Shown here one piece after another: positions 1 to 64,000 of a stretch of DNA of 64,000 nucleotides; position 1 is the stretch's first letter; every line of letters begins with the position of its first letter. The notes below the pieces were generated by a model. That model saw only the letters and a list, made by a program, of their open reading frames with translations. It did no database searches and had not been told where the DNA came from. The translations under genes and the position numbers were made by a program. The stretch spans positions 372,001 to 436,000 of the forward strand of contig NC_020134.1 in NCBI RefSeq assembly GCF_000331995.1. Reading direction: 5' to 3'. Source of the stretch: Thermoclostridium stercorarium subsp. stercorarium DSM 8532. Its GTDB lineage: Bacteria; Bacillota; Clostridia; DSM-8532.

Positions 1-883
1 AGACAATATTGTTTCCGATGGGATACGGTGCCTCATTCGTCCAGTCCTGTCCGTCGTTTTCGGAACTTCTGAAATACAAATTCCCGTCAGCAGCGCGGAA
101 AAAATAAACTGTACCGCCGCTGCAGACAAGCCCCGAATGTCCGGGAGCATTCTCCCCTTTATACAAGCTTATGGCTTCCCTATCGCCCGCCAGGTTTTTG
201 TATAAAATTTCATAAAAGCCGTCGCCGGATACTCCGAAAGAAACATGAATTTTATTGCCGCCGGTGCATGTTGCCGAAACAGAGCCAAGGGAAAATTCAG
301 TGGAAAATATTCTTTCAGGGGGATTAAAACCCGTTAAATCTTCTTTCATGGTTCTGTGATACAAATGATTTTTCAAACCGTCTGATCCGGCGTAAAAGAG
401 GTGGCATTTTCCCTCGTGATCGGCAATTGATCTGTAACACGCATTTTCCACATAGTCAATCGCGACCGGCCTTGAAAGTTTGCCGTTCTGAATTGTCTGC
501 ATTGATATGATATGTCTGCTTTGGTATCTTAAAACATAAAAAAATACAGTGGCTTTTTCCAGTAAAATAAGTGAAACATGCTTTGTCCACGGGACAGGAT
601 CCCTGCTGTTTAAAACAGGCCTGGTTTCTATCTGTCCGTGCATACCGTGGCCGTAATTGAGACTTCCGTCGCGGGTCTGGTAAAAGAAATGAAAAACGTC
701 GTTTTTGTCCAGAGCCGCTGCGAAATCATTTATTGCCGATTTGTCAAGCACATATCCCCTCGACCATATTTTGCTGTCACTAAGCATTCGTATGCACAGT
801 CCGCGCCCTTCTTCAAAGTAGACATGATATGATATGCCCAGACTGTTTTTAAGGATGTATTGCCTGTTTTCAGGATTGTACAT
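1..883 (-). CDS. Partial protein with beta-propeller (sialidase-like) repeats
   Basis: An open frame runs on the minus strand from ATG at 883 to the window edge with no stop, giving 294 visible residues. A GGAGGAG ribosome site lies just upstream of the ATG. The protein has no signal peptide and is built of short aromatic-rich strands. One stretch near its visible end (YFRSSENDGQDW) resembles the Asp-box S-x-D-x-G-x-x-W of sialidase-type beta-propellers. Other strands have the form YHRTMKEDL or FYQTRDGSLNYG. I infer a propeller fold; the substrate or partner is unknown and the C-terminus lies outside the window. It is divergent from the next gene. Confidence 0.7.
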   Translation of the reverse strand, partial: MYNPENRQYILKNSLGISYHVYFEEGRGLCIRMLSDSKIWSRGYVLDKSAINDFAAALDKNDVFHFFYQTRDGSLNYGHGMHGQIETRPVLNSRDPVPWTKHVSLILLEKATVFFYVLRYQSRHIISMQTIQNGKLSRPVAIDYVENACYRSIADHEGKCHLFYAGSDGLKNHLYHRTMKEDLTGFNPPERIFSTEFSLGSVSATCTGGNKIHVSFGVSGDGFYEILYKNLAGDREAISLYKGENAPGHSGLVCSGGTVYFFRAADGNLYFRSSENDGQDWTNEAPYPIGNNIV

Positions 884-1032
884 ATTTGCTCCTCCGCGTC
901 GAAGGCATTTCGTCCCATGCATTTATATTCACCGGCATTATAAATTATTCGTCAGCCGCTTTTAATCACCAAAAAATTCTTCATTCATATTATGTAATTG
1001 AAATACTTTAAACGATGGGGGAATGTAATGTT

Positions 1033-1965
1033 ATGAGAAAGGAGCAGGTTGTTGCCGGCCTGATAGACGGCGAGGACATCTGCAAACTTCGGGAGGCTGT
1101 TTGCGTACAGGTTGAAAAAGTGTACGATCACTGCAGAGAAAAGGATTGTATAGAAGATGCAGTGGTGGACTTTGTTGATGATGTACAGAACTTAATTGAC
1201 AAAGCGGTGAAAGTACGGGTCAGAGAGGCAGAGGTTGTGAAAGTTTTCACCGATCTGGAGGACGTTCCGTTCAAAAGAGGATACTTTACCGTCAATGTAC
1301 GCTACAAGATAAGGGTTCGTGTCGAATTTACCCACCGCGACCAGTTCGGTAATATGTGTGTATCCGATACAAAGACCGGATACGTATGGTTCAGCAAGAC
1401 AGTCATTCTTTTCGGTTCCGAAGGTCAGGTGAAGATATTCAGCTCAGTGGATCCCAATAATTACCATGGGACCGATGAAGACGGATGCAATGCGACAATT
1501 CAGCAGGATAACCTGCCGAATGTCAAGGTTGAGGTTGCCGAACCTCTTGTACTGAATACCCAGATTAAACGCGTACGTTGCAGCCCCGTAAGACCGTTCG
1601 GCGATATTGAGGACGAAGAAGATGACGACAGCCTGGACAACGTCGCAGCAGTTGGAAGAAGGTTCTTGCCGCCCAAACGGGTAGTTGTAACACTGGGACT
1701 GTTTTCAATAATCAAGTTGACCAGACTTGTACAGCTGTTGATCCCCGCTTTCGATTTCTGCATCCCGACCCGTGAATGTGTTGCAGGAACTGACGAAAAT
1801 CCGTGCGAACTGTTTGAATCCATTGACTTCCCGTTTGACCAGTTCTTCCCGCCGCAGATTTTTGACTTCCCTACAGAGGAAGCAGCGGAAGAAGAAAAAA
1901 ACAAGAGAAAGGATAGGGAAGAAAGAGACGAAGAGAGGGAAGAGGACCGGCGCAGAAGAAGGTAA
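1033..1965 (+). CDS. Conserved clostridial protein with charged C-terminal tail, function unknown
   Basis: About 310 residues. The start is placed at the ATG at 1033 because GGGGGA at 1017-1022 is a plausible ribosome site; an in-frame ATG at 1015 would add six residues. The N-terminus carries a Cys-containing motif (VYDHCREKDCIED) followed by a beta-rich region. The last 35 residues are almost entirely Glu, Lys, Arg and Asp (for example EREEDRRRRR). There is no signal peptide or membrane segment. I recall similar CREKDC proteins as unnamed clostridial proteins, possibly spore-associated, but cannot name a family. It stands alone and ends at a clear terminator. Confidence 0.7.
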   Translation: MRKEQVVAGLIDGEDICKLREAVCVQVEKVYDHCREKDCIEDAVVDFVDDVQNLIDKAVKVRVREAEVVKVFTDLEDVPFKRGYFTVNVRYKIRVRVEFTHRDQFGNMCVSDTKTGYVWFSKTVILFGSEGQVKIFSSVDPNNYHGTDEDGCNATIQQDNLPNVKVEVAEPLVLNTQIKRVRCSPVRPFGDIEDEEDDDSLDNVAAVGRRFLPPKRVVVTLGLFSIIKLTRLVQLLIPAFDFCIPTRECVAGTDENPCELFESIDFPFDQFFPPQIFDFPTEEAAEEEKNKRKDREERDEEREEDRRRRR

Positions 1966-1978
1966 GGCGGTAATTATT

Positions 1979-2006
1979 AAGGGAGGAGAAAATCCTCCCT
2001 TTTGTT
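1979..2006 (+). terminator. Rho-independent terminator after the 1033-1965 gene
   Basis: Perfect 7-bp stem GGGAGGA / TCCTCCC with a GAAAA loop, extendable by two A-T pairs, followed by TTTTGTTGTT. It lies 14 bases past the stop codon. Confidence 0.85.
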
Positions 2007-2021
2007 GTTGGAAATTACAGG

Positions 2022-2050
2022 TTGTTTTATAAATTGAGGTATTATATAAT
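2022..2050 (+). promoter_or_regulatory. Candidate SigA promoter for the diguanylate cyclase gene
   Basis: TTGTTT at 2022-2027, a 17-base spacer, then a perfect TATAAT at 2045-2050. The leader it would produce contains a hairpin (stem CTGAGA at 2097-2102 with TCTCAG at 2110-2115, then CCTTTTTG) before the ATG at 2143. The hairpin could act as an attenuator, but its U-tract is short. Confidence 0.5.
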
Positions 2051-2142
2051 CTAAGATGTAGAAAGATTGTATTTTCCGTATATTGTTGTCAGGATTCTGA
2101 GAGCTTCGTTCTCAGCCTTTTTGTCTTGTATTGTGAGGGCTT

Positions 2143-3357
2143 ATGTTTAGATTAAATAATAAAAAAGTGATAATTGCGGTAATACCCTTTATTATTCTGC
2201 TAATAGCCTGGATATTGGCAATGGGGGCTTTTGCGCCCGACAGCGGACTGAATGCAGTTTTTGTTACTGTTCCGTATATTTTTGCGTTTTTTGCAATGGT
2301 ATTAAGCGTATGGTTTCAGCACAGCAGGGTTTTTTATGCCGTATGCGTGCTACTTCTTTCCTTTGCTGTTTTATCATCGCCCGGAAAGCTTAATCCGGCA
2401 GTATTCAGAAACGGCATTTCCATTTTCATTCCTGTAATTTTTATAATACTGGCTGTAGTTGAGGAAAGGGGTATTACCAGCAGACATGGATTGATAAAGG
2501 GGCTTGTGTTCACAGGCATGGTGCTTTTCGCTGTAATAGACGCGGGCAGTGCGAAACCATGGCTTGCCAATCTGAAGAGTGTTGAATTTATGTTCAGAAA
2601 CGACGAGAATGTTCAGGGAATACCGGTAATAAGCGTTTTTCTTTTTATCCTTTGCTTGTGTGTTCTGCTGGCACGGTTCATGGTTTATTCATCCAACATG
2701 GATATGGCTTTTATCGGCGCTACTCTGGGCTGTTTTATTATATTGCATTTTATTCCTTTCCCTGATATTATGTCACTGTTTTCTTCAGCGGTCTTTTTAA
2801 TTTTCGTTATTGCGTTGTTTGAAGCGTCATACTCCCTTGCATATCATGACGCCCTGACAGGGGTTTTGACAAGAAGGGCTATGGAGCAGGAATTTTTGAG
2901 GATTGGAAACAGATATACCCTTGCAATCATTGACGTGGATCACTTTAAGAAAGTAAACGACAGGTTTGGGCATCAGGTAGGGGACGAGGTTCTCCGAATG
3001 GTGGCGTCATGCCTTCAGAAGTATGCAAGGGGAGGTAAAGTGTTCCGGTACGGAGGGGAAGAATTCGTCATAATCTTTCCGAAGAAAACCATAAAAGAAG
3101 TACTGCCTGTATTGGAGAGGATAAGGAACGCGGTGCAGAAGAGACCGTTTATTGTAAGAAGTCCCGACAGGCCCAGGAAAAAGCCAAAAGGTAAACTACC
3201 GCCCGGCGGGACCGAAATGGTCAGAGTAACCGTGAGTATCGGAATTGCTGAAAAAAATGAGAAAACACGCAACCGCACCGATGCGGAAATCATTGAAATG
3301 GCGGATAAGGCAGTTTATCAGGCAAAAGCCAGCGGCAGAAACTGCATAGTGTATTAA
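2143..3357 (+). CDS. Membrane-bound diguanylate cyclase (GGDEF)
   Basis: 404 residues. The first 230 are strongly hydrophobic, with about seven membrane-spanning stretches. The GGDEF domain fills the rest: IDVDHFKKVND supplies the metal-binding Asp, FGHQVGDEVL follows, and RYGGEEF is the intact active-site loop. The enzyme should make cyclic di-GMP from two GTP. The inhibitory I-site RxxD expected five residues before GGEEF is absent (ARGG there), so product inhibition is probably lost. A basic Pro-rich insertion (about residues 345-360) precedes the last strand motif VTVSIGIAE. No partner PDE or effector gene is adjacent. Confidence 0.93.
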   Translation: MFRLNNKKVIIAVIPFIILLIAWILAMGAFAPDSGLNAVFVTVPYIFAFFAMVLSVWFQHSRVFYAVCVLLLSFAVLSSPGKLNPAVFRNGISIFIPVIFIILAVVEERGITSRHGLIKGLVFTGMVLFAVIDAGSAKPWLANLKSVEFMFRNDENVQGIPVISVFLFILCLCVLLARFMVYSSNMDMAFIGATLGCFIILHFIPFPDIMSLFSSAVFLIFVIALFEASYSLAYHDALTGVLTRRAMEQEFLRIGNRYTLAIIDVDHFKKVNDRFGHQVGDEVLRMVASCLQKYARGGKVFRYGGEEFVIIFPKKTIKEVLPVLERIRNAVQKRPFIVRSPDRPRKKPKGKLPPGGTEMVRVTVSIGIAEKNEKTRNRTDAEIIEMADKAVYQAKASGRNCIVY

Positions 3358-3525
3358 TATTAATAATGAAAAGCTTGCCTGCTCTGGAGGCTTATGTTAT
3401 ATATGTATTTCATTTCATCCACCGTTTCTTTTGAAAGAATACAAAGCGTGGATTATGGCATGTTAAGCAATATCTGACTCATATGTCAAAATTGCAATGA
3501 AATACACTCTGTTTGAGCGTTTTGC

Positions 3526-3554
3526 TTGTTTGTTCGCCGGAAAACTGTTATAAT
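3526..3554 (+). promoter_or_regulatory. Promoter of the V-ATPase operon
   Basis: TTGTTT at 3526-3531, a spacer of exactly 17 bases, and TATAAT at 3549-3554, about 70 bases ahead of the first ATPase gene. The rest of the 3358-3624 gap shows nothing else I can support. Confidence 0.65.
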
Positions 3555-3624
3555 ATAACGAGATTTGTAAGGGAAAAAAGCTTTGATATAGTCCTAACAT
3601 ACTTTCATTTCTGGGGTGATCCGA

Positions 3625-3948
3625 ATGGCTATTTCTCTGTTAAAGGATATTATCTCGGTGGAACAGCTGGCTGAGCAGAAAGAGCAGGAAGCACTGAAAA
3701 AAGCCAGGGAGATTGTTGCATCGGCAAGGAAGGAGGCTTCTGCCTTACAGGCGGAAAAAGAGCGGGAGGCAGAGCGTGAAGCCGCTGAAATTGTCAGGTC
3801 TTATGAGCAAAAAGCACTGAAAGATATAGAAGAATTACGGAAAAAAGTTCAGAAGGAGTGTCAGGATATTCGCGAAAAGGCCGATAAAAAAATTGAAGAT
3901 GCAGCAAAGTTTATAGTCGGGAGGATCGTGACTCGCAGTGATCGTTAA
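3625..3948 (+). CDS. V-type ATPase subunit H/G (peripheral stalk)
   Basis: About 107 residues, nearly all one charged helix rich in Ala, Glu and Lys (for example QAEKEREAEREAAEIVRS). This is the form of the stalk subunit that pairs with subunit E, called NtpF in Enterococcus and AtpH elsewhere. The start is the ATG at 3625, served by GGGGTGAT at 3613-3620; an upstream in-frame GTG at 3616 sits inside that ribosome site. It is the first gene of the operon and overlaps the I-subunit gene by 11 bases. Confidence 0.85.
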   Translation: MAISLLKDIISVEQLAEQKEQEALKKAREIVASARKEASALQAEKEREAEREAAEIVRSYEQKALKDIEELRKKVQKECQDIREKADKKIEDAAKFIVGRIVTRSDR

Positions 3949-5923
3949 AATGAACAAAATTACCCTTCTGGGTATGGAATATCAGCGCGAAGAACTGACA
4001 AAAACATTAATGGAACTTGGTGTTGTTGAGATAAGTGATGTTGATATAGATGAATACGGTGAATTAATCGGCAATCCCGATGTAAATTCCGAGTTACAGC
4101 GTATTGAAACAGAGCTTTCATATATTGACTCGGCGCTGGACTGCCTTGGCAGGTACGCACCTGTGAAAGCGTCATTGTTCGGCGGCCGCCGGGAAGTCAA
4201 CATATCCGAGTTTAACGGTATTGTTAAGAACAGAGAGTCGGTTTGGAATTTGGTAACCGATATACTCAAAAAGGAAGAATATCTTGTCAGCCTCAAATCA
4301 GAGGAAAACAGGCTTAACAACCTGTATTTGTCGCTTTTGCCGTGGAAGGAACTTGATGTACCTCTGGATTTCGCCGGTACGCAGAAAACAGTTTTTCAGT
4401 ACGGCACAATACCTTCCATTGTTGACTGGAATTCGGTCGTGGCGGAACTGACTGAAAAGATTCCGAATTCATATGTGGAAAGAATAAACAGTGACAAGGA
4501 TCAGCATTATGTGTTTTTTATAGTTCACAGGGAAAATGAAGAGGAATGCCTGTCTTATTTGCAGTCAAAAGGATATAGCAGGGCAACTTTTTCCGGGCTG
4601 ACGGGAACGGTGGCTGAAAACATTGAAAGAATAAACGGCCGTATTAGTGAAATAATGTCAGAACGGGAAAAAACGATTGAAAAGATAAAGAACATGGCCG
4701 GGCACAGAAGTGAAATGGAGGTTTTATACGACTGGCTATTAATGGAAAAAAGCCGGCTTGAAGCTACAGAGAAGTTTATAAAGACAAAAAAAGTATTCAT
4801 GATAAAAGGCTGGGTGCCTGAAAGAAACGCCCCGGACGTGAAAAAGCTTCTTGAATCAAAATTTGTTGTATACGTTGAAATAGAAGAACCCGGCAAGAAT
4901 GAGGAGTTCCCCGTATTGCTTGAAAACAGAGGCATCGCCGAAACCGGTGAGCCTGTAATGAAGATGTACAGTCTCCCCAGCAGCAGAGAGATAGATCCAA
5001 ACGCTGTTATGGCCCCGTTTTTCATAATGTTTTTCGGACTTATGTTTTCAGACGGTGGTTATGGATTGATTTTGTCATTATTGTCCGGAATAATTTTATG
5101 GCGTTTCAAGCTTGAAGACGAAATGAGAAAATTTATGAAATTGATGTTTTTCTGTGGCCTTTCCACCATGTTCTGGGGACTGATGTTTGGCGGCTGGTTT
5201 GGAATCAGCTCACTTGTGCGCTATGCCGTATGGTTTGACATGGTCAGTGAGCCCGAGAGAATGTTAAGCTGGTCATTGCTTTTCGGGATTATTCACATTT
5301 ATGCCGGTTTTGCCATTAAGGCGGCCAATTTGATACGTGAAAAAAAATACCTTGATGCTCTTTATGATGTAGGATTTGTGTATATTTTTTACACCGGGGC
5401 CGTCCTTTTCCTGTTGCCTTACGCACCGGCTGTAAATCAGGACAAAGTTGCACCTCTTGTTAATATCGGCAGATATATGCTTGTTGTAGGCGGAGTACTG
5501 CTTCTGCTGACACAGGGCAGGGATAGGAAAAACATCTTTGGCAAAATAGCAGGTGGCTTGTCCAGCCTTTACAATGTTGTCAGTTTCCTGAGTGATGTAT
5601 TGTCGTATTCGAGACTGTTGGCCCTCGGACTTGCGACGGCGATTATTGCGTCTATCGTAAACCAGTTGAGCGTCATGTTTGATATGCCTATAGTACTGAA
5701 AGTAATTGTTGCCGTTGTAATACTTGTGGTCGGACATGCGGTAAACTTCGGAATTAATGCTTTGGGTGCGTATGTGCATTCATGCAGGCTACAGTATCTT
5801 GAGTTTTTTGGCAAGTTTTACACGGGCGGAGGCGAAGCCTTCAGTCCGTTGAAAATAAATACAAAGTATACGAAACTGAAACTTAATGCGGATTATGAAA
5901 TGCAGACAATTCATACCGCATGA
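3938..5923 (+). CDS. ntpI: V-type ATPase subunit I (membrane stator, a-subunit equivalent)
   Basis: 661 residues. The N-terminal half (to about 345) is a cytoplasmic coiled-coil arm; the C-terminal half has seven or eight membrane helices that carry the ion half-channels. The essential Arg is likely the one in SYSRLLALGL. The GTG start at 3938 gives MIVKMNKITLLG, matching the family's usual N-terminus. It overlaps the preceding gene, so translation is probably coupled. With subunit K it forms the ion path of the rotary enzyme. Confidence 0.95.
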   Translation: MIVKMNKITLLGMEYQREELTKTLMELGVVEISDVDIDEYGELIGNPDVNSELQRIETELSYIDSALDCLGRYAPVKASLFGGRREVNISEFNGIVKNRESVWNLVTDILKKEEYLVSLKSEENRLNNLYLSLLPWKELDVPLDFAGTQKTVFQYGTIPSIVDWNSVVAELTEKIPNSYVERINSDKDQHYVFFIVHRENEEECLSYLQSKGYSRATFSGLTGTVAENIERINGRISEIMSEREKTIEKIKNMAGHRSEMEVLYDWLLMEKSRLEATEKFIKTKKVFMIKGWVPERNAPDVKKLLESKFVVYVEIEEPGKNEEFPVLLENRGIAETGEPVMKMYSLPSSREIDPNAVMAPFFIMFFGLMFSDGGYGLILSLLSGIILWRFKLEDEMRKFMKLMFFCGLSTMFWGLMFGGWFGISSLVRYAVWFDMVSEPERMLSWSLLFGIIHIYAGFAIKAANLIREKKYLDALYDVGFVYIFYTGAVLFLLPYAPAVNQDKVAPLVNIGRYMLVVGGVLLLLTQGRDRKNIFGKIAGGLSSLYNVVSFLSDVLSYSRLLALGLATAIIASIVNQLSVMFDMPIVLKVIVAVVILVVGHAVNFGINALGAYVHSCRLQYLEFFGKFYTGGGEAFSPLKINTKYTKLKLNADYEMQTIHTA

Positions 5924-5952
5924 AAAGAAGAGGAAAGTGGAGGTTTTTGACG

Positions 5953-6408
5953 ATGTTGGAGAATATTTTGACAGGACAGTTTTTTGCTTACCTGGGTGCT
6001 GCTGTGGCTTTTTTGGTTGCCGGTTTAGGTTCATCCAAAGGGGTTGGTCTTGCCGGTCAGACAGGTGCCGGTGTATTATCGGAGGACCCGTCGAAATTCG
6101 GCTCGGTAATGTTGCTTGAGGCGCTTCCGAGTACACAGGCCATTTACGGTTTTGTTATTGCTTTCCTTATCATCGGTAATGTTAACGAGTCCATGACACT
6201 GCAACAGGGATTAAGTCTTTTTATAGCAGGTTTGCCGGTAGGAATTGTAGGTCTGGTTTCGGCAATTTTCCAAGGCAAGGTTGCAGCGGCAGGTATCCAG
6301 ATGATTTCGAAACGTCCCGAAGGTTTGGGAAGTGCCATTACACTTGCACTGATGGTTGAAATGTTTGCTATTTTGTCCCTGATTGTATCAATTCTGATGA
6401 TCAGATAA
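5953..6408 (+). CDS. ntpK: V-type ATPase subunit K (rotor proteolipid, Na+-type site)
   Basis: 151 residues forming four membrane helices, a duplicated hairpin as in 16-kDa proteolipids. The ATG at 5953 is chosen because GTGGAGG sits 10 bases ahead; an upstream ATG at 5920 would add a basic stretch. The residues that bind Na+ in E. hirae NtpK (L61, T64, Q65, Q110, E139) line up with L58, T61, Q62, Q107 and E136, all offset by exactly three. This points to sodium rather than proton transport. The first hairpin also carries Glu56 in LLEALPSTQ. Confidence 0.95.
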   Translation: MLENILTGQFFAYLGAAVAFLVAGLGSSKGVGLAGQTGAGVLSEDPSKFGSVMLLEALPSTQAIYGFVIAFLIIGNVNESMTLQQGLSLFIAGLPVGIVGLVSAIFQGKVAAAGIQMISKRPEGLGSAITLALMVEMFAILSLIVSILMIR

Positions 6409-6458
6409 TTACGGTATTGATTCTTTGAAAGGCAGTTGTAAATAAAGGAGCTTTCCAA

Positions 6459-7058
6459 ATGACAGGAACTGAGAAAATAAAAGCCAAAATTCTTGAGGAT
6501 GCTGAGGCAAGGGCCGGGCAAATAATTAAGGAAGCTGAGGCTGAAGCCCGGGAAATAAAGGAAAATGCCTTAAAAGAGGCAGAGCGAAAAAAAGCCGAAA
6601 TTCTTAAAAAAGGTGAAACCGACGGAAAGGAAATATATCGCAGAATGCTGTCCGAAGCCGATCTTGAAGGACGCAAGGAGGTCCTGAGGACAAAACAGGA
6701 TTTGGTGGAAGAGGCGTTCAGGAAGGCTATGGACAGGTTATGCGGAATTTCCGACCGTGATTACCAGAATTTGCTTGTGAACATGATTGTTGAAGCGGCA
6801 AAAGGCGAAGACGGGGAAATTTTACTGTCGGAAGCGGATAAAAAAAGAATTGACAAGGATTTTGTAAAGAACATAAACAGAAAGATAAAAGACTGCGGAA
6901 AGGAAGGAAAACTGGTATTAGCAGAGGACAGCATCAGAACTGCCGGAGGTTTTGTTTTAAGGTATAAGGACATGGAAATAAACAATACCTTCGAAGTATT
7001 GTTTGAAATGTTGAAACCCAGGCTTGAAAATGACGTGGTAAAAATTCTTTTTTCCTAA
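6459..7058 (+). CDS. ntpE: V-type ATPase subunit E (peripheral stalk)
   Basis: 199 residues: a charged N-terminal helix (about 1-85) for pairing with subunit H/G, then a globular C-terminal domain ending with the typical pattern of a Gly-rich turn (IRTAGGFVLRYKD) and an amphipathic last helix. AAGGAG sits eight bases before the ATG. The subunit anchors the catalytic head to the stator. The gap to the preceding gene is 50 bases, with no terminator. Confidence 0.92.
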   Translation: MTGTEKIKAKILEDAEARAGQIIKEAEAEAREIKENALKEAERKKAEILKKGETDGKEIYRRMLSEADLEGRKEVLRTKQDLVEEAFRKAMDRLCGISDRDYQNLLVNMIVEAAKGEDGEILLSEADKKRIDKDFVKNINRKIKDCGKEGKLVLAEDSIRTAGGFVLRYKDMEINNTFEVLFEMLKPRLENDVVKILFS

Positions 7059-7081
7059 GGTTTTAAAAAACGAGGGATACA

Positions 7082-8089
7082 ATGATAAGAGTTAATCAGG
7101 ATGATTATGCATATGCCGCAGGACGAATACGGGCGAGAGAAATAAAACTCCTGGACAAAAGCAGGTTTGACAGAATGCTTGAATCTCCGGACGCAGAGGA
7201 AGCATATAAGGTATTGGCCGAAGCCGAATACGGCATGGGCAGTGAAAGCACAAAGAACGTGCTGGAATTTGATGCCCTTTTGGCTGATGAGATGAGGAAA
7301 ACCTATGCCTTTTTGTCCGAAATAGCGCCGGATAAAGAGGTTATAAAGGCCTTTAAAAGGAGATATGATTTCTTCAATGTGAAGGTCCTTTTAAAGGCCG
7401 AACTGTCAAACCAGGAGATACCGCCCATTCTTGTTGAAACAGGAACATATTCGGCGGCCGAAATAGTGAGGATTATCCGGGAGCGGGATTATGACGCGCT
7501 TTTTCCGGTTATGCGGGAGGCAATTGCCGAGGTTTATGACGTTTTTTCAAGAACCCGGGATCCGCAGGCAATAGATTTAATACTTGATAAGGCTTTATAC
7601 CGCCGGTTCTATGAGGATTTAAAAAGCATTGAAAATGATTTTGTGAAAGAGCTCGCCGATGTTATTGCAGATACTACGAATATAAAAATGTTCGCAAGGG
7701 CACGTGTCCTTAACAGACAGATCACTTTTATCAGGAATATTCTCATTGACGGCGGAAAAATTGACAAATCCGTATATTTCAGCAACAGCGAGAAATCTGT
7801 CGGCGAATTCATTAATGAAATCGCCGGAACAGGTATCGGCGCCGAAATGCTGAAAAGTGTGAAAGTTAGCGAAAAAGGAAATATCCAGGCTTTGGAGAAA
7901 GCTCTGGATGATTATATTATGAAATATATACAGAGGGCAAAGATGGTTACAATTGGGATTGAACCCCTTATTGCGTTTCTTTTTGCAAAGGAGACCGAAA
8001 TTAAAAATGTACGGATTATATTAACCGGAAAAATTAATAAATTGCCCAATGATTTGATTCGTGAAAGGTTGCGTTTGATTTATGTATAA
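7082..8089 (+). CDS. ntpC: V-type ATPase subunit C (central-stalk socket, d-subunit equivalent)
   Basis: 335 residues, the usual size for this all-helical funnel-shaped subunit, which links the rotor ring to the central axle. Typical motifs are YAYAAGRIRARE at the start and a C-terminal stretch EPLIAFLFAKETEIKNVRII, shared across V/A-ATPase C subunits. The ATG follows a GAGGG-type ribosome site. The stop overlaps the F-subunit start by eight bases. Confidence 0.93.
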   Translation: MIRVNQDDYAYAAGRIRAREIKLLDKSRFDRMLESPDAEEAYKVLAEAEYGMGSESTKNVLEFDALLADEMRKTYAFLSEIAPDKEVIKAFKRRYDFFNVKVLLKAELSNQEIPPILVETGTYSAAEIVRIIRERDYDALFPVMREAIAEVYDVFSRTRDPQAIDLILDKALYRRFYEDLKSIENDFVKELADVIADTTNIKMFARARVLNRQITFIRNILIDGGKIDKSVYFSNSEKSVGEFINEIAGTGIGAEMLKSVKVSEKGNIQALEKALDDYIMKYIQRAKMVTIGIEPLIAFLFAKETEIKNVRIILTGKINKLPNDLIRERLRLIYV

Positions 8090-8399
8090 AATAGGTGTAA
8101 TAGGAGAAAAGGATGCGGTATTGGGTTTTAAATCCCTGGGTTTTTCTGTTTTCCCGGTTGAAAACAGAGAACAGGCCGTTGAAACTTTGATTAAACTGGC
8201 AGAGGAGAATTACGCCGTAATTTATATAACCGAACAGACGGCTGCCAAAATCACTGACAGGATAAATCAGTACAGGGAACGTCGCTTCCCGGCGGTTATT
8301 CCAATTCCCGGCATTCAGGGCAGTCTGGGTATTGGAATGCAGGGTGTGAAAAAATGCGTTGAAAAGGCTGTCGGGGCTGACATTCTTTTTAACGAATAA
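8082..8399 (+). CDS. ntpG: V-type ATPase subunit F (central axle)
   Basis: 105 residues with the compact alpha/beta fold of subunit F: a first strand [19 protein letters not shown], then [11 protein letters not shown] and [10 protein letters not shown]. It binds subunit D in the rotor axle. The ATG lies within the end of the C gene, so it is probably translated by coupling. Confidence 0.93.
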
Positions 8400-8434
8400 A
8401 GCCGCATTTATGCACTGAAAGAGAGGGATATGGA

Positions 8435-10207
8435 TTGAGCCAGGGAAGAATAGTTAAGGTAGCGGGTCCGCTGGTAATTGCAGAGGGCATGAAAGACGCC
8501 AATATGTTCGACGTTGTTCGCGTAAGCGATTATGAGCTTATTGGCGAAATACTTGAAATACATGGCGACAGAGCGTCTATACAGGTCTATGAGGAAACTT
8601 CGGGGTTAGGACCGGGAGGCAGGGTTGTATCCACCGGCGAACCTTTAAGCGTTGAGCTTGGTCCCGGGCTTCTGGAAAATATATATGACGGTATTCAAAG
8701 ACCATTGGAAGTCATGCGTAGGCAGGTGGGACCCAACATAACCAGGGGTATTAACATTAATGCTCTGGACCGCAGTAAAAAGTGGGGGTTCAAACCTGTC
8801 AAAGCCAAAGGTGACAAAGTGGTAGCCGGAGATATTATAGGTACCGTTCAGGAAAACGAAGTTTTTGAGCACCGAATTATGGTACCTTTCGGGATAGAGG
8901 GCACGATTGAGGATATTAAAGAGGGAGAGTTTACGGTAGAGGATATTGTGGCCACCGTGCGGACAAAAGACGGTGAACTGAAGCCGGTAAAAATGATGCA
9001 GAAATGGCCTGTACGTAAGCAAAGGCCTTATAAGGAAAAACTGGCGCCTGATGAGCCCATGATTACGGGGCAAAGGACAATAGACACATTGTTTCCCATT
9101 GCCAAAGGCGGGGTTGCGGCAATTCCCGGTCCCTTCGGAAGCGGAAAGACCGTTGTGCAGCACCAGCTTGCCAAGTGGGCAGATGCCGATTTGGTTGTTT
9201 ATATAGGATGCGGCGAACGCGGTAACGAAATGACTGATGTTTTAATGGAATTTCCTGAGCTTAAGGATCCAAAAACAGGCCATCCGCTGATGAAAAGAAC
9301 GGTACTGATTGCAAATACGTCCGATATGCCTGTTGCGGCTCGTGAGGCTTCAATTTACACAGGGATAACAATTGCCGAATATTTCAGGGACATGGGATAT
9401 TCTGTGGCTTTAATGGCCGATTCGACGTCAAGATGGGCAGAGGCGTTAAGAGAAATGTCGGGCCGTCTTGAAGAAATGCCCGGCGAAGAAGGATATCCTG
9501 CGTACCTTGCGTCAAGGCTTGCCCAGTTCTATGAACGGGCGGGCAAGGTTGTTACTCTCGGAAGCGACAGGCGTACCGGTTCGGTGTCTGTAATCGGTGC
9601 GGTTTCGCCACCCGGCGGGGACTTGTCCGAGCCTGTAACCCAGGCCACCCTCCGTATTGTAAAGGTGTTCTGGGGGCTTGACGCAAATCTCGCATATAAA
9701 CGGCATTTCCCGGCCATCAACTGGCTTATAAGTTACTCTCTTTATACCGATCGCCTGGAAAGCTGGTATGAGAAAAACATATCAAAGGATTTCAACAAAT
9801 ACCGTGCCGAGGTTATGAAAATTCTTCAGGAAGAGGCCGAACTGGAAGAAATTGTCCGGCTTGTCGGTATTGACGCCCTATCGCCAAAGGACAGGGTGAC
9901 ACTGGAGGCGGCCCGTTCAATACGCGAAGATTATCTGCATCAGAATGCTTTCCATGAAACGGATACGTATTCCACTCTTAATAAACAGTACAGAATGCTG
10001 AAGCTGATTTTGACATATTACCACATGTCCCTTGAAGCAGTGGGCAAAGGTGTGGAACTGAAGAAGCTGTTCAGCCTTCCTGTTGTGGAAAAAATCGGCC
10101 GCGCAAAATATATCGGTGAAGACAGGGTGGATGAAGAATTCACGAGAATTGAAAACGAACTGGCTGAACAAATGAGTGCACTGATGGCAAAGGAAGGTGA
10201 ACAATGA
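8435..10207 (+). CDS. ntpA: V-type ATPase catalytic subunit A
   Basis: 590 residues, the usual family length. The P-loop [11 protein letters not shown] lies near residue 232 and the catalytic Glu in GCGERGNEM near 259; the non-homologous insertion typical of A subunits lies between the N-terminal barrel and the nucleotide domain. ATP is hydrolysed at the A/B interface. The start is TTG at 8435, because the only nearby ATG (8430) runs straight into a stop and GAGAGGGAT lies upstream. The stop overlaps the B-subunit ATG by four bases. Confidence 0.97.
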
Positions 10208-11586
10208 TGCTTAGGGAATACCGTTCGATATATGAAGTGGCAGGGCCTTTAATGCTTGTGCAGGGCGTTGAAGGCGTTACTTATAATGAACTTGGGGAGA
10301 TAGAGCTGGCGAACGGCGAAATACGCCGCTGCAAGGTCCTTGAAGTTGACGGAACCAATGCACTGGTTCAGCTTTTTGAAAACGCTGTCGGAATAAACCT
10401 TTCAAGCAGTAAGGTGCGTTTTCTCGGCCGTGGACTTGAGCTTCCTGTTTCGATGGATATGCTCGGCCGTGTTTTCGACGGCCTTGGCAGGCCGATTGAC
10501 GGCGGCCCTGAAATAATACCCGAAAAAAGGCTTGATATAAACGGTACACCGATTAATCCTGCAGCGCGTGACTACCCGTCGGAATTTATTCAGACCGGTA
10601 TTTCTGCGATAGACGGGCTGAATACTCTTGTACGTGGACAGAAACTGCCCATTTTCTCGGGTTCGGGTCTTCCCCATGCCCAACTGGCCGCCCAGATAGC
10701 CCGGCAGGCAAAGGTACTGGGAACAGACAGCAAATTTGCCGTTGTATTCTGTGCCGTTGGTATCACTTTTGAAGAAGCCGATTTCTTTATTAATGATTTC
10801 AAGAAAACAGGGGCCATTGAACGGGCAGTGCTTTTCATGAACCTGGCCAATGACCCTGCCGTTGAGCGTATTGCAACGCCGAGAATGGCTCTGACCGCGG
10901 CTGAATACCTTGCTTTTGAAAAGGACATGCATGTTCTTGTAATTATTACCGATATAACAAACTACGCTGACGCACTTCGTGAGGTTTCGGCCGCGCGCAA
11001 GGAAGTGCCGGGAAGGCGCGGATATCCCGGTTACTTATATACCGACCTTGCCACGCTGTATGAGCGTGCGGGAAGAAAGAAAGGTTACAACGGCAGTATT
11101 ACATTGATTCCCATTCTCACTATGCCCGAGGATGACAAAACACACCCGATACCCGACCTTACCGGTTATATCACGGAAGGGCAGATAATTCTGAGCCGTG
11201 AACTGTATAAGAAAGGAATAACTCCGCCTATTGACGTGTTGCCCTCCTTGTCAAGACTTAAGGATAAGGGTATAGGCGCAGGAAAAACCCGTGAGGATCA
11301 TGCAAGCACAATGAATCAGTTGTTTGCTGCATATGCCCGCGGTAAAGAGGCCAAGGAACTGGCCACCATTCTGGGTGATGCAGCGCTCACCGATGTTGAC
11401 AGGCTGTATGCCAAATTTGCTGATGAATTTGAAGCGCAGTATGTATCACAGGGGTTTGACACCGAAAGGGATATTGAGACCACACTGAATATTGGTTGGA
11501 AATTGCTGTCGATACTTCCGGTAAGCGAGCTTAAACGTATTGATCAGAAATATATTGACAAGTATCTGCCCCGCGGCGATAAATGA
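10204..11586 (+). CDS. ntpB: V-type ATPase regulatory subunit B
   Basis: 460 residues. It resembles subunit A but lacks a working P-loop: the matching position reads [10 protein letters not shown], as expected for the non-catalytic subunit. The conserved arginine region near [16 protein letters not shown] completes the neighbouring active site. The ATG overlaps the A stop (ATGA), and ATG codons at 10204 and 10207 are both possible. It assembles in the A3B3 head. Confidence 0.97.
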
Positions 11587-11625
11587 TTTGGAATTATAAA
11601 TACAGTCATCAAGGAGATTATTCTC

Positions 11626-12303
11626 ATGGCCAGAATGAATGTAAATCCCACAAGAATGGTGTTAACCGGGTTGAAAAGAAGGCTTCAGATGGCCAAAAGA
11701 GGCCATAAGCTGCTGAAGGACAAACGGGACGAACTGATGAAAAAGTTCCTGGAAATAGTGCGCGAGAATAAAGCACTGCGCGAAGAAGTTGAAGAAAAGC
11801 TGATGCTGGTTCACTCCCGGTTTGTCATGGCAAGAGCGGTGATGGGCTCTGAAATAGTTGAGGAAGCCTTGATGTTTCCGAAAATTGAGGTAAACCTTAA
11901 TGCTTCCACGCGGAATATTATGAGCGTGGATGTGCCTGTGCTGGAGTTTACTGCCGAAATCGGCAGCGAAGGGGATATTTACCCTTACGGTTTGGCAAAT
12001 ACAACCGCTGAGCTGGATGAGGCAATTTCAACGTTGTCGGAACTGACTCCTAAATTGTTGAAACTTGCCGAAATTGAAAAGTCTGCCCAGCTTCTTGCGG
12101 ACGAAATAGAGAAAACCCGCCGCCGTGTAAACGCTCTTGAATATGTGCTGATACCGAACCTGGAAGAGACGATAAAATATATTGTGATGAAGCTGGATGA
12201 AAATGAACGCTCAAATCTCACGCGTCTTATGAAGGTTAAGGACATGATGCTTGAACAGGCTCATGGCTACGGTAAGAGAATGCAGGGCGGCGAAGGGCCT
12301 TAG
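11626..12303 (+). CDS. ntpD: V-type ATPase subunit D (central axle)
   Basis: 225 residues forming a long antiparallel coiled coil. It has the family opening [18 protein letters not shown] and the closing [18 protein letters not shown]. It is the gamma-like shaft that turns inside the A3B3 head together with subunit F. An AAGGAG site lies ten bases upstream. It is the last gene of the operon. Confidence 0.95.
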
Positions 12304-12364
12304 CCGGGCGTTGCAGGCAGTTCCCGTCTGGTATGGAAAGGTGCCGAAAATATACTCTGCGCGT

Positions 12365-12410
12365 AAAAAGCGGTATTTAAAACGATTTAAGTGGGAATAC
12401 CGCTTTTTTT
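12365..12410 (+). terminator. Terminator of the V-ATPase operon
   Basis: Thirteen-base-pair perfect stem, AAAAAGCGGTATT with AATACCGCTTTTT, 18-base loop, and a run of Ts. The stem's A-run also makes it usable from the opposite strand. Confidence 0.92.
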
Positions 12411-12567
12411 ATATGCGGATTTTTCATCTGCTGCCTTTAGGTTTTTATGGCTGATTGTAAATACTTTTGCTTCGATGTTGCACAAATAACGGTAAAAATC
12501 TACCTGAAAGGCCTTTTCAGTACAAAGGGCCGTAAAAGACAAAACCAGATAGAAGTACAGACCGTTG

Positions 12568-12596
12568 TTGAACTGTATTATGAAGTTTGATAATAT
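12568..12596 (+). promoter_or_regulatory. Candidate promoter of pepT
   Basis: TTGAAC at 12568-12573, a 17-base spacer and TAATAT at 12591-12596, about 57 bases ahead of pepT. Between the terminator and this site (12411-12567) I see nothing else. Confidence 0.45.
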
Positions 12597-12652
12597 CGTA
12601 CTGACAGAGTGGCTTGACACCCTGAAACGAAAAATCACGGGAGGTTTGGCGA

Positions 12653-13876
12653 ATGGATGCTTTGGTGGAAAGGTTTTTAAAATATGTTTCTTTTGACACG
12701 CAGTCTGACGAAAACTCCGATACCTGTCCCAGTACCCAAAAGCAGTATGAGTTCGGGAAATACCTGGTGGAAGAGCTGCGCCAGATAGGTCTTAAGGATG
12801 CGGAAATCGATCGGAACGGGTACGTATACGCAACTCTGAATGGAAATACCGAAAAAAAAGTGCCGGTGATAGGTTTTATTGCCCATATGGATACAAGCCC
12901 TGACATGACGGGGGCAAATGTTAAACCACGTATTATTGAGAATTATGACGGCGGTGACATAGTGCTGAACAGTGAAAAGAATATTGTTCTGTCGGTGGAG
13001 CGATTCCCGAACATGCTCACCGTAAAGGGGCATGATATTATTGTTACTGACGGAACAACCCTTCTTGGTGCCGACGATAAGGCCGGAATTGCCGAAATAG
13101 TAACTGCTGCTGAATACCTGATAAAACATCCTGAAATTAAGCACGGTACAATAAAAATTGCCTTTACCCCTGATGAAGAGATAGGCAGGGGAGTGGATCA
13201 TTTTGATGTGAAAAAGTTCGGCGCGGAATTTGCCTATACCGTTGACGGCGGTATTGAAGGCCAGATTGAGTATGAAAACTTTAATGCGGCATATGCAAAG
13301 ATCACCGTGAACGGAGTAAATGTGCATCCGGGAAGTGCAAAAAACAGGATGAAAAATTCAATCCTCATAGCAATGGAGCTGAATTCCATGCTTCCCGCCG
13401 CCGAAACGCCGTCTCATACCGAAGGCTATGAAGGTTTCTTCCATCTGAACAATATCGAGGGTGACGTTGAAAAAACTTCATTGTATTATATTATCCGGGA
13501 TCACGACATGAAAAGGTTCAGCGAAAGGAAGAAACTAATCGGGGAAATTGTGGACTTTATTAATTATAAATACGGTGAGGGTACGGTTGTTCTTGAAATG
13601 AAGGATCAGTATTACAACATGAAGGAAAAGATAGAACCCGTTATGCATGTTGTGGATTTGGCCAAAAAGGCAATGGAGCAATCCGGGGTTAAGCCGGTTG
13701 TAACTCCAATCAGGGGCGGTACAGACGGAGCAAGGCTTTCGTATATGGGCATCCCAACACCGAATATTTTTACAGGCGGACAGAATTATCACGGCAAGTT
13801 CGAATTTGTATCGGTTAATTCGATGAAGAAGGCCGTTGAAGTGATTATCAGAATAGCGGAACTTGCGGCAAAATGA
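12653..13876 (+). CDS. pepT: Peptidase T (tripeptide aminopeptidase, M20)
   Basis: 407 residues, the usual length. PepT removes the N-terminal residue from tripeptides in the cytoplasm using two zinc ions. Metal-site motifs are visible in order: [11 protein letters not shown] (His, Asp), [12 protein letters not shown] (bridging Asp), [15 protein letters not shown] (catalytic and metal Glu), and a late His in [11 protein letters not shown]. The small dimerisation domain sits in the middle. GGGAGG is correctly spaced from the ATG. It stands alone after the ATPase terminator. Confidence 0.95.
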
Positions 13877-13934
13877 ATACTTATAGTCTATAGAAAGGTT
13901 TTTATGGTATCCTGAAAGGGTTGGGACGTTTCAG

Positions 13935-14591
13935 ATGCTGAAAGCGGTTATTTTTGACATGGACGGTGTCCTGATTGACAGCGAGCCGATACATTTCAGT
14001 ATTGACAAAAAGCTGCTGAGCAGTCTTGGCCTGAATGTTGATGAAAGATTTCTCAGCCGGTATGTGGGAGTGTCAAATCCCGAGATGCTTGCCGATGTAA
14101 AGAAAAGATTTAACCTTGATTACAGCATAGAGAAACTGTTGAATATAAAAAACAAATTACTGCTTGAGACGCTGGATGAAGCACCGCTTCGGCCGATTGA
14201 CGGCGTAAAAGAACTGGTTTGTGACCTGGTTTCGCATGGTGTACTATTGGCAGTTGCCTCTTCATCGCCGAGGGCATTTATAGAGGCAGTCATAAAGAAG
14301 CTTGATATGCAGAAATATTTCCAGGTTGTCGTCAGCGGCGAGGAACTGGAAAAAAGCAAGCCTGAACCCGATATTTTTTTAAGAGCCGCGGATTTATTGG
14401 GAGCAGAGCCCGGAGAATGTGTTGTAATAGAGGACTCATCACCGGGAGTTGAGGCGGCATACAGGGCGGGCATCAGGTGTATCGGATTTGTCAACCCGAA
14501 TTCAGGCAGCCAGGACCTGTCGAAAGCCTTTGTTACAGTGGACGATATGCGAAAACTGAATTACGAATATATATGCAGTATCTGCACATGA
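13935..14591 (+). CDS. HAD-superfamily phosphatase/phosphomutase, beta-PGM-like
   Basis: 218 residues. Motif I is FDMDGVLIDSEP (nucleophile and acid/base Asp), motif II is VASSSPR, motif III is the Lys in SKPEPDIF, and motif IV is VIEDSSPGVEAA. A helical cap lies after motif I, as in beta-phosphoglucomutase and sugar-phosphate phosphatases. The exact substrate cannot be told from sequence. It lies 58 bases after pepT on the same strand and may be co-transcribed. Confidence 0.9.
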   Translation: MLKAVIFDMDGVLIDSEPIHFSIDKKLLSSLGLNVDERFLSRYVGVSNPEMLADVKKRFNLDYSIEKLLNIKNKLLLETLDEAPLRPIDGVKELVCDLVSHGVLLAVASSSPRAFIEAVIKKLDMQKYFQVVVSGEELEKSKPEPDIFLRAADLLGAEPGECVVIEDSSPGVEAAYRAGIRCIGFVNPNSGSQDLSKAFVTVDDMRKLNYEYICSICT

Positions 14592-14644
14592 CTTTTAAAC
14601 ACTGCCGGCATACTGCAGAATAATGGTTCCGGGAGAGGATTGAT

Positions 14645-15384
14645 TTGAAAACATTCAGTTATTTTTTTTTTGTGCCGTTTTAATGTCATGTTTTTTTCTT
14701 GCGTCGTGTTTTTCTGATGAGCCGGCAGGAAAAGAAGTGAGTATTGACGGTAATGAAATAACTGAACGGGAATTGGATGCCGTGCCTTCGGAAAACGGCT
14801 ATTATGACCGTGAAAAAATTGTTGTTGCCGGTTATGCCGATCTTACCAATGACGGAATAAACGAGAAAATTGTGCTGGATTTGTCGGCGGCCGAAGAAAC
14901 ACAGGAGATTATTCTCAAAATCATGAACGCAGACGGTAAAACCATCTGGAAGGAATCGGCAGGCATACCCCATGCCGGATGGAATTCGGTTTATCTGTGT
15001 ACCGTTGACGGCAGAAATCTCCTGTTAAGGTATAATCCATATATGAACCAGGGCTGGGGAAGCTATTCCTATGAGCTGTTTTCAATTGACAGCGACGGTA
15101 CGGAAAGTACAGTTGACAAGGGTGAGGTATCTTTCGATATAACAGGCCGGACGGGTGAATTTGACATAGAGGAAATGGCGTCCTTCTATAATAAAATCAA
15201 TGAGTACCTGGACAAAAGCATATTATTGCTTAGCACGGAACAGGGAGAACCGGAGTACAGTACCGAAAGCCGGATAGTAACCAGGAGAGAAGACTTTCCC
15301 TGGCTATACGGCGCAGGTATAGAATTTGACGAAAATGATTCGATTAAAGACAAGCTGCTGAAATATAGAGAAAACATGAAATGA
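14645..15384 (+). pseudogene. Lipoprotein gene with its signal peptide split by a T10 frameshift
   Basis: The long frame from ATG 14683 (233 residues) lacks a ribosome site and starts inside a lipobox (FFLASC). Upstream, GGGAGAGGAT precedes a TTG at 14645 that reads MKTFSYFFFVPF and stops. Adding one T to the run of ten Ts at 14662-14671 fuses both parts into MKTFSYFFFCAVLMSC plus the rest, a textbook lipoprotein signal with cleavage before Cys in LASC. The mature part looks soluble, with an FG-GAP-like motif (AGYADLTNDGINEKIVLD). Function is unknown. It may be a real frameshift, a slippage switch or a sequencing error. Confidence 0.65.
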
Positions 15385-15813
15385 TCTGTACAAGAATCAG
15401 CTTAACTTTTTTCCTTTGTTCCCTTTGACAGGGTTTTCAGCCTGGTTTTGCATCGATTTTTAACTTGCCCAGCATGTCATAAGCTTTGTCCACATTGAAA
15501 TCATCATAGAAATCCCTGAAAAAGTTAAGTATTTCTGAAACTTTCATCCAGTTGTTCAGATAGTTTTTTTTTCGGGCAGGTAAGACACGATTTTCTTGGT
15601 TTCAACACCCGGCTCAAAACCGCCGATACGTATTTTGCCTGCGGTTGGGGGAAGAAGATTGTTACATATCTTTATAAATGTCGTCTTACCGCTGCCATTT
15701 GGTCCCAGAAGGCCTACAATTCTGCCTTTTGGGATACTCAGTGTCACCGAATCAACGGCTTTGACCGGGCCAAAGTATTTGGACAGATTTTCGCATTCGA
15801 GGATGTTATGCAT
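15385..15813 (-). pseudogene. Decayed ABC transporter ATP-binding protein (YtrB-like)
   Basis: From ATG 15813 with a GGGAGGTG site, the frame reads MHNILECENLSKYFG, then the Walker A motif GLLGPNGSGKTTF. It stops after YLPEKKTI at a run of nine As (T9 on + at 15564-15572). One more A restores NYLNNWMKVSEILNFFRDFY. Two more frame breaks follow around the signature-like region TRLKTLSKGTKEK. The frame then runs into the end of the convergent lipoprotein gene, so Walker B and the rest are missing. It cannot make a working ATPase as it stands. Confidence 0.8.
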
Positions 15814-15941
15814 TGTCAGCACCTCCCTCCATTTTTGCAATTATAAACGCAATTTCCTTTTCAAAAATCCCAGGCGTTTCATGTTTGAAGGAATTCCTGG
15901 ATAAGCTCATAAGCCGGTTTTTCTTTAACTTTCTGAACCAT
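15806..15941 (-). pseudogene. Small gene upstream of the ABC remnant, one frameshift
   Basis: Starts at ATG 15941 after GGAGGATG, reads MVQKVKEKPAYELIQEF and stops early. A single indel restores a second part (KHETPGIFEKEIAFIIAKM, then EGGADNA) that ends in TAA overlapping the ABC start codon (ATGCATAA), showing the original coupling. About 44 residues if intact. I do not recognise the family; it resembles the accessory piece that sometimes precedes YtrB-type ABC genes. Confidence 0.5.
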
Positions 15942-16060
15942 ATTTACATCCTCCGTTACCAACCTCATCAATTTTCTTTTCAAAGTTTAAACATCCTGCA
16001 TTACCATTTTGACACCTTGTACATATGATGAAGTAAGGCATTATGTAAAGGTGGGATTAC

Positions 16061-16834
16061 ATGATTTTAATAGGAAGAAACATTGTCACTGAAGACAGGC
16101 TGACGGCCATGTTCGGACAGGATGAGACAAAATATCAGATAGCGGATATGATGCTTAAGGCGGGTACTGTTTTTACATACAAAGATGAGCAGCTTTTTGA
16201 CTTTGAGGTTAAAACCAGGAAAGAGATAGTAAGAGCTTCTGAACGGCTTAACAACAGCTTCTTTTCCTTCAGGCTTTTCAAGGACTCAGTATGCAACAAA
16301 CGATACTGGGACAGGACGGAAGAAGGAGGTTTCCGCCTGAAAAAAAACGTCAGCGCATATGACGCAGTAAGAGACATTCTCAGGAACAGCAGATTGTATG
16401 GGACGGAATGCGCAACCGCGATCGTAATAGTATTTTATCTTGCACTGACTGAAGTTTTACCGAGGGAGTTGTTCGACAGGCTGTTCCCGGACATATATCT
16501 TATGGACTGGAAATACCTGGACAAGGATCTGGGAGTCCGGAACTACCGCGGGGTCAAAGATGCAATACCCGGAGACTGCCTGTATTTTAAAAATCCCGAT
16601 GTTAATCCCGATACTCCTGAATGGCAGGGCGAAAATGTAATAAAACTTTTGAACGGTTATTATTATGGACACGGTATTGGCATAAAAACAGCTGATGGAA
16701 TTATACGGGATTTGAACAGAAACAGGATAACCGGATCCGAACGGTCTGCCTATCTTGCAGATTTGATAGTAAAGCCGGATTTTAAGTATCTTGGCGAGCA
16801 ATTGTTGTTCTGGCACCTAAGGCCTCAGGAATGA
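16061..16834 (+). CDS. tgl: Protein-glutamine gamma-glutamyltransferase (spore coat transglutaminase)
   Basis: 257 residues, close to the Bacillus subtilis Tgl length of 245. Tgl cross-links spore-coat proteins by forming Gln-Lys isopeptide bonds. The catalytic pair is visible as E116-C117 in GTECATAIVIVFYLAL, and the second Glu is E191 in WQGENVI; both blocks match B. subtilis Tgl (FECATAIVII and WRGENVI). DCLYFKNPD is another family block. AAAGGTGGG precedes the ATG. In Bacillus the gene is made in the mother cell; I see no certain SigK promoter here. The next gene is also sporulation-linked. Confidence 0.93.
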   Translation: MILIGRNIVTEDRLTAMFGQDETKYQIADMMLKAGTVFTYKDEQLFDFEVKTRKEIVRASERLNNSFFSFRLFKDSVCNKRYWDRTEEGGFRLKKNVSAYDAVRDILRNSRLYGTECATAIVIVFYLALTEVLPRELFDRLFPDIYLMDWKYLDKDLGVRNYRGVKDAIPGDCLYFKNPDVNPDTPEWQGENVIKLLNGYYYGHGIGIKTADGIIRDLNRNRITGSERSAYLADLIVKPDFKYLGEQLLFWHLRPQE

Positions 16835-16909
16835 ATAGTATATAAAAGCTGGCTTTGTTAAGCCTGCCTGAAACAATTTTTGAGACAGGTAATTAAAAAG
16901 GGTGAAGTT

Positions 16910-17032
16910 ATGAATGTTTATGTCGTAAAAATAACAACAATGTCAAAATATCTCTTAACATTATTTACATATGCGCCGAAAGTATACGCACTTTCAGACC
17001 TTCATATACTACACCTGAGAAAGGAAGTGTGA
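16910..17032 (+). CDS. Possible 40-residue small protein
   Basis: GGGTGAAG seven bases ahead of an ATG opens a 40-codon frame that ends four bases before the ytxC start, as in an operon. The first eight residues (MNVYVVKI) recall the start of the spore peptide SpoVM (MKFYTIKL), but the rest does not match, and it lacks the Pro of SpoVM. A middle hydrophobic stretch (YLLTLFTYAPKVYAL) could lie on a membrane. Real translation is uncertain. Confidence 0.35.
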   Translation: MNVYVVKITTMSKYLLTLFTYAPKVYALSDLHILHLRKEV

Positions 17033-17035
17033 AAT

Positions 17036-17884
17036 ATGCAGCCTGTCCGTATTACAGCAGGTGACGGAGCCGGTGAACTTTTGAATTTTTTGCAAAAGGA
17101 ACTTGTTGAAACAAGTAACGACGGCGAATTATTCAAAGTAAACCATGAGGAGGAAAACGGCCTCATAGCCGTAGAATGCACCTGCAAAGGTAAGTTTTCC
17201 GGTGATAAGACTTTTGTCGAACATTTGTCCCAGGTTCTGGCGGAATATTTAATAACCGCATATGACGATATGTTGTTAAAACGTATAGCCAAAAAGAATT
17301 ATGGGTATTTAAAACCCGATGAACGCAGGGAAATTATTAATATAGCGCAGAAAAAAATAAGGGATGGAAGTCAGAATTTGTTTGACACAATTTTGAAAAT
17401 AAGGAGAAAAAATCTGGTTACAAGGAAACTTGCCGATTTTCTGAACCAGAATGATCATATAATTCTTGAGGGATTTGTAACATTCAGGATGCAGGAATAT
17501 GTCAAAGAGCTTGAGGAAGTAATGGATTGGGCAGTAAGGCAATATTTGATTGAAAAGGAATATCAGGAATTTATAAAGCTTTTGACATGTTTCGTGCAGA
17601 TGCAGAAACCAAAATTCAGGTGTGTTCATATAATTGCGGAAAAAGATTCCGGATTTTCTTTATATGACGAAAACATGGAAAGAATATCGGATCAGTATTT
17701 ACTGGAACTGGCGGGGGAACAGGCTGACGGAATAATAAAAGAGGAGGATCTTTTAATAAGTTTCCTTATTTCTGCCGCTCCAAGACAAATAATTATGCAC
17801 AATATATCCGAAATCAGAAATAAAGAGCTCATAGACACGATAATGCAGGTTTTTTCAGGCAGGGTAACGGCATTTAATGATTGA
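17036..17884 (+). CDS. ytxC: Sporulation protein YtxC family
   Basis: 282 residues. I recognise the family from the central block VEHLSQVLAEYLITAYDD, then KKIRDGSQNLFDTILKIRRK and ILEGFVTFRMQEYVKELE. The function is unknown; the family is found only in spore formers. There is no signal peptide or clear membrane segment. The ATG follows AAGGAAGTG. The gene is followed by a candidate SigA promoter for the next, unrelated gene. Confidence 0.85.
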   Translation: MQPVRITAGDGAGELLNFLQKELVETSNDGELFKVNHEEENGLIAVECTCKGKFSGDKTFVEHLSQVLAEYLITAYDDMLLKRIAKKNYGYLKPDERREIINIAQKKIRDGSQNLFDTILKIRRKNLVTRKLADFLNQNDHIILEGFVTFRMQEYVKELEEVMDWAVRQYLIEKEYQEFIKLLTCFVQMQKPKFRCVHIIAEKDSGFSLYDENMERISDQYLLELAGEQADGIIKEEDLLISFLISAAPRQIIMHNISEIRNKELIDTIMQVFSGRVTAFND

Positions 17885-17924
17885 GGGGGTTGACAATTTC
17901 CGTTTTTTATTTATCTTCAAAACC

Positions 17925-17954
17925 TTGTAAATCAAAAAATGTTTGTTGTATAAT
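17925..17954 (+). promoter_or_regulatory. Candidate promoter of the CdaR-type regulator
   Basis: TTGTAA at 17925-17930, 18-base spacer, TATAAT at 17949-17954, about 72 bases ahead of the start codon. Confidence 0.45.
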
Positions 17955-18026
17955 GTATAGGTGAAAATGCACAAAAATGTCTCATTCCTTTGGATATTTT
18001 GGAAGGGACGGAATGGGGGTATTTTT

Positions 18027-19109
18027 TTGTCGGCTAAGATTTTTCAGTCTCTTGTCTATCGCGTAAAGGAGATACTTGGTTGCGACGTGGACATAACCGA
18101 CACCAACGGTACAGTTTTTGCCAGTACAAGAAGGAATGCGGTAGGGGAATGCAACGAAGAGGTAATGGAATTTATTGAATCGAATGAACAGTACGCCGAG
18201 ACCGAAAATGCCGCTTTCATGAAGGTCGGTGAAAGCAAGGGCAATCTGGATTTTATTGCTGTAGTTTACGGTAATTTGCAGGACCGTAAAAAGGCGATGG
18301 AACTTATTTGTCTTTCGATAGAGAATGCAAGGCTGTACTATGAGGAAAAATTCGACAAGAATAATTTTATAAAAAATGTGGTTCTGGGCAACATTTTACC
18401 CGGCGATATTTCCCTTAGGGCAAAAGAGCTGAGAGTTAAGGACGATGTGCGAAGAATAGTGTATTCAATTCATACTGAGAAATCCAAGGATATTCATGCA
18501 TATAACATAATACAAAGCCTTTTTCCGAACGATTCAAAGGATTTCGTCGTGCTTCTCGACGATCAGAACACCGTATTGGTAAAGGAATTGAAGGAAAAGG
18601 AAACCGAAGAGGATATTTACCGCAAGGCGAGGATTATAATAGATACGCTGAATACTGAGCTGATGGTTAAAGCATCGGTGGGAATAGGCTCAGAGGTTAC
18701 CAGGCTCCGTGATATTTCCCGTTCCTATAAGGATGCCCAGACTGCGCTCGCGATAGGCAAGATTTTTGAGACCGACAAGGACATAATAGATTACAATCAT
18801 TTGGGGATTGGCCGCTTAATTTATCAGCTTCCTACAACTCTTTGCAAACTGTTCCTGAATGAAGTTTTTAAGGACAATGTTTATGAACAGATAGATCAGG
18901 AAACAATGATCACAATTAAGAAGTTTTTTGAAAACAGCCTTAATGTCAGCGAAACTTCAAGACAGCTGTTTGTACATAGGAATACCCTTGTTTACAGGCT
19001 GGACAAGATTCAGAAGCTTACAGGCATGGATTTGCGCAAGTTTGAAGACGCCATGCTGTTTAAGGTGGCCATGATGGTCAAGAGGTATCTTGATGAAACA
19101 AGCAAATAA
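18027..19109 (+). CDS. CdaR/PucR-type transcriptional regulator
   Basis: About 360 residues. The N-terminal part (roughly 1-125) looks like a small-molecule sensor domain (GCDVDITDTNGTVFAST). The middle carries a GGDEF-like fold without its motif, seen in this family. The end is a PucR-type helix-turn-helix: NVSETSRQLFVHRNTLVYRL then DKIQKLTG. A TTG at 18027 with GGGGG upstream is preferred; the longer frame from 17961 has no ribosome site. It sits directly before ftsE, an arrangement common in clostridia, though a regulatory link to ftsEX is only inferred. Confidence 0.85.
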   Translation: MSAKIFQSLVYRVKEILGCDVDITDTNGTVFASTRRNAVGECNEEVMEFIESNEQYAETENAAFMKVGESKGNLDFIAVVYGNLQDRKKAMELICLSIENARLYYEEKFDKNNFIKNVVLGNILPGDISLRAKELRVKDDVRRIVYSIHTEKSKDIHAYNIIQSLFPNDSKDFVVLLDDQNTVLVKELKEKETEEDIYRKARIIIDTLNTELMVKASVGIGSEVTRLRDISRSYKDAQTALAIGKIFETDKDIIDYNHLGIGRLIYQLPTTLCKLFLNEVFKDNVYEQIDQETMITIKKFFENSLNVSETSRQLFVHRNTLVYRLDKIQKLTGMDLRKFEDAMLFKVAMMVKRYLDETSK

Positions 19110-19151
19110 GATACGGGAAATTGAAAATTCATTAACAAAGGATGAAGGAAA

Positions 19152-19838
19152 TTGATTGAATTTAGAAATGTTACCAAAATCTATCCTAATGGTTGTGTCG
19201 GGCTGCAAAATGCAACGTTCAAGATAGAAAAAGGTGAGTTTGTCTTTGTAGTGGGGCCGAGCGGATCTGGAAAATCAACATTGCTTAAACTGATGCTCCG
19301 CGAGGAAGTACCCACCGAAGGTGAAGTCTATGTTAACGAATTTAGCATACATGACATGCCGAGAAGGGAAGTGCCGTACTTAAGAAGGGGATTAGGAGTG
19401 GTTTTCCAGGACTTCAGGCTTCTTCCCAACAAAACCGTTTATGAAAATGTCGCCTTTGCAATGCAGGTAGTGGAGGCTTCCCCGAAGGAAATACGCAGAC
19501 AGGTGCCTGTCGCCCTTGCGCTTGTCGGATTGAGCAAAAAAGCAAAAGCATTTCCGGACGAGCTTTCTGGAGGGGAACAGCAAAGGGTAGCTGTAGCGAG
19601 GGCTATTGTAAATAACCCGTCCGTTCTGATCGCGGACGAGCCGACAGGTAACCTGGATCCTGAGACAAGCTGGGAAATCATGAATTTGCTTGATGAGATT
19701 AATCAGCGGGGAACAACGGTTATTGTGGCAACCCATGAGAAAAGCATAGTGGATCATATGAAAAAAAGAGTTTTTAACCTCGAACGCGGAAGAATTATCA
19801 GGGACGTGCAGGAAGGGAATTATACAAATGAAGATTAG
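19152..19838 (+). CDS. ftsE: Cell-division ABC transporter ATPase FtsE
   Basis: 228 residues. Walker A is GPSGSGKSTLLKLM, the signature is LSGGEQQRVAVARA, Walker B is VLIADEPTGNLDP, and the switch His is in VATHEK. FtsE drives FtsX to activate cell-wall hydrolases at the septum or, in spore formers, during sporulation. The start is TTG at 19152 after AAGGAA. It overlaps ftsX by 11 bases. Confidence 0.96.
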   Translation: MIEFRNVTKIYPNGCVGLQNATFKIEKGEFVFVVGPSGSGKSTLLKLMLREEVPTEGEVYVNEFSIHDMPRREVPYLRRGLGVVFQDFRLLPNKTVYENVAFAMQVVEASPKEIRRQVPVALALVGLSKKAKAFPDELSGGEQQRVAVARAIVNNPSVLIADEPTGNLDPETSWEIMNLLDEINQRGTTVIVATHEKSIVDHMKKRVFNLERGRIIRDVQEGNYTNED

Positions 19839-20730
19839 AACAATGAAATACATGGTAAAGGAAGGTTTTGCAAATACATACAGAAACCTGTTAATGTCGC
19901 TTGCGTCGGTGTCAACCGTAATTGCTTCGCTTATAATATTCGGAATATTTCTTATGCTTATTATAAACTTTTCATATAACATTAACCGTCTCAAAGCGCA
20001 GATGGAGATAGTTGTTTTTCTCAAACCCGATGCTACCGAGTTTGAAGCCTCAAATGTGGAGTTAAAGATTAAAAACGACGAGCGTGTTTTGACCTATACG
20101 AAAATAACAAAAGAGCAGGCATATGCCCAGCTTATTAATATATATCTTGAAGATTCGGACATTCTTGATGGGCTCACCCCTGATTTTTTAAGCGAGTCTT
20201 TCAGAATACACCTTAAAAATGTGGAAGAGAGCGCCGCATTTACGGAAGAAATAAGCAAACTGGACGGCGTGGAAGATGTAAATTACCCTTATGAATCGCT
20301 GAAGAAGCTCAGCACGGTTCTGAACTGGATTAATGCCGGCAGTATGGTTGTGCTTACGCTGCTTTTGATTGTATCGGTGTCAATCATAGCAAATACAATA
20401 AAACTTACGGTTTATGCAAGGCGTAAGGAAATTGAAATAATGAAATATATTGGAGCAAGCGACTGGTTTATCCGCTGGCCGTTTATCATAGAGGGTATAA
20501 TTATCGGTTTTACCGGTGCACTTATAGCTTTTATACTGACAAGCTATCTTTATAATTCGGTTGAATCCTTTGTGAATTCCCATGCGGTGGAATATGGGAT
20601 CAGCGACTTGATTAAAATTGTTTCATTGGGGAACGTTGGCGGTCAGATTTTCGTAATTTACGCGATTATAGGAGTAGTGATGGGGAGCATAGGAAGTGTA
20701 ATTTCGGTAAGAAGACACTTGAATGTTTAA
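19828..20730 (+). CDS. ftsX: Cell-division permease-like protein FtsX
   Basis: 300 residues: one N-terminal membrane helix, an extracellular loop of about 130 residues that normally binds a peptidoglycan hydrolase or its activator, then three membrane helices of the FtsX/MacB type. The motif ARRKEIEIMKYIGAS is the FtsE-contact coupling helix. The next gene encodes an M23 peptidase with a coiled coil, the typical FtsX partner. Confidence 0.95.
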   Translation: MKIRTMKYMVKEGFANTYRNLLMSLASVSTVIASLIIFGIFLMLIINFSYNINRLKAQMEIVVFLKPDATEFEASNVELKIKNDERVLTYTKITKEQAYAQLINIYLEDSDILDGLTPDFLSESFRIHLKNVEESAAFTEEISKLDGVEDVNYPYESLKKLSTVLNWINAGSMVVLTLLLIVSVSIIANTIKLTVYARRKEIEIMKYIGASDWFIRWPFIIEGIIIGFTGALIAFILTSYLYNSVESFVNSHAVEYGISDLIKIVSLGNVGGQIFVIYAIIGVVMGSIGSVISVRRHLNV

Positions 20731-20836
20731 TGCCTGTTTATGTATAATTTAACTGAAATGATTTTTTCCCTCATGCGAAGTAAAAGCTGACCGAACAGAA
20801 TAAACCACAGATAAATAACAGTGCAGGAGGACAAAA

Positions 20837-22009
20837 ATGAGGCATGATAAACATGTAAAATTTACAACGGGGATAAAATGCACGGGGTATATAGTGATTG
20901 TGCTTTCATTGGCAGTTGTAATGATGTTCAGTTCTTTTGCCGACGACATTTCACAGTACCAGAAACAGTTAAATGCCAAAAAATCTGATTTATCCTATTA
21001 CAAAAAGCAAATCCAGAAAATAAGCGAAGATATAAACTGGAAACAGTATAAACGCAATCAGATAATAAAAGAGCTTGAAGAATTGGGTCTTAAACAGTCC
21101 GAAATTGAGCAGAAAATTCAGCTTCTCGAATCGGCCATTGATTCCCTTAATGAGGCGATTGCGATAAAAGAGGCCGAACTGGCGCAGCAGGAAGATTTAT
21201 TAAAAGAGCGTCTGCGTGTTATGTACAAGCGTTCCAGTACGGTATGGAAACTTGATGAGCTTTTAAAGAGTAGTGACTGGAATGAGTTCTTTATACGCGT
21301 AAAACTTATGAACCAGATCGGCGAATACGACAGAATGCTTTTAAACAACATCAGGGAGAAAAAGAATGAACTTGAGGAACTGAAACAAATGAGGCAGGAT
21401 GAGATTGACAACTGTGTGGAAGAAGCAAGACGCTATGCCCAGCGGATAAAAGAGCTTGAAATCTCCAGATCTTCGCTGGAAGCGTCAATTAAAAAGGATA
21501 TAGAAAGTAAGGAAGAGTACGAGAGAAAGGAAGCATTACTGGAGAAGGAATCAAAAGAGCTTGAGAAATTGATTAAAAGTTTGCAGAGCAAAAGCAACCT
21601 GAAATTCGGCGGTAAAATGGTATGGCCGATGCCGTCGAACAAAACCATCAGTTCTACGTTTGGCACTAGGCTCCATCCGATTTATAAAGTTTACAAAAAA
21701 CATACCGGTATAGACATAGGGGCATCATTGAACGAAGAAATTGTCGCGGCCGCAGATGGAGTCGTTATTTTTGCAGGAACGCGTGATGGATACGGGAACT
21801 GCATAATTATTGACCACGGAAGCGGCATTACTACATTGTACGCCCATATAAACTACCGTGGTATTCTGGTGACGACGGGGCAGCAGGTTAAGGCGGGACA
21901 GGTAATAGCGAAGGCGGGTCAGACAGGCGTTGCAACCGGTCCGCACCTGCATTTTGAAGTGAGAGTGAACGGAGTTCCGCAGAATCCGCTTGAGTATGTA
22001 AAACCATAA
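20837..22009 (+). CDS. Secreted M23 (LytM) peptidase with coiled coil, FtsX-partner type
   Basis: 390 residues. A membrane or signal segment near residues 17-34 (IVIVLSLAVVMMFSSFA) is followed by about 230 residues of coiled coil and a C-terminal M23 domain (about 270-388). Zinc ligands appear in HTGIDIGA and GPHLHFEVRVNG. The layout matches EnvC/PcsB-like hydrolases or activators controlled by FtsEX. All catalytic zinc residues seem present, so it may be an active endopeptidase rather than a pure activator. An AGGAGG site precedes the ATG. Confidence 0.92.
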   Translation: MRHDKHVKFTTGIKCTGYIVIVLSLAVVMMFSSFADDISQYQKQLNAKKSDLSYYKKQIQKISEDINWKQYKRNQIIKELEELGLKQSEIEQKIQLLESAIDSLNEAIAIKEAELAQQEDLLKERLRVMYKRSSTVWKLDELLKSSDWNEFFIRVKLMNQIGEYDRMLLNNIREKKNELEELKQMRQDEIDNCVEEARRYAQRIKELEISRSSLEASIKKDIESKEEYERKEALLEKESKELEKLIKSLQSKSNLKFGGKMVWPMPSNKTISSTFGTRLHPIYKVYKKHTGIDIGASLNEEIVAAADGVVIFAGTRDGYGNCIIIDHGSGITTLYAHINYRGILVTTGQQVKAGQVIAKAGQTGVATGPHLHFEVRVNGVPQNPLEYVKP

Positions 22010-22044
22010 CAGTAATTCTGGTTAAAATAGAACCTTACCGAAAT

Positions 22045-22065
22045 CCCGGGTAACCGGGTATTTTC
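22045..22065 (+). terminator. Possible weak terminator after the M23 peptidase gene
   Basis: Five-base-pair stem CCCGG / CCGGG with GTAA loop, then TATTTTCTTT. The stem is short, so the call is tentative. Confidence 0.4.
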
Positions 22066-22170
22066 TTTATATATGTAAGACTTTTTGATAAACATGGTAA
22101 ATATATATTTACTAAGGATTTGCTTTATTGATCATAATTTTTATATTAATAAAGAATGGGATGTGTTGAA

Positions 22171-23400
22171 ATGAGAAAAAATTGGTTAACCGCAGTAATA
22201 TGTGTTGTAATAGCCGTTACTTTTTTTGTTGCAGGTTTTTTCACCCGTAACGTTTTTGACGCGCTTAGCCCGAAGTATGAAATAATATTCAGCCAGAATG
22301 TGTCAAGGGAGAACATTATAAATTTTAACAAGGTTAAATCACTGCTGCTTAACAGCTATTATGAAGAGATAGACGAAGATGTGCTGCTTGAAGGGGCCAT
22401 AAAAGGGATGGTCGAGGCAGTCGGCGATCCGTATACCGTATACTACACTCCCGATATGATGAAAAGCTTTATGGAACAGCAAACCGGCAGTTACGTGGGC
22501 ATAGGCGTGACGGTGTTTATGGATGACGACGGATTGGCCACCGTTGCAGACATATTTGACAACTCACCGGCTAAAGCGGCCGGAATGCGCAACGGGGACA
22601 AGATTGTCATGGTAAACGGGGAAGACGTGACCGAAATAACAGATCTAAACCTGATTGTTCAGAAAATAAAGGGATTGCCCGATACCGAAGTTGTGCTTAT
22701 GGTTTACAGACCTGAAATCAATAATTACGTGGAACTTTCGATGGTCAGGAAAGTAATTAATATTCAGTACATTGAGAGCAGAATGATTAATGACGACATA
22801 GGGTATATTCAGCTGAAGCTGTTTGATGAAGACATTGCGCAGGACTTTGTTAATCATGTGAATAAACTTATAGCAGCGGGTGCGAAAGGGCTGATTCTTG
22901 ATCTCAGGAACAATCCCGGCGGGGATTACAGCCAGGTGGTTCGCATGGCCGATTTTATAGTGCCGGAAGGACTGATTGTTTATACCGAGGACAGGAACGG
23001 AAACAGACAGGAGGAGAAATCGGGCTCAGGTGAACTAAATATGCCGCTGGTTGTGCTGATAAACGAGTACAGCGCCAGTGCTTCCGAAATTCTTTCGGCA
23101 GCAATAAAGGAATACGGCAAGGGTACGCTGATTGGCAAAACCACATTTGGAAAAGGGCTTGTTCAGACCATAATCCCGCTTGAAGGAAACGCCGGGCTGA
23201 AATTCACCACGGCAAGATATTTTACTCCTTCAGGCGTTTCAATACACGGAGTCGGTGTCACCCCCGACATTGAAGTCAGCAATGATGAAAAATACAGGTA
23301 TTACAGCATAGACGAAATCCCCGAGGGCGAGGACAAACAGTTGCTAAGGGCGATTGACGAGGTAAGCAGGTTAATTTCGGAAAAAGAGCATAACAAATAA
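22171..23400 (+). CDS. Carboxyl-terminal processing protease (S41, CtpA-like)
   Basis: About 409 residues. A membrane anchor (WLTAVICVVIAVTFFVAG) leads into an N-terminal helical region, a PDZ domain (VGIGVTVFMDDDGLATV to about residue 185), and the S41 core. The catalytic Ser lies in YSASASEILSAA and the Lys in GKTTFGKGLVQT. Such proteases trim secreted proteins; in the ftsEX neighbourhood they may tune cell-wall hydrolases. The ATG at 22171 is preferred over 22156 because GGGATGTG is spaced for it. Confidence 0.93.
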   Translation: MRKNWLTAVICVVIAVTFFVAGFFTRNVFDALSPKYEIIFSQNVSRENIINFNKVKSLLLNSYYEEIDEDVLLEGAIKGMVEAVGDPYTVYYTPDMMKSFMEQQTGSYVGIGVTVFMDDDGLATVADIFDNSPAKAAGMRNGDKIVMVNGEDVTEITDLNLIVQKIKGLPDTEVVLMVYRPEINNYVELSMVRKVINIQYIESRMINDDIGYIQLKLFDEDIAQDFVNHVNKLIAAGAKGLILDLRNNPGGDYSQVVRMADFIVPEGLIVYTEDRNGNRQEEKSGSGELNMPLVVLINEYSASASEILSAAIKEYGKGTLIGKTTFGKGLVQTIIPLEGNAGLKFTTARYFTPSGVSIHGVGVTPDIEVSNDEKYRYYSIDEIPEGEDKQLLRAIDEVSRLISEKEHNK

Positions 23401-23409
23401 TCTTTTGCT

Positions 23410-23439
23410 GAATAGCCACATAACCGTAGGGGTATAATA
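23410..23439 (+). promoter_or_regulatory. Candidate forespore (SigG-type) promoter
   Basis: GAATA at 23410-23414, 18-base spacer and TATAATA at 23433-23439. This matches the SigG consensus (GMATR and CATnnTA) except for the first base of the -10. It sits 21 bases ahead of a SASP gene, the expected SigG target. TATAAT also fits SigA, but there is no good SigA -35. Confidence 0.5.
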
Positions 23440-23460
23440 TACTCTACGAGGTGGTTATTT

Positions 23461-23613
23461 ATGGCATCAAAGAAAAATGAGAAACTGAAGCTGGAAATTG
23501 CGAAAGAACTTGGTCTGTTGGAAAAAGTACAGAAAGAGGGCTGGAAAAGCCTTAGTGCCAAAGAAACCGGCCGGATAGGCGGATTAATGGCAAAGAGAAA
23601 AAAATTGGGATAA
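23461..23613 (+). CDS. Small acid-soluble spore protein, alpha/beta type
   Basis: 50 residues (starts MASKKNEKLK, ends GGLMAKRKKLG). The conserved alpha/beta SASP blocks are present: EIAKELGLLEKVQKEGW, then LSAKETGRIGG. These proteins coat DNA in the forespore and protect it; some short members are minor SASPs. It is short compared with the usual 60-75 residues. GAGGTGG sits before the ATG. It is followed after nine bases by a methyltransferase gene, perhaps on the same transcript. Confidence 0.88.
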   Translation: MASKKNEKLKLEIAKELGLLEKVQKEGWKSLSAKETGRIGGLMAKRKKLG

Positions 23614-23622
23614 GGGGTCGGA

Positions 23623-24363
23623 ATGTACAGCGATTTTGCCTATGTTTATGATCTTCTTACAAAAGACGTAGATTATTCAAAGATGGCTGATTACATCGAA
23701 AGCCTTTTTTCGGAATACATGGCCGAAAAACCAAAACTTCTGCTTGATCTGGCGTGCGGAACCGGCAGTCTCACTCTGGAACTGGCGAAGCGTGGTTATG
23801 ACATGATTGGCATTGATGCATCGGAGGACATGCTGAACTGCGCTGTTGAAAAATCGGGCGAAGCTCAGGTGTTCCCGCTGTGGGTTTGCCAGGACATGCG
23901 GAATTTTGAACTTTACGGGACGGTTGACGCCATTCTGTGCACGCTGGACAGCCTGAATTACATTACCGATTACGGCGAGCTGAAATTGGTTTTCAGCCTT
24001 GTAAGAAACTATCTGAATCCCGGTGGCCTTTTTATTTTTGACATGAATACGCCGTACAAGCTGGAAAGTATTCTCGGAAACAATTTTTTCTACGAGATCG
24101 GGGAAGATATAGCGTATATATGGCAGAATACCTATGACAGGGATACCCGGATTTGTTCCTTTGATTTGACATTGTTTGTAAAGGAATCAGGGGATCTTTA
24201 CAAAAGGTTTGAGGAGGAGCAGCAACAAAAAGCTTGGAATTTTGAAGAAGTAAAATCGGCACTTCAGGAAGCGGGGCTGAAACTTATGGGGATTTTTGAC
24301 GAATACACCAAGAATCCGCCCCGCGAAAATTCCGAGCGCTGCTTTTTCGTTGCGACAAGATAA
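23623..24363 (+). CDS. Class I SAM-dependent methyltransferase
   Basis: 246 residues. The SAM-binding motif I is LLDLACGTGSLTLELAKRG, followed by the acidic residue in IGIDASEDML and the motif WVCQDMRNF. The family resembles small-molecule methyltransferases of the YqeM type. The substrate is unknown. It is convergent with bioY, with two bases between the stops. Confidence 0.87.
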   Translation: MYSDFAYVYDLLTKDVDYSKMADYIESLFSEYMAEKPKLLLDLACGTGSLTLELAKRGYDMIGIDASEDMLNCAVEKSGEAQVFPLWVCQDMRNFELYGTVDAILCTLDSLNYITDYGELKLVFSLVRNYLNPGGLFIFDMNTPYKLESILGNNFFYEIGEDIAYIWQNTYDRDTRICSFDLTLFVKESGDLYKRFEEEQQQKAWNFEEVKSALQEAGLKLMGIFDEYTKNPPRENSERCFFVATR

Positions 24364-24365
24364 TG

Positions 24366-24935
24366 TTACCTTTCCTGAAGTATTGGTGAAAGACTTTTCC
24401 TTAGAACAACCGATACCGAAGCCACCACCGAATATAATATTATGTCTTTCAGAAAATAAAGCGACATAGCCGAGACAAGAGCCCAAAAACCAATTGGGCT
24501 TTTGTTATAAAAGTTATAGATTACATACATGTATGATATTCCTAACGCGTACTGGACAAAAAGGCCGGCGTACGATGATGCAAATGCCTTTGTGTATGTA
24601 AATTCTTCATTTAATTCCGAAACCTTCCCTATGATGTATGCCGTGGCGATAAAGCCCAGTAAAAAGCCGAAAGTGGGCTGAAAAATATATTGAGGGCCGG
24701 CTGGTGCCGTGAACACAGGCAAGCCGAGAAGCCCCATGATGATGTAAACGGTAACCGCCAGTGAGCCGTATTTTGAGCCGAGAAGAAGCCCCGCAAGGGC
24801 ACAAAACACGCCCTGCAACGTAAACGGAACAGGGAAAAAGGGATTTGGGATTTTGATGAAAGCTCCGACTGCGATAAGAGCGGTAAAAAACGCCGTAAGA
24901 ATCATATTTTTGGTATTTACACGCCGTATCATCAT
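24366..24935 (-). CDS. bioY: Biotin transporter BioY
   Basis: About 189 residues with six membrane helices. The BioY block PVPFTLQGVFCALAGLLLG and the following GLLGLPVFTAPAGPQYI are diagnostic. BioY is the substrate-binding S component of an ECF importer and uses ATPases encoded elsewhere. GGGGTGG precedes twin ATGs at 24935 and 24932; the longer frame upstream overlaps the leader and is not used. Its promoter overlaps a BirA-like operator (25013-25041), so it should be repressed when biotin is plentiful. Confidence 0.92.
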   Translation of the reverse strand: MMIRRVNTKNMILTAFFTALIAVGAFIKIPNPFFPVPFTLQGVFCALAGLLLGSKYGSLAVTVYIIMGLLGLPVFTAPAGPQYIFQPTFGFLLGFIATAYIIGKVSELNEEFTYTKAFASSYAGLFVQYALGISYMYVIYNFYNKSPIGFWALVSAMSLYFLKDIILYSVVASVSVVLRKSLSPILQER

Positions 24936-24989
24936 TAACCACCCCGGAAAATGCTTATAATAAATACTAACATCCGGATGTCTGTAATG

Positions 24990-25041
24990 ATGATACAAAA
25001 ACTTTGCAGAAATGTCAACTAAAAATTTAAAAAGGTTAACA
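24990..25041 (-). promoter_or_regulatory. bioY promoter overlapped by a BirA-like operator
   Basis: Read on the minus strand: TTGACA (25018-25013), 17-base spacer, TATCAT (24995-24990), a near-consensus promoter. The operator reads TGTTAACC (25041-25034), 13 bases, then AGTTGACA (25020-25013), matching the BirA pattern TGTTAACC-N-GGTTAACA with two changes in the second half. That second half covers the -35. The 5' leader also holds the 12-bp palindrome ACATCCGGATGT (24970-24981). Confidence 0.75.
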
Positions 25042-25060
25042 AAATTGGCCTTTATATTTT

Positions 25061-26089
25061 TCAGACGTTGTCATTCAAAAATCTTTTGATTAAGCGTATA
25101 TCATCGCCGAAAAGATACAAAATGTCAAATTCCCCGAGTATGCGCGACTCTACGCGTTCGGAATAAATTTTGTGCAGGTCCTGCGGTTCAAGGTTTGTTG
25201 ATAATATGGTTTTGCACGGAGTAGTTACATTTCTTGCGCTTCTGTAGTTCAAAATTGTAAGCAGTTCTGTATATTTGGCCGCGCTCGGCGACTCGGTGCC
25301 CAGGTCGTCTATTATGAGCAGTTCGGTATTGAGTATGTTCTGGTAAGCATTATCCTGTGTGTTTCCGTCAAACTGGTATTTGCTTCTGTAAATGATGTCA
25401 AACATTGCGGGAGCAGGCAAGTACAGGACAGTATGCCCCTTTTTCAAAACTTCTATTGCAATGCACTTTGAAAGGAAAGTTTTTCCTACCCCTGTAGGCC
25501 CTGTAAAATAAAGGTTGGGATAAGAGGTATTTTCAAAATTATTGACAAAATCGAGGCATTTTTGTTTCACCCTTAAGGCCTGGGCTCTTGGAGAAACCTT
25601 AACATTTGAATTCTCATCGGTTTTATCCGAGTAATATTTTTCGTTAAAAAACTCAAACCCCGTCTGCCCGTCACTGTTAAGGTTTGAAACGTCGTAAAGC
25701 CTTTCAATCAGAAGCTGGCGGTAGCAGTAACACGGCGTAGTGGTGGGCTTTCCCTCATCGTCAAGGACAAAACCGGTATCATTGCAATTTTTGCAGGTAT
25801 ATTCCACTTCAAGATAATTTTCCGGGAATCCGTTTTCGGTCAGGAGTTTTTTCTTCTGTTCAGTCAGCCGCTTTATTTTTTCTTCAAACAGCCGTACGCT
25901 TTCAGGGGGCAGTTCCTGTTTTATCGCCTCACGGTTAAAAGACAGGCCCAGCTCTGCTATCTGCTGATCCAGTTTCCTTATTTCAGGCACTTTTCTGTAA
26001 ACTTCTTCCTTCCTCTGATCACGGGCGGCTAATGCGTTCTCTCGGCGTTTGAAAAATTCCCTTTTTAGTTCTTCCCAGTTACTGTTCAT
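25061..26089 (-). CDS. Replicative helicase loader, DnaC/DnaI-like ATPase
   Basis: 342 residues. A coiled N-terminus (1-85) is followed by a four-Cys zinc ribbon (CKNCNDTGF and TTPCYCYRQ) and an AAA+ domain with Walker A FTGPTGVGKTFLS and Walker B LLIIDDLGTES. The arginine region near SERVESRILG supports ATPase function. Such proteins load the DnaB-type helicase. The gene follows the DnaD-domain gene by 46 bases, the usual primosomal pair in clostridia. Confidence 0.92.
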   Translation of the reverse strand: MNSNWEELKREFFKRRENALAARDQRKEEVYRKVPEIRKLDQQIAELGLSFNREAIKQELPPESVRLFEEKIKRLTEQKKKLLTENGFPENYLEVEYTCKNCNDTGFVLDDEGKPTTTPCYCYRQLLIERLYDVSNLNSDGQTGFEFFNEKYYSDKTDENSNVKVSPRAQALRVKQKCLDFVNNFENTSYPNLYFTGPTGVGKTFLSKCIAIEVLKKGHTVLYLPAPAMFDIIYRSKYQFDGNTQDNAYQNILNTELLIIDDLGTESPSAAKYTELLTILNYRSARNVTTPCKTILSTNLEPQDLHKIYSERVESRILGEFDILYLFGDDIRLIKRFLNDNV

Positions 26090-26135
26090 AAATTCCTCCT
26101 GTGTGTTTTGTGGTAGGCATATTTAAACAAAATTT

Positions 26136-27125
26136 TCATTTAAAAGTGGAATTCTTGAGTTTTTCATAAAAATCATCACTGTATTCTCTTTGCCAGAAAT
26201 TGCTTTTCTGGGGCACTTTCTCAGCGGAAACGGCAGTTTCGGCCTTTGACGCTGCCGTCGTTGCCTCTTTTTTGGACAAATAAGCAATAACGGCTTCTTT
26301 TGTTTTTAAGCCCGCATTGTGCCAGTCGGTCAGAATCTTATGTATATACCTGAAATTCAGGTTGGACTTGCCCGACATTTTCTGAAGGGCCAATTCTATA
26401 ATATCCATGCCGTAACCGTACTGGTTTGCCCATATATCGACAAATTCCTCCTCATATACGGTAAGACTTCTGTGAAGCCTCAATACTTTTGCAATTTGAT
26501 AGCTCAGATCCTTTGTTCTCTGGAATATTTCCATATATTTTTCCAGCTCGATATGGGTTGTGATATTCCGTTTTGCCCAACTGGCCGCAACCTGGCCTAT
26601 GTATTTTCTGTTCAGTGCATTTCTGTTATAGCAGTATTGAAACAGCGAAATCATAACATCTTCGTCAAAGTTGTACTGATTAAACAGATTGTCTATGAAA
26701 GTGTACCAGCTTGTAGGCATACTTCCCTGAAAAAACATCTGATTCATTGACTGAATGCACTGATGCCTGCGCTGGTTATACTGGGTATTGGACAGCGCCT
26801 CTTCAGGAGTGGATTCTTCTTTCCTGCGGTACAGGCGGTTTAAAACCTTTTCCTTTACACTGACAAAAGTTATTCCCGTGTGGGTACGGACAATCAGTTC
26901 TTCGTTTTCAAGCATTACCAGCGCAGCGTTTAATGCGTCCGTTGACAAACCAAGGTTTTTTGCAAAATCGTCCAGTGATATGTTTTTATTATATTTGCAC
27001 AGATAAAGCCCGTATATATAAACCTTCACGCAGTCGGAAGGAAGTGACGGCATAATATCGCAAATAAAAACATCAGGAACGAGTGTGTCCGAAAACAGCA
27101 TATCATTGGAAATTTGAAATTCCAT
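26136..27125 (-). CDS. DnaD-domain replication protein
   Basis: 329 residues. The N-terminal part is a winged helix (SLDDFAKNLGLSTDALNAAL); the rest holds two DnaD/DnaB-type helical domains (about 125-185 and 205-280), the last with the typical FRYIHKILTDWHNAGLKTKEA block. It helps remodel DNA and recruit the helicase loader encoded next to it. A TATAAT lies upstream on the minus strand at about 27190, with a poor -35. Confidence 0.88.
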   Translation of the reverse strand: MEFQISNDMLFSDTLVPDVFICDIMPSLPSDCVKVYIYGLYLCKYNKNISLDDFAKNLGLSTDALNAALVMLENEELIVRTHTGITFVSVKEKVLNRLYRRKEESTPEEALSNTQYNQRRHQCIQSMNQMFFQGSMPTSWYTFIDNLFNQYNFDEDVMISLFQYCYNRNALNRKYIGQVAASWAKRNITTHIELEKYMEIFQRTKDLSYQIAKVLRLHRSLTVYEEEFVDIWANQYGYGMDIIELALQKMSGKSNLNFRYIHKILTDWHNAGLKTKEAVIAYLSKKEATTAASKAETAVSAEKVPQKSNFWQREYSDDFYEKLKNSTFK

Positions 27126-27263
27126 GACTATTCTCCATTCGTCAAAATAATTAAAGATGCTCCGAAATTCATAACCAAAAGTTATTATATCATAAAAAAC
27201 ACGCCTATCGTATATTCGTATGTATATTGTCTGACTCCGGCAGACTGTACGCGGAAGATAGCA

Positions 27264-27287
27264 ATAAAGGCCGCATTTTAACGGCCT
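27264..27287 (-). terminator. Probable terminator of the GH18 gene
   Basis: On the minus strand a 6-bp stem AGGCCG / CGGCCT with an 8-base loop ends in TTTATTG, directly after the stop codon. The U-tract is imperfect. Confidence 0.5.
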
Positions 27288-28814
27288 CTACCTGAAATTT
27301 TCAATTATTTTCTTCACTACTGTCTCATTTGCAAGCATATCCCATATACCCGGGTCTTCCATACCCAGCCTCCATAAGGCAATTCCGTTAATTCCCATGT
27401 TCCATGCCGTCTGGACTTTGGCCCTGATGCTGTCGGTGTTTTCAAACCATACCTGATGTTGCTGTCCCTGGCCATCGGTATACGAGAACCATGGCGTCTG
27501 ACGGTTCATATCAAACTGGATCGTCGCGCCATATTGCTCGGCAAGCTGAATTGCCCTGTCAAAGGAGACATAAGAGCTTGTGTTTGTGGTTAAATTGAAA
27601 TCAAAGCCGAATACCGAAACCGCAGCGGCAATTTTATACCATGGCATTTTTGTTTTGGTGTAATTCAGAACCCTTCTCATCCAAGGGATCGAAACCGGCG
27701 GGCCGGGAGGGCTTCCAGGCCATCCGTATTCGTTGTAAAGCATCACAATGAACTCGTCCACGGCACTTCCTATAGTTGCATAGTCAAAGGGATCTGAAAA
27801 CGGATTGAAAGGCTCATCACTAATCCTTGCCGGTACAGAAGCGGACAGAAAATAACCGTGCGGCCTGAAGGCTTCGGCAATATCCACATACAGTTGGGCC
27901 AGGTTTTCGCTGTCTTCGGTGTAGGCATCTTCTATATCTATGTTTACGCCGTCAAAGTTATACCGTTCCACAAGTTGTACCAGATTTTGCGCAAAGGCAC
28001 GCCGGTTTTGCGGTGACGAAACCAGCTGCCGCACAAGATCCCTTGCCAGCGCCGTTCCGCCTGGGCGGTAAAGCAGGTTGTGAACCACCGGAAGAACCTT
28101 TATATTGTTTCTGTGGGCTACCGCCACAATTACGCGGATATCCTGATCGGTGAACTGAAAAAATCTGTCAATCTGGGTCGGATCATTCCGGCTTATCTGA
28201 TAAAAGAAAAGATAAACACCCGACAATTGGGAAACATTGTCTGCAAAAGACGTGTACGATCCGGGAAGCCCCGGTCCTTCGGCCAGGGTGTAAAAACCTA
28301 TAATGGGCTGAACCGGCCTTATGCTGTCATGCGCATCCAAAGTTACTATGTCTTCCGAAATCCAGCCGAAAGTGCCGTTGAAAAGCCCTACCTGATACCA
28401 CCCGTTCCTGTAACCAACCACAGGAAGGCGTGCTCCCTGCTGCATAACCGCAACCGACGCAAAATTTGTGCCCGGCCCGTTTCTTACGTTTGCCATTGGT
28501 GTATTGACTATCACTTCGGTGTAAAAAGGTATTAATATCCTTTGTCCCGCATAGATGGTGGTGTTTTCGATCCCGTTCAGCTCGGCGAGGGCCTGAATTG
28601 TTGTACCAAAAAGGCGGGCAAGGCCGTAAAGCGTATCACCGGCCCGGACGGTGTACTGAAATGCCCTCCCGGGAACGGGTGGGATATAAATACCCTGTCC
28701 GATATTCAGGTCGGTGCTCTGGAGTTTATTAGCCTCGACGAGGGTTTCAACGGTTGTTCCGAAACGCCTGGCTATTTGATAGAGACTGTCTCCGGCAACA
28801 ACGGTATACCACAT
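27288..28814 (-). CDS. LysM-SH3-GH18 spore cortex/peptidoglycan hydrolase (SleL/YaaH-like)
   Basis: About 508 residues. Two LysM repeats (YTVVAGDSLYQIARRFG and YTVRAGDTLYGLARLFG) are followed by an SH3-like domain (MANVRNGPGTNFASVAVM) and a GH18 barrel. The catalytic motif FDGVNIDIED keeps the DxxxDxE core, so it should be active. This order matches the spore germination enzymes YaaH/SleL; no signal peptide is present, as in that family. The ATG at 28814 is preferred, since GGGTG lies ahead; an upstream GTG would add three residues. Confidence 0.9.
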   Translation of the reverse strand: MWYTVVAGDSLYQIARRFGTTVETLVEANKLQSTDLNIGQGIYIPPVPGRAFQYTVRAGDTLYGLARLFGTTIQALAELNGIENTTIYAGQRILIPFYTEVIVNTPMANVRNGPGTNFASVAVMQQGARLPVVGYRNGWYQVGLFNGTFGWISEDIVTLDAHDSIRPVQPIIGFYTLAEGPGLPGSYTSFADNVSQLSGVYLFFYQISRNDPTQIDRFFQFTDQDIRVIVAVAHRNNIKVLPVVHNLLYRPGGTALARDLVRQLVSSPQNRRAFAQNLVQLVERYNFDGVNIDIEDAYTEDSENLAQLYVDIAEAFRPHGYFLSASVPARISDEPFNPFSDPFDYATIGSAVDEFIVMLYNEYGWPGSPPGPPVSIPWMRRVLNYTKTKMPWYKIAAAVSVFGFDFNLTTNTSSYVSFDRAIQLAEQYGATIQFDMNRQTPWFSYTDGQGQQHQVWFENTDSIRAKVQTAWNMGINGIALWRLGMEDPGIWDMLANETVVKKIIENFR

Positions 28815-28975
28815 ATAAAACACCCGATATCTGAATTTCTTTAATAACCAGTATATGTTTAATCTGCCGGCATGTGATGAAAGAGGTTTTTAATGTATTA
28901 AAAATCGTAATACGCAATGTCGATATTAATACTGAGATATAACCGTTTTAAACTATTTCTGTGAGGTGTGATTTG

Positions 28976-31900
28976 GTGAAATACTTAAAAAGGTTTACCG
29001 CTTTGACTATCGTTTTGGCAATCTTCATCGGAATAATATCGCCTTTGCTTGAACCTTCCTTTGCTGCAAATGAAGTATTTAACCCGACGATTACATATAA
29101 TTCGTCCACAGGAAGATGGGATATTTCATGGACGGCAATTGACGGTACCGATCATTATTTTTTAACATACCATGAGCCGGACGAAAACAGTCCTAACGGC
29201 GTAAAATTGGTTGAAATGGACGGCAGTGTAACATCAGGGAAGAATGTGGTGAGCCTTTCCCTTCTCCCCGATCATATATATGATTTTACCTTTAAATTCA
29301 CTTATGGAAATGATACCGTGCGTTTCAGAAACAAGTTCAACGAACTGGTTTTACAGGATACCGTTTTCTTCCTGGCCGATATAACCTTTGAAGGTACGTC
29401 CTTTAACGACAGGGGCGGAATTCTGGACAACAGCTATGACACAAACAGTACCGGACCCGATGAACCCGTTACGAAAATATTTAGCGGGCACAAACCGCAA
29501 ATAACGCTGAGATGGAAAGTTCCCACAATTTACTATGCAGGAAAGGGCATTGTCAGAATTACTGAGCTGCAGGCCGGTGAATACGGCATTCTGGAACCGG
29601 GAAGCGCGAATACTATTGATTACTGTTATTTTCATATCCGTATGAACGAAATAACCGACAGAGTGACACCGAAAAATTACCGGACCGCCTTGGAGAACGG
29701 CAAGATAATTGTAAAAGAAACGGGTGATGAGGTCTCGGGTTTTGGGGCCGACGGTGCCGTAACGGATAAAGACGGGTTTGTCTCCATTGTTCTGGATCAG
29801 TCGGACGGCATAGAGGCGGGAACCGAGTATGCCAATGTGGATATTCGCCTGTTTTTCTGGGATAAAGACAAGGATCAGCAGGTTCTTTCAACGAGGCTTC
29901 TTAACGGTTACGGTGCCGGACAGGGTTTTTCAGTCGTAAACAGGGATATAGTTTTCCAGAATCTCACCCTGGACTCCATATTTACGCCGATGCGTTTTGA
30001 AGTTTATAAGGTGGACATTGATAAAATTGAAGTAAGAATAAAAAAGATAAAAAACAAGAATTATCCTAATTTGTATTATCAGGTTCAGGAAGCAGGCGCG
30101 GTCTCCGATTTCCTTGAAGGCCAGTCCAGCCTGAGCGGCGGGATAAAAATGCCCGACGCCAGCATTCCCGACAGTGTCGGCTGGGGCAGCATAATAATTG
30201 AAGTGCCGCTGAATGAAAACGGCGAACATCCTCAATATTATTACAGAGTGGTTGTAACCGACGGCGATTCCAAAACTCCCCTCGGTTCACTGGCCATTGA
30301 TTTAAGCAAGCTGGATCAGGATACTGGAAAACCGCCCGTCCCGAGGGAGATTGAAGTACAGCCGATATACCAGGGAAAGCAGAAAGTGAATGTTAACGGC
30401 ACAGAGGTCAAGATTCCGCTTACAAAGATAAGAGTTTCGTTTGAAAAGCCGCTTTTCTGGGACAGTATGGACGAAAACAGTAGTCTTTCTTTCCATGTTC
30501 TTTTAAGCACATACCTGTCCGACAATGTAAAGGAAAGCGAAACGAAAAAAATAGGTGAGCCCGAAGTCACGGTTAACTTACCCGTTAAGGAAAAAAGGGT
30601 GGCGGTAATCACGAGGGACCAGATTAAAGAAGATGAAAGTACAGGAAGGCTTTATTTCGAGATTGGCGGAATTGAAACCGATCAAAACGGGAATGTAAAA
30701 AGAAACAGACTGTTCACCGACTTTGGGCTGGATTTTGAAAATGATAAGGGTTATCCGGATTTTCTCGTACCCAATACAAAATATTATTTAAGAATGTTTA
30801 CCACATGGAGCAAGGATGACGGCGCAGTAAGATGGGTTGACGGGAATATGGCGGATTTGAGTGAAATTATATCCTACATATCCCCGGTGGTAAGTTTTAC
30901 AACCTATCCTACCCGCGATATGCCCATACCCGTTCCGAATTTTACTCTGGAACTGGATCCGAAGGATGAAATAGATCCTGAAACGGGTAAGCCTGTTTTT
31001 AACGGAATAAGGGTAAGTTTTTCAAAGATACTCGGTAACGAAGACTGGGCAAAATACACGGATGTAGCCGAGGGAAGAAGGATAAAGTATGAACTGTATA
31101 TGGCGGACAGTAACGATCCGGACAGCTTTGCCCTCGTGGATGAAATTGTATCCACATACCCCGATAATAATCCGAATACGGTTTTATCCGCAATGGTAAC
31201 CCAATACCCTGACGGAACGGCGCTTAAGCCCAATATGACATATTATTTCAAAATGAGGGCCATACTGTATGTCAATGTTGACGATGATTTCCTGATGGGC
31301 GAGGCAACCCCTGCCAAATCAATTACAACGCCAAAAACCGATTCGGGAAGCATGGACGATCTTGTACGTCTGCCCAGAACGCCCGTTGAATTTTCCATAG
31401 CTACAAATGAACAGGGTGAACTGGAACTTACCGATTCCAAGGTTGTTCTCACCTGGCTGCATGCCGAGCAGGACGTAACTTACGAAATAGTTTGCACCAC
31501 GAAGAGATTAAGTCCCGACGCCACACTGGAGGACTATATCAACGACGAATATCATGTGGGCGACGAAAAAAATCCGGGGTTTCTGGTTGTATATAAGAAC
31601 TATAAAACCAACAGCAATGACACTGAATTGAATATAGACGTGCTGAATACAAAACTGTACGAATTGGGTTTCACCTATAACGAAAACAATGATCGGTGGG
31701 TTCGTTTCCCTGTGAACCTTCCGTTCTTAAAGCCTAACCGCCTTTATTATTTCAGCATCAGGGCAGTTCGCAACAGAGGTACTGAAAATGCCGCATACAG
31801 CAAATGGGTAAGCATACCGGTTACCACCAAAATGGTGTCCGCGCCCAAATTCCTTGAAGCCGTGGCAGATGTCCAGCTTGGTTTTAATATAAAACTGACA

Positions 31901-34006
31901 GGAGGAATTCCGGCGGAGAATCTCAGGGTAATGCTGAAAAAGGCGGATCAGCCCGAATATTCGTATGTGGAACTGCCCCGCTCAAAATATTCGGTTGTAA
32001 GGGACGGAACAACATATTATTTCAGAATTTATGATCTCGAGCCGGATACATGGTATGACATACTGCCGTTTTATAAGGACGGCGATGACACCTACTGGTA
32101 CGACAGCGATGACAAAAAATGGGGCACAGATTACAGTTCGCCAATACAAATGAAAACAAGAAATACGCTGAACGAGATTGAAATACGTTTTGAAGGCGAA
32201 CCGCTTTATGAATATTTCATAGAACTGAGAACCGATGATTATGATGATTATGTGACGCTGGAATATGATAAGGACGAAGAGGACAGCGATTACGGATATA
32301 CCCTGAAAGACGGTACGAGAATTGAATTCTACAGGGAAAAAACGGCAGCATACGTAGAAGACAAGGAAAGCGACAAGTACATGTATTATGCCAAAATATA
32401 TCAGGCAAGGCAGAAAAAAAGCGACGGGACATATGTAAGAAAACCGCTCTTATCGAACACATGGTACTATATTAAAGTTTGGGCGAGAAACGTGGAAGAT
32501 TCAAACCACGTCGGTCCTGTTAAAGTGCGCACCGACTTCAGCCAGAAGGATTACGATGACGAGCATAAGCAGGACGAAATAAAGGACATATTTGAATCAA
32601 AGGCAGACGAGCTTACCAAAAAGCTTTATTTCACCGTTGACGAGGGAAATAAGACTTATAACAGAGTGCTTCTCAAGGGCGCGATGATTTCAAACCTTTT
32701 AAAGGCATCGGGATATTCGGGAGTTACCGTTGACATTTCAAAGGAAAAAACCGACGTAAATAAGGATATAATTATAGTCCCGATGGAAATAATCGAAACG
32801 CTGCAGAGGACAAACAGCCGCCTGACCGTTAAACTCTTCGGCGGAGAACTGGCCCTTACTGCGGACTCAATAAACCCGGATATCCTGAATAAAAATACAG
32901 GGGTAACCGGTGTGAAGGAAACAATGCTTGAAATAACCGTGGAAAGAAAATCAGCGGGATCGGTGTCCCCTGATCCGACTTATTCGTATGTTTCAAAGGT
33001 TTTTGATATCGGCTTTAATTCTCTGAACATGAGAAGAACCTATTTGGAGATTAACAGTATTATTTATGACATCCTGAAGAACCCGAATGCGTCAGGGCCG
33101 TTTAAATACGGTATCCTTGACAGGGAACTCAACAGGCTTCTTGAAAATAAAAGCACGCTGACGTACAAAAGCTACAGCGATTTGGAAAAAGTGGTGGAGC
33201 TTGCCATAGAAAACGTGGAAGCGGAACTGTCGTCATACATTAAGGATATTCTTGACGGAGGAAGGGGATTTTCGGCTTCCATAATAAAGAGAAACGAGCT
33301 TTCCGAACTTACAGGGGGAGTTAAACTGAAGATTCTCCACAGCGGTTCGGATAACCTGGTTGAGCCATATGTACTGCCCCACGGTCAGAAGGCATGGGTG
33401 GAACCGTCGGGTATCAAGGGCTGGCTGTATCCGTATCTGCTTGTAACCGCAAAAACAGCCGGTGAATATACGGTTTTAAGCAAGCCACAGATTTACGTAC
33501 ACGAAACCGGCGGTTATGTTGATCCCAACCTGGACAGGCTAAGCAAGAAATACGATTTGGTGAGCGTATTCGGAAGAACTCTTTATCCGGGAGATTTTGT
33601 TACGGGGGAAAATGCTGTTAAACTCTTTGAGATAGTGACTGAAACGTCAGGATTGGTGAAAGGACTTTCAGTCGCGGGAAAAATAAATTATTATGGAATA
33701 GGGGATATTATTCCCGTTTCATCGGTGAACAGGGATATAAACAAGGGCCAGGCGGATTCGCTGGCAGTGGAAATTTACGCATTCAAGACCGGAGTGCCGT
33801 CAAAGACAATGAAGCCTTCGTCATATATGTACATTAAAAATGCCGACAAAATCCCCGATGCTATTTACAACAGGGTTGTAATAGCACTGGATTTGGGTAT
33901 TACCGAACTTGAATCCGATTATTCATATAACGCTGACAAAAAAGCGACTGTAGAAGATCTGTTGAACGCAGTGGTTACAGTGCTGAAAATTCTGGGTGAA
34001 TGGTAA
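28976..34006 (+). CDS. Giant secreted fibronectin-III-repeat protein, SLH-like C-terminus
   Basis: About 1,677 residues. A GTG at 28976 with GAGGTG upstream gives a signal peptide (KYLKRFTALTIVLAIF, cut after PSFAA). The body is a series of FN3-like domains, each ending in a strand such as NTKYYLRMF, NMTYYFKMR, NRLYYFSIR or NTWYYIKVW, about 130-160 residues apart. Near 1,250 a domain (IIVPMEIIETLQRTNSRLTV) resembles the beta-rich module found before surface-layer anchors. The tail (VVIALDLGITELE plus ATVEDLLNAVVTVLKIL) is a degenerate SLH-like unit. It is probably a cell-surface protein; its ligand is unknown. Sixteen bases separate it from the related next gene. Confidence 0.88.
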   Translation: MKYLKRFTALTIVLAIFIGIISPLLEPSFAANEVFNPTITYNSSTGRWDISWTAIDGTDHYFLTYHEPDENSPNGVKLVEMDGSVTSGKNVVSLSLLPDHIYDFTFKFTYGNDTVRFRNKFNELVLQDTVFFLADITFEGTSFNDRGGILDNSYDTNSTGPDEPVTKIFSGHKPQITLRWKVPTIYYAGKGIVRITELQAGEYGILEPGSANTIDYCYFHIRMNEITDRVTPKNYRTALENGKIIVKETGDEVSGFGADGAVTDKDGFVSIVLDQSDGIEAGTEYANVDIRLFFWDKDKDQQVLSTRLLNGYGAGQGFSVVNRDIVFQNLTLDSIFTPMRFEVYKVDIDKIEVRIKKIKNKNYPNLYYQVQEAGAVSDFLEGQSSLSGGIKMPDASIPDSVGWGSIIIEVPLNENGEHPQYYYRVVVTDGDSKTPLGSLAIDLSKLDQDTGKPPVPREIEVQPIYQGKQKVNVNGTEVKIPLTKIRVSFEKPLFWDSMDENSSLSFHVLLSTYLSDNVKESETKKIGEPEVTVNLPVKEKRVAVITRDQIKEDESTGRLYFEIGGIETDQNGNVKRNRLFTDFGLDFENDKGYPDFLVPNTKYYLRMFTTWSKDDGAVRWVDGNMADLSEIISYISPVVSFTTYPTRDMPIPVPNFTLELDPKDEIDPETGKPVFNGIRVSFSKILGNEDWAKYTDVAEGRRIKYELYMADSNDPDSFALVDEIVSTYPDNNPNTVLSAMVTQYPDGTALKPNMTYYFKMRAILYVNVDDDFLMGEATPAKSITTPKTDSGSMDDLVRLPRTPVEFSIATNEQGELELTDSKVVLTWLHAEQDVTYEIVCTTKRLSPDATLEDYINDEYHVGDEKNPGFLVVYKNYKTNSNDTELNIDVLNTKLYELGFTYNENNDRWVRFPVNLPFLKPNRLYYFSIRAVRNRGTENAAYSKWVSIPVTTKMVSAPKFLEAVADVQLGFNIKLTGGIPAENLRVMLKKADQPEYSYVELPRSKYSVVRDGTTYYFRIYDLEPDTWYDILPFYKDGDDTYWYDSDDKKWGTDYSSPIQMKTRNTLNEIEIRFEGEPLYEYFIELRTDDYDDYVTLEYDKDEEDSDYGYTLKDGTRIEFYREKTAAYVEDKESDKYMYYAKIYQARQKKSDGTYVRKPLLSNTWYYIKVWARNVEDSNHVGPVKVRTDFSQKDYDDEHKQDEIKDIFESKADELTKKLYFTVDEGNKTYNRVLLKGAMISNLLKASGYSGVTVDISKEKTDVNKDIIIVPMEIIETLQRTNSRLTVKLFGGELALTADSINPDILNKNTGVTGVKETMLEITVERKSAGSVSPDPTYSYVSKVFDIGFNSLNMRRTYLEINSIIYDILKNPNASGPFKYGILDRELNRLLENKSTLTYKSYSDLEKVVELAIENVEAELSSYIKDILDGGRGFSASIIKRNELSELTGGVKLKILHSGSDNLVEPYVLPHGQKAWVEPSGIKGWLYPYLLVTAKTAGEYTVLSKPQIYVHETGGYVDPNLDRLSKKYDLVSVFGRTLYPGDFVTGENAVKLFEIVTETSGLVKGLSVAGKINYYGIGDIIPVSSVNRDINKGQADSLAVEIYAFKTGVPSKTMKPSSYMYIKNADKIPDAIYNRVVIALDLGITELESDYSYNADKKATVEDLLNAVVTVLKILGEW

Positions 34007-34021
34007 CGGAAGGTGAACATC

Positions 34022-37000
34022 ATGAGAAAACGGGCTAAAGTGGTTGCGGCGCGTATAATTGTATGGCTTATCATAATAACCATGGTTGCGGCTTTTGTGG
34101 TGGATTTGGCGTATGCCCAGCAGGCATTGCCGTCCACGCCGCCTCAGAATGTAAGAGTGTCGGATATTGGCTATGAGGATACCGCAAAGCAGAACTGGTT
34201 TGTGGAATTTGCGTGGGATTCGCCGAGTTTTCCTGCTGATATTGCAAGAAGTAAGTCACAGGTTTTTTATTTTAACAAGGTCGAGCGGGGAACGGGGAAG
34301 CTGTTGGAGGACGTAATCCAGTTTACCCTGGCTGAAAGCGCCAAAAACTTCAATCCCGTCAGATATGGAATTGATCTTGAACATGGTACCATTTATGAAT
34401 TTTACGGAAAGTCCAGATACACTTACGGCCAGTATGAGGAGTATACATTTACGTCAGGAAAGTCTAACCGGGTTAAATTTCTTACCGGACTTGAGTTCGG
34501 TGCTGAAGTTATTCCGGGAACAAATGATATAAGAATAGTATGGGACGATGTATGGGATACCGACGGCAGAATAGATTACAGAATATTAATCTCCGATACG
34601 ACAAACTTTACTCAGCCCCCGGCAATACCCGATATCATCGGGGCTGATATAGGAACCGAAAGAAGCAAGGTCACGGTTTCGGGAGGGAAACTGGAGTATA
34701 TTTATACAGGAGCGCTGCCGGGAAGAGAATATTCCATAAAAATTATACCCCTTGTGGATTCGGATGTGGCTGTAACGCCTGTCGATGAACTGCCGGTTGT
34801 AAGGGTTAAAACCGAAATTGTTCTGAAAGCCCAGTATCTGGGCGAAACCATCGACGGCGACGGCGTAAAGTGGCTGAGATGGATGCTGCTCTGGGACCCG
34901 ATTGTTAAAGGTTCCATCGGAAACGTCACGTTTACAAAGGTGCAGTATAAGTTGTACCGGTATGATGAAAACGGAAATGAAACACTTTTTGCGGTGGTGG
35001 AGGACAACGACCGCATAGAAGTGAAAATAAGGCCTGAAGACGTTGATAAATATAAATACAAAATAGAAGCTGACGCTTACAGGCCCGACGGTACATATGT
35101 GCCTTTTTATTCCTCCACGAAGATTTCCTTAAAGACCCAGGTGCCGGAATATCCTGTAAGCCCGGAATTTGTGGATAGGTTTGACAATGCCGATCCTGAG
35201 CCCCTGTATTTTGATGATCTTTTAACCGAAACCAGCGCAACACTGCTGTGGCTTCCTCCTGTTTCCGGCGAAGGCGGCATTGACGCTGACGTCTATTATG
35301 ATCTGTATTTATGCGAAAGCATAAACGATGTGGATTTGGACGTACTGCCGCCCATCACTAAAAGAATAGCGTCGAACATTATCATTGGTGAACAGAACAG
35401 GGTCAAAGAGCTGAACACAGGAAGGGTAATCGGCTATCGCTATACAATTACCAACCTTAAGCCCAATACGACATATTACGCCGTACTGGTCGCCAAAAAG
35501 AATTTTCTTGTGGAAAGCAAAGACGGCGAATATATGGTTTCAATGCCGTTTGAATCAAAGCCTGCCATAAAGGCGATAATTACAAAACCTGACAAAGCGG
35601 CCGAAAAACCTTTGGCGCCGCCTTCTCCGCCCTTCAGGTTAAAACCCGGCGACGCAATAGGCACGAACAGTGTTTCCCTGCAGATGGAAAAGACGTGGAA
35701 GGAAATGTACAACAAAGAACTTGGAAAATGGCTGTATGTTATTCGCAGGGACGATCCCGAAGGAAAGAAGACCGACGGGTTTTACAACAGGAATAATTCA
35801 TACACATATGAGGAATATGAGGCAAACAGTAATCTTTCTGACGATGATCCCGACAAGAAGCCGGTGCGGGAAATAAATTACAATGCGGGCTGGGAAATAA
35901 GAATTCATTGTGTTGAGTATGCCACGGCCCTTGAGAACGTAAAGAATATTACCGGCAGGGATTATATCTCCTATAATGATCTGAGCAAAAATTATGTCCT
36001 TGATTTGCAAAAGGCTGTTTCACCTGCCATAATACCTGATTTCAATCCGGGTGAAAACACGGTATTCTATTTTGATGCGAACGGGCTTGACCCGAATAAG
36101 ACTTATTTGATTTGGATTACCGTTTATAATACCGACGGCGGCGTGGAATCAGACCCGTCGGATCCGATTGTTGTGACTACTCTGCCCGAATATCCGTCGG
36201 TTATCGAGTATCCGACAGTTCCCACCGATTTAAAGGGCATAGCCGGGGATACTTATGTAGATCTTTACTGGACCTACCGAGAGGGCTACAGCTATAATAT
36301 CCGGTATGGTACGGTGGACAATGTGAATGATTCGGGGAACACCACAATAACCGTAACCTATGAGCAGCTGAAAAACCAGCCGTATTTGAGGGTGGAAAAG
36401 CTTAAAGCCAATACCGTTTATTATTTCTGGATACAGGCGGTATCTCCAACCGAATACGGAGGTGTGACTTCGGAATGGAGCAAAACCCTTGTGGTTAAGA
36501 CCGAACCCTACAGTCCTCCGCCAAGGCCGAGAGGGTTTGGAATAAAGAATACTCCGGATGCCATAACCGAAAACAGCATATTCTATGAATGGATACCCGA
36601 TGAAAATGTGGTATTCATTCTGGAAATATCTGAAAACGCCGATTTTTCAGAGTCCACTGAATATGTTGTCGATGCTTCCGAATACAGGGTGACAGGGCTG
36701 AGATCCAATTTTGCATATTACGCAAGGCTGTATTCGTACAGTGAAGAAACAGGCCTGAGATCGGAACCCACGGCAGTAGTTACGGTTATAACCCGCAAGG
36801 GAAGATCTGAGTATGACGCGGATGTGCCCCCATATGACGAGATTACAGGCGACATGGTGGAAATAGACGGAGTGGCAGTTGACGGCGTATGGACCGCAAG
36901 GGTGCTGGGAGTAAATGCTCACAGGCTTTCTGAAAAAATAAGGAACATGAATGTTCATACATTTTCAATAGACCTTACTAACCCGCCGCCAAATACCAAA

Positions 37001-37978
37001 ATTATACGTGTTGAGCTGGGCGGCGAAGTGGTTGAAACTTTGTCCGGGGTTATGCAAAACCTTGTAATTAAGACACCCGGCGCCGAAATAACTGTTATTC
37101 CCGGAAGTTTTCTGAAAGACACGTATTTCAGGCTGAAGCAGAATTTCAGTGATGTAACGGTAAGAATTGATGTAAGAACGCCGGAGTCCGGGTTTAGGCC
37201 TGAAGATAACAGGCAGTTTGTAATTCCTGTTACCGGGATTAGCGTAACCGCAGGGCTGGACGAGAGCTTCTACCCGATAGGTGATTTTGCTCGCCCTGTA
37301 AGGGTGGCGTTTTCGCTTGAGCCTGAAAAGGCGGAAGGTTCGGATACCCGGTTTTATGACTTTGACGACGGAAAATGGTATGCCGTAAAAAATTTATATT
37401 CTCCGGAAGAACAGAAAATTATGGTTTACCCTGAAAAAAGCGGAGCCATTGCAGTAACAACGGCCTATACCGTTCGGAACGTCAGTTCCGGTGATTCCGG
37501 CCTTGATGCCGTAATCCGGAATATAACGTCAAAATACGAAATGCCTTCGCTTTCAGGGCGCAACATTGATTACTCAAAGAAGCTTACGATTAATGAAGGC
37601 ATGAAATATTTGTTTGACGTTATTCCTTATGATTACGGAAATGCGAATATAACTGAAAAAGCCGTAAGGGCCGGGCTTTTGCATTCGCAGTATATAAACT
37701 CTGGTACGCAGCCGCTGAGAACCGATCAGGCCATTTATGCGGCGGTTATGGTGCTGCGCAGAAAGACCGGAATTAATATATCCGGATACTCAGTCTCTCC
37801 GGAATACAACGCTTTCATGAATTCGGTACAGGAGCCGTTTAAAGAAGCGGTCGCCTTTGCAGTTTCCAACGGCCTGCTGGACGGTTATGTAAATGAAATG
37901 AAACCCGGTAGTACAATTACGTTGCGGGAACTGTTGAGAATAATTGAAAGAATTCTTGTTTACGCCGGAGAGATTTGA
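34022..37978 (+). CDS. Second giant secreted fibronectin-III-repeat protein, SLH-like C-terminus
   Basis: About 1,318 residues. ATG 34022 follows GGAAGGTG. The signal peptide is IIVWLIIITMVAAFVV with cleavage near AYAQQ. FN3-like domains end in strands such as GREYSIKIIPL, NTTYYAVLVAKK, NKTYLIWITVYN and NTVYYFWIQAVS. A Pro-rich linker (PLAPPSPPFRLKPGDA) sits near 540. The C-terminal region repeats the pre-anchor module (LVIKTPGAEITVIPGSFLKD) and ends in a better SLH match (EAVAFAVSNGLLDGYVNEM). It is paralogous to the preceding protein in architecture and surely co-transcribed with it. Confidence 0.88.
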   Translation: MRKRAKVVAARIIVWLIIITMVAAFVVDLAYAQQALPSTPPQNVRVSDIGYEDTAKQNWFVEFAWDSPSFPADIARSKSQVFYFNKVERGTGKLLEDVIQFTLAESAKNFNPVRYGIDLEHGTIYEFYGKSRYTYGQYEEYTFTSGKSNRVKFLTGLEFGAEVIPGTNDIRIVWDDVWDTDGRIDYRILISDTTNFTQPPAIPDIIGADIGTERSKVTVSGGKLEYIYTGALPGREYSIKIIPLVDSDVAVTPVDELPVVRVKTEIVLKAQYLGETIDGDGVKWLRWMLLWDPIVKGSIGNVTFTKVQYKLYRYDENGNETLFAVVEDNDRIEVKIRPEDVDKYKYKIEADAYRPDGTYVPFYSSTKISLKTQVPEYPVSPEFVDRFDNADPEPLYFDDLLTETSATLLWLPPVSGEGGIDADVYYDLYLCESINDVDLDVLPPITKRIASNIIIGEQNRVKELNTGRVIGYRYTITNLKPNTTYYAVLVAKKNFLVESKDGEYMVSMPFESKPAIKAIITKPDKAAEKPLAPPSPPFRLKPGDAIGTNSVSLQMEKTWKEMYNKELGKWLYVIRRDDPEGKKTDGFYNRNNSYTYEEYEANSNLSDDDPDKKPVREINYNAGWEIRIHCVEYATALENVKNITGRDYISYNDLSKNYVLDLQKAVSPAIIPDFNPGENTVFYFDANGLDPNKTYLIWITVYNTDGGVESDPSDPIVVTTLPEYPSVIEYPTVPTDLKGIAGDTYVDLYWTYREGYSYNIRYGTVDNVNDSGNTTITVTYEQLKNQPYLRVEKLKANTVYYFWIQAVSPTEYGGVTSEWSKTLVVKTEPYSPPPRPRGFGIKNTPDAITENSIFYEWIPDENVVFILEISENADFSESTEYVVDASEYRVTGLRSNFAYYARLYSYSEETGLRSEPTAVVTVITRKGRSEYDADVPPYDEITGDMVEIDGVAVDGVWTARVLGVNAHRLSEKIRNMNVHTFSIDLTNPPPNTKIIRVELGGEVVETLSGVMQNLVIKTPGAEITVIPGSFLKDTYFRLKQNFSDVTVRIDVRTPESGFRPEDNRQFVIPVTGISVTAGLDESFYPIGDFARPVRVAFSLEPEKAEGSDTRFYDFDDGKWYAVKNLYSPEEQKIMVYPEKSGAIAVTTAYTVRNVSSGDSGLDAVIRNITSKYEMPSLSGRNIDYSKKLTINEGMKYLFDVIPYDYGNANITEKAVRAGLLHSQYINSGTQPLRTDQAIYAAVMVLRRKTGINISGYSVSPEYNAFMNSVQEPFKEAVAFAVSNGLLDGYVNEMKPGSTITLRELLRIIERILVYAGEI

Positions 37979-38080
37979 ATTTTGTCAACAGCCGCAAGGA
38001 AGGAATTTTGGCTTGTAATTTAATGAAAAAATCTGGAAAATGATACAGGAAATTAATGATGCATTTGTTGTCATTTATAG

Positions 38081-38156
38081 TATAATATTAATGGCTTTGG
38101 AAAGGTAGAAGTTTGGCAGCTTATTTGTTTACATAAGTTGCCAGACTTTCCTTTTT
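38081..38156 (+). terminator. -10 box followed by a 16-bp hairpin and T-run (terminator or short RNA)
   Basis: A stem of 16 pairs with two G-U wobbles (38109-38124 with 38133-38148; core TTTGGCA / TGCCAGA) is followed by TCCTTTTT. It is 130 bases past the FN3 stop, and a perfect TATAAT at 38081-38086 lies just upstream without a good -35. It may end the FN3 transcript or form a short independent RNA of about 65 bases. The rest of the 37979-38325 gap, up to murA, shows no gene. Confidence 0.6.
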
Positions 38157-38325
38157 GGCGATTTAGGTTTAAAATATGATTGAATTGTCAATTATTTATA
38201 AGGATAATCCGGTAGAAAGCGGCTTAATAATGGAGTTTAAAATTGAACATAATAATTTTGAACATGATTAATCCGCCACCGCACCTGAGATATTTTTACA
38301 TAAGACATAGAAGGAGAGACTGAGG

Positions 38326-39582
38326 ATGAGCGTTTTTTTAATTGACGGTGGTATACCCCTTAAAGGTACGGTTCGGATAAGCGGAGCGAAGAATGCCATA
38401 CTTCCGGCTTTGGCGGCATGCCTGTTAACAGATGGTAAAACTGTATTGAAGGATGTCCCGAACCTTGAAGACGTACATACGATGTGTAATCTTTTGGCAT
38501 CTTTGGGGGCCAGGGTCAATTTTAACGTTGAAAAAAGGGAAATAACCATCGAAACCACGTCGGTTATTGAAGATACAGCACCCTACGAGCTTGTCAATAC
38601 AATGCGTGCTTCGTTTCTTGTTATGGGCCCGCTGCTGGCACGAAAAGGCCGCGCGAGGGTACCTCTTCCGGGTGGATGCGCCATAGGAAGCAGGCCTGTT
38701 GATCTGCACTTGAAAGGTTTTTCAGCGCTTGGCGCAACCATTACCACAGGCCATGGTTATGTGGAAGCCCGTGTTAACGGAAGGCTTACAGGCGCAAGAA
38801 TTTATCTTGACTTTCCAAGCGTTGGGGCGACTGAAAACATACTTATGGCGGCGGTTCTTGCAAAAGGCCAGACGGTGATAGAAAACGCGGCCAGCGAGCC
38901 TGAAATTGTGGATCTTGCGACAATGCTGGTTTCAATGGGAGCAAATGTAACCGGAGCAGGAACCGATACAATACGCGTAATAGGGACTGATAAACTGCAC
39001 CCCACCGAACACATGGTCATTCCCGACAGAATTGAAGCGGGCACATATATGCTTGCTGCCGCAATGACCGGCGGTGAGGTTAACATTGAAAACACAATGG
39101 CCGATCATCTGAAACCGGTTATCGCTAAGCTGCGCGAGGCAGGCGTCGAGATAACCGAGGAATTTAACAGAATAAATGTGAGAGCTGTCAGGCGTCCCAA
39201 AGCAGTGGACGTCAAAACTCATCCGTATCCCGGTTTCCCTACCGATATGCAGGCTCAGATGACGGCTTTTTTAAGCCAGGCTGAAGGGACAAGTATGGTT
39301 GTTGAAACCATTTTTGAAAACCGTTTTATGCACATAAATGAGCTAAAAAGAATGGGCGCGAGAATAAAAATAGACGGCAGAACGGCAATAATCGAAGGCG
39401 GAGTCCAGCTGATGGGTGCTCAGGTACGGGCCACCGATCTGAGAGCCGGAGCGGCGCTGGTACTTGCCGGATTATGTGCAAAGGACAGAACCGAAATAAG
39501 TGAAATTCATCATGTCGATCGTGGCTACGAGGCGATGGAACAGAAATTGAGAGCGCTCGGGGCGAGGATTGTAAGGGTGTGA
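38326..39582 (+). CDS. murA: UDP-N-acetylglucosamine 1-carboxyvinyltransferase
   Basis: 418 residues, the normal length. MurA moves enolpyruvate from PEP to UDP-GlcNAc, the first committed step of peptidoglycan synthesis. K22-N23 (SGAKNAIL) and the catalytic Cys118 in [12 protein letters not shown] are present; Cys, not Asp, at this position predicts fosfomycin sensitivity. The closing [16 protein letters not shown] is typical. AGGAGAGAC precedes the ATG. The gene stands alone. Confidence 0.97.
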
Positions 39583-39591
39583 CATACGTAT

Positions 39592-40194
39592 TCAGTTTAG
39601 CTCGTCAAGAGTAAGCCTGAAGCCCGGAATGAAGTATTTGAAAAAATATTCGATTTCGGGCATATTCATTTCTTTTATTTTTTTCAGCGTTGTTTCTGCG
39701 GCTTTTTTAAATTCCATGTTTCCCGCTTTTTCTTCCTCTATGCATTTGATATATGCACAAATCCTGTCTGCGGCCTTTACAATTTTTCCCTCGTAAGAGG
39801 ATTCATCATAAAAAAGTATATCCCTGTAAACAGGAACCATTTCCTCAGGCAGCATGGAAAGCAATTTTTCCTTCGAAACCTTTTCCAGATCCTTGTAGGC
39901 TTTTTGAATGGAGGGATTGAAATATTTGATAGGGGTGGGCATGTCACCTGTGAGAGTTTCATTACAGTCATGAAAAATGGCCCAGACTGCGACCCGCTCG
40001 GCATTAACGTTTTTTCCGAAAAACACATTGCTTATAACTGCAAGCCCGTGGGCGATCATTGCCACCTGAAGACTGTGCTCCTGAATGTTTTCCACGTCGG
40101 TGTTCCGCATAAGTCCCCATCTTGTAATATGTTTCATCCTGGAAAGAAATGCAAAAAAATTATGTATTTTATTCAAAAAATCTTCCTCCTTCAT
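39592..40194 (-). CDS. HD-domain 5'-nucleotidase, YfbR-like
   Basis: 200 residues. YfbR-type enzymes remove the 5' phosphate from deoxynucleoside monophosphates. The HD motifs are present: the first His in NIQEHSLQVAMIAHG, then the HD pair in AIFHDCNETLTGDMPTPIKY, and a late Asp in VKAADRICAYIKC. An AAGGAGGAAG site lies before the ATG. It is convergent with murA and divergent from the DUF815 gene. Its promoter carries a LexA-like box, so it may be part of the SOS response. Confidence 0.88.
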   Translation of the reverse strand: MKEEDFLNKIHNFFAFLSRMKHITRWGLMRNTDVENIQEHSLQVAMIAHGLAVISNVFFGKNVNAERVAVWAIFHDCNETLTGDMPTPIKYFNPSIQKAYKDLEKVSKEKLLSMLPEEMVPVYRDILFYDESSYEGKIVKAADRICAYIKCIEEEKAGNMEFKKAAETTLKKIKEMNMPEIEYFFKYFIPGFRLTLDELN

Positions 40195-40211
40195 CAGCTA
40201 AAAGGGATAAA

Positions 40212-40254
40212 AGAACTTATGTTCTATTATATCCGATGTGAATAACCTTTTCAA
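40212..40254 (-). promoter_or_regulatory. Promoter of the YfbR-like gene with a LexA-like box
   Basis: On the minus strand: TTGAAA (40254-40249), 17 bases, TATAAT (40231-40226). Directly downstream, over the expected start of transcription, lies the palindrome AGAACTTATGTTCT (40212-40225), which holds GAAC-N4-GTTC, the core of Firmicute LexA (DinR) boxes. Confidence 0.6.
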
Positions 40255-40418
40255 GAATGACAAACACGGGGATTTATATGTAATTTCGCCAGAAAAAGAA
40301 GCGTTTTTAATTCCGGACAAGGCGTGTTAATCTCTGACGGATAATGAATTTCATCTTATTAAATGTTATAATTATTCAAAATAATCATTAATTCATACAA
40401 AAAGGGGAGAGCAAGATC

Positions 40419-41699
40419 GTGACCGATAAGCTTCTTTTGGAGCTCGCAAGCCTGAGCATCTATATAAATATTACGGAAGATACGGCGGTTAAAAAGCTGG
40501 CGGAACTTATAAGGCTTTTGAACGGTGAATCTGTGACACCGGAAGAGACTGTTAAAGTATACTGCGGTATTTACGCCCATCTTCTCAGGAACGGGTGTTC
40601 AAACTTCTACCAGCATGTCGAAAACCTCACCCTCCGGGACGAAAATATTTTTACTCTTTCGTGCGAGAAGGGGAGAATTAATATTAATGACCCGATTGCG
40701 AAACAGGCGGATGTTGAACTGAGAATACTGAAAAGACTTGCTGAAGTTAGCTGTGCTGAAATCAAGGAAAAAATCCGGGAAAAATTTTCCGGAAACACAC
40801 TGGTAAAGCAGATAACGGATGGGCTTCCTGACTGGAATTCAATTGCTGAAGACAGCCCGAACGCCGGATGGAGTGCCGAAGAAAGGATTTCATGGCATCG
40901 GAAAAACGGCGCCGGCATTTTCTGCAGTCATTATTTCTTTATTTACGACGGTGCGACGCAAAACTTTGTTCCTGTAAAAAACCCTGATCCGATAACCCTT
41001 GACAGGCTTTATTTTGTGGAAAACCAGAAGCGACTGGCAGTAAAAAATACAAGGATATTCCTTGCCGGCAGGACGGCAAATAACATTCTGTTTTACGGCG
41101 ACCGTGGCACTGGTAAATCCTCCATGGTCAAGGCAATAGCAAACGAATTTTGCAGGGACGGGCTGAGGCTTGTTGAAATTCCGAAAAGATATCTTGAGCA
41201 TATGCCAAAAATCACCTCAATGCTTTCGGGCCGCGGTTTGAAATTCATTTTATTTATTGACGATCTCGCCTTTGACAGCGCTGAAAGCGAGTACACCGCG
41301 CTTAAAGCCGTTCTTGAAGGCGGGATTGAGCACAGGCCGGACAATATACTGCTATATGCAACAACCAACCGTCGCCACATAGTTAAGGAAAAATTCTCCG
41401 AGAGGGAGGGACTTTATTCTGACAATTCAGACGATGAAATAAGGGCCAGGGACGCCATTCAGGAAAAGCTTTCGCTGGCTGACAGATTCGGGATAACAAT
41501 TGTTTTCACATCCCCTGCCAAAAAGGAATATCTTCAGATAGTGCATAAAATGGCTGAAGAGAGCGATATAAAAATTGATCCCGCTTTGCTTGAGCAGAAA
41601 GCCATGCAATGGGAACTGGCGTATAACGGAATGTCTCCGAGAACTGCCAGACAGTTTATAGACTGGCTGAAGGGAGAAATGGAACTGGAATTGGATTAA
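40419..41699 (+). CDS. DUF815-family AAA ATPase
   Basis: 426 residues. The N-terminal half is helical and of unknown role. The C-terminal half is an AAA domain with Walker A FYGDRGTGKSSMVKAI and Walker B LKFILFIDDLAFD, followed by the sensor stretch ILLYATTNRRHIVKEKFSER. The family DUF815 has no settled function. The GTG start at 40419 is served by AAAGGGGAGA. It is followed by the STAS/DUF951 pair after about 100 bases. Confidence 0.88.
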   Translation: MTDKLLLELASLSIYINITEDTAVKKLAELIRLLNGESVTPEETVKVYCGIYAHLLRNGCSNFYQHVENLTLRDENIFTLSCEKGRININDPIAKQADVELRILKRLAEVSCAEIKEKIREKFSGNTLVKQITDGLPDWNSIAEDSPNAGWSAEERISWHRKNGAGIFCSHYFFIYDGATQNFVPVKNPDPITLDRLYFVENQKRLAVKNTRIFLAGRTANNILFYGDRGTGKSSMVKAIANEFCRDGLRLVEIPKRYLEHMPKITSMLSGRGLKFILFIDDLAFDSAESEYTALKAVLEGGIEHRPDNILLYATTNRRHIVKEKFSEREGLYSDNSDDEIRARDAIQEKLSLADRFGITIVFTSPAKKEYLQIVHKMAEESDIKIDPALLEQKAMQWELAYNGMSPRTARQFIDWLKGEMELELD

Positions 41700-41798
41700 G
41701 GAGTTATATCGGCCTTCTCAGGAAGCGCTGAAATTTTGTTAAATATGTATTATAAAGTGGTAACAATTAAATTAGGCTTCTTGGGGAGGAAACGGATA

Positions 41799-42164
41799 AT
41801 GGATGTGATTGAAAAAAAAGTCGGTGATATTATTATTTATTCGCTATGGGGCCAGATACTCCTTTGTACCGAAAATGAGTGCAGGGAGTTTTTCGATATG
41901 CTTGCGGAGGAAAAGAGCCATTTAACAGTAATTCTTAATATGTCGGGAGTAGGTTATATAAACAGTACCGGCATAGGGATGATTGTAAAATGTCTTAAAA
42001 AATTCAGGGAAAACGGAGGCAGGCTTGTATTCTGCAGTTTGGTGCCTGAAGTTCTTAAATTGTTTGATATTATCAGGCTGACAGGCTTAATTGAAGCATA
42101 TCCTGATGAGGAAACGGCGATAAAAAAAATAACCGGGGAAAAGGGAGGTTTTTATGGACAATAA
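41799..42164 (+). CDS. STAS-domain anti-sigma-factor antagonist-like protein
   Basis: About 121 residues forming one STAS domain. The phospho-acceptor Ser is seen in GYINSTGIGMIVKCLKKF, and the C-terminal strand-helix GGRLVFCSLVPEVLKLFDI follows, as in SpoIIAA/RsbV. ATG 41799 has GGGGAGGAAAC upstream; the longer frame from 41736 has no such site. No anti-sigma kinase is adjacent. It overlaps the next gene by 11 bases. Confidence 0.88.
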   Translation: MDVIEKKVGDIIIYSLWGQILLCTENECREFFDMLAEEKSHLTVILNMSGVGYINSTGIGMIVKCLKKFRENGGRLVFCSLVPEVLKLFDIIRLTGLIEAYPDEETAIKKITGEKGGFYGQ

Positions 42165-42348
42165 AACATTCAAACTGGGCGATTTGGTGGAGCTTAAGAA
42201 ACCCCACCCCTGTGGCAGCAAAACGTGGAAGGTTGTGCGGACGGGAGCGGATATACGCATTGAGTGCCAGGGCTGCCGGCATCAGGTTATGATACCCCGA
42301 AGCAAGTTCGAAAAAAGCATAAAGAAAGTTATTACTGATAATGCTTAA
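42154..42348 (+). CDS. DUF951 family protein
   Basis: 64 residues; the family is recognised from GDLVELKKPHPCGSKTW and IRIECQGCRHQVMIPRSKF. The three Cys residues suggest a small metal-binding or SH3-like fold. The function is unknown. It is coupled to the STAS gene by overlap, with GGGAGG inside the latter's end. Confidence 0.88.
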   Translation: MDNKTFKLGDLVELKKPHPCGSKTWKVVRTGADIRIECQGCRHQVMIPRSKFEKSIKKVITDNA

Positions 42349-42458
42349 GGGCAGGAAAGTTCCTTTGGAGACGTCAATGCTCATCTGTCTGTGGAACAAA
42401 TGTTGAAGGATTCAGGAATTTTGAATTGATGCCAGAAATGTAATTAAATCAGCATGTT

Positions 42459-42632
42459 ATGCAGCACGGATTGATAAAGAATGCACCCTCTTCAGCCTGG
42501 AACTGGATAAAAGAAAATATGGTTAGACATTGGTTCATGGTTCAGCGAGAGAAGTACAACACAGTGAAGACGGCTGCAGCAGCAGAAATGAATAGTGCTA
42601 ATTTTTCATCTGAATTAACCGATAAAACGTAA
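42459..42632 (+). other. Unassigned gap 42349-42779 with one weak 57-codon frame
   Basis: The gap between the DUF951 gene and tRNA-Gly holds an open frame of 57 codons starting MQHGLIKNAPSSAWNWIKE and ending FSSELTDKT. It has no ribosome site and matches nothing I know. It may be chance or the relic of a gene. I see nothing else in the gap. Confidence 0.2.
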
Positions 42633-42779
42633 GAAGACGTTTATATGCATATGCTTTGGCGGCGCAGATTGCCACACAGAATTTCCCTTCTTCGAAAATG
42701 ATATTTTATAACAAAATATTTTTATTATGTACTTCCCAACAAAGAAAGATTGTGCTAAAATTATAGCAGAATGTTTCAT

Positions 42780-42853
42780 GCGGGTGTAATTTAGTGGTAG
42801 AATATCAGCTTCCCAAGCTGAGTGTGTGGGTTCGATTCCCATCACCCGCTCCA
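42780..42853 (+). tRNA. tRNA-Gly (anticodon CCC)
   Basis: Acceptor GCGGGTG pairs with CACCCGC; the anticodon loop is TTCCCAA, anticodon CCC; the T-loop is TTCGATT on a five-pair stem. CCA is encoded. A terminator follows. Confidence 0.95.
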
Positions 42854-42873
42854 ACTGATACAAAAAGCAAAGT

Positions 42874-42899
42874 GCTTCTCGCCAGAAGCGTTTTTTTTT
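42874..42899 (+). terminator. Terminator of tRNA-Gly
   Basis: Perfect 6-bp stem GCTTCT / AGAAGC with loop CGCC, then G and nine Ts. Confidence 0.9.
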
Positions 42900-42948
42900 G
42901 TCCTTTTTTCCCCTCTGCTGGAAAATTGCCTTCTGCATTTCTTTGTTA

Positions 42949-42999
42949 TTGATTTTTTTTGGAAAAACATGTATAATTAAGTTATAAACGCGTGTTCAC
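42949..42999 (+). promoter_or_regulatory. Promoter and operator of the LacI-type regulator
   Basis: TTGATT at 42949-42954, exactly 17 bases, TATAAT at 42972-42977. The operator TAAACGCGTGTTCAC (42985-42999) begins seven bases past the -10 and so covers the start of transcription. The same 15-mer, with one changed base, occurs at 44125-44139 before the cellobiose phosphorylase gene. This implies autoregulation. Confidence 0.8.
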
Positions 43000-43011
43000 G
43001 GTGATTTATGA

Positions 43012-44091
43012 ATGAAAAGCGAAGATATTGCAAGGCTTGCCGGTGTGTCCAGAAGCACCGTTTCCAGAGTAATAAATAATTATAAAAACGTGCCCGAAGA
43101 AACCCGCCGGAAGGTGATGCAGGTAATAGAACGATATCAGTTCCGTCCGAACAATTCCGCTAGGGTTCTTGCGGGTAAAAAGACCGATACAATTGGTCTT
43201 TTCATAGTAAGTATTGCCGAAAAGGATAATATAAACCGCGTTTACCGGAACAACTATTTCTCCCCCTTTGTTGACGCCGTTATTGACAATGCCAACGCCA
43301 ATGGCATTTATGTTCTTGTAAATTCCATATATTCATTACAGGATTACGAAAAAATAAAACGGGCTTTTCTTGAGAGAAGAATTGATGCAGGAATTGTGGT
43401 AGGAACTGAAAAGGAAATTGACGTGATAGCCCAGGTGGCGTCGATGGGATATCCTTTTTCAATTATTGACTATTCCCCTGAAGAAATTGTGCGGAAAATA
43501 AAAAAGGGAAAAGTAGCCGTTATAAATTCCACCGATGATGAAGGTACGCGTAAAATGCTTGAGTACCTTATCGGCCTTGGGCATAAAGAGATTGGCATAC
43601 TCAGCGGAAGAATGAATACCTATTCGGGCAGAATCAGGTATGACACATACCTGAAAGTTTTGGCCGAACATGGCATTGAGACGAGAAAAGAGTGGGTACT
43701 GAAAGGAGAATTCATAAAAAAGGAAGCGGCGAATGAAGTTATGAAAATGATTAACCACGGAAAACTTCCCACTGCGCTTTTCTGCTGCAACGATGACATG
43801 GCCCTGTCTGCAATTGAAGTTTTCAGGAATGAAAAAATACGCATACCTGAAGATATTTCGGTTGCGGGGTTTGATGACATCATGCCTGCATCGCTGGTGA
43901 AACCCGCCCTTACAACAGTCAGGGTGCCGTTGTACTCAATGGCCAGAAAAGCCGTTGAAGAGGTTTTAAAAATGCTCGGGGAGACGTCGGACAATATAAG
44001 CATACATAGCCTCGAAACAGAACTGATTGTCCGGGACAGCTGCACGGCGGTTTCCGGAGCGGGTATAACGAACGACAGTTTTACAGCTTAA
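43012..44091 (+). CDS. LacI-family transcriptional regulator
   Basis: 359 residues. The N-terminal helix-turn-helix is IARLAGVSRSTVSRVINN, followed by the hinge NNSARVLAGKK and a periplasmic-binding-like sugar sensor (VAGFDDIMPASLVKPALTTV). It should repress itself and the adjacent phosphorylase gene through the shared operator until a sugar, probably cellobiose or a derivative, binds. The ATG at 43012 has GGTGATTT upstream. Confidence 0.94.
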   Translation: MKSEDIARLAGVSRSTVSRVINNYKNVPEETRRKVMQVIERYQFRPNNSARVLAGKKTDTIGLFIVSIAEKDNINRVYRNNYFSPFVDAVIDNANANGIYVLVNSIYSLQDYEKIKRAFLERRIDAGIVVGTEKEIDVIAQVASMGYPFSIIDYSPEEIVRKIKKGKVAVINSTDDEGTRKMLEYLIGLGHKEIGILSGRMNTYSGRIRYDTYLKVLAEHGIETRKEWVLKGEFIKKEAANEVMKMINHGKLPTALFCCNDDMALSAIEVFRNEKIRIPEDISVAGFDDIMPASLVKPALTTVRVPLYSMARKAVEEVLKMLGETSDNISIHSLETELIVRDSCTAVSGAGITNDSFTA

Positions 44092-44124
44092 TAAATCGTC
44101 GCCGGAGCTGTCAGTTGGGATAAA

Positions 44125-44139
44125 TAAACGCGCGTTCAC
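44125..44139 (+). promoter_or_regulatory. LacI-type operator before cellobiose phosphorylase
   Basis: TAAACGCGCGTTCAC contains the perfect 10-bp palindrome AACGCGCGTT. It differs at one base from the operator before the regulator gene and lies 20 bases ahead of the ATG, in a 68-base gap without a convincing promoter. The phosphorylase may be read mainly from the regulator's promoter. Confidence 0.8.
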
Positions 44140-44159
44140 ATATTTAAGGGGGTTTTTGA

Positions 44160-46595
44160 ATGAAGTTCGGTTATTTTGACGATGTGAATAGGGAATATGT
44201 AATTACCACACCTGCCACTCCTTACCCTTGGATTAACTACCTTGGCTGCCAGGATTTTTTCTCGCTGATTTCAAACACGTCGGGAGGCTACTGCTTTTAC
44301 CGCGATGCGAGACTAAGGCGCATAACAAGGTACCGTTACAATAATGTCCCCATAGACAGCGGAGGAAGGTATTTCTACATATACGACAGCGGAGATTATT
44401 GGACACCGGGCTGGATGCCGGTAAAAAGAGAGCTTGACAGGTACGAGTGCCGTCACGGGCTGGGTTACACCCGCATTACCGGCGAAAGAAACGGTGTCGA
44501 GGTAAGTCAACTGGCCTTTGTCCCATTAAACTATAACGGTGAAGTAAATCAGGTTGTAATAACCAATAAGAGCGGCAGTGAAAAAGAGATAGCACTGTTT
44601 TCCTTCGTGGAATTCTGTCTTTGGAATGCGATGGATGACATGACAAATTTCCAAAGGAATTTCAGCACCGGAGAGGTTGAAGTGGAAGGTTCGGCTATTT
44701 ACCATAAAACCGAGTACAGGGAAAGAAGAAATCATTACGCTTTCTTCTGGGTCAATTCCCCCATTGACGGATTCGACACTGACAGGGAATCTTTTCTGGG
44801 TCTTTATAACGGTTTTGATTCTCCCAAAAACGTTGCGGCGGGAAAGCCAACCAATTCAATAGCCAGCGGCTGGTCCCCGATTGCTTCGCATTATATAAAA
44901 ATGTCGCTGAAACCGGGCGAGAAGCGAAGTTATATTTTCGTTCTGGGGTATGTTGAAAATCCGCCTGAGGAAAAATGGGAACGCAAAGGCGTGATAAACA
45001 AGAAAAGAGCCAGAGAAATGCAGCAAAAGTTTATTGATGACACCTGTGTGGAAAAAGCTTTTCAGGAACTTAAGGATTACTGGGCGGATTTATGCTCCAA
45101 ATTTGCGCTGGAAAGCCATGATGAGAAACTCAACCGTATGGTTAATATATGGAATCCGTATCAGTGCATGGTTACGTTCAATATGTCCAGAAGCGCGTCG
45201 TATTTTGAATCGGGCATCAGTAGGGGAATGGGCTTCAGGGATTCCGCACAGGATCTTTTGGGCTTTGTACATCAGGTGCCCGAACGTGCAAGGCAGAGGA
45301 TCCTTGATTTGGCTTCAACACAGTTTGAGGACGGGAGTGCGTATCATCAGTACCAGCCCCTCACCAAAAAAGGCAATTCGGATATAGGCAGTGGCTTCAA
45401 TGACGATCCGCTGTGGCTGATTTTGGCTACGGCGCAGTACATAAAAGAAACAGGGGATTTTGGAATTCTGGACGAAATGGTGCCCTTTGACTGCGATGAA
45501 AACAAAAAGGATACGCTTTTCGAACATCTTAAGCGTTCATTTTATCATGTTGTTAATAACCTTGGCCCGCATGGATTACCTCTCATAGGACGGGCGGACT
45601 GGAACGACTGCCTTAATCTGAACTGCTTTTCAACACAGCCCGATGAATCCTTTCAGACCTGCGGACAAATTGAGGGAAGGGTGGCCGAGTCGGTATTCAT
45701 AGCAGGCATGTTTGTCCTGATCGGGCCTGAGTATGTTGAACTGTGCAAGAGGCGCGGGCTTTCTGAAGAGGCGGCTGAAGCTGAGAAACACATCCAAAAC
45801 ATGGTTAATGCCGTGCTGACCCATGGTTATGACGGAGAATGGTTCTTAAGGGCATATGACCATTTTGGAAACAAAATAGGAAGCAAGGAATGCAGCGAGG
45901 GACAAATCTTCATTGAACCTCAGGGAATTTGCGTGATGGCTGGGATTGGAGTAAAAGAAGGCCTGGCACAAAAAGCCCTGGATTCGGTCATGAAACGGCT
46001 GGATACAAAGTACGGAATAGTGCTGCATACTCCAGCGTATACCGAGTATTACCTTAATTTGGGCGAGATTTCGTCTTATCCGCCGGGGTACAAGGAAAAT
46101 GCGGGGATTTTCTGCCACAACAATCCTTGGATCGCCATTGCCGAAACGGTAATCGGACGAGGAGACCGGGCTTTTGAAGTCTATTCAAAAATCGCGCCTG
46201 CATATATTGAAGATATAAGCGATATTCACAGAACCGAGCCGTATGTTTATTCCCAGATGATTGCCGGCAGGGACGCGGTGCGTTTCGGCGAGGCAAAGAA
46301 TTCATGGCTTACGGGTACCGCGGCGTGGAACTTTGTTGCGATAACCCAGTATATTCTTGGTGTAAGACCGGTATATGACGGGCTTATGGTTGATCCTTGC
46401 ATTCCGGCGTCCTGGGACGGTTTTACGGTAACAAGGGAATTCCGAGGTTCAAAATACAGGATTCGCGTTGAAAATCCCGAACATATCTGCAAAGGCGTAA
46501 AGAAAGTAATTATGGACGGAAAGGAAATCGAAGGGCAAGTTCTTCCGGTATCGCCGAAAGGAAGTGAACATGAAGTAATTGTTATAATGGGCTGA
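44160..46595 (+). CDS. cbp: Cellobiose phosphorylase (GH94)
   Basis: 811 residues, the same length as the C. thermocellum and C. stercorarium enzymes, and alignable by eye from the start (KEYVIT-like opening, [10 protein letters not shown]). It splits cellobiose with phosphate into glucose 1-phosphate and glucose, saving ATP. The catalytic Asp is D483 in [12 protein letters not shown]; the phosphate-site region [14 protein letters not shown] is present. The protein is cytoplasmic. GGGGG is spaced for the ATG. It is paired with the LacI-type regulator. Cellodextrin phosphorylase is longer (about 980 residues), so cellobiose is the likelier substrate. Confidence 0.96.
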
Positions 46596-46710
46596 CAATC
46601 CTGTTTTAATTTATTTAATCCTCCTCACTATTTTATAAATCCCCCTGTAGCCCCTCTGCAAGGCAAAGGTTGGGATATGAGTTTATATGATATGGTTCAT
46701 ATCAAGAAGT

Positions 46711-46737
46711 ACCGGCCTTATTGCCGGTGTTTTTTTA
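46711..46737 (+). terminator. Terminator in the gap after cellobiose phosphorylase
   Basis: Stem ACCGGC / GCCGGT with a six-base loop, then G and seven Ts. The 46596-46896 gap holds nothing else I can support. Confidence 0.85.
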
Positions 46738-46896
46738 TATTTAAAGAAAGGTACAGGGCTATTATTTTGGTGTGGTGTCTTCAATTATGAGGATTTTATT
46801 GTTGCAAAAGTGAATAATTTTTGTTTTTGGCTTTGTCTGTTTTTATGCAACAAATTTAACAAACTGCATAATTATTACACATTCTAGGGTACAAGG

Positions 46897-47328
46897 GTGA
46901 AGAGTCCTTTTAAATTTGGTGATGCCGCAAGTGATATAAAAGACATAAAGATACATTCCGATTCCATTGAAATTGTTTTTGATGTTAAATTGCTTGCGGC
47001 AGAGGCAACCATCCCGCCGGAGGATATATCATATGATAAGGAAAAAGAACAGAGGATCACTGTTTTTGACAATTGCAATGCGGTATTTGATACAAATGAA
47101 GTTTCACCGGATATTGAAGTCAACCCGTTTTTAAGATCCATTGACATGGAAAATAACGGGAATGAATGTATTTTAAAATTAGGTCTTAATTCTGTAAGAA
47201 AATATCACATGAAAGAATACTCAAAACACGAGAAATTAGAAGACCCGGTTTTTCTGTCATTGACGATCGCTTTTAAGGAGAATAATACAATAGCAATTAA
47301 AATAACTTCTTTCTGGTTGACTTTCTAA
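46897..47328 (+). CDS. Orphan hypothetical protein
   Basis: 143 residues starting at a GTG with only a weak AGGG upstream. The protein alternates acidic loops and beta strands (IHSDSIEIVFDVKLLAAE, ENNTIAIKITSFWLTF), with no signal peptide, membrane segment or known motif. The stop codon lies in the loop of the terminator, which overlaps the 3' end of the gene. It stands between the sugar cluster and the CRISPR relic and may be acquired. I do not recognise it. Confidence 0.55.
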   Translation: MKSPFKFGDAASDIKDIKIHSDSIEIVFDVKLLAAEATIPPEDISYDKEKEQRITVFDNCNAVFDTNEVSPDIEVNPFLRSIDMENNGNECILKLGLNSVRKYHMKEYSKHEKLEDPVFLSLTIAFKENNTIAIKITSFWLTF

Positions 47329-47358
47329 TCTTGCCGGAAAGAAGTTATTATTTTTTTT
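47301..47358 (+). terminator. Long-stem terminator overlapping the orphan gene's end
   Basis: Thirteen-base-pair stem AATAACTTCTTTC / GAAAGAAGTTATT, plus GG/CC, then A and eight Ts. The left arm is coding sequence. Confidence 0.88.
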
Positions 47359-47469
47359 CATTCACAGAATTTGTTACATTCTCAACTTGAAAGAATTACG
47401 GCGGGGTTTTTATTTAGTTTGAAAATTGATAAAATGTATGGTAATATTTATCATGAAAAATTTTGTTGA

Positions 47470-47600
47470 TGTCCGGCAGCCTAAAAATTGCGGGGGCCCG
47501 ACGGATGTTTAAAATTGAGCAATGTCAGCTATTTGCGGATTCTAACGCTTAAAAACTTGAAAACTGTATTTTTTAAATATGACTGTTTATTGCCGATTTT
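47470..47600 (+). promoter_or_regulatory. Leader-like segment before the CRISPR relic
   Basis: An AT-rich stretch with one GC patch (GCGGGGGCCCGACGG at 47490-47504) lies directly ahead of the first repeat, on the side where the leader should be if the repeats read GTTT...GAAAC. The resemblance to clostridial leaders is from memory and weak. Confidence 0.35.
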
Positions 47601-47604
47601 ACGG

Positions 47605-47909
47605 GTTTGAAGTTTAACCTATGAGGGATTAAAACGGAGCAGAGTTGATTATGTTTTTATCGTAAATATATTCAGTTTTGAGTATACCTATGAGGAATTG
47701 ATACAACATTCGACATATCTCTGGCCGGACATCGTATATACGTTTGATGTTTACCTATAAGGAATTGAAATGCATATTCTGTATATTCAATCTTGTCGAT
47801 CTTTTCAAAGTTCGAAGTCTACCTGTGAGGAATTGAAACAGAGTTAAGCTGAAGCAGTTGACTACGACGAGGTCGTTCAGTTTTCAGACTACCTATAAGG
47901 CATCAAATG
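47605..47909 (+). CRISPR. Degenerate five-repeat CRISPR array, no cas genes
   Basis: Five 30-31-base repeats begin at 47605, 47675, 47742, 47810 and 47880, with 37-40-base unique spacers (period 67-70). Their 3' part follows ACCTATGAGGAATTGAAAC: copies 1-4 match 17-18 of 19 positions and copy 5 matches 13. The 5' part (GTTTGAAGTYT) is more varied. This is the repeat type of clostridial type I-B/III arrays, such as those of C. thermocellum. No two copies are identical, so the array is a relic. The last copy is the worst, as expected at the distal end. Confidence 0.8.
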
Positions 47910-48018
47910 AACTCCTGCGTAGTGATCTCCTTACCCTGTATGGAAACATAAATTTTTGTTTATAAATAGGAATGAAATTTGCCATGTGAAAACAAGGTGA
48001 ATTAAAGGCAAAAAAGGA

Positions 48019-48069
48019 ATGCCAGTTGATAGGGTGGACCGGTGTGTCCGCCACCAAATACACTGGCAT
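48019..48069 (+). repeat. Nested hairpin in the relic region
   Basis: Outer stem ATGCCAGT (48019-48026) with ACTGGCAT (48062-48069); inner stem GGTGG (48033-48037) with CCACC (48051-48055). It has no T-run, so it is not an ordinary terminator. It could be the end of an insertion element. The rest of 47910-48178 shows no gene I can support. Confidence 0.45.
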
Positions 48070-48178
48070 ACCAATCAGGACAAATTTTAAAATTGTATTA
48101 GAGACAGGGCAAGAATGACGGTATTTATGCCGGGTCCCAAAGCCCGTACTTTTAATTATGGTCCTGGAGACGTGGGCT

Positions 48179-48342
48179 CTAGCAACCGGTGTTTCTGAGC
48201 TGAATATGATTTTTTACTTCCTTGGCAATGGTAGTAGGGTCTTTACCAAGTTCACGGGCAATATCTTTAAAAGATTTTCTATCCTTTAATTTATGTTCAA
48301 TAATTATCCTGTCCTCCAAAGTCAAATGTTTATTCATATTCA
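48179..48342 (-). pseudogene. IS30-family transposase, N-terminal fragment
   Basis: ATG 48342 with AGGAGGTACTT upstream reads MNMNKHLTLEDR followed by the HTH_38 helix-turn-helix SFKDIARELGKDPTTIAKEV, and stops at NTGC. Full IS30 transposases are over 300 residues; only about 54 remain, without any part of the DDE domain. It is on the opposite strand to the second IS30 relic and differs from it in sequence, so it is a separate element. Confidence 0.75.
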
Positions 48343-48493
48343 TAAGTACCTCCTCAGTAGGCACCACCAAAAAACATAATAACCTTTTGAAAAACTTAAT
48401 TCCACAATAATTTTTCATATGCTTTTGCAAAACTAAATTCCGTTCTTTGCTTTTAAGGGGTGGAATTTATTTTTTCAAATAAGAACAATTTTT

Positions 48494-48509
48494 ACTATGA
48501 GTCAAAATT
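48494..48509 (+). repeat. Direct repeat flanking the IS30 relic, left copy
   Basis: ACTATGAGTCAAAATT occurs here and at 50287-50302 in the same orientation. Match extends to 24 bases with one change. The two copies lie just outside the inverted repeats of the IS30 relic, so they may be an old target duplication, though that would be unusually long for this family. Confidence 0.5.
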
Positions 48510-48619
48510 GGGAAGTTGTAAAATAAAATGCCGTAATATATAGAAAACTCATGGTAATCCATTGTAAAATGTTTAATAACCAAAGAAAAACATTAGCAAA
48601 GGAGTACCATGAGTTATAT

Positions 48620-48769
48620 ATGAATAATAACACAGAAACAAGAAAAAACAAACACCTAAATGAAAGAGAAAGATACGCCATAGAGTTGTACCTAAAAGAA
48701 AAGTATACAGTAACGGAAATAGCAAAGAGGTTGGGCAGGCACAGAAGGACAATAGAAAGAGAAATAACC
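48620..48769 (+). pseudogene. IS30-family transposase, N-terminal part cut by IS256
   Basis: ATG 48620 reads MNNNTETRKNKHLNERER and the HTH_38 segment YTVTEIAKRLGRHRRTIERE, then runs into the IS256 end. A tiny upstream frame (ATG 48609, after AAGGAG) stops over this ATG, so translation was probably coupled. The matching C-terminus lies past the IS256 element. Confidence 0.8.
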
Positions 48770-50066
48770 GAGAGTTGTCAAGAATTTTGTGTCTGATTAA
48801 AGTAACGTAACTGGAAAATTTGTTGTATTTCATAAATGTGAGCATTTATCATTGGTACCGCTTTTTTCCATTTTGTCCGCCTCAAGTTCTCCCTCTGTAA
48901 ATATATGTTAATTTCCAATACTTCGACAGAGTTAAAGTAACCACCCGATCTTATCCGAATTTTTTCAACTAGACTGTTGATACTCTCTACACTGTTGGTA
49001 GTATAAACATGCTTCCTCAAGGATTCGGGGTATTTAATGAAAGCCATATAATGTTCTGCTTTCTCCATGAGAATGTTCATATATCGGCTATATTTACTCT
49101 TAAATTTACTGCAAAGGTCATAAAACTTTTGAACAGCTTCATCAAAGGAAGAAGCAAATTTTATTTTATCGAGTTCTTTATTGAATTCTGCGGCATCAGC
49201 TTTGGTCATGTATTTGCGGATATTTCTCTGAAGGTGTACAAAACAGAGCTGATGATCAGCATATGGATATACAGCTTTGACGGTCTCGATAATACCTGGG
49301 AAATCATCACTTACAACCACTAAAACTCGTTTAAGACCGCGGTTTATCAAGTCTTCAAAGACCTTGTTCCAATCGGCTCTGTTTTCTTTGCCGAAGAAGG
49401 TGTAAAGGCCAAAGATGTCTTTCTTACCTTCCATATCAACGCCAAGGATTATGTAGCATGCGGCTTTCTTCACTTTTGAGCCGTCTTTTATCTCACAATG
49501 ATAAGCATCGATTAATAAAGCAAACACCGATTCGGGTAATTCCCGTTGTTTGAAAAGGTCTAATTCACTTTTTAGGTCATCTTTGATTTTGTTGAGTTCA
49601 TCATCAGAGTAAGGAAGGTTGAGGCTTTTGAGGGTATTTAAGAGAGAAGATTCTGAATAACCGTTGACAACAAGGGACATAAGAAGGTCTGTATAGGATT
49701 CATCCACCCTTTTATACGGTTCAGGTAGGATGTGGGGTCTGAAATCGCCAGTGCGAGTTCTTGGGACAGAGATGTCCAGGTTACCCATAGGTGTACCAAG
49801 TTTTCTATCATAAAAGCCGTTGCCTTTGTCGTTCTCGTTTTTCAAGAGATAGATTTGGCGTTCAGACAACATAAACCAGTCGAGCAAATCCTCCAGCAAC
49901 TTTTTGAGGGCAGGGCGTGATGGATCTGAATCAGAGCAATACTGGTTTAATACTTTTTCAACCGCCATATTTTTGACTGTTTCATAATAGGTATTTTTAT
50001 CCATAATTACCAGCCTCCTTTGTGATTTTATTATACACCAGACACAATTTTATTTTAACACCCCGA
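48770..50066 (-). mobile_element. IS256-family insertion sequence, copy 1
   Basis: About 1,297 bases shared base for base, as far as I can read, with copy 2 at 60350-61646 (offset 11,580). The ends are imperfect inverted repeats sharing TGTGTCTG as inner core: the left begins GAGAGTTGTCAAGAATTTTG, and the right, read inward, begins GGGTGTTAAAATAAAATTG. No 8-9-base target duplication is seen. It carries one transposase gene. Confidence 0.9.
48778..50004 (-). CDS. IS256-family transposase (copy 1)
   Basis: 408 residues, full length and open. The DDE residues are in LLIDAYHCEIK, VVSDDFPGI and YTTNSVESINSLVEK, with the family's CFVHLQRNIRKYM block between. It moves the element by a copy-out mechanism through a circular intermediate. 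GGAGGCTGG lies before the ATG. The protein is identical to copy 2, which suggests a recent duplication. Confidence 0.96.
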   Translation of the reverse strand: MDKNTYYETVKNMAVEKVLNQYCSDSDPSRPALKKLLEDLLDWFMLSERQIYLLKNENDKGNGFYDRKLGTPMGNLDISVPRTRTGDFRPHILPEPYKRVDESYTDLLMSLVVNGYSESSLLNTLKSLNLPYSDDELNKIKDDLKSELDLFKQRELPESVFALLIDAYHCEIKDGSKVKKAACYIILGVDMEGKKDIFGLYTFFGKENRADWNKVFEDLINRGLKRVLVVVSDDFPGIIETVKAVYPYADHQLCFVHLQRNIRKYMTKADAAEFNKELDKIKFASSFDEAVQKFYDLCSKFKSKYSRYMNILMEKAEHYMAFIKYPESLRKHVYTTNSVESINSLVEKIRIRSGGYFNSVEVLEINIYLQRENLRRTKWKKAVPMINAHIYEIQQIFQLRYFNQTQNS

Positions 50067-50217
50067 AAATATTAATAAACTGATAAGAAGATTTATACCA
50101 AAAGGAACAGATATATCAAAAGTAAGTAAAGCAAAAATAAAAAGTATAGAGAGATGGATTAATGAATATCCAAGAAGAATGTTTGGTTATAGGTCAGCCA
50201 TAGAAATGGCGGTATGA
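50065..50217 (+). pseudogene. IS30-family transposase, C-terminal part
   Basis: Fifty codons directly after IS256: it starts ENINKLIRRFIPKGTDISK and ends MFGYRSAIEMAV. This is the usual IS30 C-terminus, holding the last catalytic Glu region. About 200 codons between this and the N-terminal part are missing. Confidence 0.8.
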
Positions 50218-50286
50218 TGTATAGAATTTATTCCAGTAAGCAATGGATTTACCAAATTTTTCACGGCATTTAATATTGCAATTTAT

Positions 50287-50302
50287 ACTATGAGTCAAAA
50301 TT
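50287..50302 (+). repeat. Direct repeat flanking the IS30 relic, right copy
   Basis: Second copy of ACTATGAGTCAAAATT, in the same orientation as the copy at 48494-48509. Confidence 0.5.
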
Positions 50303-50313
50303 AACAAAATATC

Positions 50314-50342
50314 TTTACAAATTCGCAGTCTTATGTTAGAAT
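50314..50342 (+). promoter_or_regulatory. Promoter of tRNA-Thr
   Basis: TTTACA at 50314-50319, 17-base spacer, TAGAAT at 50337-50342, 45 bases ahead of the tRNA. Confidence 0.55.
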
Positions 50343-50386
50343 AATTTTTGTCTGTTAGAGAGACGTGGCAGATAATATAGATGTTT

Positions 50387-50459
50387 GCCCTCATAGCTCA
50401 GTAGGTAGAGCGCATCCATGGTAAGGATGAGGTCATCGGTTCGATTCCGATTGGGGGCT
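50387..50459 (+). tRNA. tRNA-Thr (anticodon GGT), likely prophage attachment site
   Basis: Acceptor GCCCTCA pairs with TGGGGGC; anticodon loop ATGGTAA, anticodon GGT; T-arm ATCGG-TTCGATT-CCGAT. No CCA is encoded, unlike the tRNA-Gly in this window. A phage integrase starts the next module, so the 3' end is probably attL. The partner site should lie right of the window. Confidence 0.93.
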
Positions 50460-50471
50460 TAAAATTGAAAG

Positions 50472-50512
50472 CCTTCAAATGCTTAGAAAAGGAGCGTTTG
50501 AAGGATTTTTTA
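50472..50512 (+). terminator. Terminator between tRNA-Thr and the integrase gene
   Basis: Stem CCTTCAAA-t-GC with GC-g-TTTGAAGG, then ATTTTTTA. It can serve both the tRNA and the leftward integrase operon. Confidence 0.8.
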
Positions 50513-50585
50513 TGCCCTTAACCTTAAAAATTTATTCCCGAATTTTCCCGTTAATTTTTGAATTTTCCCGTTTGTTAATGGGTAC

Positions 50586-51803
50586 TTAATGGGTACTAAC
50601 TTTTTTAAGAGGAGTAATATTGTCTTTTGGTTTTTGATTTTTTTCTGGCAGTTTTTCTGGCAGCCCTTCATTTAATACCTTAACGGATTCTTCAACAACA
50701 TTATCAATAAAATGAATATAAATATCATAAGTGGTTGATACATCTTTATGGCCAAGTAATTGGCTTATTATTTTTATATCAATTTTCTTTTTAAAAAGTT
50801 TTGAAGCGTAAGTATGTCTCATGGTATGAAGATTAACCCAAGGAACACCAGCTTTTTCACCGGCAAATTTAAACCTTTTTCTGAGATAACTCATTGTCGG
50901 TCGTTTACCACTATTTGTTTGAAACAACGGTGCATTTGGCTCTTTATTTGGTTGTTTAAGCATATATTCAATTAACAAATTCAAAACATTATCAGGTATT
51001 GGTACCGTCCTAAAACTTGATTTTGTTTTCGGGGCATTTTGCACTTTCTTTATTTTCTCAATATATGTTTTTGTTACTTTCACGGTTTTGTTTTTTATGT
51101 TGATATCTTTTCTTGTTAATGCGAGAGCCTCTCCAGGACGTAATCCTGTATTTAGCATAAAAACGGCATACATGTAGTATTTGCTTCTTTTTCCGACTTG
51201 CTCTAAAAATGCTTTTTCTTCTTCTTCTGTTAAAGCTTTAGCATTTTTTTCTTCTGCTTCATCACCCAGCATATCATCCTTTGGAATTTTGCACTTCCGA
51301 GCTTCATTTTTTATAACCATTTTTAATTCTTCCGCTTTTTCTAAGGCCCCATTTATAAGACTATGCGTTGCTTTTATGGTTTCTTCACTAAATCCATCTT
51401 CAGCTAATCTATTGTAGAATGTCTGTATTATTTCCTGGTTCAAATTTTTTAACGGGATATTGGCAATATCATATCTCTGTAACCGAGTAATGGAAGTAAG
51501 GTATTTCTCTCTTGTATTAATTCTTAAATCAGGTTTTTTATATAGTTCAAACCATTCTTTGCACCAAGTAATAAGTGGTTTACTGGAAGCGTCTACATAT
51601 TCTCCTTTGCCTAAGGCAGCGAGGGCATCTCTCATTTGAGCTAAAAGCTTTGTTTTATTTTTTCCGTAAATACTTTTATATTTTGTCTTACCATCTTCCC
51701 TTATGCCTACCGGAAAGCGAGCTTCCCAAAGTTTTTTAGATTCGACCCATCTTATGGAGCCTTCGTTTCTACCGCGACGAGCTTTTTTGGTCTTTTCAGC
51801 CAT
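50586..51803 (-). CDS. int: Phage tyrosine integrase
   Basis: 405 residues. An N-terminal arm-binding region and a SAM-like core domain precede the catalytic domain. The catalytic residues are seen as Arg in NTGLRPGEALALTRKD, His-x-x-Arg in HTMRHTYASKLF, His in LLGHKDVSTTYD and the nucleophile Tyr in TTYDIYIHF. AAAGGAG is spaced for ATG 51803. It catalyses site-specific recombination at the tRNA-Thr. Confidence 0.95.
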   Translation of the reverse strand: MAEKTKKARRGRNEGSIRWVESKKLWEARFPVGIREDGKTKYKSIYGKNKTKLLAQMRDALAALGKGEYVDASSKPLITWCKEWFELYKKPDLRINTREKYLTSITRLQRYDIANIPLKNLNQEIIQTFYNRLAEDGFSEETIKATHSLINGALEKAEELKMVIKNEARKCKIPKDDMLGDEAEEKNAKALTEEEEKAFLEQVGKRSKYYMYAVFMLNTGLRPGEALALTRKDINIKNKTVKVTKTYIEKIKKVQNAPKTKSSFRTVPIPDNVLNLLIEYMLKQPNKEPNAPLFQTNSGKRPTMSYLRKRFKFAGEKAGVPWVNLHTMRHTYASKLFKKKIDIKIISQLLGHKDVSTTYDIYIHFIDNVVEESVKVLNEGLPEKLPEKNQKPKDNITPLKKVSTH

Positions 51804-51807
51804 ATCA

Positions 51808-52278
51808 TCACTCCTTTTGTACTTTTTTTAGAACTCCTAAAGGTTCAAAATAAACTATGTAATCTCCAACTTTGTGGCAAATACCATACTTTTCTTTGTA
51901 ATATTGAATTGCCTCATCAATAAAACGTTCGGATACACCCAAAAATTCAGCTAACTCAAATCTATTTCTGATACAATGTTTAGATGCCTCTATCAGGCTA
52001 TTCAAACTTACCAGTCGTTCGTATGCCCAAGCGCGGGCCCGACGTTCCTGTTTTCTGTTTTCTACTTTACATTGGTTCAATATATTTCCATGGGTCGTAT
52101 AATGATGTCCCAATTCTTCGGCTAAAATACAGGCTTTTTCAGAATTTGTTTCGATTGAAGAATTAATTATTATATTTCCGTCAAAGTATAATCCTTTTAA
52201 TTTCCCGATTTCCTTTTCATATACATTTATACCTTCGTTGTCGGCCTTGATGAGAAGAAATTCATAAAGCAAACACAT
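51808..52278 (-). CDS. ImmA/IrrE-family metallopeptidase-like protein
   Basis: 156 residues. In phages and ICEs this family cleaves the neighbouring repressor to induce the element. The zinc motif is altered: ILAEELGHHYTTHGN has Glu where the first His of HExxH is expected, a change I believe is common in this phage subgroup. The rest fits (RARAWAYERLVSL for the third ligand region). It lies four bases from the integrase gene and 15 from the repressor gene, which supports the link. Confidence 0.85.
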   Translation of the reverse strand: MCLLYEFLLIKADNEGINVYEKEIGKLKGLYFDGNIIINSSIETNSEKACILAEELGHHYTTHGNILNQCKVENRKQERRARAWAYERLVSLNSLIEASKHCIRNRFELAEFLGVSERFIDEAIQYYKEKYGICHKVGDYIVYFEPLGVLKKVQKE

Positions 52279-52293
52279 CGCCTCGCCTTTGCT

Positions 52294-52635
52294 TTACTTT
52301 TGATCCTTCTTTTTTGAAATAATGAACTGTATGAAGTCATTGATTTGTTTTATATCTTCCTCAGTAAGTTCAACGCCATCAGGAATATGTGCGGCAACAG
52401 TGATGGGCTTTTTAACATTATTTTTGGAAGCTGTATCGTTCCAGCCCATTAAATAAGAAGGTGTCGTTCCTAATGCCTCTGCAATTTTTTCAATCTTATC
52501 AGAGGGAATATTAGTCACAATGTTATTTTCATATTTGTAAATTGTTTGTTTGGTGGAATCAATATATTTGGCCAATTCTTCCTGTGTCATGCCTTTTTCT
52601 ATTCTGAGTTTTTTTATTCTATCACCAATAGCCAA
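52294..52635 (-). CDS. Phage repressor, XRE family
   Basis: 113 residues with an N-terminal helix-turn-helix: MTQEELAKYIDSTKQTIYKY, then EALGTTPSYLMGW. The C-terminal half is short and has no LexA-like peptidase, which fits control by the adjacent ImmA-like protein. The start is TTG at 52635 after AGGAGG. It should hold the lysogenic state by binding the AGTAACTT operators in the divergent promoter region. Confidence 0.93.
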   Translation of the reverse strand: MAIGDRIKKLRIEKGMTQEELAKYIDSTKQTIYKYENNIVTNIPSDKIEKIAEALGTTPSYLMGWNDTASKNNVKKPITVAAHIPDGVELTEEDIKQINDFIQFIISKKKDQK

Positions 52636-52666
52636 TTTTGTTTATTCCTCCTCTTATTTGGTAATT

Positions 52667-52703
52667 AGTAACTTAATTATATCACAAAATTGTTATTTGT
52701 AAA
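52667..52703 (-). promoter_or_regulatory. Leftward repressor promoter with operator half-site
   Basis: On the minus strand: TTTACA (52703-52698), 16 bases, TATAAT (52681-52676). The half-site AGTAACTT (52667-52674) lies just after the -10, where binding would block the repressor's own transcription. Confidence 0.65.
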
Positions 52704-52715
52704 TACAAAAATATC

Positions 52716-52765
52716 TTGACAAGTTACTTTTGCGTGGTATAATGAAAGTAACTTAATAAGTTACT
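52716..52765 (+). promoter_or_regulatory. Rightward early promoter with operators
   Basis: Perfect TTGACA (52716-52721), 16 bases, perfect TATAAT (52738-52743). The half-site AAGTTACT (52721-52728) sits inside the spacer, and the perfect palindrome AGTAACTTAATAAGTTACT (52747-52765) covers the start of transcription. Confidence 0.85.
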
Positions 52766-52781
52766 GAAAGGAGGGAGTGAT

Positions 52782-52982
52782 TTGATAAAGACAAACGAAT
52801 TGAAAGGAATAATAGCTAAAAATGGACTTACACAAAAACAGGTTGCTGAAAGGATAGGTATCGCTCCAAAAACATTTTACGAGAAGATGAAAAAAGGAGT
52901 ATTTGGTAGTGATGAAATTCAAAAAATGATAGAAATATTAAACATTAATAATCCTTGTGAAATTTTTTTTGCCAAGGAGTAA
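52782..52982 (+). CDS. Cro-like XRE-family regulator
   Basis: 66 residues, one helix-turn-helix domain (GLTQKQVAERIGIAPKTFYE) and little more, the typical size of phage Cro proteins. The start is TTG at 52782 after GGAGGGAGTGA. It is the first gene from the rightward promoter and probably competes with the repressor for the same operators. Confidence 0.88.
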   Translation: MIKTNELKGIIAKNGLTQKQVAERIGIAPKTFYEKMKKGVFGSDEIQKMIEILNINNPCEIFFAKE

Positions 52983-52996
52983 CTTAAAAGGTTACT
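52978..52996 (+). promoter_or_regulatory. Third operator copy, downstream of cro
   Basis: AGTAACTTAAAAGGTTACT matches the main operator at 17 of 19 bases and keeps the eight-base inverted arms with one mismatch. It overlaps the cro stop codon. Confidence 0.7.
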
Positions 52997-53021
52997 GCAA
53001 CAAGAAAGGAGGACAAGATCA

Positions 53022-53216
53022 ATGCCCGGAACGCCGTATGATGATCTCCCCAACGTTTTAACCCCAAAGGATGTTCAGCGTTTTCTGGGGTGGAACAAGA
53101 ATCAAGTTTACAACCTTTTCCGTAGCAAAAAGTTTCCCGCCGAGAGAATTGGCAACAAATACATAATTCCGAAGCAGAGGTTTCTCTATTGGTTGGGGGT
53201 AAGAGAAAACTCATAG
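53022..53216 (+). CDS. Helix-turn-helix protein, excisionase-like
   Basis: 64 residues: LTPKDVQRFLGWNKNQVYNL followed by FPAERIGNKYIIPKQRFLYW, the winged MerR-type fold of excisionases and small phage DNA-binding proteins. It may act as Xis or as an early regulator. AAAGGAGGACA precedes the ATG. Confidence 0.8.
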   Translation: MPGTPYDDLPNVLTPKDVQRFLGWNKNQVYNLFRSKKFPAERIGNKYIIPKQRFLYWLGVRENS

Positions 53217-53237
53217 CGTCAGGAGGAGGTGAGAAAG

Positions 53238-53435
53238 GTGGCAAAGGCAATAGAACAGCAGGTTGAGGGACTGAAGAAAAAAGTGGCCGAGCTGGAGCGG
53301 AAACTCACAGAACGGCCCGAAAAAGAAGGAATAAAAATCGAAATCAGTATGACAATTGACAGTTTCAGCGCTCTCGAGGAATTAGAGAAACGGATATTAT
53401 TTGATCAGCAAAGAGTAGCAGCGTATCTATGGTAA
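53238..53435 (+). CDS. Small coiled-coil phage protein
   Basis: About 65 residues, starting with a heptad-like helix (GLKKKVAELERKLTER). GTG 53238 is preferred because the long AGGAGGAGGTGA site lies just before it; GTG 53229 falls within that site. Function unknown. Its end overlaps the start of an orphan open frame in another register (53419-53598), so the natural C-terminus may have been lost by a frameshift. Confidence 0.6.
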   Translation: MAKAIEQQVEGLKKKVAELERKLTERPEKEGIKIEISMTIDSFSALEELEKRILFDQQRVAAYLW

Positions 53436-53598
53436 GAACTGGGTGACTCATGTTGTCACGATAAATTGTAACGTTTTTGAGGTCAAACACGATGGGATTA
53501 CAACCACATTGCATAGCAAGATGATTGAAATTAATGGACAAACCACTACGAAAGTTAAATACCCGAAAAAAAGGAAGGAGGGAAAAGAGCATGTATGA
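53419..53598 (+). pseudogene. Open frame lacking a start codon (gene relic)
   Basis: Fifty-nine codons opening just after a TAG, with no initiator near the front; the first in-frame ATG is two thirds along. The text (IYGKNWVTHVVTINCNVFEV, then KYPKKRKEGKEHV) looks like real protein, and its stop overlaps the next gene's ATG (ATGTATGA), as in an operon. Probably the 3' end of a gene whose front was lost or fused to the previous one. Confidence 0.45.
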
Positions 53599-53770
53599 AA
53601 TCCCGTGGCTTGGTATCATCGGTGTTCTTGTCGGTTTTGTTGTGGCATCAATCCTTTACATCCGGACATACGAAAAACTGCACAAAAAGAACCAGCGCGG
53701 GTCAATCGACCTAACGAAGCTGGTTGTCACGGAAAAGAAAACTCCGGATAAAAACATCAAACTCATGTAA
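53591..53770 (+). CDS. Small single-pass membrane protein
   Basis: 59 residues. One membrane helix (WLGIIGVLVGFVVASILYI) is followed by a basic, polar tail. GGAAGGAGGGAAA serves ATG 53591. Function unknown; small membrane proteins are common in early phage operons. Confidence 0.65.
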   Translation: MYEIPWLGIIGVLVGFVVASILYIRTYEKLHKKNQRGSIDLTKLVVTEKKTPDKNIKLM

Positions 53771-53828
53771 AATATCCAGTTTCATTGTATCAGTTGAAAA
53801 ATATAGTGTCAAGAAAGGAGAAGATATC

Positions 53829-54758
53829 ATGTCAGCAGTAGAACTTGCCAAAACCCTGGACATGCCAAGGGAGCAATGGCTTGAGCTCCGCAGGCGAGGC
53901 ATAGGCGGCTCCGATGCGGCTGCTATTGCTGGTTTAAATCCTTGGAAAAGTCCTATTGAAGTGTATTTAGATAAAATTGGAGAATTGCCAGATCAGGAAG
54001 ACAATGAAATGATGTATTGGGGAAGAGTGTTAGAAGATATAGTAGCAAAAGAATTCAGTAATAGAACTGGCAAAAAAGTACGACGTAGAAATGCAATACT
54101 GCAACATCCCAAATATACATTTATGATTGCAAATATCGATAGGGAACTAATAGGAGAGAAAGTTGGACTTGAATGTAAAACAGTCAGTGAGTATGGCAAA
54201 GATGATTGGAAAGATGATAAGGTCCCGGAGCAATATATTCTTCAATGCCAACACTATATGGCGGTAACGGGATATAAAGGCTGGTGGATAGCAGCTCTTA
54301 TAGGTGGAAACAAGTTTGTATATAAGTATATAGAACGGGACGATGATATTATTTCTTATCTAATACAGATTGAGTCAGATTTTTGGAAGATGGTAGAGAA
54401 CAGAACTCCTCCAGCTGTAGATGGATCTGAATCCAGTTCAGAAATATTAAAACTGCTTTATCCAGAAAGTGACACTGACACGGAAATTGTTCTTCCTATA
54501 GAAGCTCAGACACTTATTGACGAGTATGAAATCGCTTGTGCGGAAGAAAAGGCAGCAGTGCAAAAGAAAGAAGAAGCTGCCAACAAGTTAAAGGCGCTGC
54601 TGGGAAAGTACGAAACAGGCAAAGTGGGGGATAGAATAGTTATCTGGAAAACGGTTCGAAGCAATAGATTGGACAGCAAGGCCCTCAAAGCAGCGCATCC
54701 GGAAATATATCAGAAATTTGTGAAAGAAAGTTCATATAGAAGATTTGAAATAAAGTAA
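53829..54758 (+). CDS. YqaJ-family phage nuclease/recombinase
   Basis: 309 residues. The YqaJ domain, a lambda-exonuclease-like PD-(D/E)XK fold, fills residues 15-170: RRGIGGSDAAAIAGLNPW, MMYWGRVLEDIVAKEF (Glu) and the catalytic strand in KVGLECKTVSEYG (E-x-K). It resects DNA ends for the RecT annealase encoded next. AAAGGAGAAG serves ATG 53829. Confidence 0.93.
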   Translation: MSAVELAKTLDMPREQWLELRRRGIGGSDAAAIAGLNPWKSPIEVYLDKIGELPDQEDNEMMYWGRVLEDIVAKEFSNRTGKKVRRRNAILQHPKYTFMIANIDRELIGEKVGLECKTVSEYGKDDWKDDKVPEQYILQCQHYMAVTGYKGWWIAALIGGNKFVYKYIERDDDIISYLIQIESDFWKMVENRTPPAVDGSESSSEILKLLYPESDTDTEIVLPIEAQTLIDEYEIACAEEKAAVQKKEEAANKLKALLGKYETGKVGDRIVIWKTVRSNRLDSKALKAAHPEIYQKFVKESSYRRFEIK

Positions 54759-54772
54759 AGGAGGAGAAAAAG

Positions 54773-55588
54773 ATGACAACTGTTAATCAAACAGAACTAA
54801 AAAATAAGTTGGCAGAAAAGGCAAAAACACCAGCTAAAACCGGAAATACTGTATTTGATTTAATCAGAAAAATGGAACCTGAAATCAAAAGAGCATTACC
54901 CAAGCAAATAAGCCCAGAACGCTTTGCAAGAATTGCTATGACAGCAGTAAGAAATACGCCTAAACTACAGGCGTGCGAACCGATAAGTTTTATAGCTGCG
55001 CTTATGCAATCAGCTCAATTAGGATTAGAGCCAAATACTCCACTAGGACAAGCATATCTAATTCCATACGGCAAAGAAGTTCAATTCCAATTAGGTTACC
55101 AGGGCATGCTTACATTAGCATATAGAACCGGAGAATATCAAAGTATATATGCTATGCCTGTATATGCGAACGACGAATTCGAATATGAATATGGACTTAA
55201 CGAGAAGTTAGTCCATAAACCAGCGCCAGACCCTGAAGGCGAACCAATTTACTATTACGCGGTATACAAACTTAAAAACGGTGGGCATGGATTCGTTGTA
55301 ATGAGTAGGCAGCAAATTGAAAGGCATCGAGATAAATATTCGCCATCTGCAAAGCAAGGTAAATTCAGTCCATGGAATACTGATTTTGATAGTATGGCAA
55401 AAAAGACAGTGCTTAAACAACTACTTAAATACGCACCAAAGAGTGTAGAGTTTGCCACCCAGATAGCACAGGACGAAACTATCAAGACAGAGATTGCAGA
55501 AGATATGACTGAGGTTCAGGGTATTGAAGTAGAGTATGAGGCCACTGACGATCAGGAAAATCAGGAAAATCAAGAACAGGAGGATTAA
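54773..55588 (+). CDS. recT: RecT single-strand annealing protein
   Basis: 271 residues. The RecT signature is visible in AALMQSAQLGLEPNTPLGQ and PYGKEVQFQLGYQGMLTLAY, and DSMAKKTVLKQLLKYAPKS closes the core. The C-terminus is acidic and Gln/Glu-rich (repeated QENQE), typical for contacts with SSB. It anneals complementary strands made by the YqaJ nuclease. Fourteen bases separate the two genes. Confidence 0.95.
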   Translation: MTTVNQTELKNKLAEKAKTPAKTGNTVFDLIRKMEPEIKRALPKQISPERFARIAMTAVRNTPKLQACEPISFIAALMQSAQLGLEPNTPLGQAYLIPYGKEVQFQLGYQGMLTLAYRTGEYQSIYAMPVYANDEFEYEYGLNEKLVHKPAPDPEGEPIYYYAVYKLKNGGHGFVVMSRQQIERHRDKYSPSAKQGKFSPWNTDFDSMAKKTVLKQLLKYAPKSVEFATQIAQDETIKTEIAEDMTEVQGIEVEYEATDDQENQENQEQED

Positions 55589-55663
55589 ATATGGGAGGAT
55601 TGTTTTTTTGACAAAGTTCGATGAAATGAATCGTTGCAAAAAATGTTTAGAGGAGGAGTCAAA

Positions 55664-55998
55664 ATGAGCTCCTATATAGAAGATACGAGCCGCCAAAGCG
55701 GCGGCTCCGTATCAAAAATAAGACGAGATTCATAGTTTTCGTATTAGTTGTATTATCGGCAATTGTTGCACTTTTTATACTACGCCAGGGAAGCGAGCAA
55801 GTATCGTACAAACCGTACCGAGTAGGATACGGCGATACATACTGGCACATTGCAAGGGAGCTCCAGGAGGCGGGATACAGACCGCGAGCCGATATCCGAG
55901 AGATAGTGCACGAATTAATAGAGCTGTCAGGAATAAAGGCACACGAGCTTAAAGAGGGAGACATTATCTTAGTCCCAGACTTGGAAGAATTGAAATGA
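55664..55998 (+). pseudogene. LysM-type membrane protein gene, frameshifted near its start
   Basis: A GAGGAGGAG site serves ATG 55664, but that frame reads MSSYIEDTSRQ and stops at TAG after 23 codons. The -1 frame is open through the same stretch: KRRLRIKNKTRFIVFVLVVL (basic start, membrane helix) and a LysM-like domain (YGDTYWHIARELQEAGY, LKEGDIILVPDLEEL). It ends in TGA overlapping the next gene region. It has no start of its own. A 19-codon frame (TTG 55608, with a CKKC) stops over ATG 55664. One indel explains the break. Confidence 0.7.
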
Positions 55999-56018
55999 GC
56001 GCAAGGCGGTGCAAATGT

Positions 56019-56897
56019 ATGAACTATATAAAGGAAATCGAGGCCTTCGAAGATTGGTTGGAGATTAACCACTTGCCGACAACAGCGCAGTTGTTATGGT
56101 ACAAACTTTTTGTACTATGCAACAGGGCTGGTTGGGCTGAATGGTTGTCCGTGACCAATCAGGCTTTGATGGCCAAAATCGGGGCCTCATCAGAAAAAAC
56201 GCTAATCGAAGCAAGAAACAGACTAAAACAGGCAGGGCTAATTGATTTTAAGCCGGGGAAGAAAGGACAGCCGACAAAGTACAAACTTTTTTCAGTAGAA
56301 GAAATACTTAAAAAAATACACTGTAAAAAATACAGTGTAAATAATGAAGTGTTTAGTGCAGTGCAAGATACAGTATATCCTACAGTAAAAACTACAGTAA
56401 AAAGTGCAGACATATATAAACATAAACAAGAAACAGAAACAGATATAAATAATAATTCTATCTCTAACGAGATAGTGTCGGCTGATGCCGACTCACCCTC
56501 GTCAAACCTACATCAACAACAAAAAGAGAAGATTCCATATCAGCGTATCGTTGAGATGTACAACAGTATCTGTGTTTCACTGCCTAAAGTAGAACAAATC
56601 ACCGAAAAACGGCGAAGACATATTCGGGTGGCGTGGAAGAACTTCAAGGGCGACTTAACGAAATTTGAAGAGGTATTCCGCCGTGCTGAAGAAAGCGACT
56701 TTCTGACGGGGCGGAGCGGAAAATGGACGGGATGTAACTTTGATTGGCTTATAATCTACAACAACATGGTTAAGGTCCTAGAAGGCACATATGACAACAA
56801 AGTTATGGGAGGATATTCTGATGGGCGAAATTCTCAGTATAGACGAAGTGATGAAAAGAGCAAGTCAACAAGCACTTACGATAAATTCTACGAATGA
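56019..56897 (+). CDS. Phage replication protein, winged-helix replisome organizer type
   Basis: About 292 residues. The N-terminal half is a winged helix (VTNQALMAKIGASSEKTLIE, RLKQAGLIDF). A polar linker is followed by a C-terminal domain with IVEMYNSICVSLPKVEQ and WKNFKGDLTKFEEVFRRAEE, as in phage initiators that recruit helicase loaders. ATG 56019 with AAGGCGGTG is preferred over 55995. It overlaps the DnaC-like loader gene by 77 bases. Origins of such phages often lie inside this gene; direct repeats of GTAAAAACTACAGT type at 56390-56405 may be relevant. Confidence 0.85.
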   Translation: MNYIKEIEAFEDWLEINHLPTTAQLLWYKLFVLCNRAGWAEWLSVTNQALMAKIGASSEKTLIEARNRLKQAGLIDFKPGKKGQPTKYKLFSVEEILKKIHCKKYSVNNEVFSAVQDTVYPTVKTTVKSADIYKHKQETETDINNNSISNEIVSADADSPSSNLHQQQKEKIPYQRIVEMYNSICVSLPKVEQITEKRRRHIRVAWKNFKGDLTKFEEVFRRAEESDFLTGRSGKWTGCNFDWLIIYNNMVKVLEGTYDNKVMGGYSDGRNSQYRRSDEKSKSTSTYDKFYE

Positions 56898-57711
56898 CGA
56901 GGTTGATGGAGGACTGGTGGACGATCCAAGGTATGAGCCTGAACCCTGCCCTTATTGTGGGAGGATGCTAAAACATAAAGCGTACTCTTTATTTGGACGA
57001 CTGTTCGGTTCTCACTTGGAGCAATGTGATTGCCCTGGTGCAGTGGCAAAGCGCGAACGGCTATATCAAGAACAACTCAAAAGACAACAGGAGGAAGAAT
57101 TACGCCAGCGGATGAGAAAAATTGAGCGGCTTTTTGACCAGAGCAGGCTTGGTAAAAGATTCAGAGATCGAACATTTGAAGCATTTGAGATTAGGGACTA
57201 CAACAGGAAAGCTTTTGAAATAGCATTAGACTACGCGCAAAATTTTGGCAGGTACAAAGAAAAGGGAGAAGGGCTCTTTATTACTGGTGGGTATGGTGTA
57301 GGCAAAACCCACTTAGCTGCAGCAATAACTAATTATCTCATTCAAAACTTAAAAGGCACCGTAATTTTCGGCAATGTGACAACACTTCTTGGACGGTTGC
57401 GTTTTGCATATAGCGATGACAGCGAGTATGAGGAAACACAGATCTTAAAAGAACTGTATGATGTGGATCTACTGGTGATAGATGATCTCGGCAAAGAAAA
57501 ACCAACGCCATGGGTGGAAGAAAAGCTTTATAACGTTATAAACGAGCGCTACGAAAACTATAAACCTATAATAGTTACGAGCAACCTTGGGGTTGAAGAA
57601 ATTGAGAAAAGGTTAGAAACATGCGGGGGAGCGATAGTGTCAAGAATAATTGAAATGTGCCGGGGTGTAAAAATAATGGGAGCTGACTATAGAAAAGAAA
57701 AAATAAAATAG
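56821..57711 (+). CDS. Phage helicase loader, DnaC-like ATPase
   Basis: 296 residues. A zinc site (CPYCGRMLKHK and EQCDCPGA) precedes the AAA+ domain with Walker A ITGGYGVGKTHLAAAI and Walker B LLVIDDLGKEKPT. It loads the replicative helicase at the phage origin with the organizer protein. ATG 56821, after GGGAGGAT, is used; the longer frame from 56791 has no site. It resembles the host loader at 25-26 kb in layout. Confidence 0.92.
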   Translation: MGEILSIDEVMKRASQQALTINSTNDEVDGGLVDDPRYEPEPCPYCGRMLKHKAYSLFGRLFGSHLEQCDCPGAVAKRERLYQEQLKRQQEEELRQRMRKIERLFDQSRLGKRFRDRTFEAFEIRDYNRKAFEIALDYAQNFGRYKEKGEGLFITGGYGVGKTHLAAAITNYLIQNLKGTVIFGNVTTLLGRLRFAYSDDSEYEETQILKELYDVDLLVIDDLGKEKPTPWVEEKLYNVINERYENYKPIIVTSNLGVEEIEKRLETCGGAIVSRIIEMCRGVKIMGADYRKEKIK

Positions 57712-57727
57712 TGGAGATGGTGTAATT

Positions 57728-58090
57728 GTGAATGTCAAAAGAAAAGGGAAAAGGGGAGAGTTAGAATTAGCAAAGAAACTTCGAGAATATGGCTACAACT
57801 GCCGGCGTGGTCAACAGTATTCAGGAATAGAGGGGAAAGATGTAGTTGGCTTACCACATATACATATTGAGTGCAAAAGGCAAGAACGACTGAATATATA
57901 TGAGGCTATAGCACAAGCAGTAAATGATGCAAAAGAAGGAGAAAAGCCAGCAGTATTTCATCGGAAAAACCATTGCGAATGGTTGGTAACAATGCGATTA
58001 AGTGACTGGATTGAATTATACCGTGAATGGGAAGGTGGAATATGGTTAGAAGAGAGGGGACATTGCGGTGATACAGGAGAAGCAAAATAA
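57728..58090 (+). CDS. Hjc-like Holliday junction resolvase (PD-(D/E)XK nuclease)
   Basis: 120 residues. KGKRGELELAKKLREYGYNC gives the first Glu, KDVVGLPHIHIECKRQE the D...E-x-K core. This is the pattern of archaeal-type Hjc and phage resolvases. It probably cuts branched DNA made in replication and recombination. GTG 57728 follows GGAGATGGTG. Confidence 0.82.
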   Translation: MNVKRKGKRGELELAKKLREYGYNCRRGQQYSGIEGKDVVGLPHIHIECKRQERLNIYEAIAQAVNDAKEGEKPAVFHRKNHCEWLVTMRLSDWIELYREWEGGIWLEERGHCGDTGEAK

Positions 58091-58119
58091 TACGGGAAAG
58101 CATTTTAGGAGGGACTGGG

Positions 58120-58329
58120 ATGACTAAGAAGGAATGGGAAAATTGCAATACGTGCTGGACTTGTAAGTATAGAATAGTCAGACCAGGAGGCTCTATCTCA
58201 CACAGAGAGGCACGGGCATATATATTCTGCGGATATGGCGGCGGCATGAACATTCTGACTAATAAGGACATCATATCTAGCCCAGATTGTAAGCATAGGG
58301 AGAAGGAAGAATGGAGAGGTGGGAAATGA
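58120..58329 (+). CDS. Small Cys-rich phage protein
   Basis: 69 residues with CNTCWTCKYRIV near the start and Cys37 and Cys57 later, so a zinc site is likely. AGGAGGGACTGGG precedes the ATG. Function unknown. Its stop overlaps the next start (ATGA). Confidence 0.7.
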   Translation: MTKKEWENCNTCWTCKYRIVRPGGSISHREARAYIFCGYGGGMNILTNKDIISSPDCKHREKEEWRGGK

Positions 58330-58490
58330 TGCAATTGTCAATAGAGACACCGAGATCACGGAAGTTGCACGAGAAAGAGCTTAAGCTGCTGGAATTCATC
58401 CGGCGGCTTGGGTATGGCGAAATACTTATAAAGGTGCAAGATGGCTTGCCCGTGATGGTGGAGCGGGCGACGGAGAAGATAAAACTTTAG
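58326..58490 (+). CDS. YezD-like (DUF2292) small protein
   Basis: 54 residues: EKELKLLEFIRRLGYGEILI then KVQDGLPVMVERATEKIKL. This matches the DUF2292/YezD pattern (helix, GxxTIxVQDG strand, VEKxEKIRL end). The role is unknown. It starts at ATG 58326 over the stop of the preceding gene. Confidence 0.75.
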   Translation: MMQLSIETPRSRKLHEKELKLLEFIRRLGYGEILIKVQDGLPVMVERATEKIKL

Positions 58491-58502
58491 GAGGAGAGAA
58501 AG

Positions 58503-58868
58503 ATGAATAAAATATATTTTGCTTATGTTGATGAAGATATGGGAGGAACTTTTATATCTGCCCCCAATTTGAAAATAGCGAAGAAACTCGCATTGAATGA
58601 TGCATCTATTGCTTTGTATATAGATAGCTATATAGACCTTAAATGCCATTGTGTAAGGGATGAAAATAATAAAATAAAGAAAACAAATCTGCCTACTAAA
58701 ATATTGACGATACAGGAAATACTGCAAGAGCGATGCCACTGGTGGAACTGTTACAACTGCGAACAAGACGAGTATTTTGAATATGCATATCAAGAGATTG
58801 ATGGTACTGATTATTACAAATGTCCAAAATGTGGTGGGATATATTATATCCCATATGCTGGATTATAA
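58503..58868 (+). CDS. Phage protein with C-terminal zinc ribbon
   Basis: 121 residues. The C-terminal 50 residues hold CYNCEQDEYFEYAYQEID and YKCPKCGGIYYIP, two CxxC knuckles of a zinc ribbon. The N-terminal part is alpha/beta and unrecognised. GGAGGAGAGAAAG precedes the ATG. Confidence 0.72.
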   Translation: MNKIYFAYVDEDMGGTFISAPNLKIAKKLALNDASIALYIDSYIDLKCHCVRDENNKIKKTNLPTKILTIQEILQERCHWWNCYNCEQDEYFEYAYQEIDGTDYYKCPKCGGIYYIPYAGL

Positions 58869-58887
58869 AAATGGAGAAGGTGAAGTT

Positions 58888-59092
58888 ATGAGTAAAGTGA
58901 TAATTTATATGCGAAGTGGAAATAAAATAGAGCAAACTCTATTTTGATTGCGAAGAAATCACAGTAAAAAGAAATGGATTTGGGCAAATAAGAGAGATTG
59001 AAATAGAACGGAGAGTGAAAAGAAAAAAGGGGGAAAAAGAAATAGTGTATATTGATTTAAATCAGATAGAGGGAATTATTGTTAATAAATAG
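58888..59092 (+). pseudogene. Small phage gene split by a one-base frameshift
   Basis: AGGTGAAG serves ATG 58888; the frame reads MSKVIIYMRSGNKIEQTLF and stops at TGA 58945. Removing one T from the run of four at 58942-58945 continues the frame for 47 more codons (FDCEEITVKRNGFGQIREIE and IVYIDLNQIEGIIVNK) to TAG 59092. The joined protein of about 66 residues looks coherent. Family unknown. Confidence 0.6.
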
Positions 59093-59135
59093 CTTTTCAC
59101 ATCGTGTATTAGAGTTACTGCTGACCGGAAAACCG

Positions 59136-59186
59136 GAGGCACTTCGACAGCGAAACAAAAGCTGTTGGGGTGCCTCTTTTACTTTG
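59136..59186 (+). terminator. Sixteen-pair stem-loop with T-run
   Basis: Arms 59136-59151 and 59161-59176 pair along all 16 positions (four as G-U), core GAGGCAC / GTGCCTC, loop GAAACAAAA, then TTTTACTTT. It lies in the gap before the next gene and could end the replication transcript. Confidence 0.75.
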
Positions 59187-59200
59187 TGGGAGGGGTGAAT

Positions 59201-59485
59201 GTGAAATACACCTATATTCAGAGAGAATACTCTGAACCATTCATCACGATAGGGGAATACATTTTTGAGACGGATCCTGAAACATTTTTTTCGTTATGTA
59301 AATTATCAAATCCGCTTTATCTAGCTCTTGTTCAATTGGAGCAGAAGGTATTCAAGCCTTTTGTAGATTTATATACACAATTAGAAACCATCTCGACAAG
59401 AGTTTTAGAAAAACTTATGCAAGAGCCTCCTAGACCTGGCCGTGGTGGGCTGCTTCCAGGGGAAGGGGATGAGGCGCTGGTATGA
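59201..59485 (+). CDS. Phage protein of unknown function upstream of the late regulator
   Basis: About 94 residues from GTG 59201, with GGGAGGGGTGA ahead; the longer frame from 59165 begins inside the stem-loop. Text such as YIFETDPETFFSLCKLSNPL is helical; the end is Gly/Pro-rich (RPGRGGLLPGEGDEALV). Function unknown. It overlaps the next gene by four bases. Confidence 0.65.
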   Translation: MKYTYIQREYSEPFITIGEYIFETDPETFFSLCKLSNPLYLALVQLEQKVFKPFVDLYTQLETISTRVLEKLMQEPPRPGRGGLLPGEGDEALV

Positions 59486-59907
59486 CTAAAAAAATAACAA
59501 AGAAGGAACTGAAGCAAATAAAACACCTCAAAAGCGAAATAGAAATGCTGAAAAAACAAGTAGAAAACTTGGATTATGTTGTTACAACAGATACCGTGAA
59601 AGGCTCGACTCCTTATTTCCCTTACATAGAACGCAATATAAAAATAACTGGGATAGATTACAAGGACTATAATCGCAGACTGAAAAGATTGCAAAGAATG
59701 CTTAGAAGAAGAATAGAGGAATTAATGGATCTTGTGGAACAAGCGAATGAGTATATAGGAAGCATAGAGGATAGTTTAATGCGGCAGATACTAACATTAA
59801 GGTATATTAACGGGCTTACTTGGGAGCAAGTAGCAGCAAGCATAGGAGGCAATAATACGGCGGACAGTGTGAGAAAAGCAGCTGAAAGGTTTTTAGCCAA
59901 GGGCTAA
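59482..59907 (+). CDS. ArpU/DUF1492-type phage late transcription regulator
   Basis: 141 residues: a basic coiled-coil N-terminus and a sigma-region-4-like helix-turn-helix at the end (RQILTLRYINGLTWEQVAAS, then NTADSVRKAAERFL). Proteins of this type switch on the packaging and structural genes. It sits directly before the promoter region with TGTCCG repeats and the terminase genes, the usual position. Confidence 0.85.
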   Translation: MTKKITKKELKQIKHLKSEIEMLKKQVENLDYVVTTDTVKGSTPYFPYIERNIKITGIDYKDYNRRLKRLQRMLRRRIEELMDLVEQANEYIGSIEDSLMRQILTLRYINGLTWEQVAASIGGNNTADSVRKAAERFLAKG

Positions 59908-59910
59908 AGT

Positions 59911-59943
59911 TGTCCGCTATGTCCGTTTTTTCTGTGATATGAT
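59911..59943 (+). promoter_or_regulatory. Candidate late promoter with TGTCCG repeats
   Basis: TGTCCG at 59911-59916 and 59920-59925 (9-base spacing) lie where a -35 would be, ahead of TATGAT at 59938-59943. No consensus -35 exists, which suits a promoter that needs an activator such as the ArpU-type protein encoded just before. Confidence 0.55.
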
Positions 59944-59972
59944 TTATGATGAAAAATTATATCGAGCATTCC

Positions 59973-60080
59973 AAGCAGCCTGGTTTGGGCTGCTTTTGAT
60001 GTATATATGCTTCCTCTCCTCCAGCCCGGTTGCCCCGCCGGGCTTTGTTGTCGAAGATAAAGCCTTTGGGCTCTTTTTTC
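59973..60080 (+). terminator. Two or three tandem hairpins in the late leader
   Basis: AGCAGCC/GGCTGCT (59974-59994, then TTTTG), AGCCCGG/CCGGGCT (60023-60044, then TTGTTG) and a short AGCC/GGCT (60061-60072, then CTTTTTT). They lie between the late promoter and terS, so read-through or antitermination may be involved. Confidence 0.5.
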
Positions 60081-60109
60081 ATGCACATTTTTAAGGCAGG
60101 TGAGGTGAT

Positions 60110-60350
60110 GTGAAGCTCACGGAAAAGCAGAAAGCATTTTGCGATTATTACATTGAAACGTTAAATGCGACTGAAAGCTACAAAAGGGCAGGATATAGAG
60201 TTAAATCGGATGCTGCGGCTAGAGTTAACGCTTCAAGATTGCTAACAAATGCTAACGTTAGGAAATACATTGAAGAGAGGATGAAGCAAAAAGAATCCGA
60301 GCGCATCGCCTCACAAAATGAGGTTCTGGAATTCCTCACTCGCGTCATGG
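60110..60350 (+). pseudogene. terS: Terminase small subunit, truncated by IS256
   Basis: GTG 60110 after GGTGAGGTGAT reads TEKQKAFCDYYIETLNATES, then YKRAGYRVKSDAAARVNAS and NVRKYIEERM, the DNA-binding N-terminus of SPP1-like TerS. After about 80 codons the frame runs into the IS256 element and ends in SCQEFCV. The C-terminal oligomerisation part is missing. Confidence 0.9.
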
Positions 60351-61646
60351 AGAGTTGTCAAGAATTTTGTGTCTGATTAAAGTAACGTAACTGGAAAATT
60401 TGTTGTATTTCATAAATGTGAGCATTTATCATTGGTACCGCTTTTTTCCATTTTGTCCGCCTCAAGTTCTCCCTCTGTAAATATATGTTAATTTCCAATA
60501 CTTCGACAGAGTTAAAGTAACCACCCGATCTTATCCGAATTTTTTCAACTAGACTGTTGATACTCTCTACACTGTTGGTAGTATAAACATGCTTCCTCAA
60601 GGATTCGGGGTATTTAATGAAAGCCATATAATGTTCTGCTTTCTCCATGAGAATGTTCATATATCGGCTATATTTACTCTTAAATTTACTGCAAAGGTCA
60701 TAAAACTTTTGAACAGCTTCATCAAAGGAAGAAGCAAATTTTATTTTATCGAGTTCTTTATTGAATTCTGCGGCATCAGCTTTGGTCATGTATTTGCGGA
60801 TATTTCTCTGAAGGTGTACAAAACAGAGCTGATGATCAGCATATGGATATACAGCTTTGACGGTCTCGATAATACCTGGGAAATCATCACTTACAACCAC
60901 TAAAACTCGTTTAAGACCGCGGTTTATCAAGTCTTCAAAGACCTTGTTCCAATCGGCTCTGTTTTCTTTGCCGAAGAAGGTGTAAAGGCCAAAGATGTCT
61001 TTCTTACCTTCCATATCAACGCCAAGGATTATGTAGCATGCGGCTTTCTTCACTTTTGAGCCGTCTTTTATCTCACAATGATAAGCATCGATTAATAAAG
61101 CAAACACCGATTCGGGTAATTCCCGTTGTTTGAAAAGGTCTAATTCACTTTTTAGGTCATCTTTGATTTTGTTGAGTTCATCATCAGAGTAAGGAAGGTT
61201 GAGGCTTTTGAGGGTATTTAAGAGAGAAGATTCTGAATAACCGTTGACAACAAGGGACATAAGAAGGTCTGTATAGGATTCATCCACCCTTTTATACGGT
61301 TCAGGTAGGATGTGGGGTCTGAAATCGCCAGTGCGAGTTCTTGGGACAGAGATGTCCAGGTTACCCATAGGTGTACCAAGTTTTCTATCATAAAAGCCGT
61401 TGCCTTTGTCGTTCTCGTTTTTCAAGAGATAGATTTGGCGTTCAGACAACATAAACCAGTCGAGCAAATCCTCCAGCAACTTTTTGAGGGCAGGGCGTGA
61501 TGGATCTGAATCAGAGCAATACTGGTTTAATACTTTTTCAACCGCCATATTTTTGACTGTTTCATAATAGGTATTTTTATCCATAATTACCAGCCTCCTT
61601 TGTGATTTTATTATACACCAGACACAATTTTATTTTAACACCCCGA
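60350..61646 (-). mobile_element. IS256-family insertion sequence, copy 2
   Basis: Same sequence and orientation as copy 1. Left junction ...GTCATG|GAGAGTTGTC; right junction ...ACACCCC|GAGAGTTTG or up to two bases later. No target duplication is found, because the flanks belong to different genes (terS and terL). This indicates a deletion next to the element. Confidence 0.92.
60358..61584 (-). CDS. IS256-family transposase (copy 2)
   Basis: 408 residues, identical to the copy 1 protein, with the same DDE residues and ribosome site. It is open and presumably active. Confidence 0.96.
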   Translation of the reverse strand: MDKNTYYETVKNMAVEKVLNQYCSDSDPSRPALKKLLEDLLDWFMLSERQIYLLKNENDKGNGFYDRKLGTPMGNLDISVPRTRTGDFRPHILPEPYKRVDESYTDLLMSLVVNGYSESSLLNTLKSLNLPYSDDELNKIKDDLKSELDLFKQRELPESVFALLIDAYHCEIKDGSKVKKAACYIILGVDMEGKKDIFGLYTFFGKENRADWNKVFEDLINRGLKRVLVVVSDDFPGIIETVKAVYPYADHQLCFVHLQRNIRKYMTKADAAEFNKELDKIKFASSFDEAVQKFYDLCSKFKSKYSRYMNILMEKAEHYMAFIKYPESLRKHVYTTNSVESINSLVEKIRIRSGGYFNSVEVLEINIYLQRENLRRTKWKKAVPMINAHIYEIQQIFQLRYFNQTQNS

Positions 61647-61790
61647 GAGTTTGTAAACTATGAGCTTGAAAAAGATAATAACGGCAATTTTAAGGCCGAA
61701 TTTCCGGATAAAAATAACCATACGATCGATGCTGTCAGATATGCCCTGGAAGATGATATGAAGTCAGGAGGGCTATCAATTCTAAAGTGA
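61647..61790 (+). pseudogene. terL: Terminase large subunit, C-terminal remnant
   Basis: Forty-seven codons in frame after the IS256 end: EFVNYELEKDNNGNFKAEF, then PDKNNHTIDAVRYALEDDM. The HTIDAVRYA block is the closing motif of the TerL nuclease domain (last catalytic Asp). The ATPase and most of the nuclease, about 370 residues, are gone. Confidence 0.85.
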
Positions 61791-61806
61791 AGAAGGTGAT
61801 TAAGGG

Positions 61807-63240
61807 TTGCTGCTTAATCTTTTTAATTTCAGGAATTTTAAAGACTTATTCCGCAATGATATAAACATGATGACTGTAGAAGAAATTTTATATAACGAAA
61901 TCAAAGAGTTCCAGGCATCCGATAGAAGGGCCTGGATGGTTATTGGCGATAGATATTACCGGTGCGAAAATGACATCCTTAACAGGCGTATAGTACGCCA
62001 TACAGAGAGCGGAGACATTGAAGATAGGTCAAAAGCAAACAATAGGTTGGCCCATGGTTTTGTTAAAAACCTTGTGGATGAAAAAATAGGATATCTGCTT
62101 ACAAAGGATTATTCGCTGAAGTGCGACAATAAAGAATATATTGAGAAAGTTAAAAACGTCTTGGGTAAATATTTTCAATACACCCTTACCAGGCTCGGAT
62201 ATGAAGCGTCGAATAAAGGCATAGCATGGTTACAAGTTTACATAAATGAGCAGGGCAAATTTGGAATGATGATAATTCCTGCTGAACAGTGCGTTCCACT
62301 CTGGAAAGATAACACTCACACTGAACTTTATGGCATGATTAGATATTATGTGCAGACAGTTTATGAAGGCAAGGAAAAGAAGCAGATCACTCGCGTGGAA
62401 TATTACACGGATAAAGAGGTTTATTTTTATGTTCTCGATAATGACCATCTTATCCCGGATATAGAGCAATATGAAGGAGGGCCCATACTACACTATAAAA
62501 AAGGGGAAGAAGGCCGAAGTTGGGGGAAAGTGCCTTTTATTGCCTGGAAGAATAACCATCTTGAATATCCGGATGTTAAATTCATTAAATCGCTTGTGGA
62601 CGCTTACGATAAGTCACGGAGTGAAATAGATAATTTCATTGAAGAAACAAAAAATCTTATCTATGTTTTAAAAGGCTATGGCGGAGAAAATTTATCTGAT
62701 TTCATGAAAGACCTTAATTACTACCGGGCTATAAAAATAGATGATCCAGAGCATGGTGGAGTTGATACACTAACACCGAAAATAGATATTCAGGCAGCAA
62801 AGGAACATTTCGAACAATTAAAGCGGGATATAAATGAGTTTGGCCAAGGTGTGCCCAAGGACCTTGACAAATATGGTAATTCTCCCAGTGGGACAGCATT
62901 GAAGTTTTTATATAGTGGGCTGGATTTAAAATGCAATCACTTGGAAGTAGAATTTAGACAGTCATTTAATCAGCTTTTGTATTTTGTAAACAGATATCTC
63001 GCAGAAAACGGTCAGGGAAATTACGAGAATGAAAATGTAGAGCTAATTTTCAATAGAGATATACAGATTAATGAAACTGAAACTATCAATAATTGTGTTA
63101 ACAGTAAAGGCATTATTAGCGATGAGACTATCCTTGCAAATCATCCATGGGTGTCTGATGTAGAAGAAGAATTAAAGCAGATTGAGAAAGAAAGAAAATC
63201 AGAGGAACCGCCAATGTTTGAAGCAGGTGATGAAGGATGA
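61807..63240 (+). CDS. Phage portal protein, SPP1 gp6-like
   Basis: 477 residues, the right size. Family text includes VKNLVDEKIGYLLTKDYSL near residue 85, SRSEIDNFIEETKNLIYVLKG in the middle and GNSPSGTALKFLYSGLDLK near 365. Twelve copies form the channel for DNA. The TTG start at 61807 is uncertain; ATG 61867 would give a protein beginning MMTVEEILYN. It follows the terL remnant by 16 bases. Confidence 0.92.
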   Translation: MLLNLFNFRNFKDLFRNDINMMTVEEILYNEIKEFQASDRRAWMVIGDRYYRCENDILNRRIVRHTESGDIEDRSKANNRLAHGFVKNLVDEKIGYLLTKDYSLKCDNKEYIEKVKNVLGKYFQYTLTRLGYEASNKGIAWLQVYINEQGKFGMMIIPAEQCVPLWKDNTHTELYGMIRYYVQTVYEGKEKKQITRVEYYTDKEVYFYVLDNDHLIPDIEQYEGGPILHYKKGEEGRSWGKVPFIAWKNNHLEYPDVKFIKSLVDAYDKSRSEIDNFIEETKNLIYVLKGYGGENLSDFMKDLNYYRAIKIDDPEHGGVDTLTPKIDIQAAKEHFEQLKRDINEFGQGVPKDLDKYGNSPSGTALKFLYSGLDLKCNHLEVEFRQSFNQLLYFVNRYLAENGQGNYENENVELIFNRDIQINETETINNCVNSKGIISDETILANHPWVSDVEEELKQIEKERKSEEPPMFEAGDEG

Positions 63241-63257
63241 TGAAGTAGGTGATCTCA

Positions 63258-64000
63258 TTGAGTAAAAACAATATGAAATACTGGGAAGAAAGACAGAAAC
63301 GAATTTATCTGGCTGGAGAGAAGAAAGTCAACGATTACTACAAAGAACTTAAAAAAGCATTCGAGCAAGCTAAAAAAGAAATTCATAGTGTAATTAATGA
63401 TTTCTACATACGGTATGCGAAAGAAAATAAAGTATCGTTTGCAGAAGCGCAAAGACGGCTTGAAAAAGCAGAAATAGGGGAACTGGAAGAATTTATAGCA
63501 AAGGTTAATCAACACATGGGTGAATATAACCTTGAACTTAACAATATGTCAATAAAGGCAAGGATAACCCGGTATCAGGCGCTTGAAAAGCAAATTGATG
63601 CAATACTCCAACGTTTGTATGCTATAGATTATCAATACAAGGGAGAAGAGACTTTAAAGGAAGTATATAAAGATTCATATTACAGGACATGGTTCAACAT
63701 TGACCAGTATAGGGGTTTTCACCAGGAATTTGCGCAAATAAATCCCAGAACTATAGATGAATTAATCAGGTACCCATTTAATGGCGCGGACTTTTCAAGC
63801 CGGATATGGAAGCAAAAGAACCATATGCTGCAACAGCTAACAGAGTCAATAACTACAATGTTGGTCCAGGGGCGAAATCCTCAAACCCTGGCAGAAGATT
63901 TTGCAAGAAAATTTAAAACAAAGGAATATGAGGCATACAGGCTGCTCCATACAGAGAGCAGCTTTATTATTGAGCAGGGGACCTTGGCGGCTTATAAAGA
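63258..64000 (+). CDS. Phage minor head protein, SPP1 gp7/Mu F-like (partial)
   Basis: About 247 residues visible; the frame is cut by the window edge. TTG 63258 after AGGTGAT gives MSKNNMKYWEERQKRIYLAG. The helical N-terminus and YRTWFNIDQYRGFHQEFAQI, then SSRIWKQKNHMLQQLTESIT and HTESSFIIEQGT, fit the Mu F/SPP1 gp7 family, which binds the portal and takes part in DNA ejection. It follows the portal gene as in SPP1. Confidence 0.88.
   Translation, partial: MSKNNMKYWEERQKRIYLAGEKKVNDYYKELKKAFEQAKKEIHSVINDFYIRYAKENKVSFAEAQRRLEKAEIGELEEFIAKVNQHMGEYNLELNNMSIKARITRYQALEKQIDAILQRLYAIDYQYKGEETLKEVYKDSYYRTWFNIDQYRGFHQEFAQINPRTIDELIRYPFNGADFSSRIWKQKNHMLQQLTESITTMLVQGRNPQTLAEDFARKFKTKEYEAYRLLHTESSFIIEQGTLAAYK

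What the first reader, a model, noticed from the sequence alone, without database searches (positions are those of the whole stretch)
52667..52996. Prophage switch with repeated AGTAACTT operators, one of them past cro
The perfect dyad AGTAACTTAATAAGTTACT covers the rightward start site, half-sites lie in both promoters, and a 17-of-19 copy overlaps the end of cro. Repressor and Cro probably share them. The downstream copy could allow looping or act as a roadblock.
Basis: partly seen in the sequence, partly recalled or inferred. Interest (0 to 1): 0.5.

Follow-up and report, generated by a model that had tools for sequence, protein, structure and literature searches.

The report
Prophage switch with operator ending antirepressor
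This dormant virus keeps itself off with a repressor that also has a binding site exactly at the end of its antagonist's gene, and related viruses keep that site at a fixed distance from a run of T's, which suggests that the repressor cuts short leaky copies of the antagonist's message.

Summary
The dyad at 52747-52765 is perfect; its only other full copy in the 2.97-Mb genome (52978-52996) covers the stop codon of the rightward gene. The "half-site" in the rightward promoter is an imperfect full dyad (52711-52727) around the -35.

The interpretation needs correction. The "cro" is a homologue of MOR, the antirepressor of Lactococcus phage TP901-1, and the layout is TP901-1's known one (OL, OR, OD). 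In relatives the operators, OD included, change with CI's recognition helix and not with MOR's, so CI is the supported reader.

Apparently undescribed (in what I could read): OD is coupled to a T7-8 tract in mor's last codons, ending 8-9 bp before OD in 84 of 89 Clostridia-type places. All 46 TP901-1-type loci (27 distinct) have it too, although operator sequences differ. Fifteen CI-less S. thermophilus phage loci (3 distinct) encode the same amino acids without the tract or OD. One locus (C41431) keeps tract and dyad without a CI found beside it.

I favour a roadblock: CI on OD stops polymerase in the T-tract, before MOR's CI-binding end and stop codon are made. That step is inferred; looping remains a rival.

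The parts
52294..52635 (-). ci: 113-aa HTH_3 repressor
   Evidence: Pfam HTH_3 E 1.1e-17; CI homologue lies divergently beside mor in 87 of 89 places
51808..52278 (-). IrrE/ImmA-like M78 peptidase beside ci
   Evidence: Pfam Peptidase_M78 E 3e-9; TP901-1 has a metallo-protease gene in the same place
52667..52674 (+). single operator half-site AGTAACTT just downstream of the leftward (ci) promoter
   Evidence: by eye
52676..52703 (-). leftward ci promoter: TTTACA, 16 bp, TATAAT read on the minus strand
   Evidence: by eye; not tested
52711..52727 (+). OR-like operator: imperfect 17-bp dyad ATATCTTGACAAGTTAC around the rightward -35
   Evidence: by eye; better versions in relatives
52716..52743 (+). 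rightward (lytic) promoter: TTGACA, 16 bp, TATAAT
   Evidence: by eye; not tested
52747..52765 (+). OL-like operator over the lytic start site: perfect dyad AGTAACTTAATAAGTTACT
   Evidence: profile hits PDB MOR 6to6 E 4.4e-8; hhalign to 15 TP901-1-type MORs probability 98.5, E 1.9e-15
52963..52970 (+). T8 tract in the ATT TTT TTT (Ile-Phe-Phe) codons of mor
   Evidence: codon bias against other Ile and Phe codons of mor in 79 loci; run lengths
52978..52996 (+). OD: distal CI operator, covering the mor stop codon 52980-52982; starts 231 bp after OL
53022..53216 (+). next lytic gene (HTH_17 protein), whose ribosome site lies right after OD
   Evidence: Pfam HTH_17 E 1.4e-9

Best explanation
It is a CI/MOR lysogeny switch of the TP901-1 layout with three CI operators: one over the lytic start, one over the lytic -35, and a distal one, OD, covering the mor stop codon. 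In the lysogen, CI on the first two blocks the lytic promoter. CI on OD is a second lock: it stops RNA polymerase that leaks through while the enzyme is transcribing the T8 tract, whose weak RNA-DNA hybrid favours stalling, backtracking or release. The message then ends in or before the Ile-Phe-Phe codons and before the stop codon. MOR made from it lacks the end that grips CI, and its ribosome stalls on a stopless mRNA, so leakage gives inert MOR and no downstream lytic message. Shown by sequence: the operators, CI as the supported reader, MOR homology, nucleotide-level conservation of the T-tract and its fixed distance to OD. Inferred: the roadblock, the truncated mRNA and its consequence.
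For: Strict dyads occur only at OD and before mor in 79 distinct loci. OD matches its own phage's upstream operators better than shuffled ones (2.892 vs 2.670 +/- 0.023, 0 of 5000) and follows the CI recognition helix. T-tract codons: Ile ATT 70 of 71 vs 245 of 532 elsewhere in mor; first Phe TTT 79 of 79 vs 110 of 165; second Phe TTT 69 of 74. Tract-to-OD gap is 8 or 9 in 84 of 89 although it changed at least 15 times on the tree. All 46 TP901-1-type loci (27 distinct) read TAT TTT TTT; all 15 CI-less loci (3 distinct) do not. The stop codon never precedes the tract end (0 of 79). In TP901-1 a MOR cut at codon 63 is inactive and Phe67 lies in the CI interface (PMC11149083 passages). PL is repressed almost as well without OD (PMC4892519 section), so OD's conservation asks for a role other than promoter repression. 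LacI at O3 truncates lacI mRNA with SsrA tagging (PMC3711431 passage).
Against: No transcript or binding data. The same report that PL is repressed almost as well without OD also means that no strong role of OD has been seen in those reporters. A mutated OL is tolerated if OR and OD are present, which looping explains at least as well. The CI-less contrast is one lineage (3 distinct loci). C41431 (L199) keeps the T-tract and a degenerate dyad although no divergent CI was found beside it. A weak helical-phase preference exists (p 0.044-0.099 for periods 10-11 bp). The polymerase edge distance used in the geometry is recalled, not measured here.
Confidence: 0.5

Rival explanations
1. OD serves DNA looping: CI oligomers bridge OD and the promoter operators over about 230 bp, as in the published TP901-1 hexamer-wheel model. 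The T-tract is an A-tract bend two helical turns from the OD centre that helps the loop.
For: Published model of a hexameric CI around which DNA loops (PMC4941734 passage). OL loss tolerated if OR and OD are present (PMC4892519 section). Here OL and OD are 231 bp apart (22.0 turns at 10.5). Tract centre to OD centre is about 21 bp.
Against: OL-OD distances run from 224 to 263 bp with weak phase preference (70 of 79 loci; R 0.199, p about 0.06 at 10.5 bp). The same OD serves CIs with short (60 of 78 at up to 160 aa) and long (14 of 78 at 190 aa or more) C-terminal parts. PL repression is reported almost the same without OD.
Confidence: 0.3
2. The T-tract reflects only the need for Ile/Tyr-Phe-Phe in MOR plus AT-rich codon use, and its distance to OD is simple descent.
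For: YFF is needed for CI binding in TP901-1. The hosts are mostly AT-rich (general knowledge). C41431 keeps the tract without a CI beside it. The CI-less set is one lineage.
Against: Strong bias against other Ile and Phe codons of the same genes and against other Tyr and Phe codons in TP901-1-type mor. CI-less relatives keep the amino acids with other codons, in three codon forms. The gap changed at least 15 times but stayed 8 or 9 in 76 of 79.
Confidence: 0.12
3. The 66-aa protein is a true Cro that binds all four sites and competes with CI.
For: It has an HTH and lies divergently beside ci.
Against: MOR homology. Its recognition helix does not follow the operator changes that CI follows. 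TP901-1 MOR apparently does not bind DNA efficiently alone.
Confidence: 0.06
4. U UUU UUN followed by the OD stem is a -1 ribosomal frameshift signal giving a second MOR form.
For: The heptamer pattern and the spacing to a dyad resemble known signals (recalled).
Against: No consistent product: -1 frame 0-130 codons (median 7), +1 frame 0-93 (median 5) in 79 loci. In TP901-1 the -1 frame meets UAA at once (by eye).
Confidence: 0.02

Closest known systems
Lactococcus phage TP901-1 CI/MOR switch (OR, OL, OD)
   Same: Divergent ci and mor; an operator at the start of the lytic transcript, one between the promoters, and a distal one at the end of mor (PMC7250872 introduction; PMC4892519 section). 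MOR is homologous. Neighbouring metallo-protease gene. T7 tract before OD.
   Different: CI shows no BLASTP similarity (E 1.8) and is 113 rather than 180 aa; operator code GTAACTT instead of AGTTCAYR; the middle operator lies on the lytic -35. MOR-like protein not hit by Pfam DUF739.
Staphylococcus phage phi13 CI/MOR switch
   Same: OL, OR and OD bound by CI in gel shifts (PMC8516035 section); TAT TTT TTT before OD in its mor.
   Different: AGTTCAYR operators; CI with a peptidase-like C-terminal part.
E. coli LacI at O3
   Same: Repressor on an operator at the 3' end of a gene roadblocks it; truncated transcript and SsrA tagging (PMC3711431 passages).
   Different: LacI cuts short its own gene; here the repressor would cut short its antagonist's. 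No T-tract is mentioned in the passages seen.

Membership tests
TP901-1-type CI/MOR switch | Divergent ci and small HTH gene with three related CI operators, one at the distal end of that gene | tested here: met
   CI binding itself not tested
TP901-1-type CI/MOR switch | Rightward gene encodes a MOR homologue | tested here: met
   PDB MOR E 4.4e-8; hhalign probability 98.5, E 1.9e-15
TP901-1-type CI/MOR switch | MOR hit by Pfam DUF739 (PF05339) | tested here: not met
   no DUF739 hit up to E 0.01, whereas TP901-1 MOR scores 144 bits
TP901-1-type CI/MOR switch | CI similar in sequence to TP901-1 CI | tested here: not met
   BLASTP E 1.8 over 10 residues
TP901-1-type CI/MOR switch | OM motifs (TCAAnAAAA type) flanking the middle operator | tested here: inconclusive
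   similar A-rich motifs seen by eye in L004 and L010; unclear in the window; not counted
TP901-1-type CI/MOR switch | MOR binds CI and relieves repression | not testable with these tools
   needs protein work
lambda-type CI/Cro switch | Cro binds the same operators as CI | tested here: inconclusive
   covariation with CI only; no binding test
Repressor roadblock with truncated mRNA (LacI O3 type) | Operator at the 3' end of the silenced gene, before polymerase can pass the stop codon | tested here: met
   stop codon never before the T-tract end (0 of 79)
Repressor roadblock with truncated mRNA (LacI O3 type) | Truncated transcripts when the repressor is bound | not testable with these tools
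   no transcript data

The most novel reading that the evidence does not exclude
CI/MOR phages of several Firmicutes carry a conserved repressor-gated truncation device: a T7-8 tract in the last codons of mor, about 17 bp before the centre of a CI operator. When CI is bound, leaky lytic transcription ends inside the codons that MOR needs to bind CI, giving a stopless message and an inert antirepressor. The repressor thus disarms its antagonist at the level of mRNA 3' ends, and the device survives change of operator sequence.
Probability: 0.35. Interest if true: 0.75.

Novelty: new variant of a known kind. Interest (0 to 1): 0.55.

Why it matters
TP901-1-like switches keep a third operator at the end of mor although repression of the lytic promoter is reported to be almost the same without it. 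The T-tract and its fixed spacing suggest a specific, testable job for that operator: cutting the antagonist's message short. If true, it explains how a two-protein switch keeps leaky antirepressor from flipping a lysogen. The natural pairs of operator and CI recognition helix found here also give a start for orthogonal repressors.

Tried and rejected
Frameshift signal: the -1 and +1 frames in 79 loci give no consistent product. Intrinsic terminator: no hairpin in the 35 nt before the tract (mean z 0.04). Strict loop phasing: weak (R 0.199, p about 0.06 at 10.5 bp; p 0.044-0.099 for periods 10-11), neither shown nor excluded. More operator copies in the genome: none for the pattern. Nucleotide relatives in named phages: 17 records, with short matches mainly in recombinase and peptidase genes.

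In print: listings (0 papers; 0 papers), 67, 68, 81, 82 and 92, and word searches for 'tract' and 'roadblock' in PMC7250872, PMC8516035, PMC11149083, PMC4941734 and PMC4892519, gave no mention of a T-tract or roadblock at OD (the one 'tract' was anatomical). The primary OD papers (Johansen 2003; Pedersen and Hammer 2008) were not read, only what others cite from them, so 'undescribed' is provisional. Papers seen as whole sections: PMC7250872, PMC8516035, PMC4892519. As passages: PMC11149083, PMC4941734, PMC3711431, PMC10310618, PMC11014978, PMC4132739. The rest as listings.

Rows dropped or set by hand: of 89 mor places, L137 (mor frame broken there) and L135 (no upstream DNA) were left out; 87 became 79 at under 90% mor identity. 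77 entered the covariation test, where L107 (OD halves with C and A) was put in class A by hand. L108's OD was mis-picked and taken. OL was placed in 70 of 79. L183 (mor broken) and L192 (other protein) were left out of the TP901-1-type set. One search counted 28 distinct TP901-1-type and 4 CI-less loci because it compared from the read start; aligned at YFF they are 27 and 3 (L199 is a near copy of L166). A divergent repressor-like ORF was found in 43 of 46 and in 0 of 15; the three misses are L141 and L162 (little upstream DNA) and L199. The mechanical dyad search put the centre 17.0-18 bp after the tract in 25 of the 28; L147, L163 and L188 were off, though by eye a half-site sits at the usual place. 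In one search own-pair similarity was weak for L166, L189 and L199. Loose dyads (5 of 7 paired arms) are not improbable by chance; the strict count is the one relied on, and it matches 50 of 79 ODs.

Full report
WHAT IS THERE. The dyad AGTAACTTAATAAGTTACT at 52747-52765 is perfect apart from its odd central base. A 17-of-19 copy lies at 52978-52996; no other copy was found in the window or in the 2.97-Mb genome. By eye the rightward promoter is TTGACA (52716-52721), 16 bp, TATAAT (52738-52743), so the first dyad covers the start site. The leftward promoter carries only a half-site (52667-52674). The 8-base half-site itself is not enriched in the window (46 seen, 55.6 expected).

GENES. Leftward: a 113-aa HTH_3 repressor (CI), an M78 peptidase and a tyrosine integrase. 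Rightward: the 66-aa HTH protein, an HTH_17 protein, YqaJ and RecT. The 66-aa protein is a MOR homologue. A profile of 15 relatives has the solved MOR of phage TP901-1 as best PDB match (E 4.4e-8, profile positions 5-65). Profile-profile comparison with 15 TP901-1-type MORs gives probability 98.5 and E 1.9e-15 over 65 columns, with Ile-Phe-Phe aligned to Tyr-Phe-Phe. Pfam DUF739, which TP901-1 MOR hits, does not reach it, and the CI shows no BLASTP similarity to TP901-1 CI.

RELATIVES. A scan by CI gave 61 loci, of which 14 have the MOR-like gene (one more tblastn hit, L061, lies on the CI match itself). A scan of viral contigs by the MOR-like alignment gave 74 (its pattern uses neither operators nor the gene end). 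With the window that makes 89 places; CI lies divergently beside the gene in 87. In 79 distinct loci strict dyads fall 50 times at the mor end, 47 times in the 100 bp before mor and 0 times elsewhere in 414,605 bases, with none in shuffled sequence.

WHO READS OD. The three outer bases of OD half-sites match the upstream operators of the same phage better than shuffled pairings (2.892 of 3 vs 2.670 +/- 0.023, 0 of 5000, n = 79). In 77 loci the CI residue before KYE/RYE is Tyr, Phe or His where OD position 3 is A and Ser, Gln or Ala where it is C or T (Z 20.7; one mixed OD, L107, was set to A by hand). The best column of the MOR-like protein reaches Z 5.1 and lies outside its recognition helix. 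Among these 77 loci, Lys/Arg in the same CI motif is replaced only in L012 and L118, the two with TTAACTT operators. Relatedness inflates such scores, but both proteins were tested on the same loci. That MOR also touches OD is neither shown nor excluded.

THE T-TRACT. Run length before OD is 8 in 73, 7 in 11 and 6 in 4 of 89; the remaining place, L137, has a broken mor frame. The gap to the 17-bp dyad is 9 in 52 and 8 in 32 of 89. Ile is ATT in 70 of 71 there, against 245 of 532 elsewhere in the same genes; the first Phe is TTT in 79 of 79 against 110 of 165; the second TTT in 69 of 74, and in 5 more loci it is a Leu codon. On a quick protein tree of mor the gap changed at least 15 times, yet is 8 or 9 in 76 of 79. 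The reading frame of OD shifts with it, so neither the stop position nor the tail amino acids are what is held constant.

TP901-1 AND ITS KIN. TP901-1 itself ends mor with TAT TTT TTT shortly before OD, whose middle holds the stop codon. All 46 TP901-1-type loci examined (27 distinct) read TAT TTT TTT. In the 28 other Tyr codons are 54 TAT and 24 TAC, other Phe codons 45 TTT and 13 TTC. A mechanical search puts the dyad centre 17.0-18 bp after the tract in 25 of those 28, although OD sequences differ widely (GTTCAT, GTTCAA, GTTTAA, GTTTCT, TATGTG, AGTTAA and ACTTTC types). Most ODs resemble their own upstream operator (15.2 vs 13.1 of 18 for shuffled pairs; weak for L166, L189, L199). A divergent repressor-like ORF lies beside mor in 43 of 46. 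In 15 S. thermophilus phage loci (3 distinct) no such ORF was found and no OD is visible; they keep the amino acids YFF but read TAC TTC TTT (6), TAT TTT TTC (6) or TAT TTC TTC (3). That these phages are virulent is recalled; SW12 has an XRE regulator on the same strand. This is one lineage. Against a strict link, C41431 (L199) keeps tract and a degenerate dyad with no divergent CI found.

HOW IT PROBABLY WORKS. For looping: the hexamer-wheel model for TP901-1 (PMC4941734 passage), and the report that losing OL alone does not abolish repression while OR and OD are present (PMC4892519). Against it: OL-OD distances of 224-263 bp with weak phasing, and short or long CI C-terminal parts with the same OD (60 and 14 of 78). 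[quoted passage not shown] For roadblock: the fixed tract-OD geometry. The stop codon never lies before the tract end (0 of 79). In TP901-1 a MOR cut at codon 63, lacking the YF motif, is inactive, and Phe67 lies in the CI interface. A message ending in the tract would code for an inert, stopless MOR; reporters without mor would not show it. LacI at O3 is a precedent for truncation and SsrA tagging. Frameshifting is disfavoured.

VERDICT. The finding is real. The switch has the TP901-1 layout and a MOR homologue, with a different CI and operator code. A distal operator is known in kind. The coupled T-tract was not found described in what I could search; the two primary OD papers were not readable here. 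Confidence: about 0.95 for three CI operators in a CI/MOR-type switch, about 0.8 for a nucleotide-level role of the T-tract (lowered from 0.85 after the recount of the CI-less set and C41431), about 0.5 for roadblock truncation.

Noticed in passing
60110-61790: The terminase small subunit is cut by a Mutator/IS256-type transposase gene (60358-61584), and of the large subunit only a C-terminal remnant (61602-61790, Terminase_3C, below Pfam's cut-off) was seen before an intact-looking SPP1-type portal gene (61807-63240). The prophage is probably unable to package DNA although its switch looks intact.
   Followed up: partly
48778-50004 and 60358-61584: Two copies of the same 408-aa Mutator-type transposase gene with identical translations, one on each side of the switch region.
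   Followed up: no
CI proteins of the 79 relatives: The same CI DNA-binding end occurs with short (60 of 78 at up to 160 aa) or long (14 of 78 at 190 aa or more) C-terminal parts; the five long ones printed look LexA/S24-like by eye.
   Followed up: partly
L007, L022: Loci with CI and one or two promoter dyads but no mor by tblastn; no distal dyad by the strict pattern, as expected if OD belongs to mor.
   Followed up: partly
L004, L010, upstream of mor: A-rich TCAAnAAAA-like stretches left of the -35 dyad, resembling the OM motifs proposed as MOR sites in TP901-1 (by eye).
   Followed up: no
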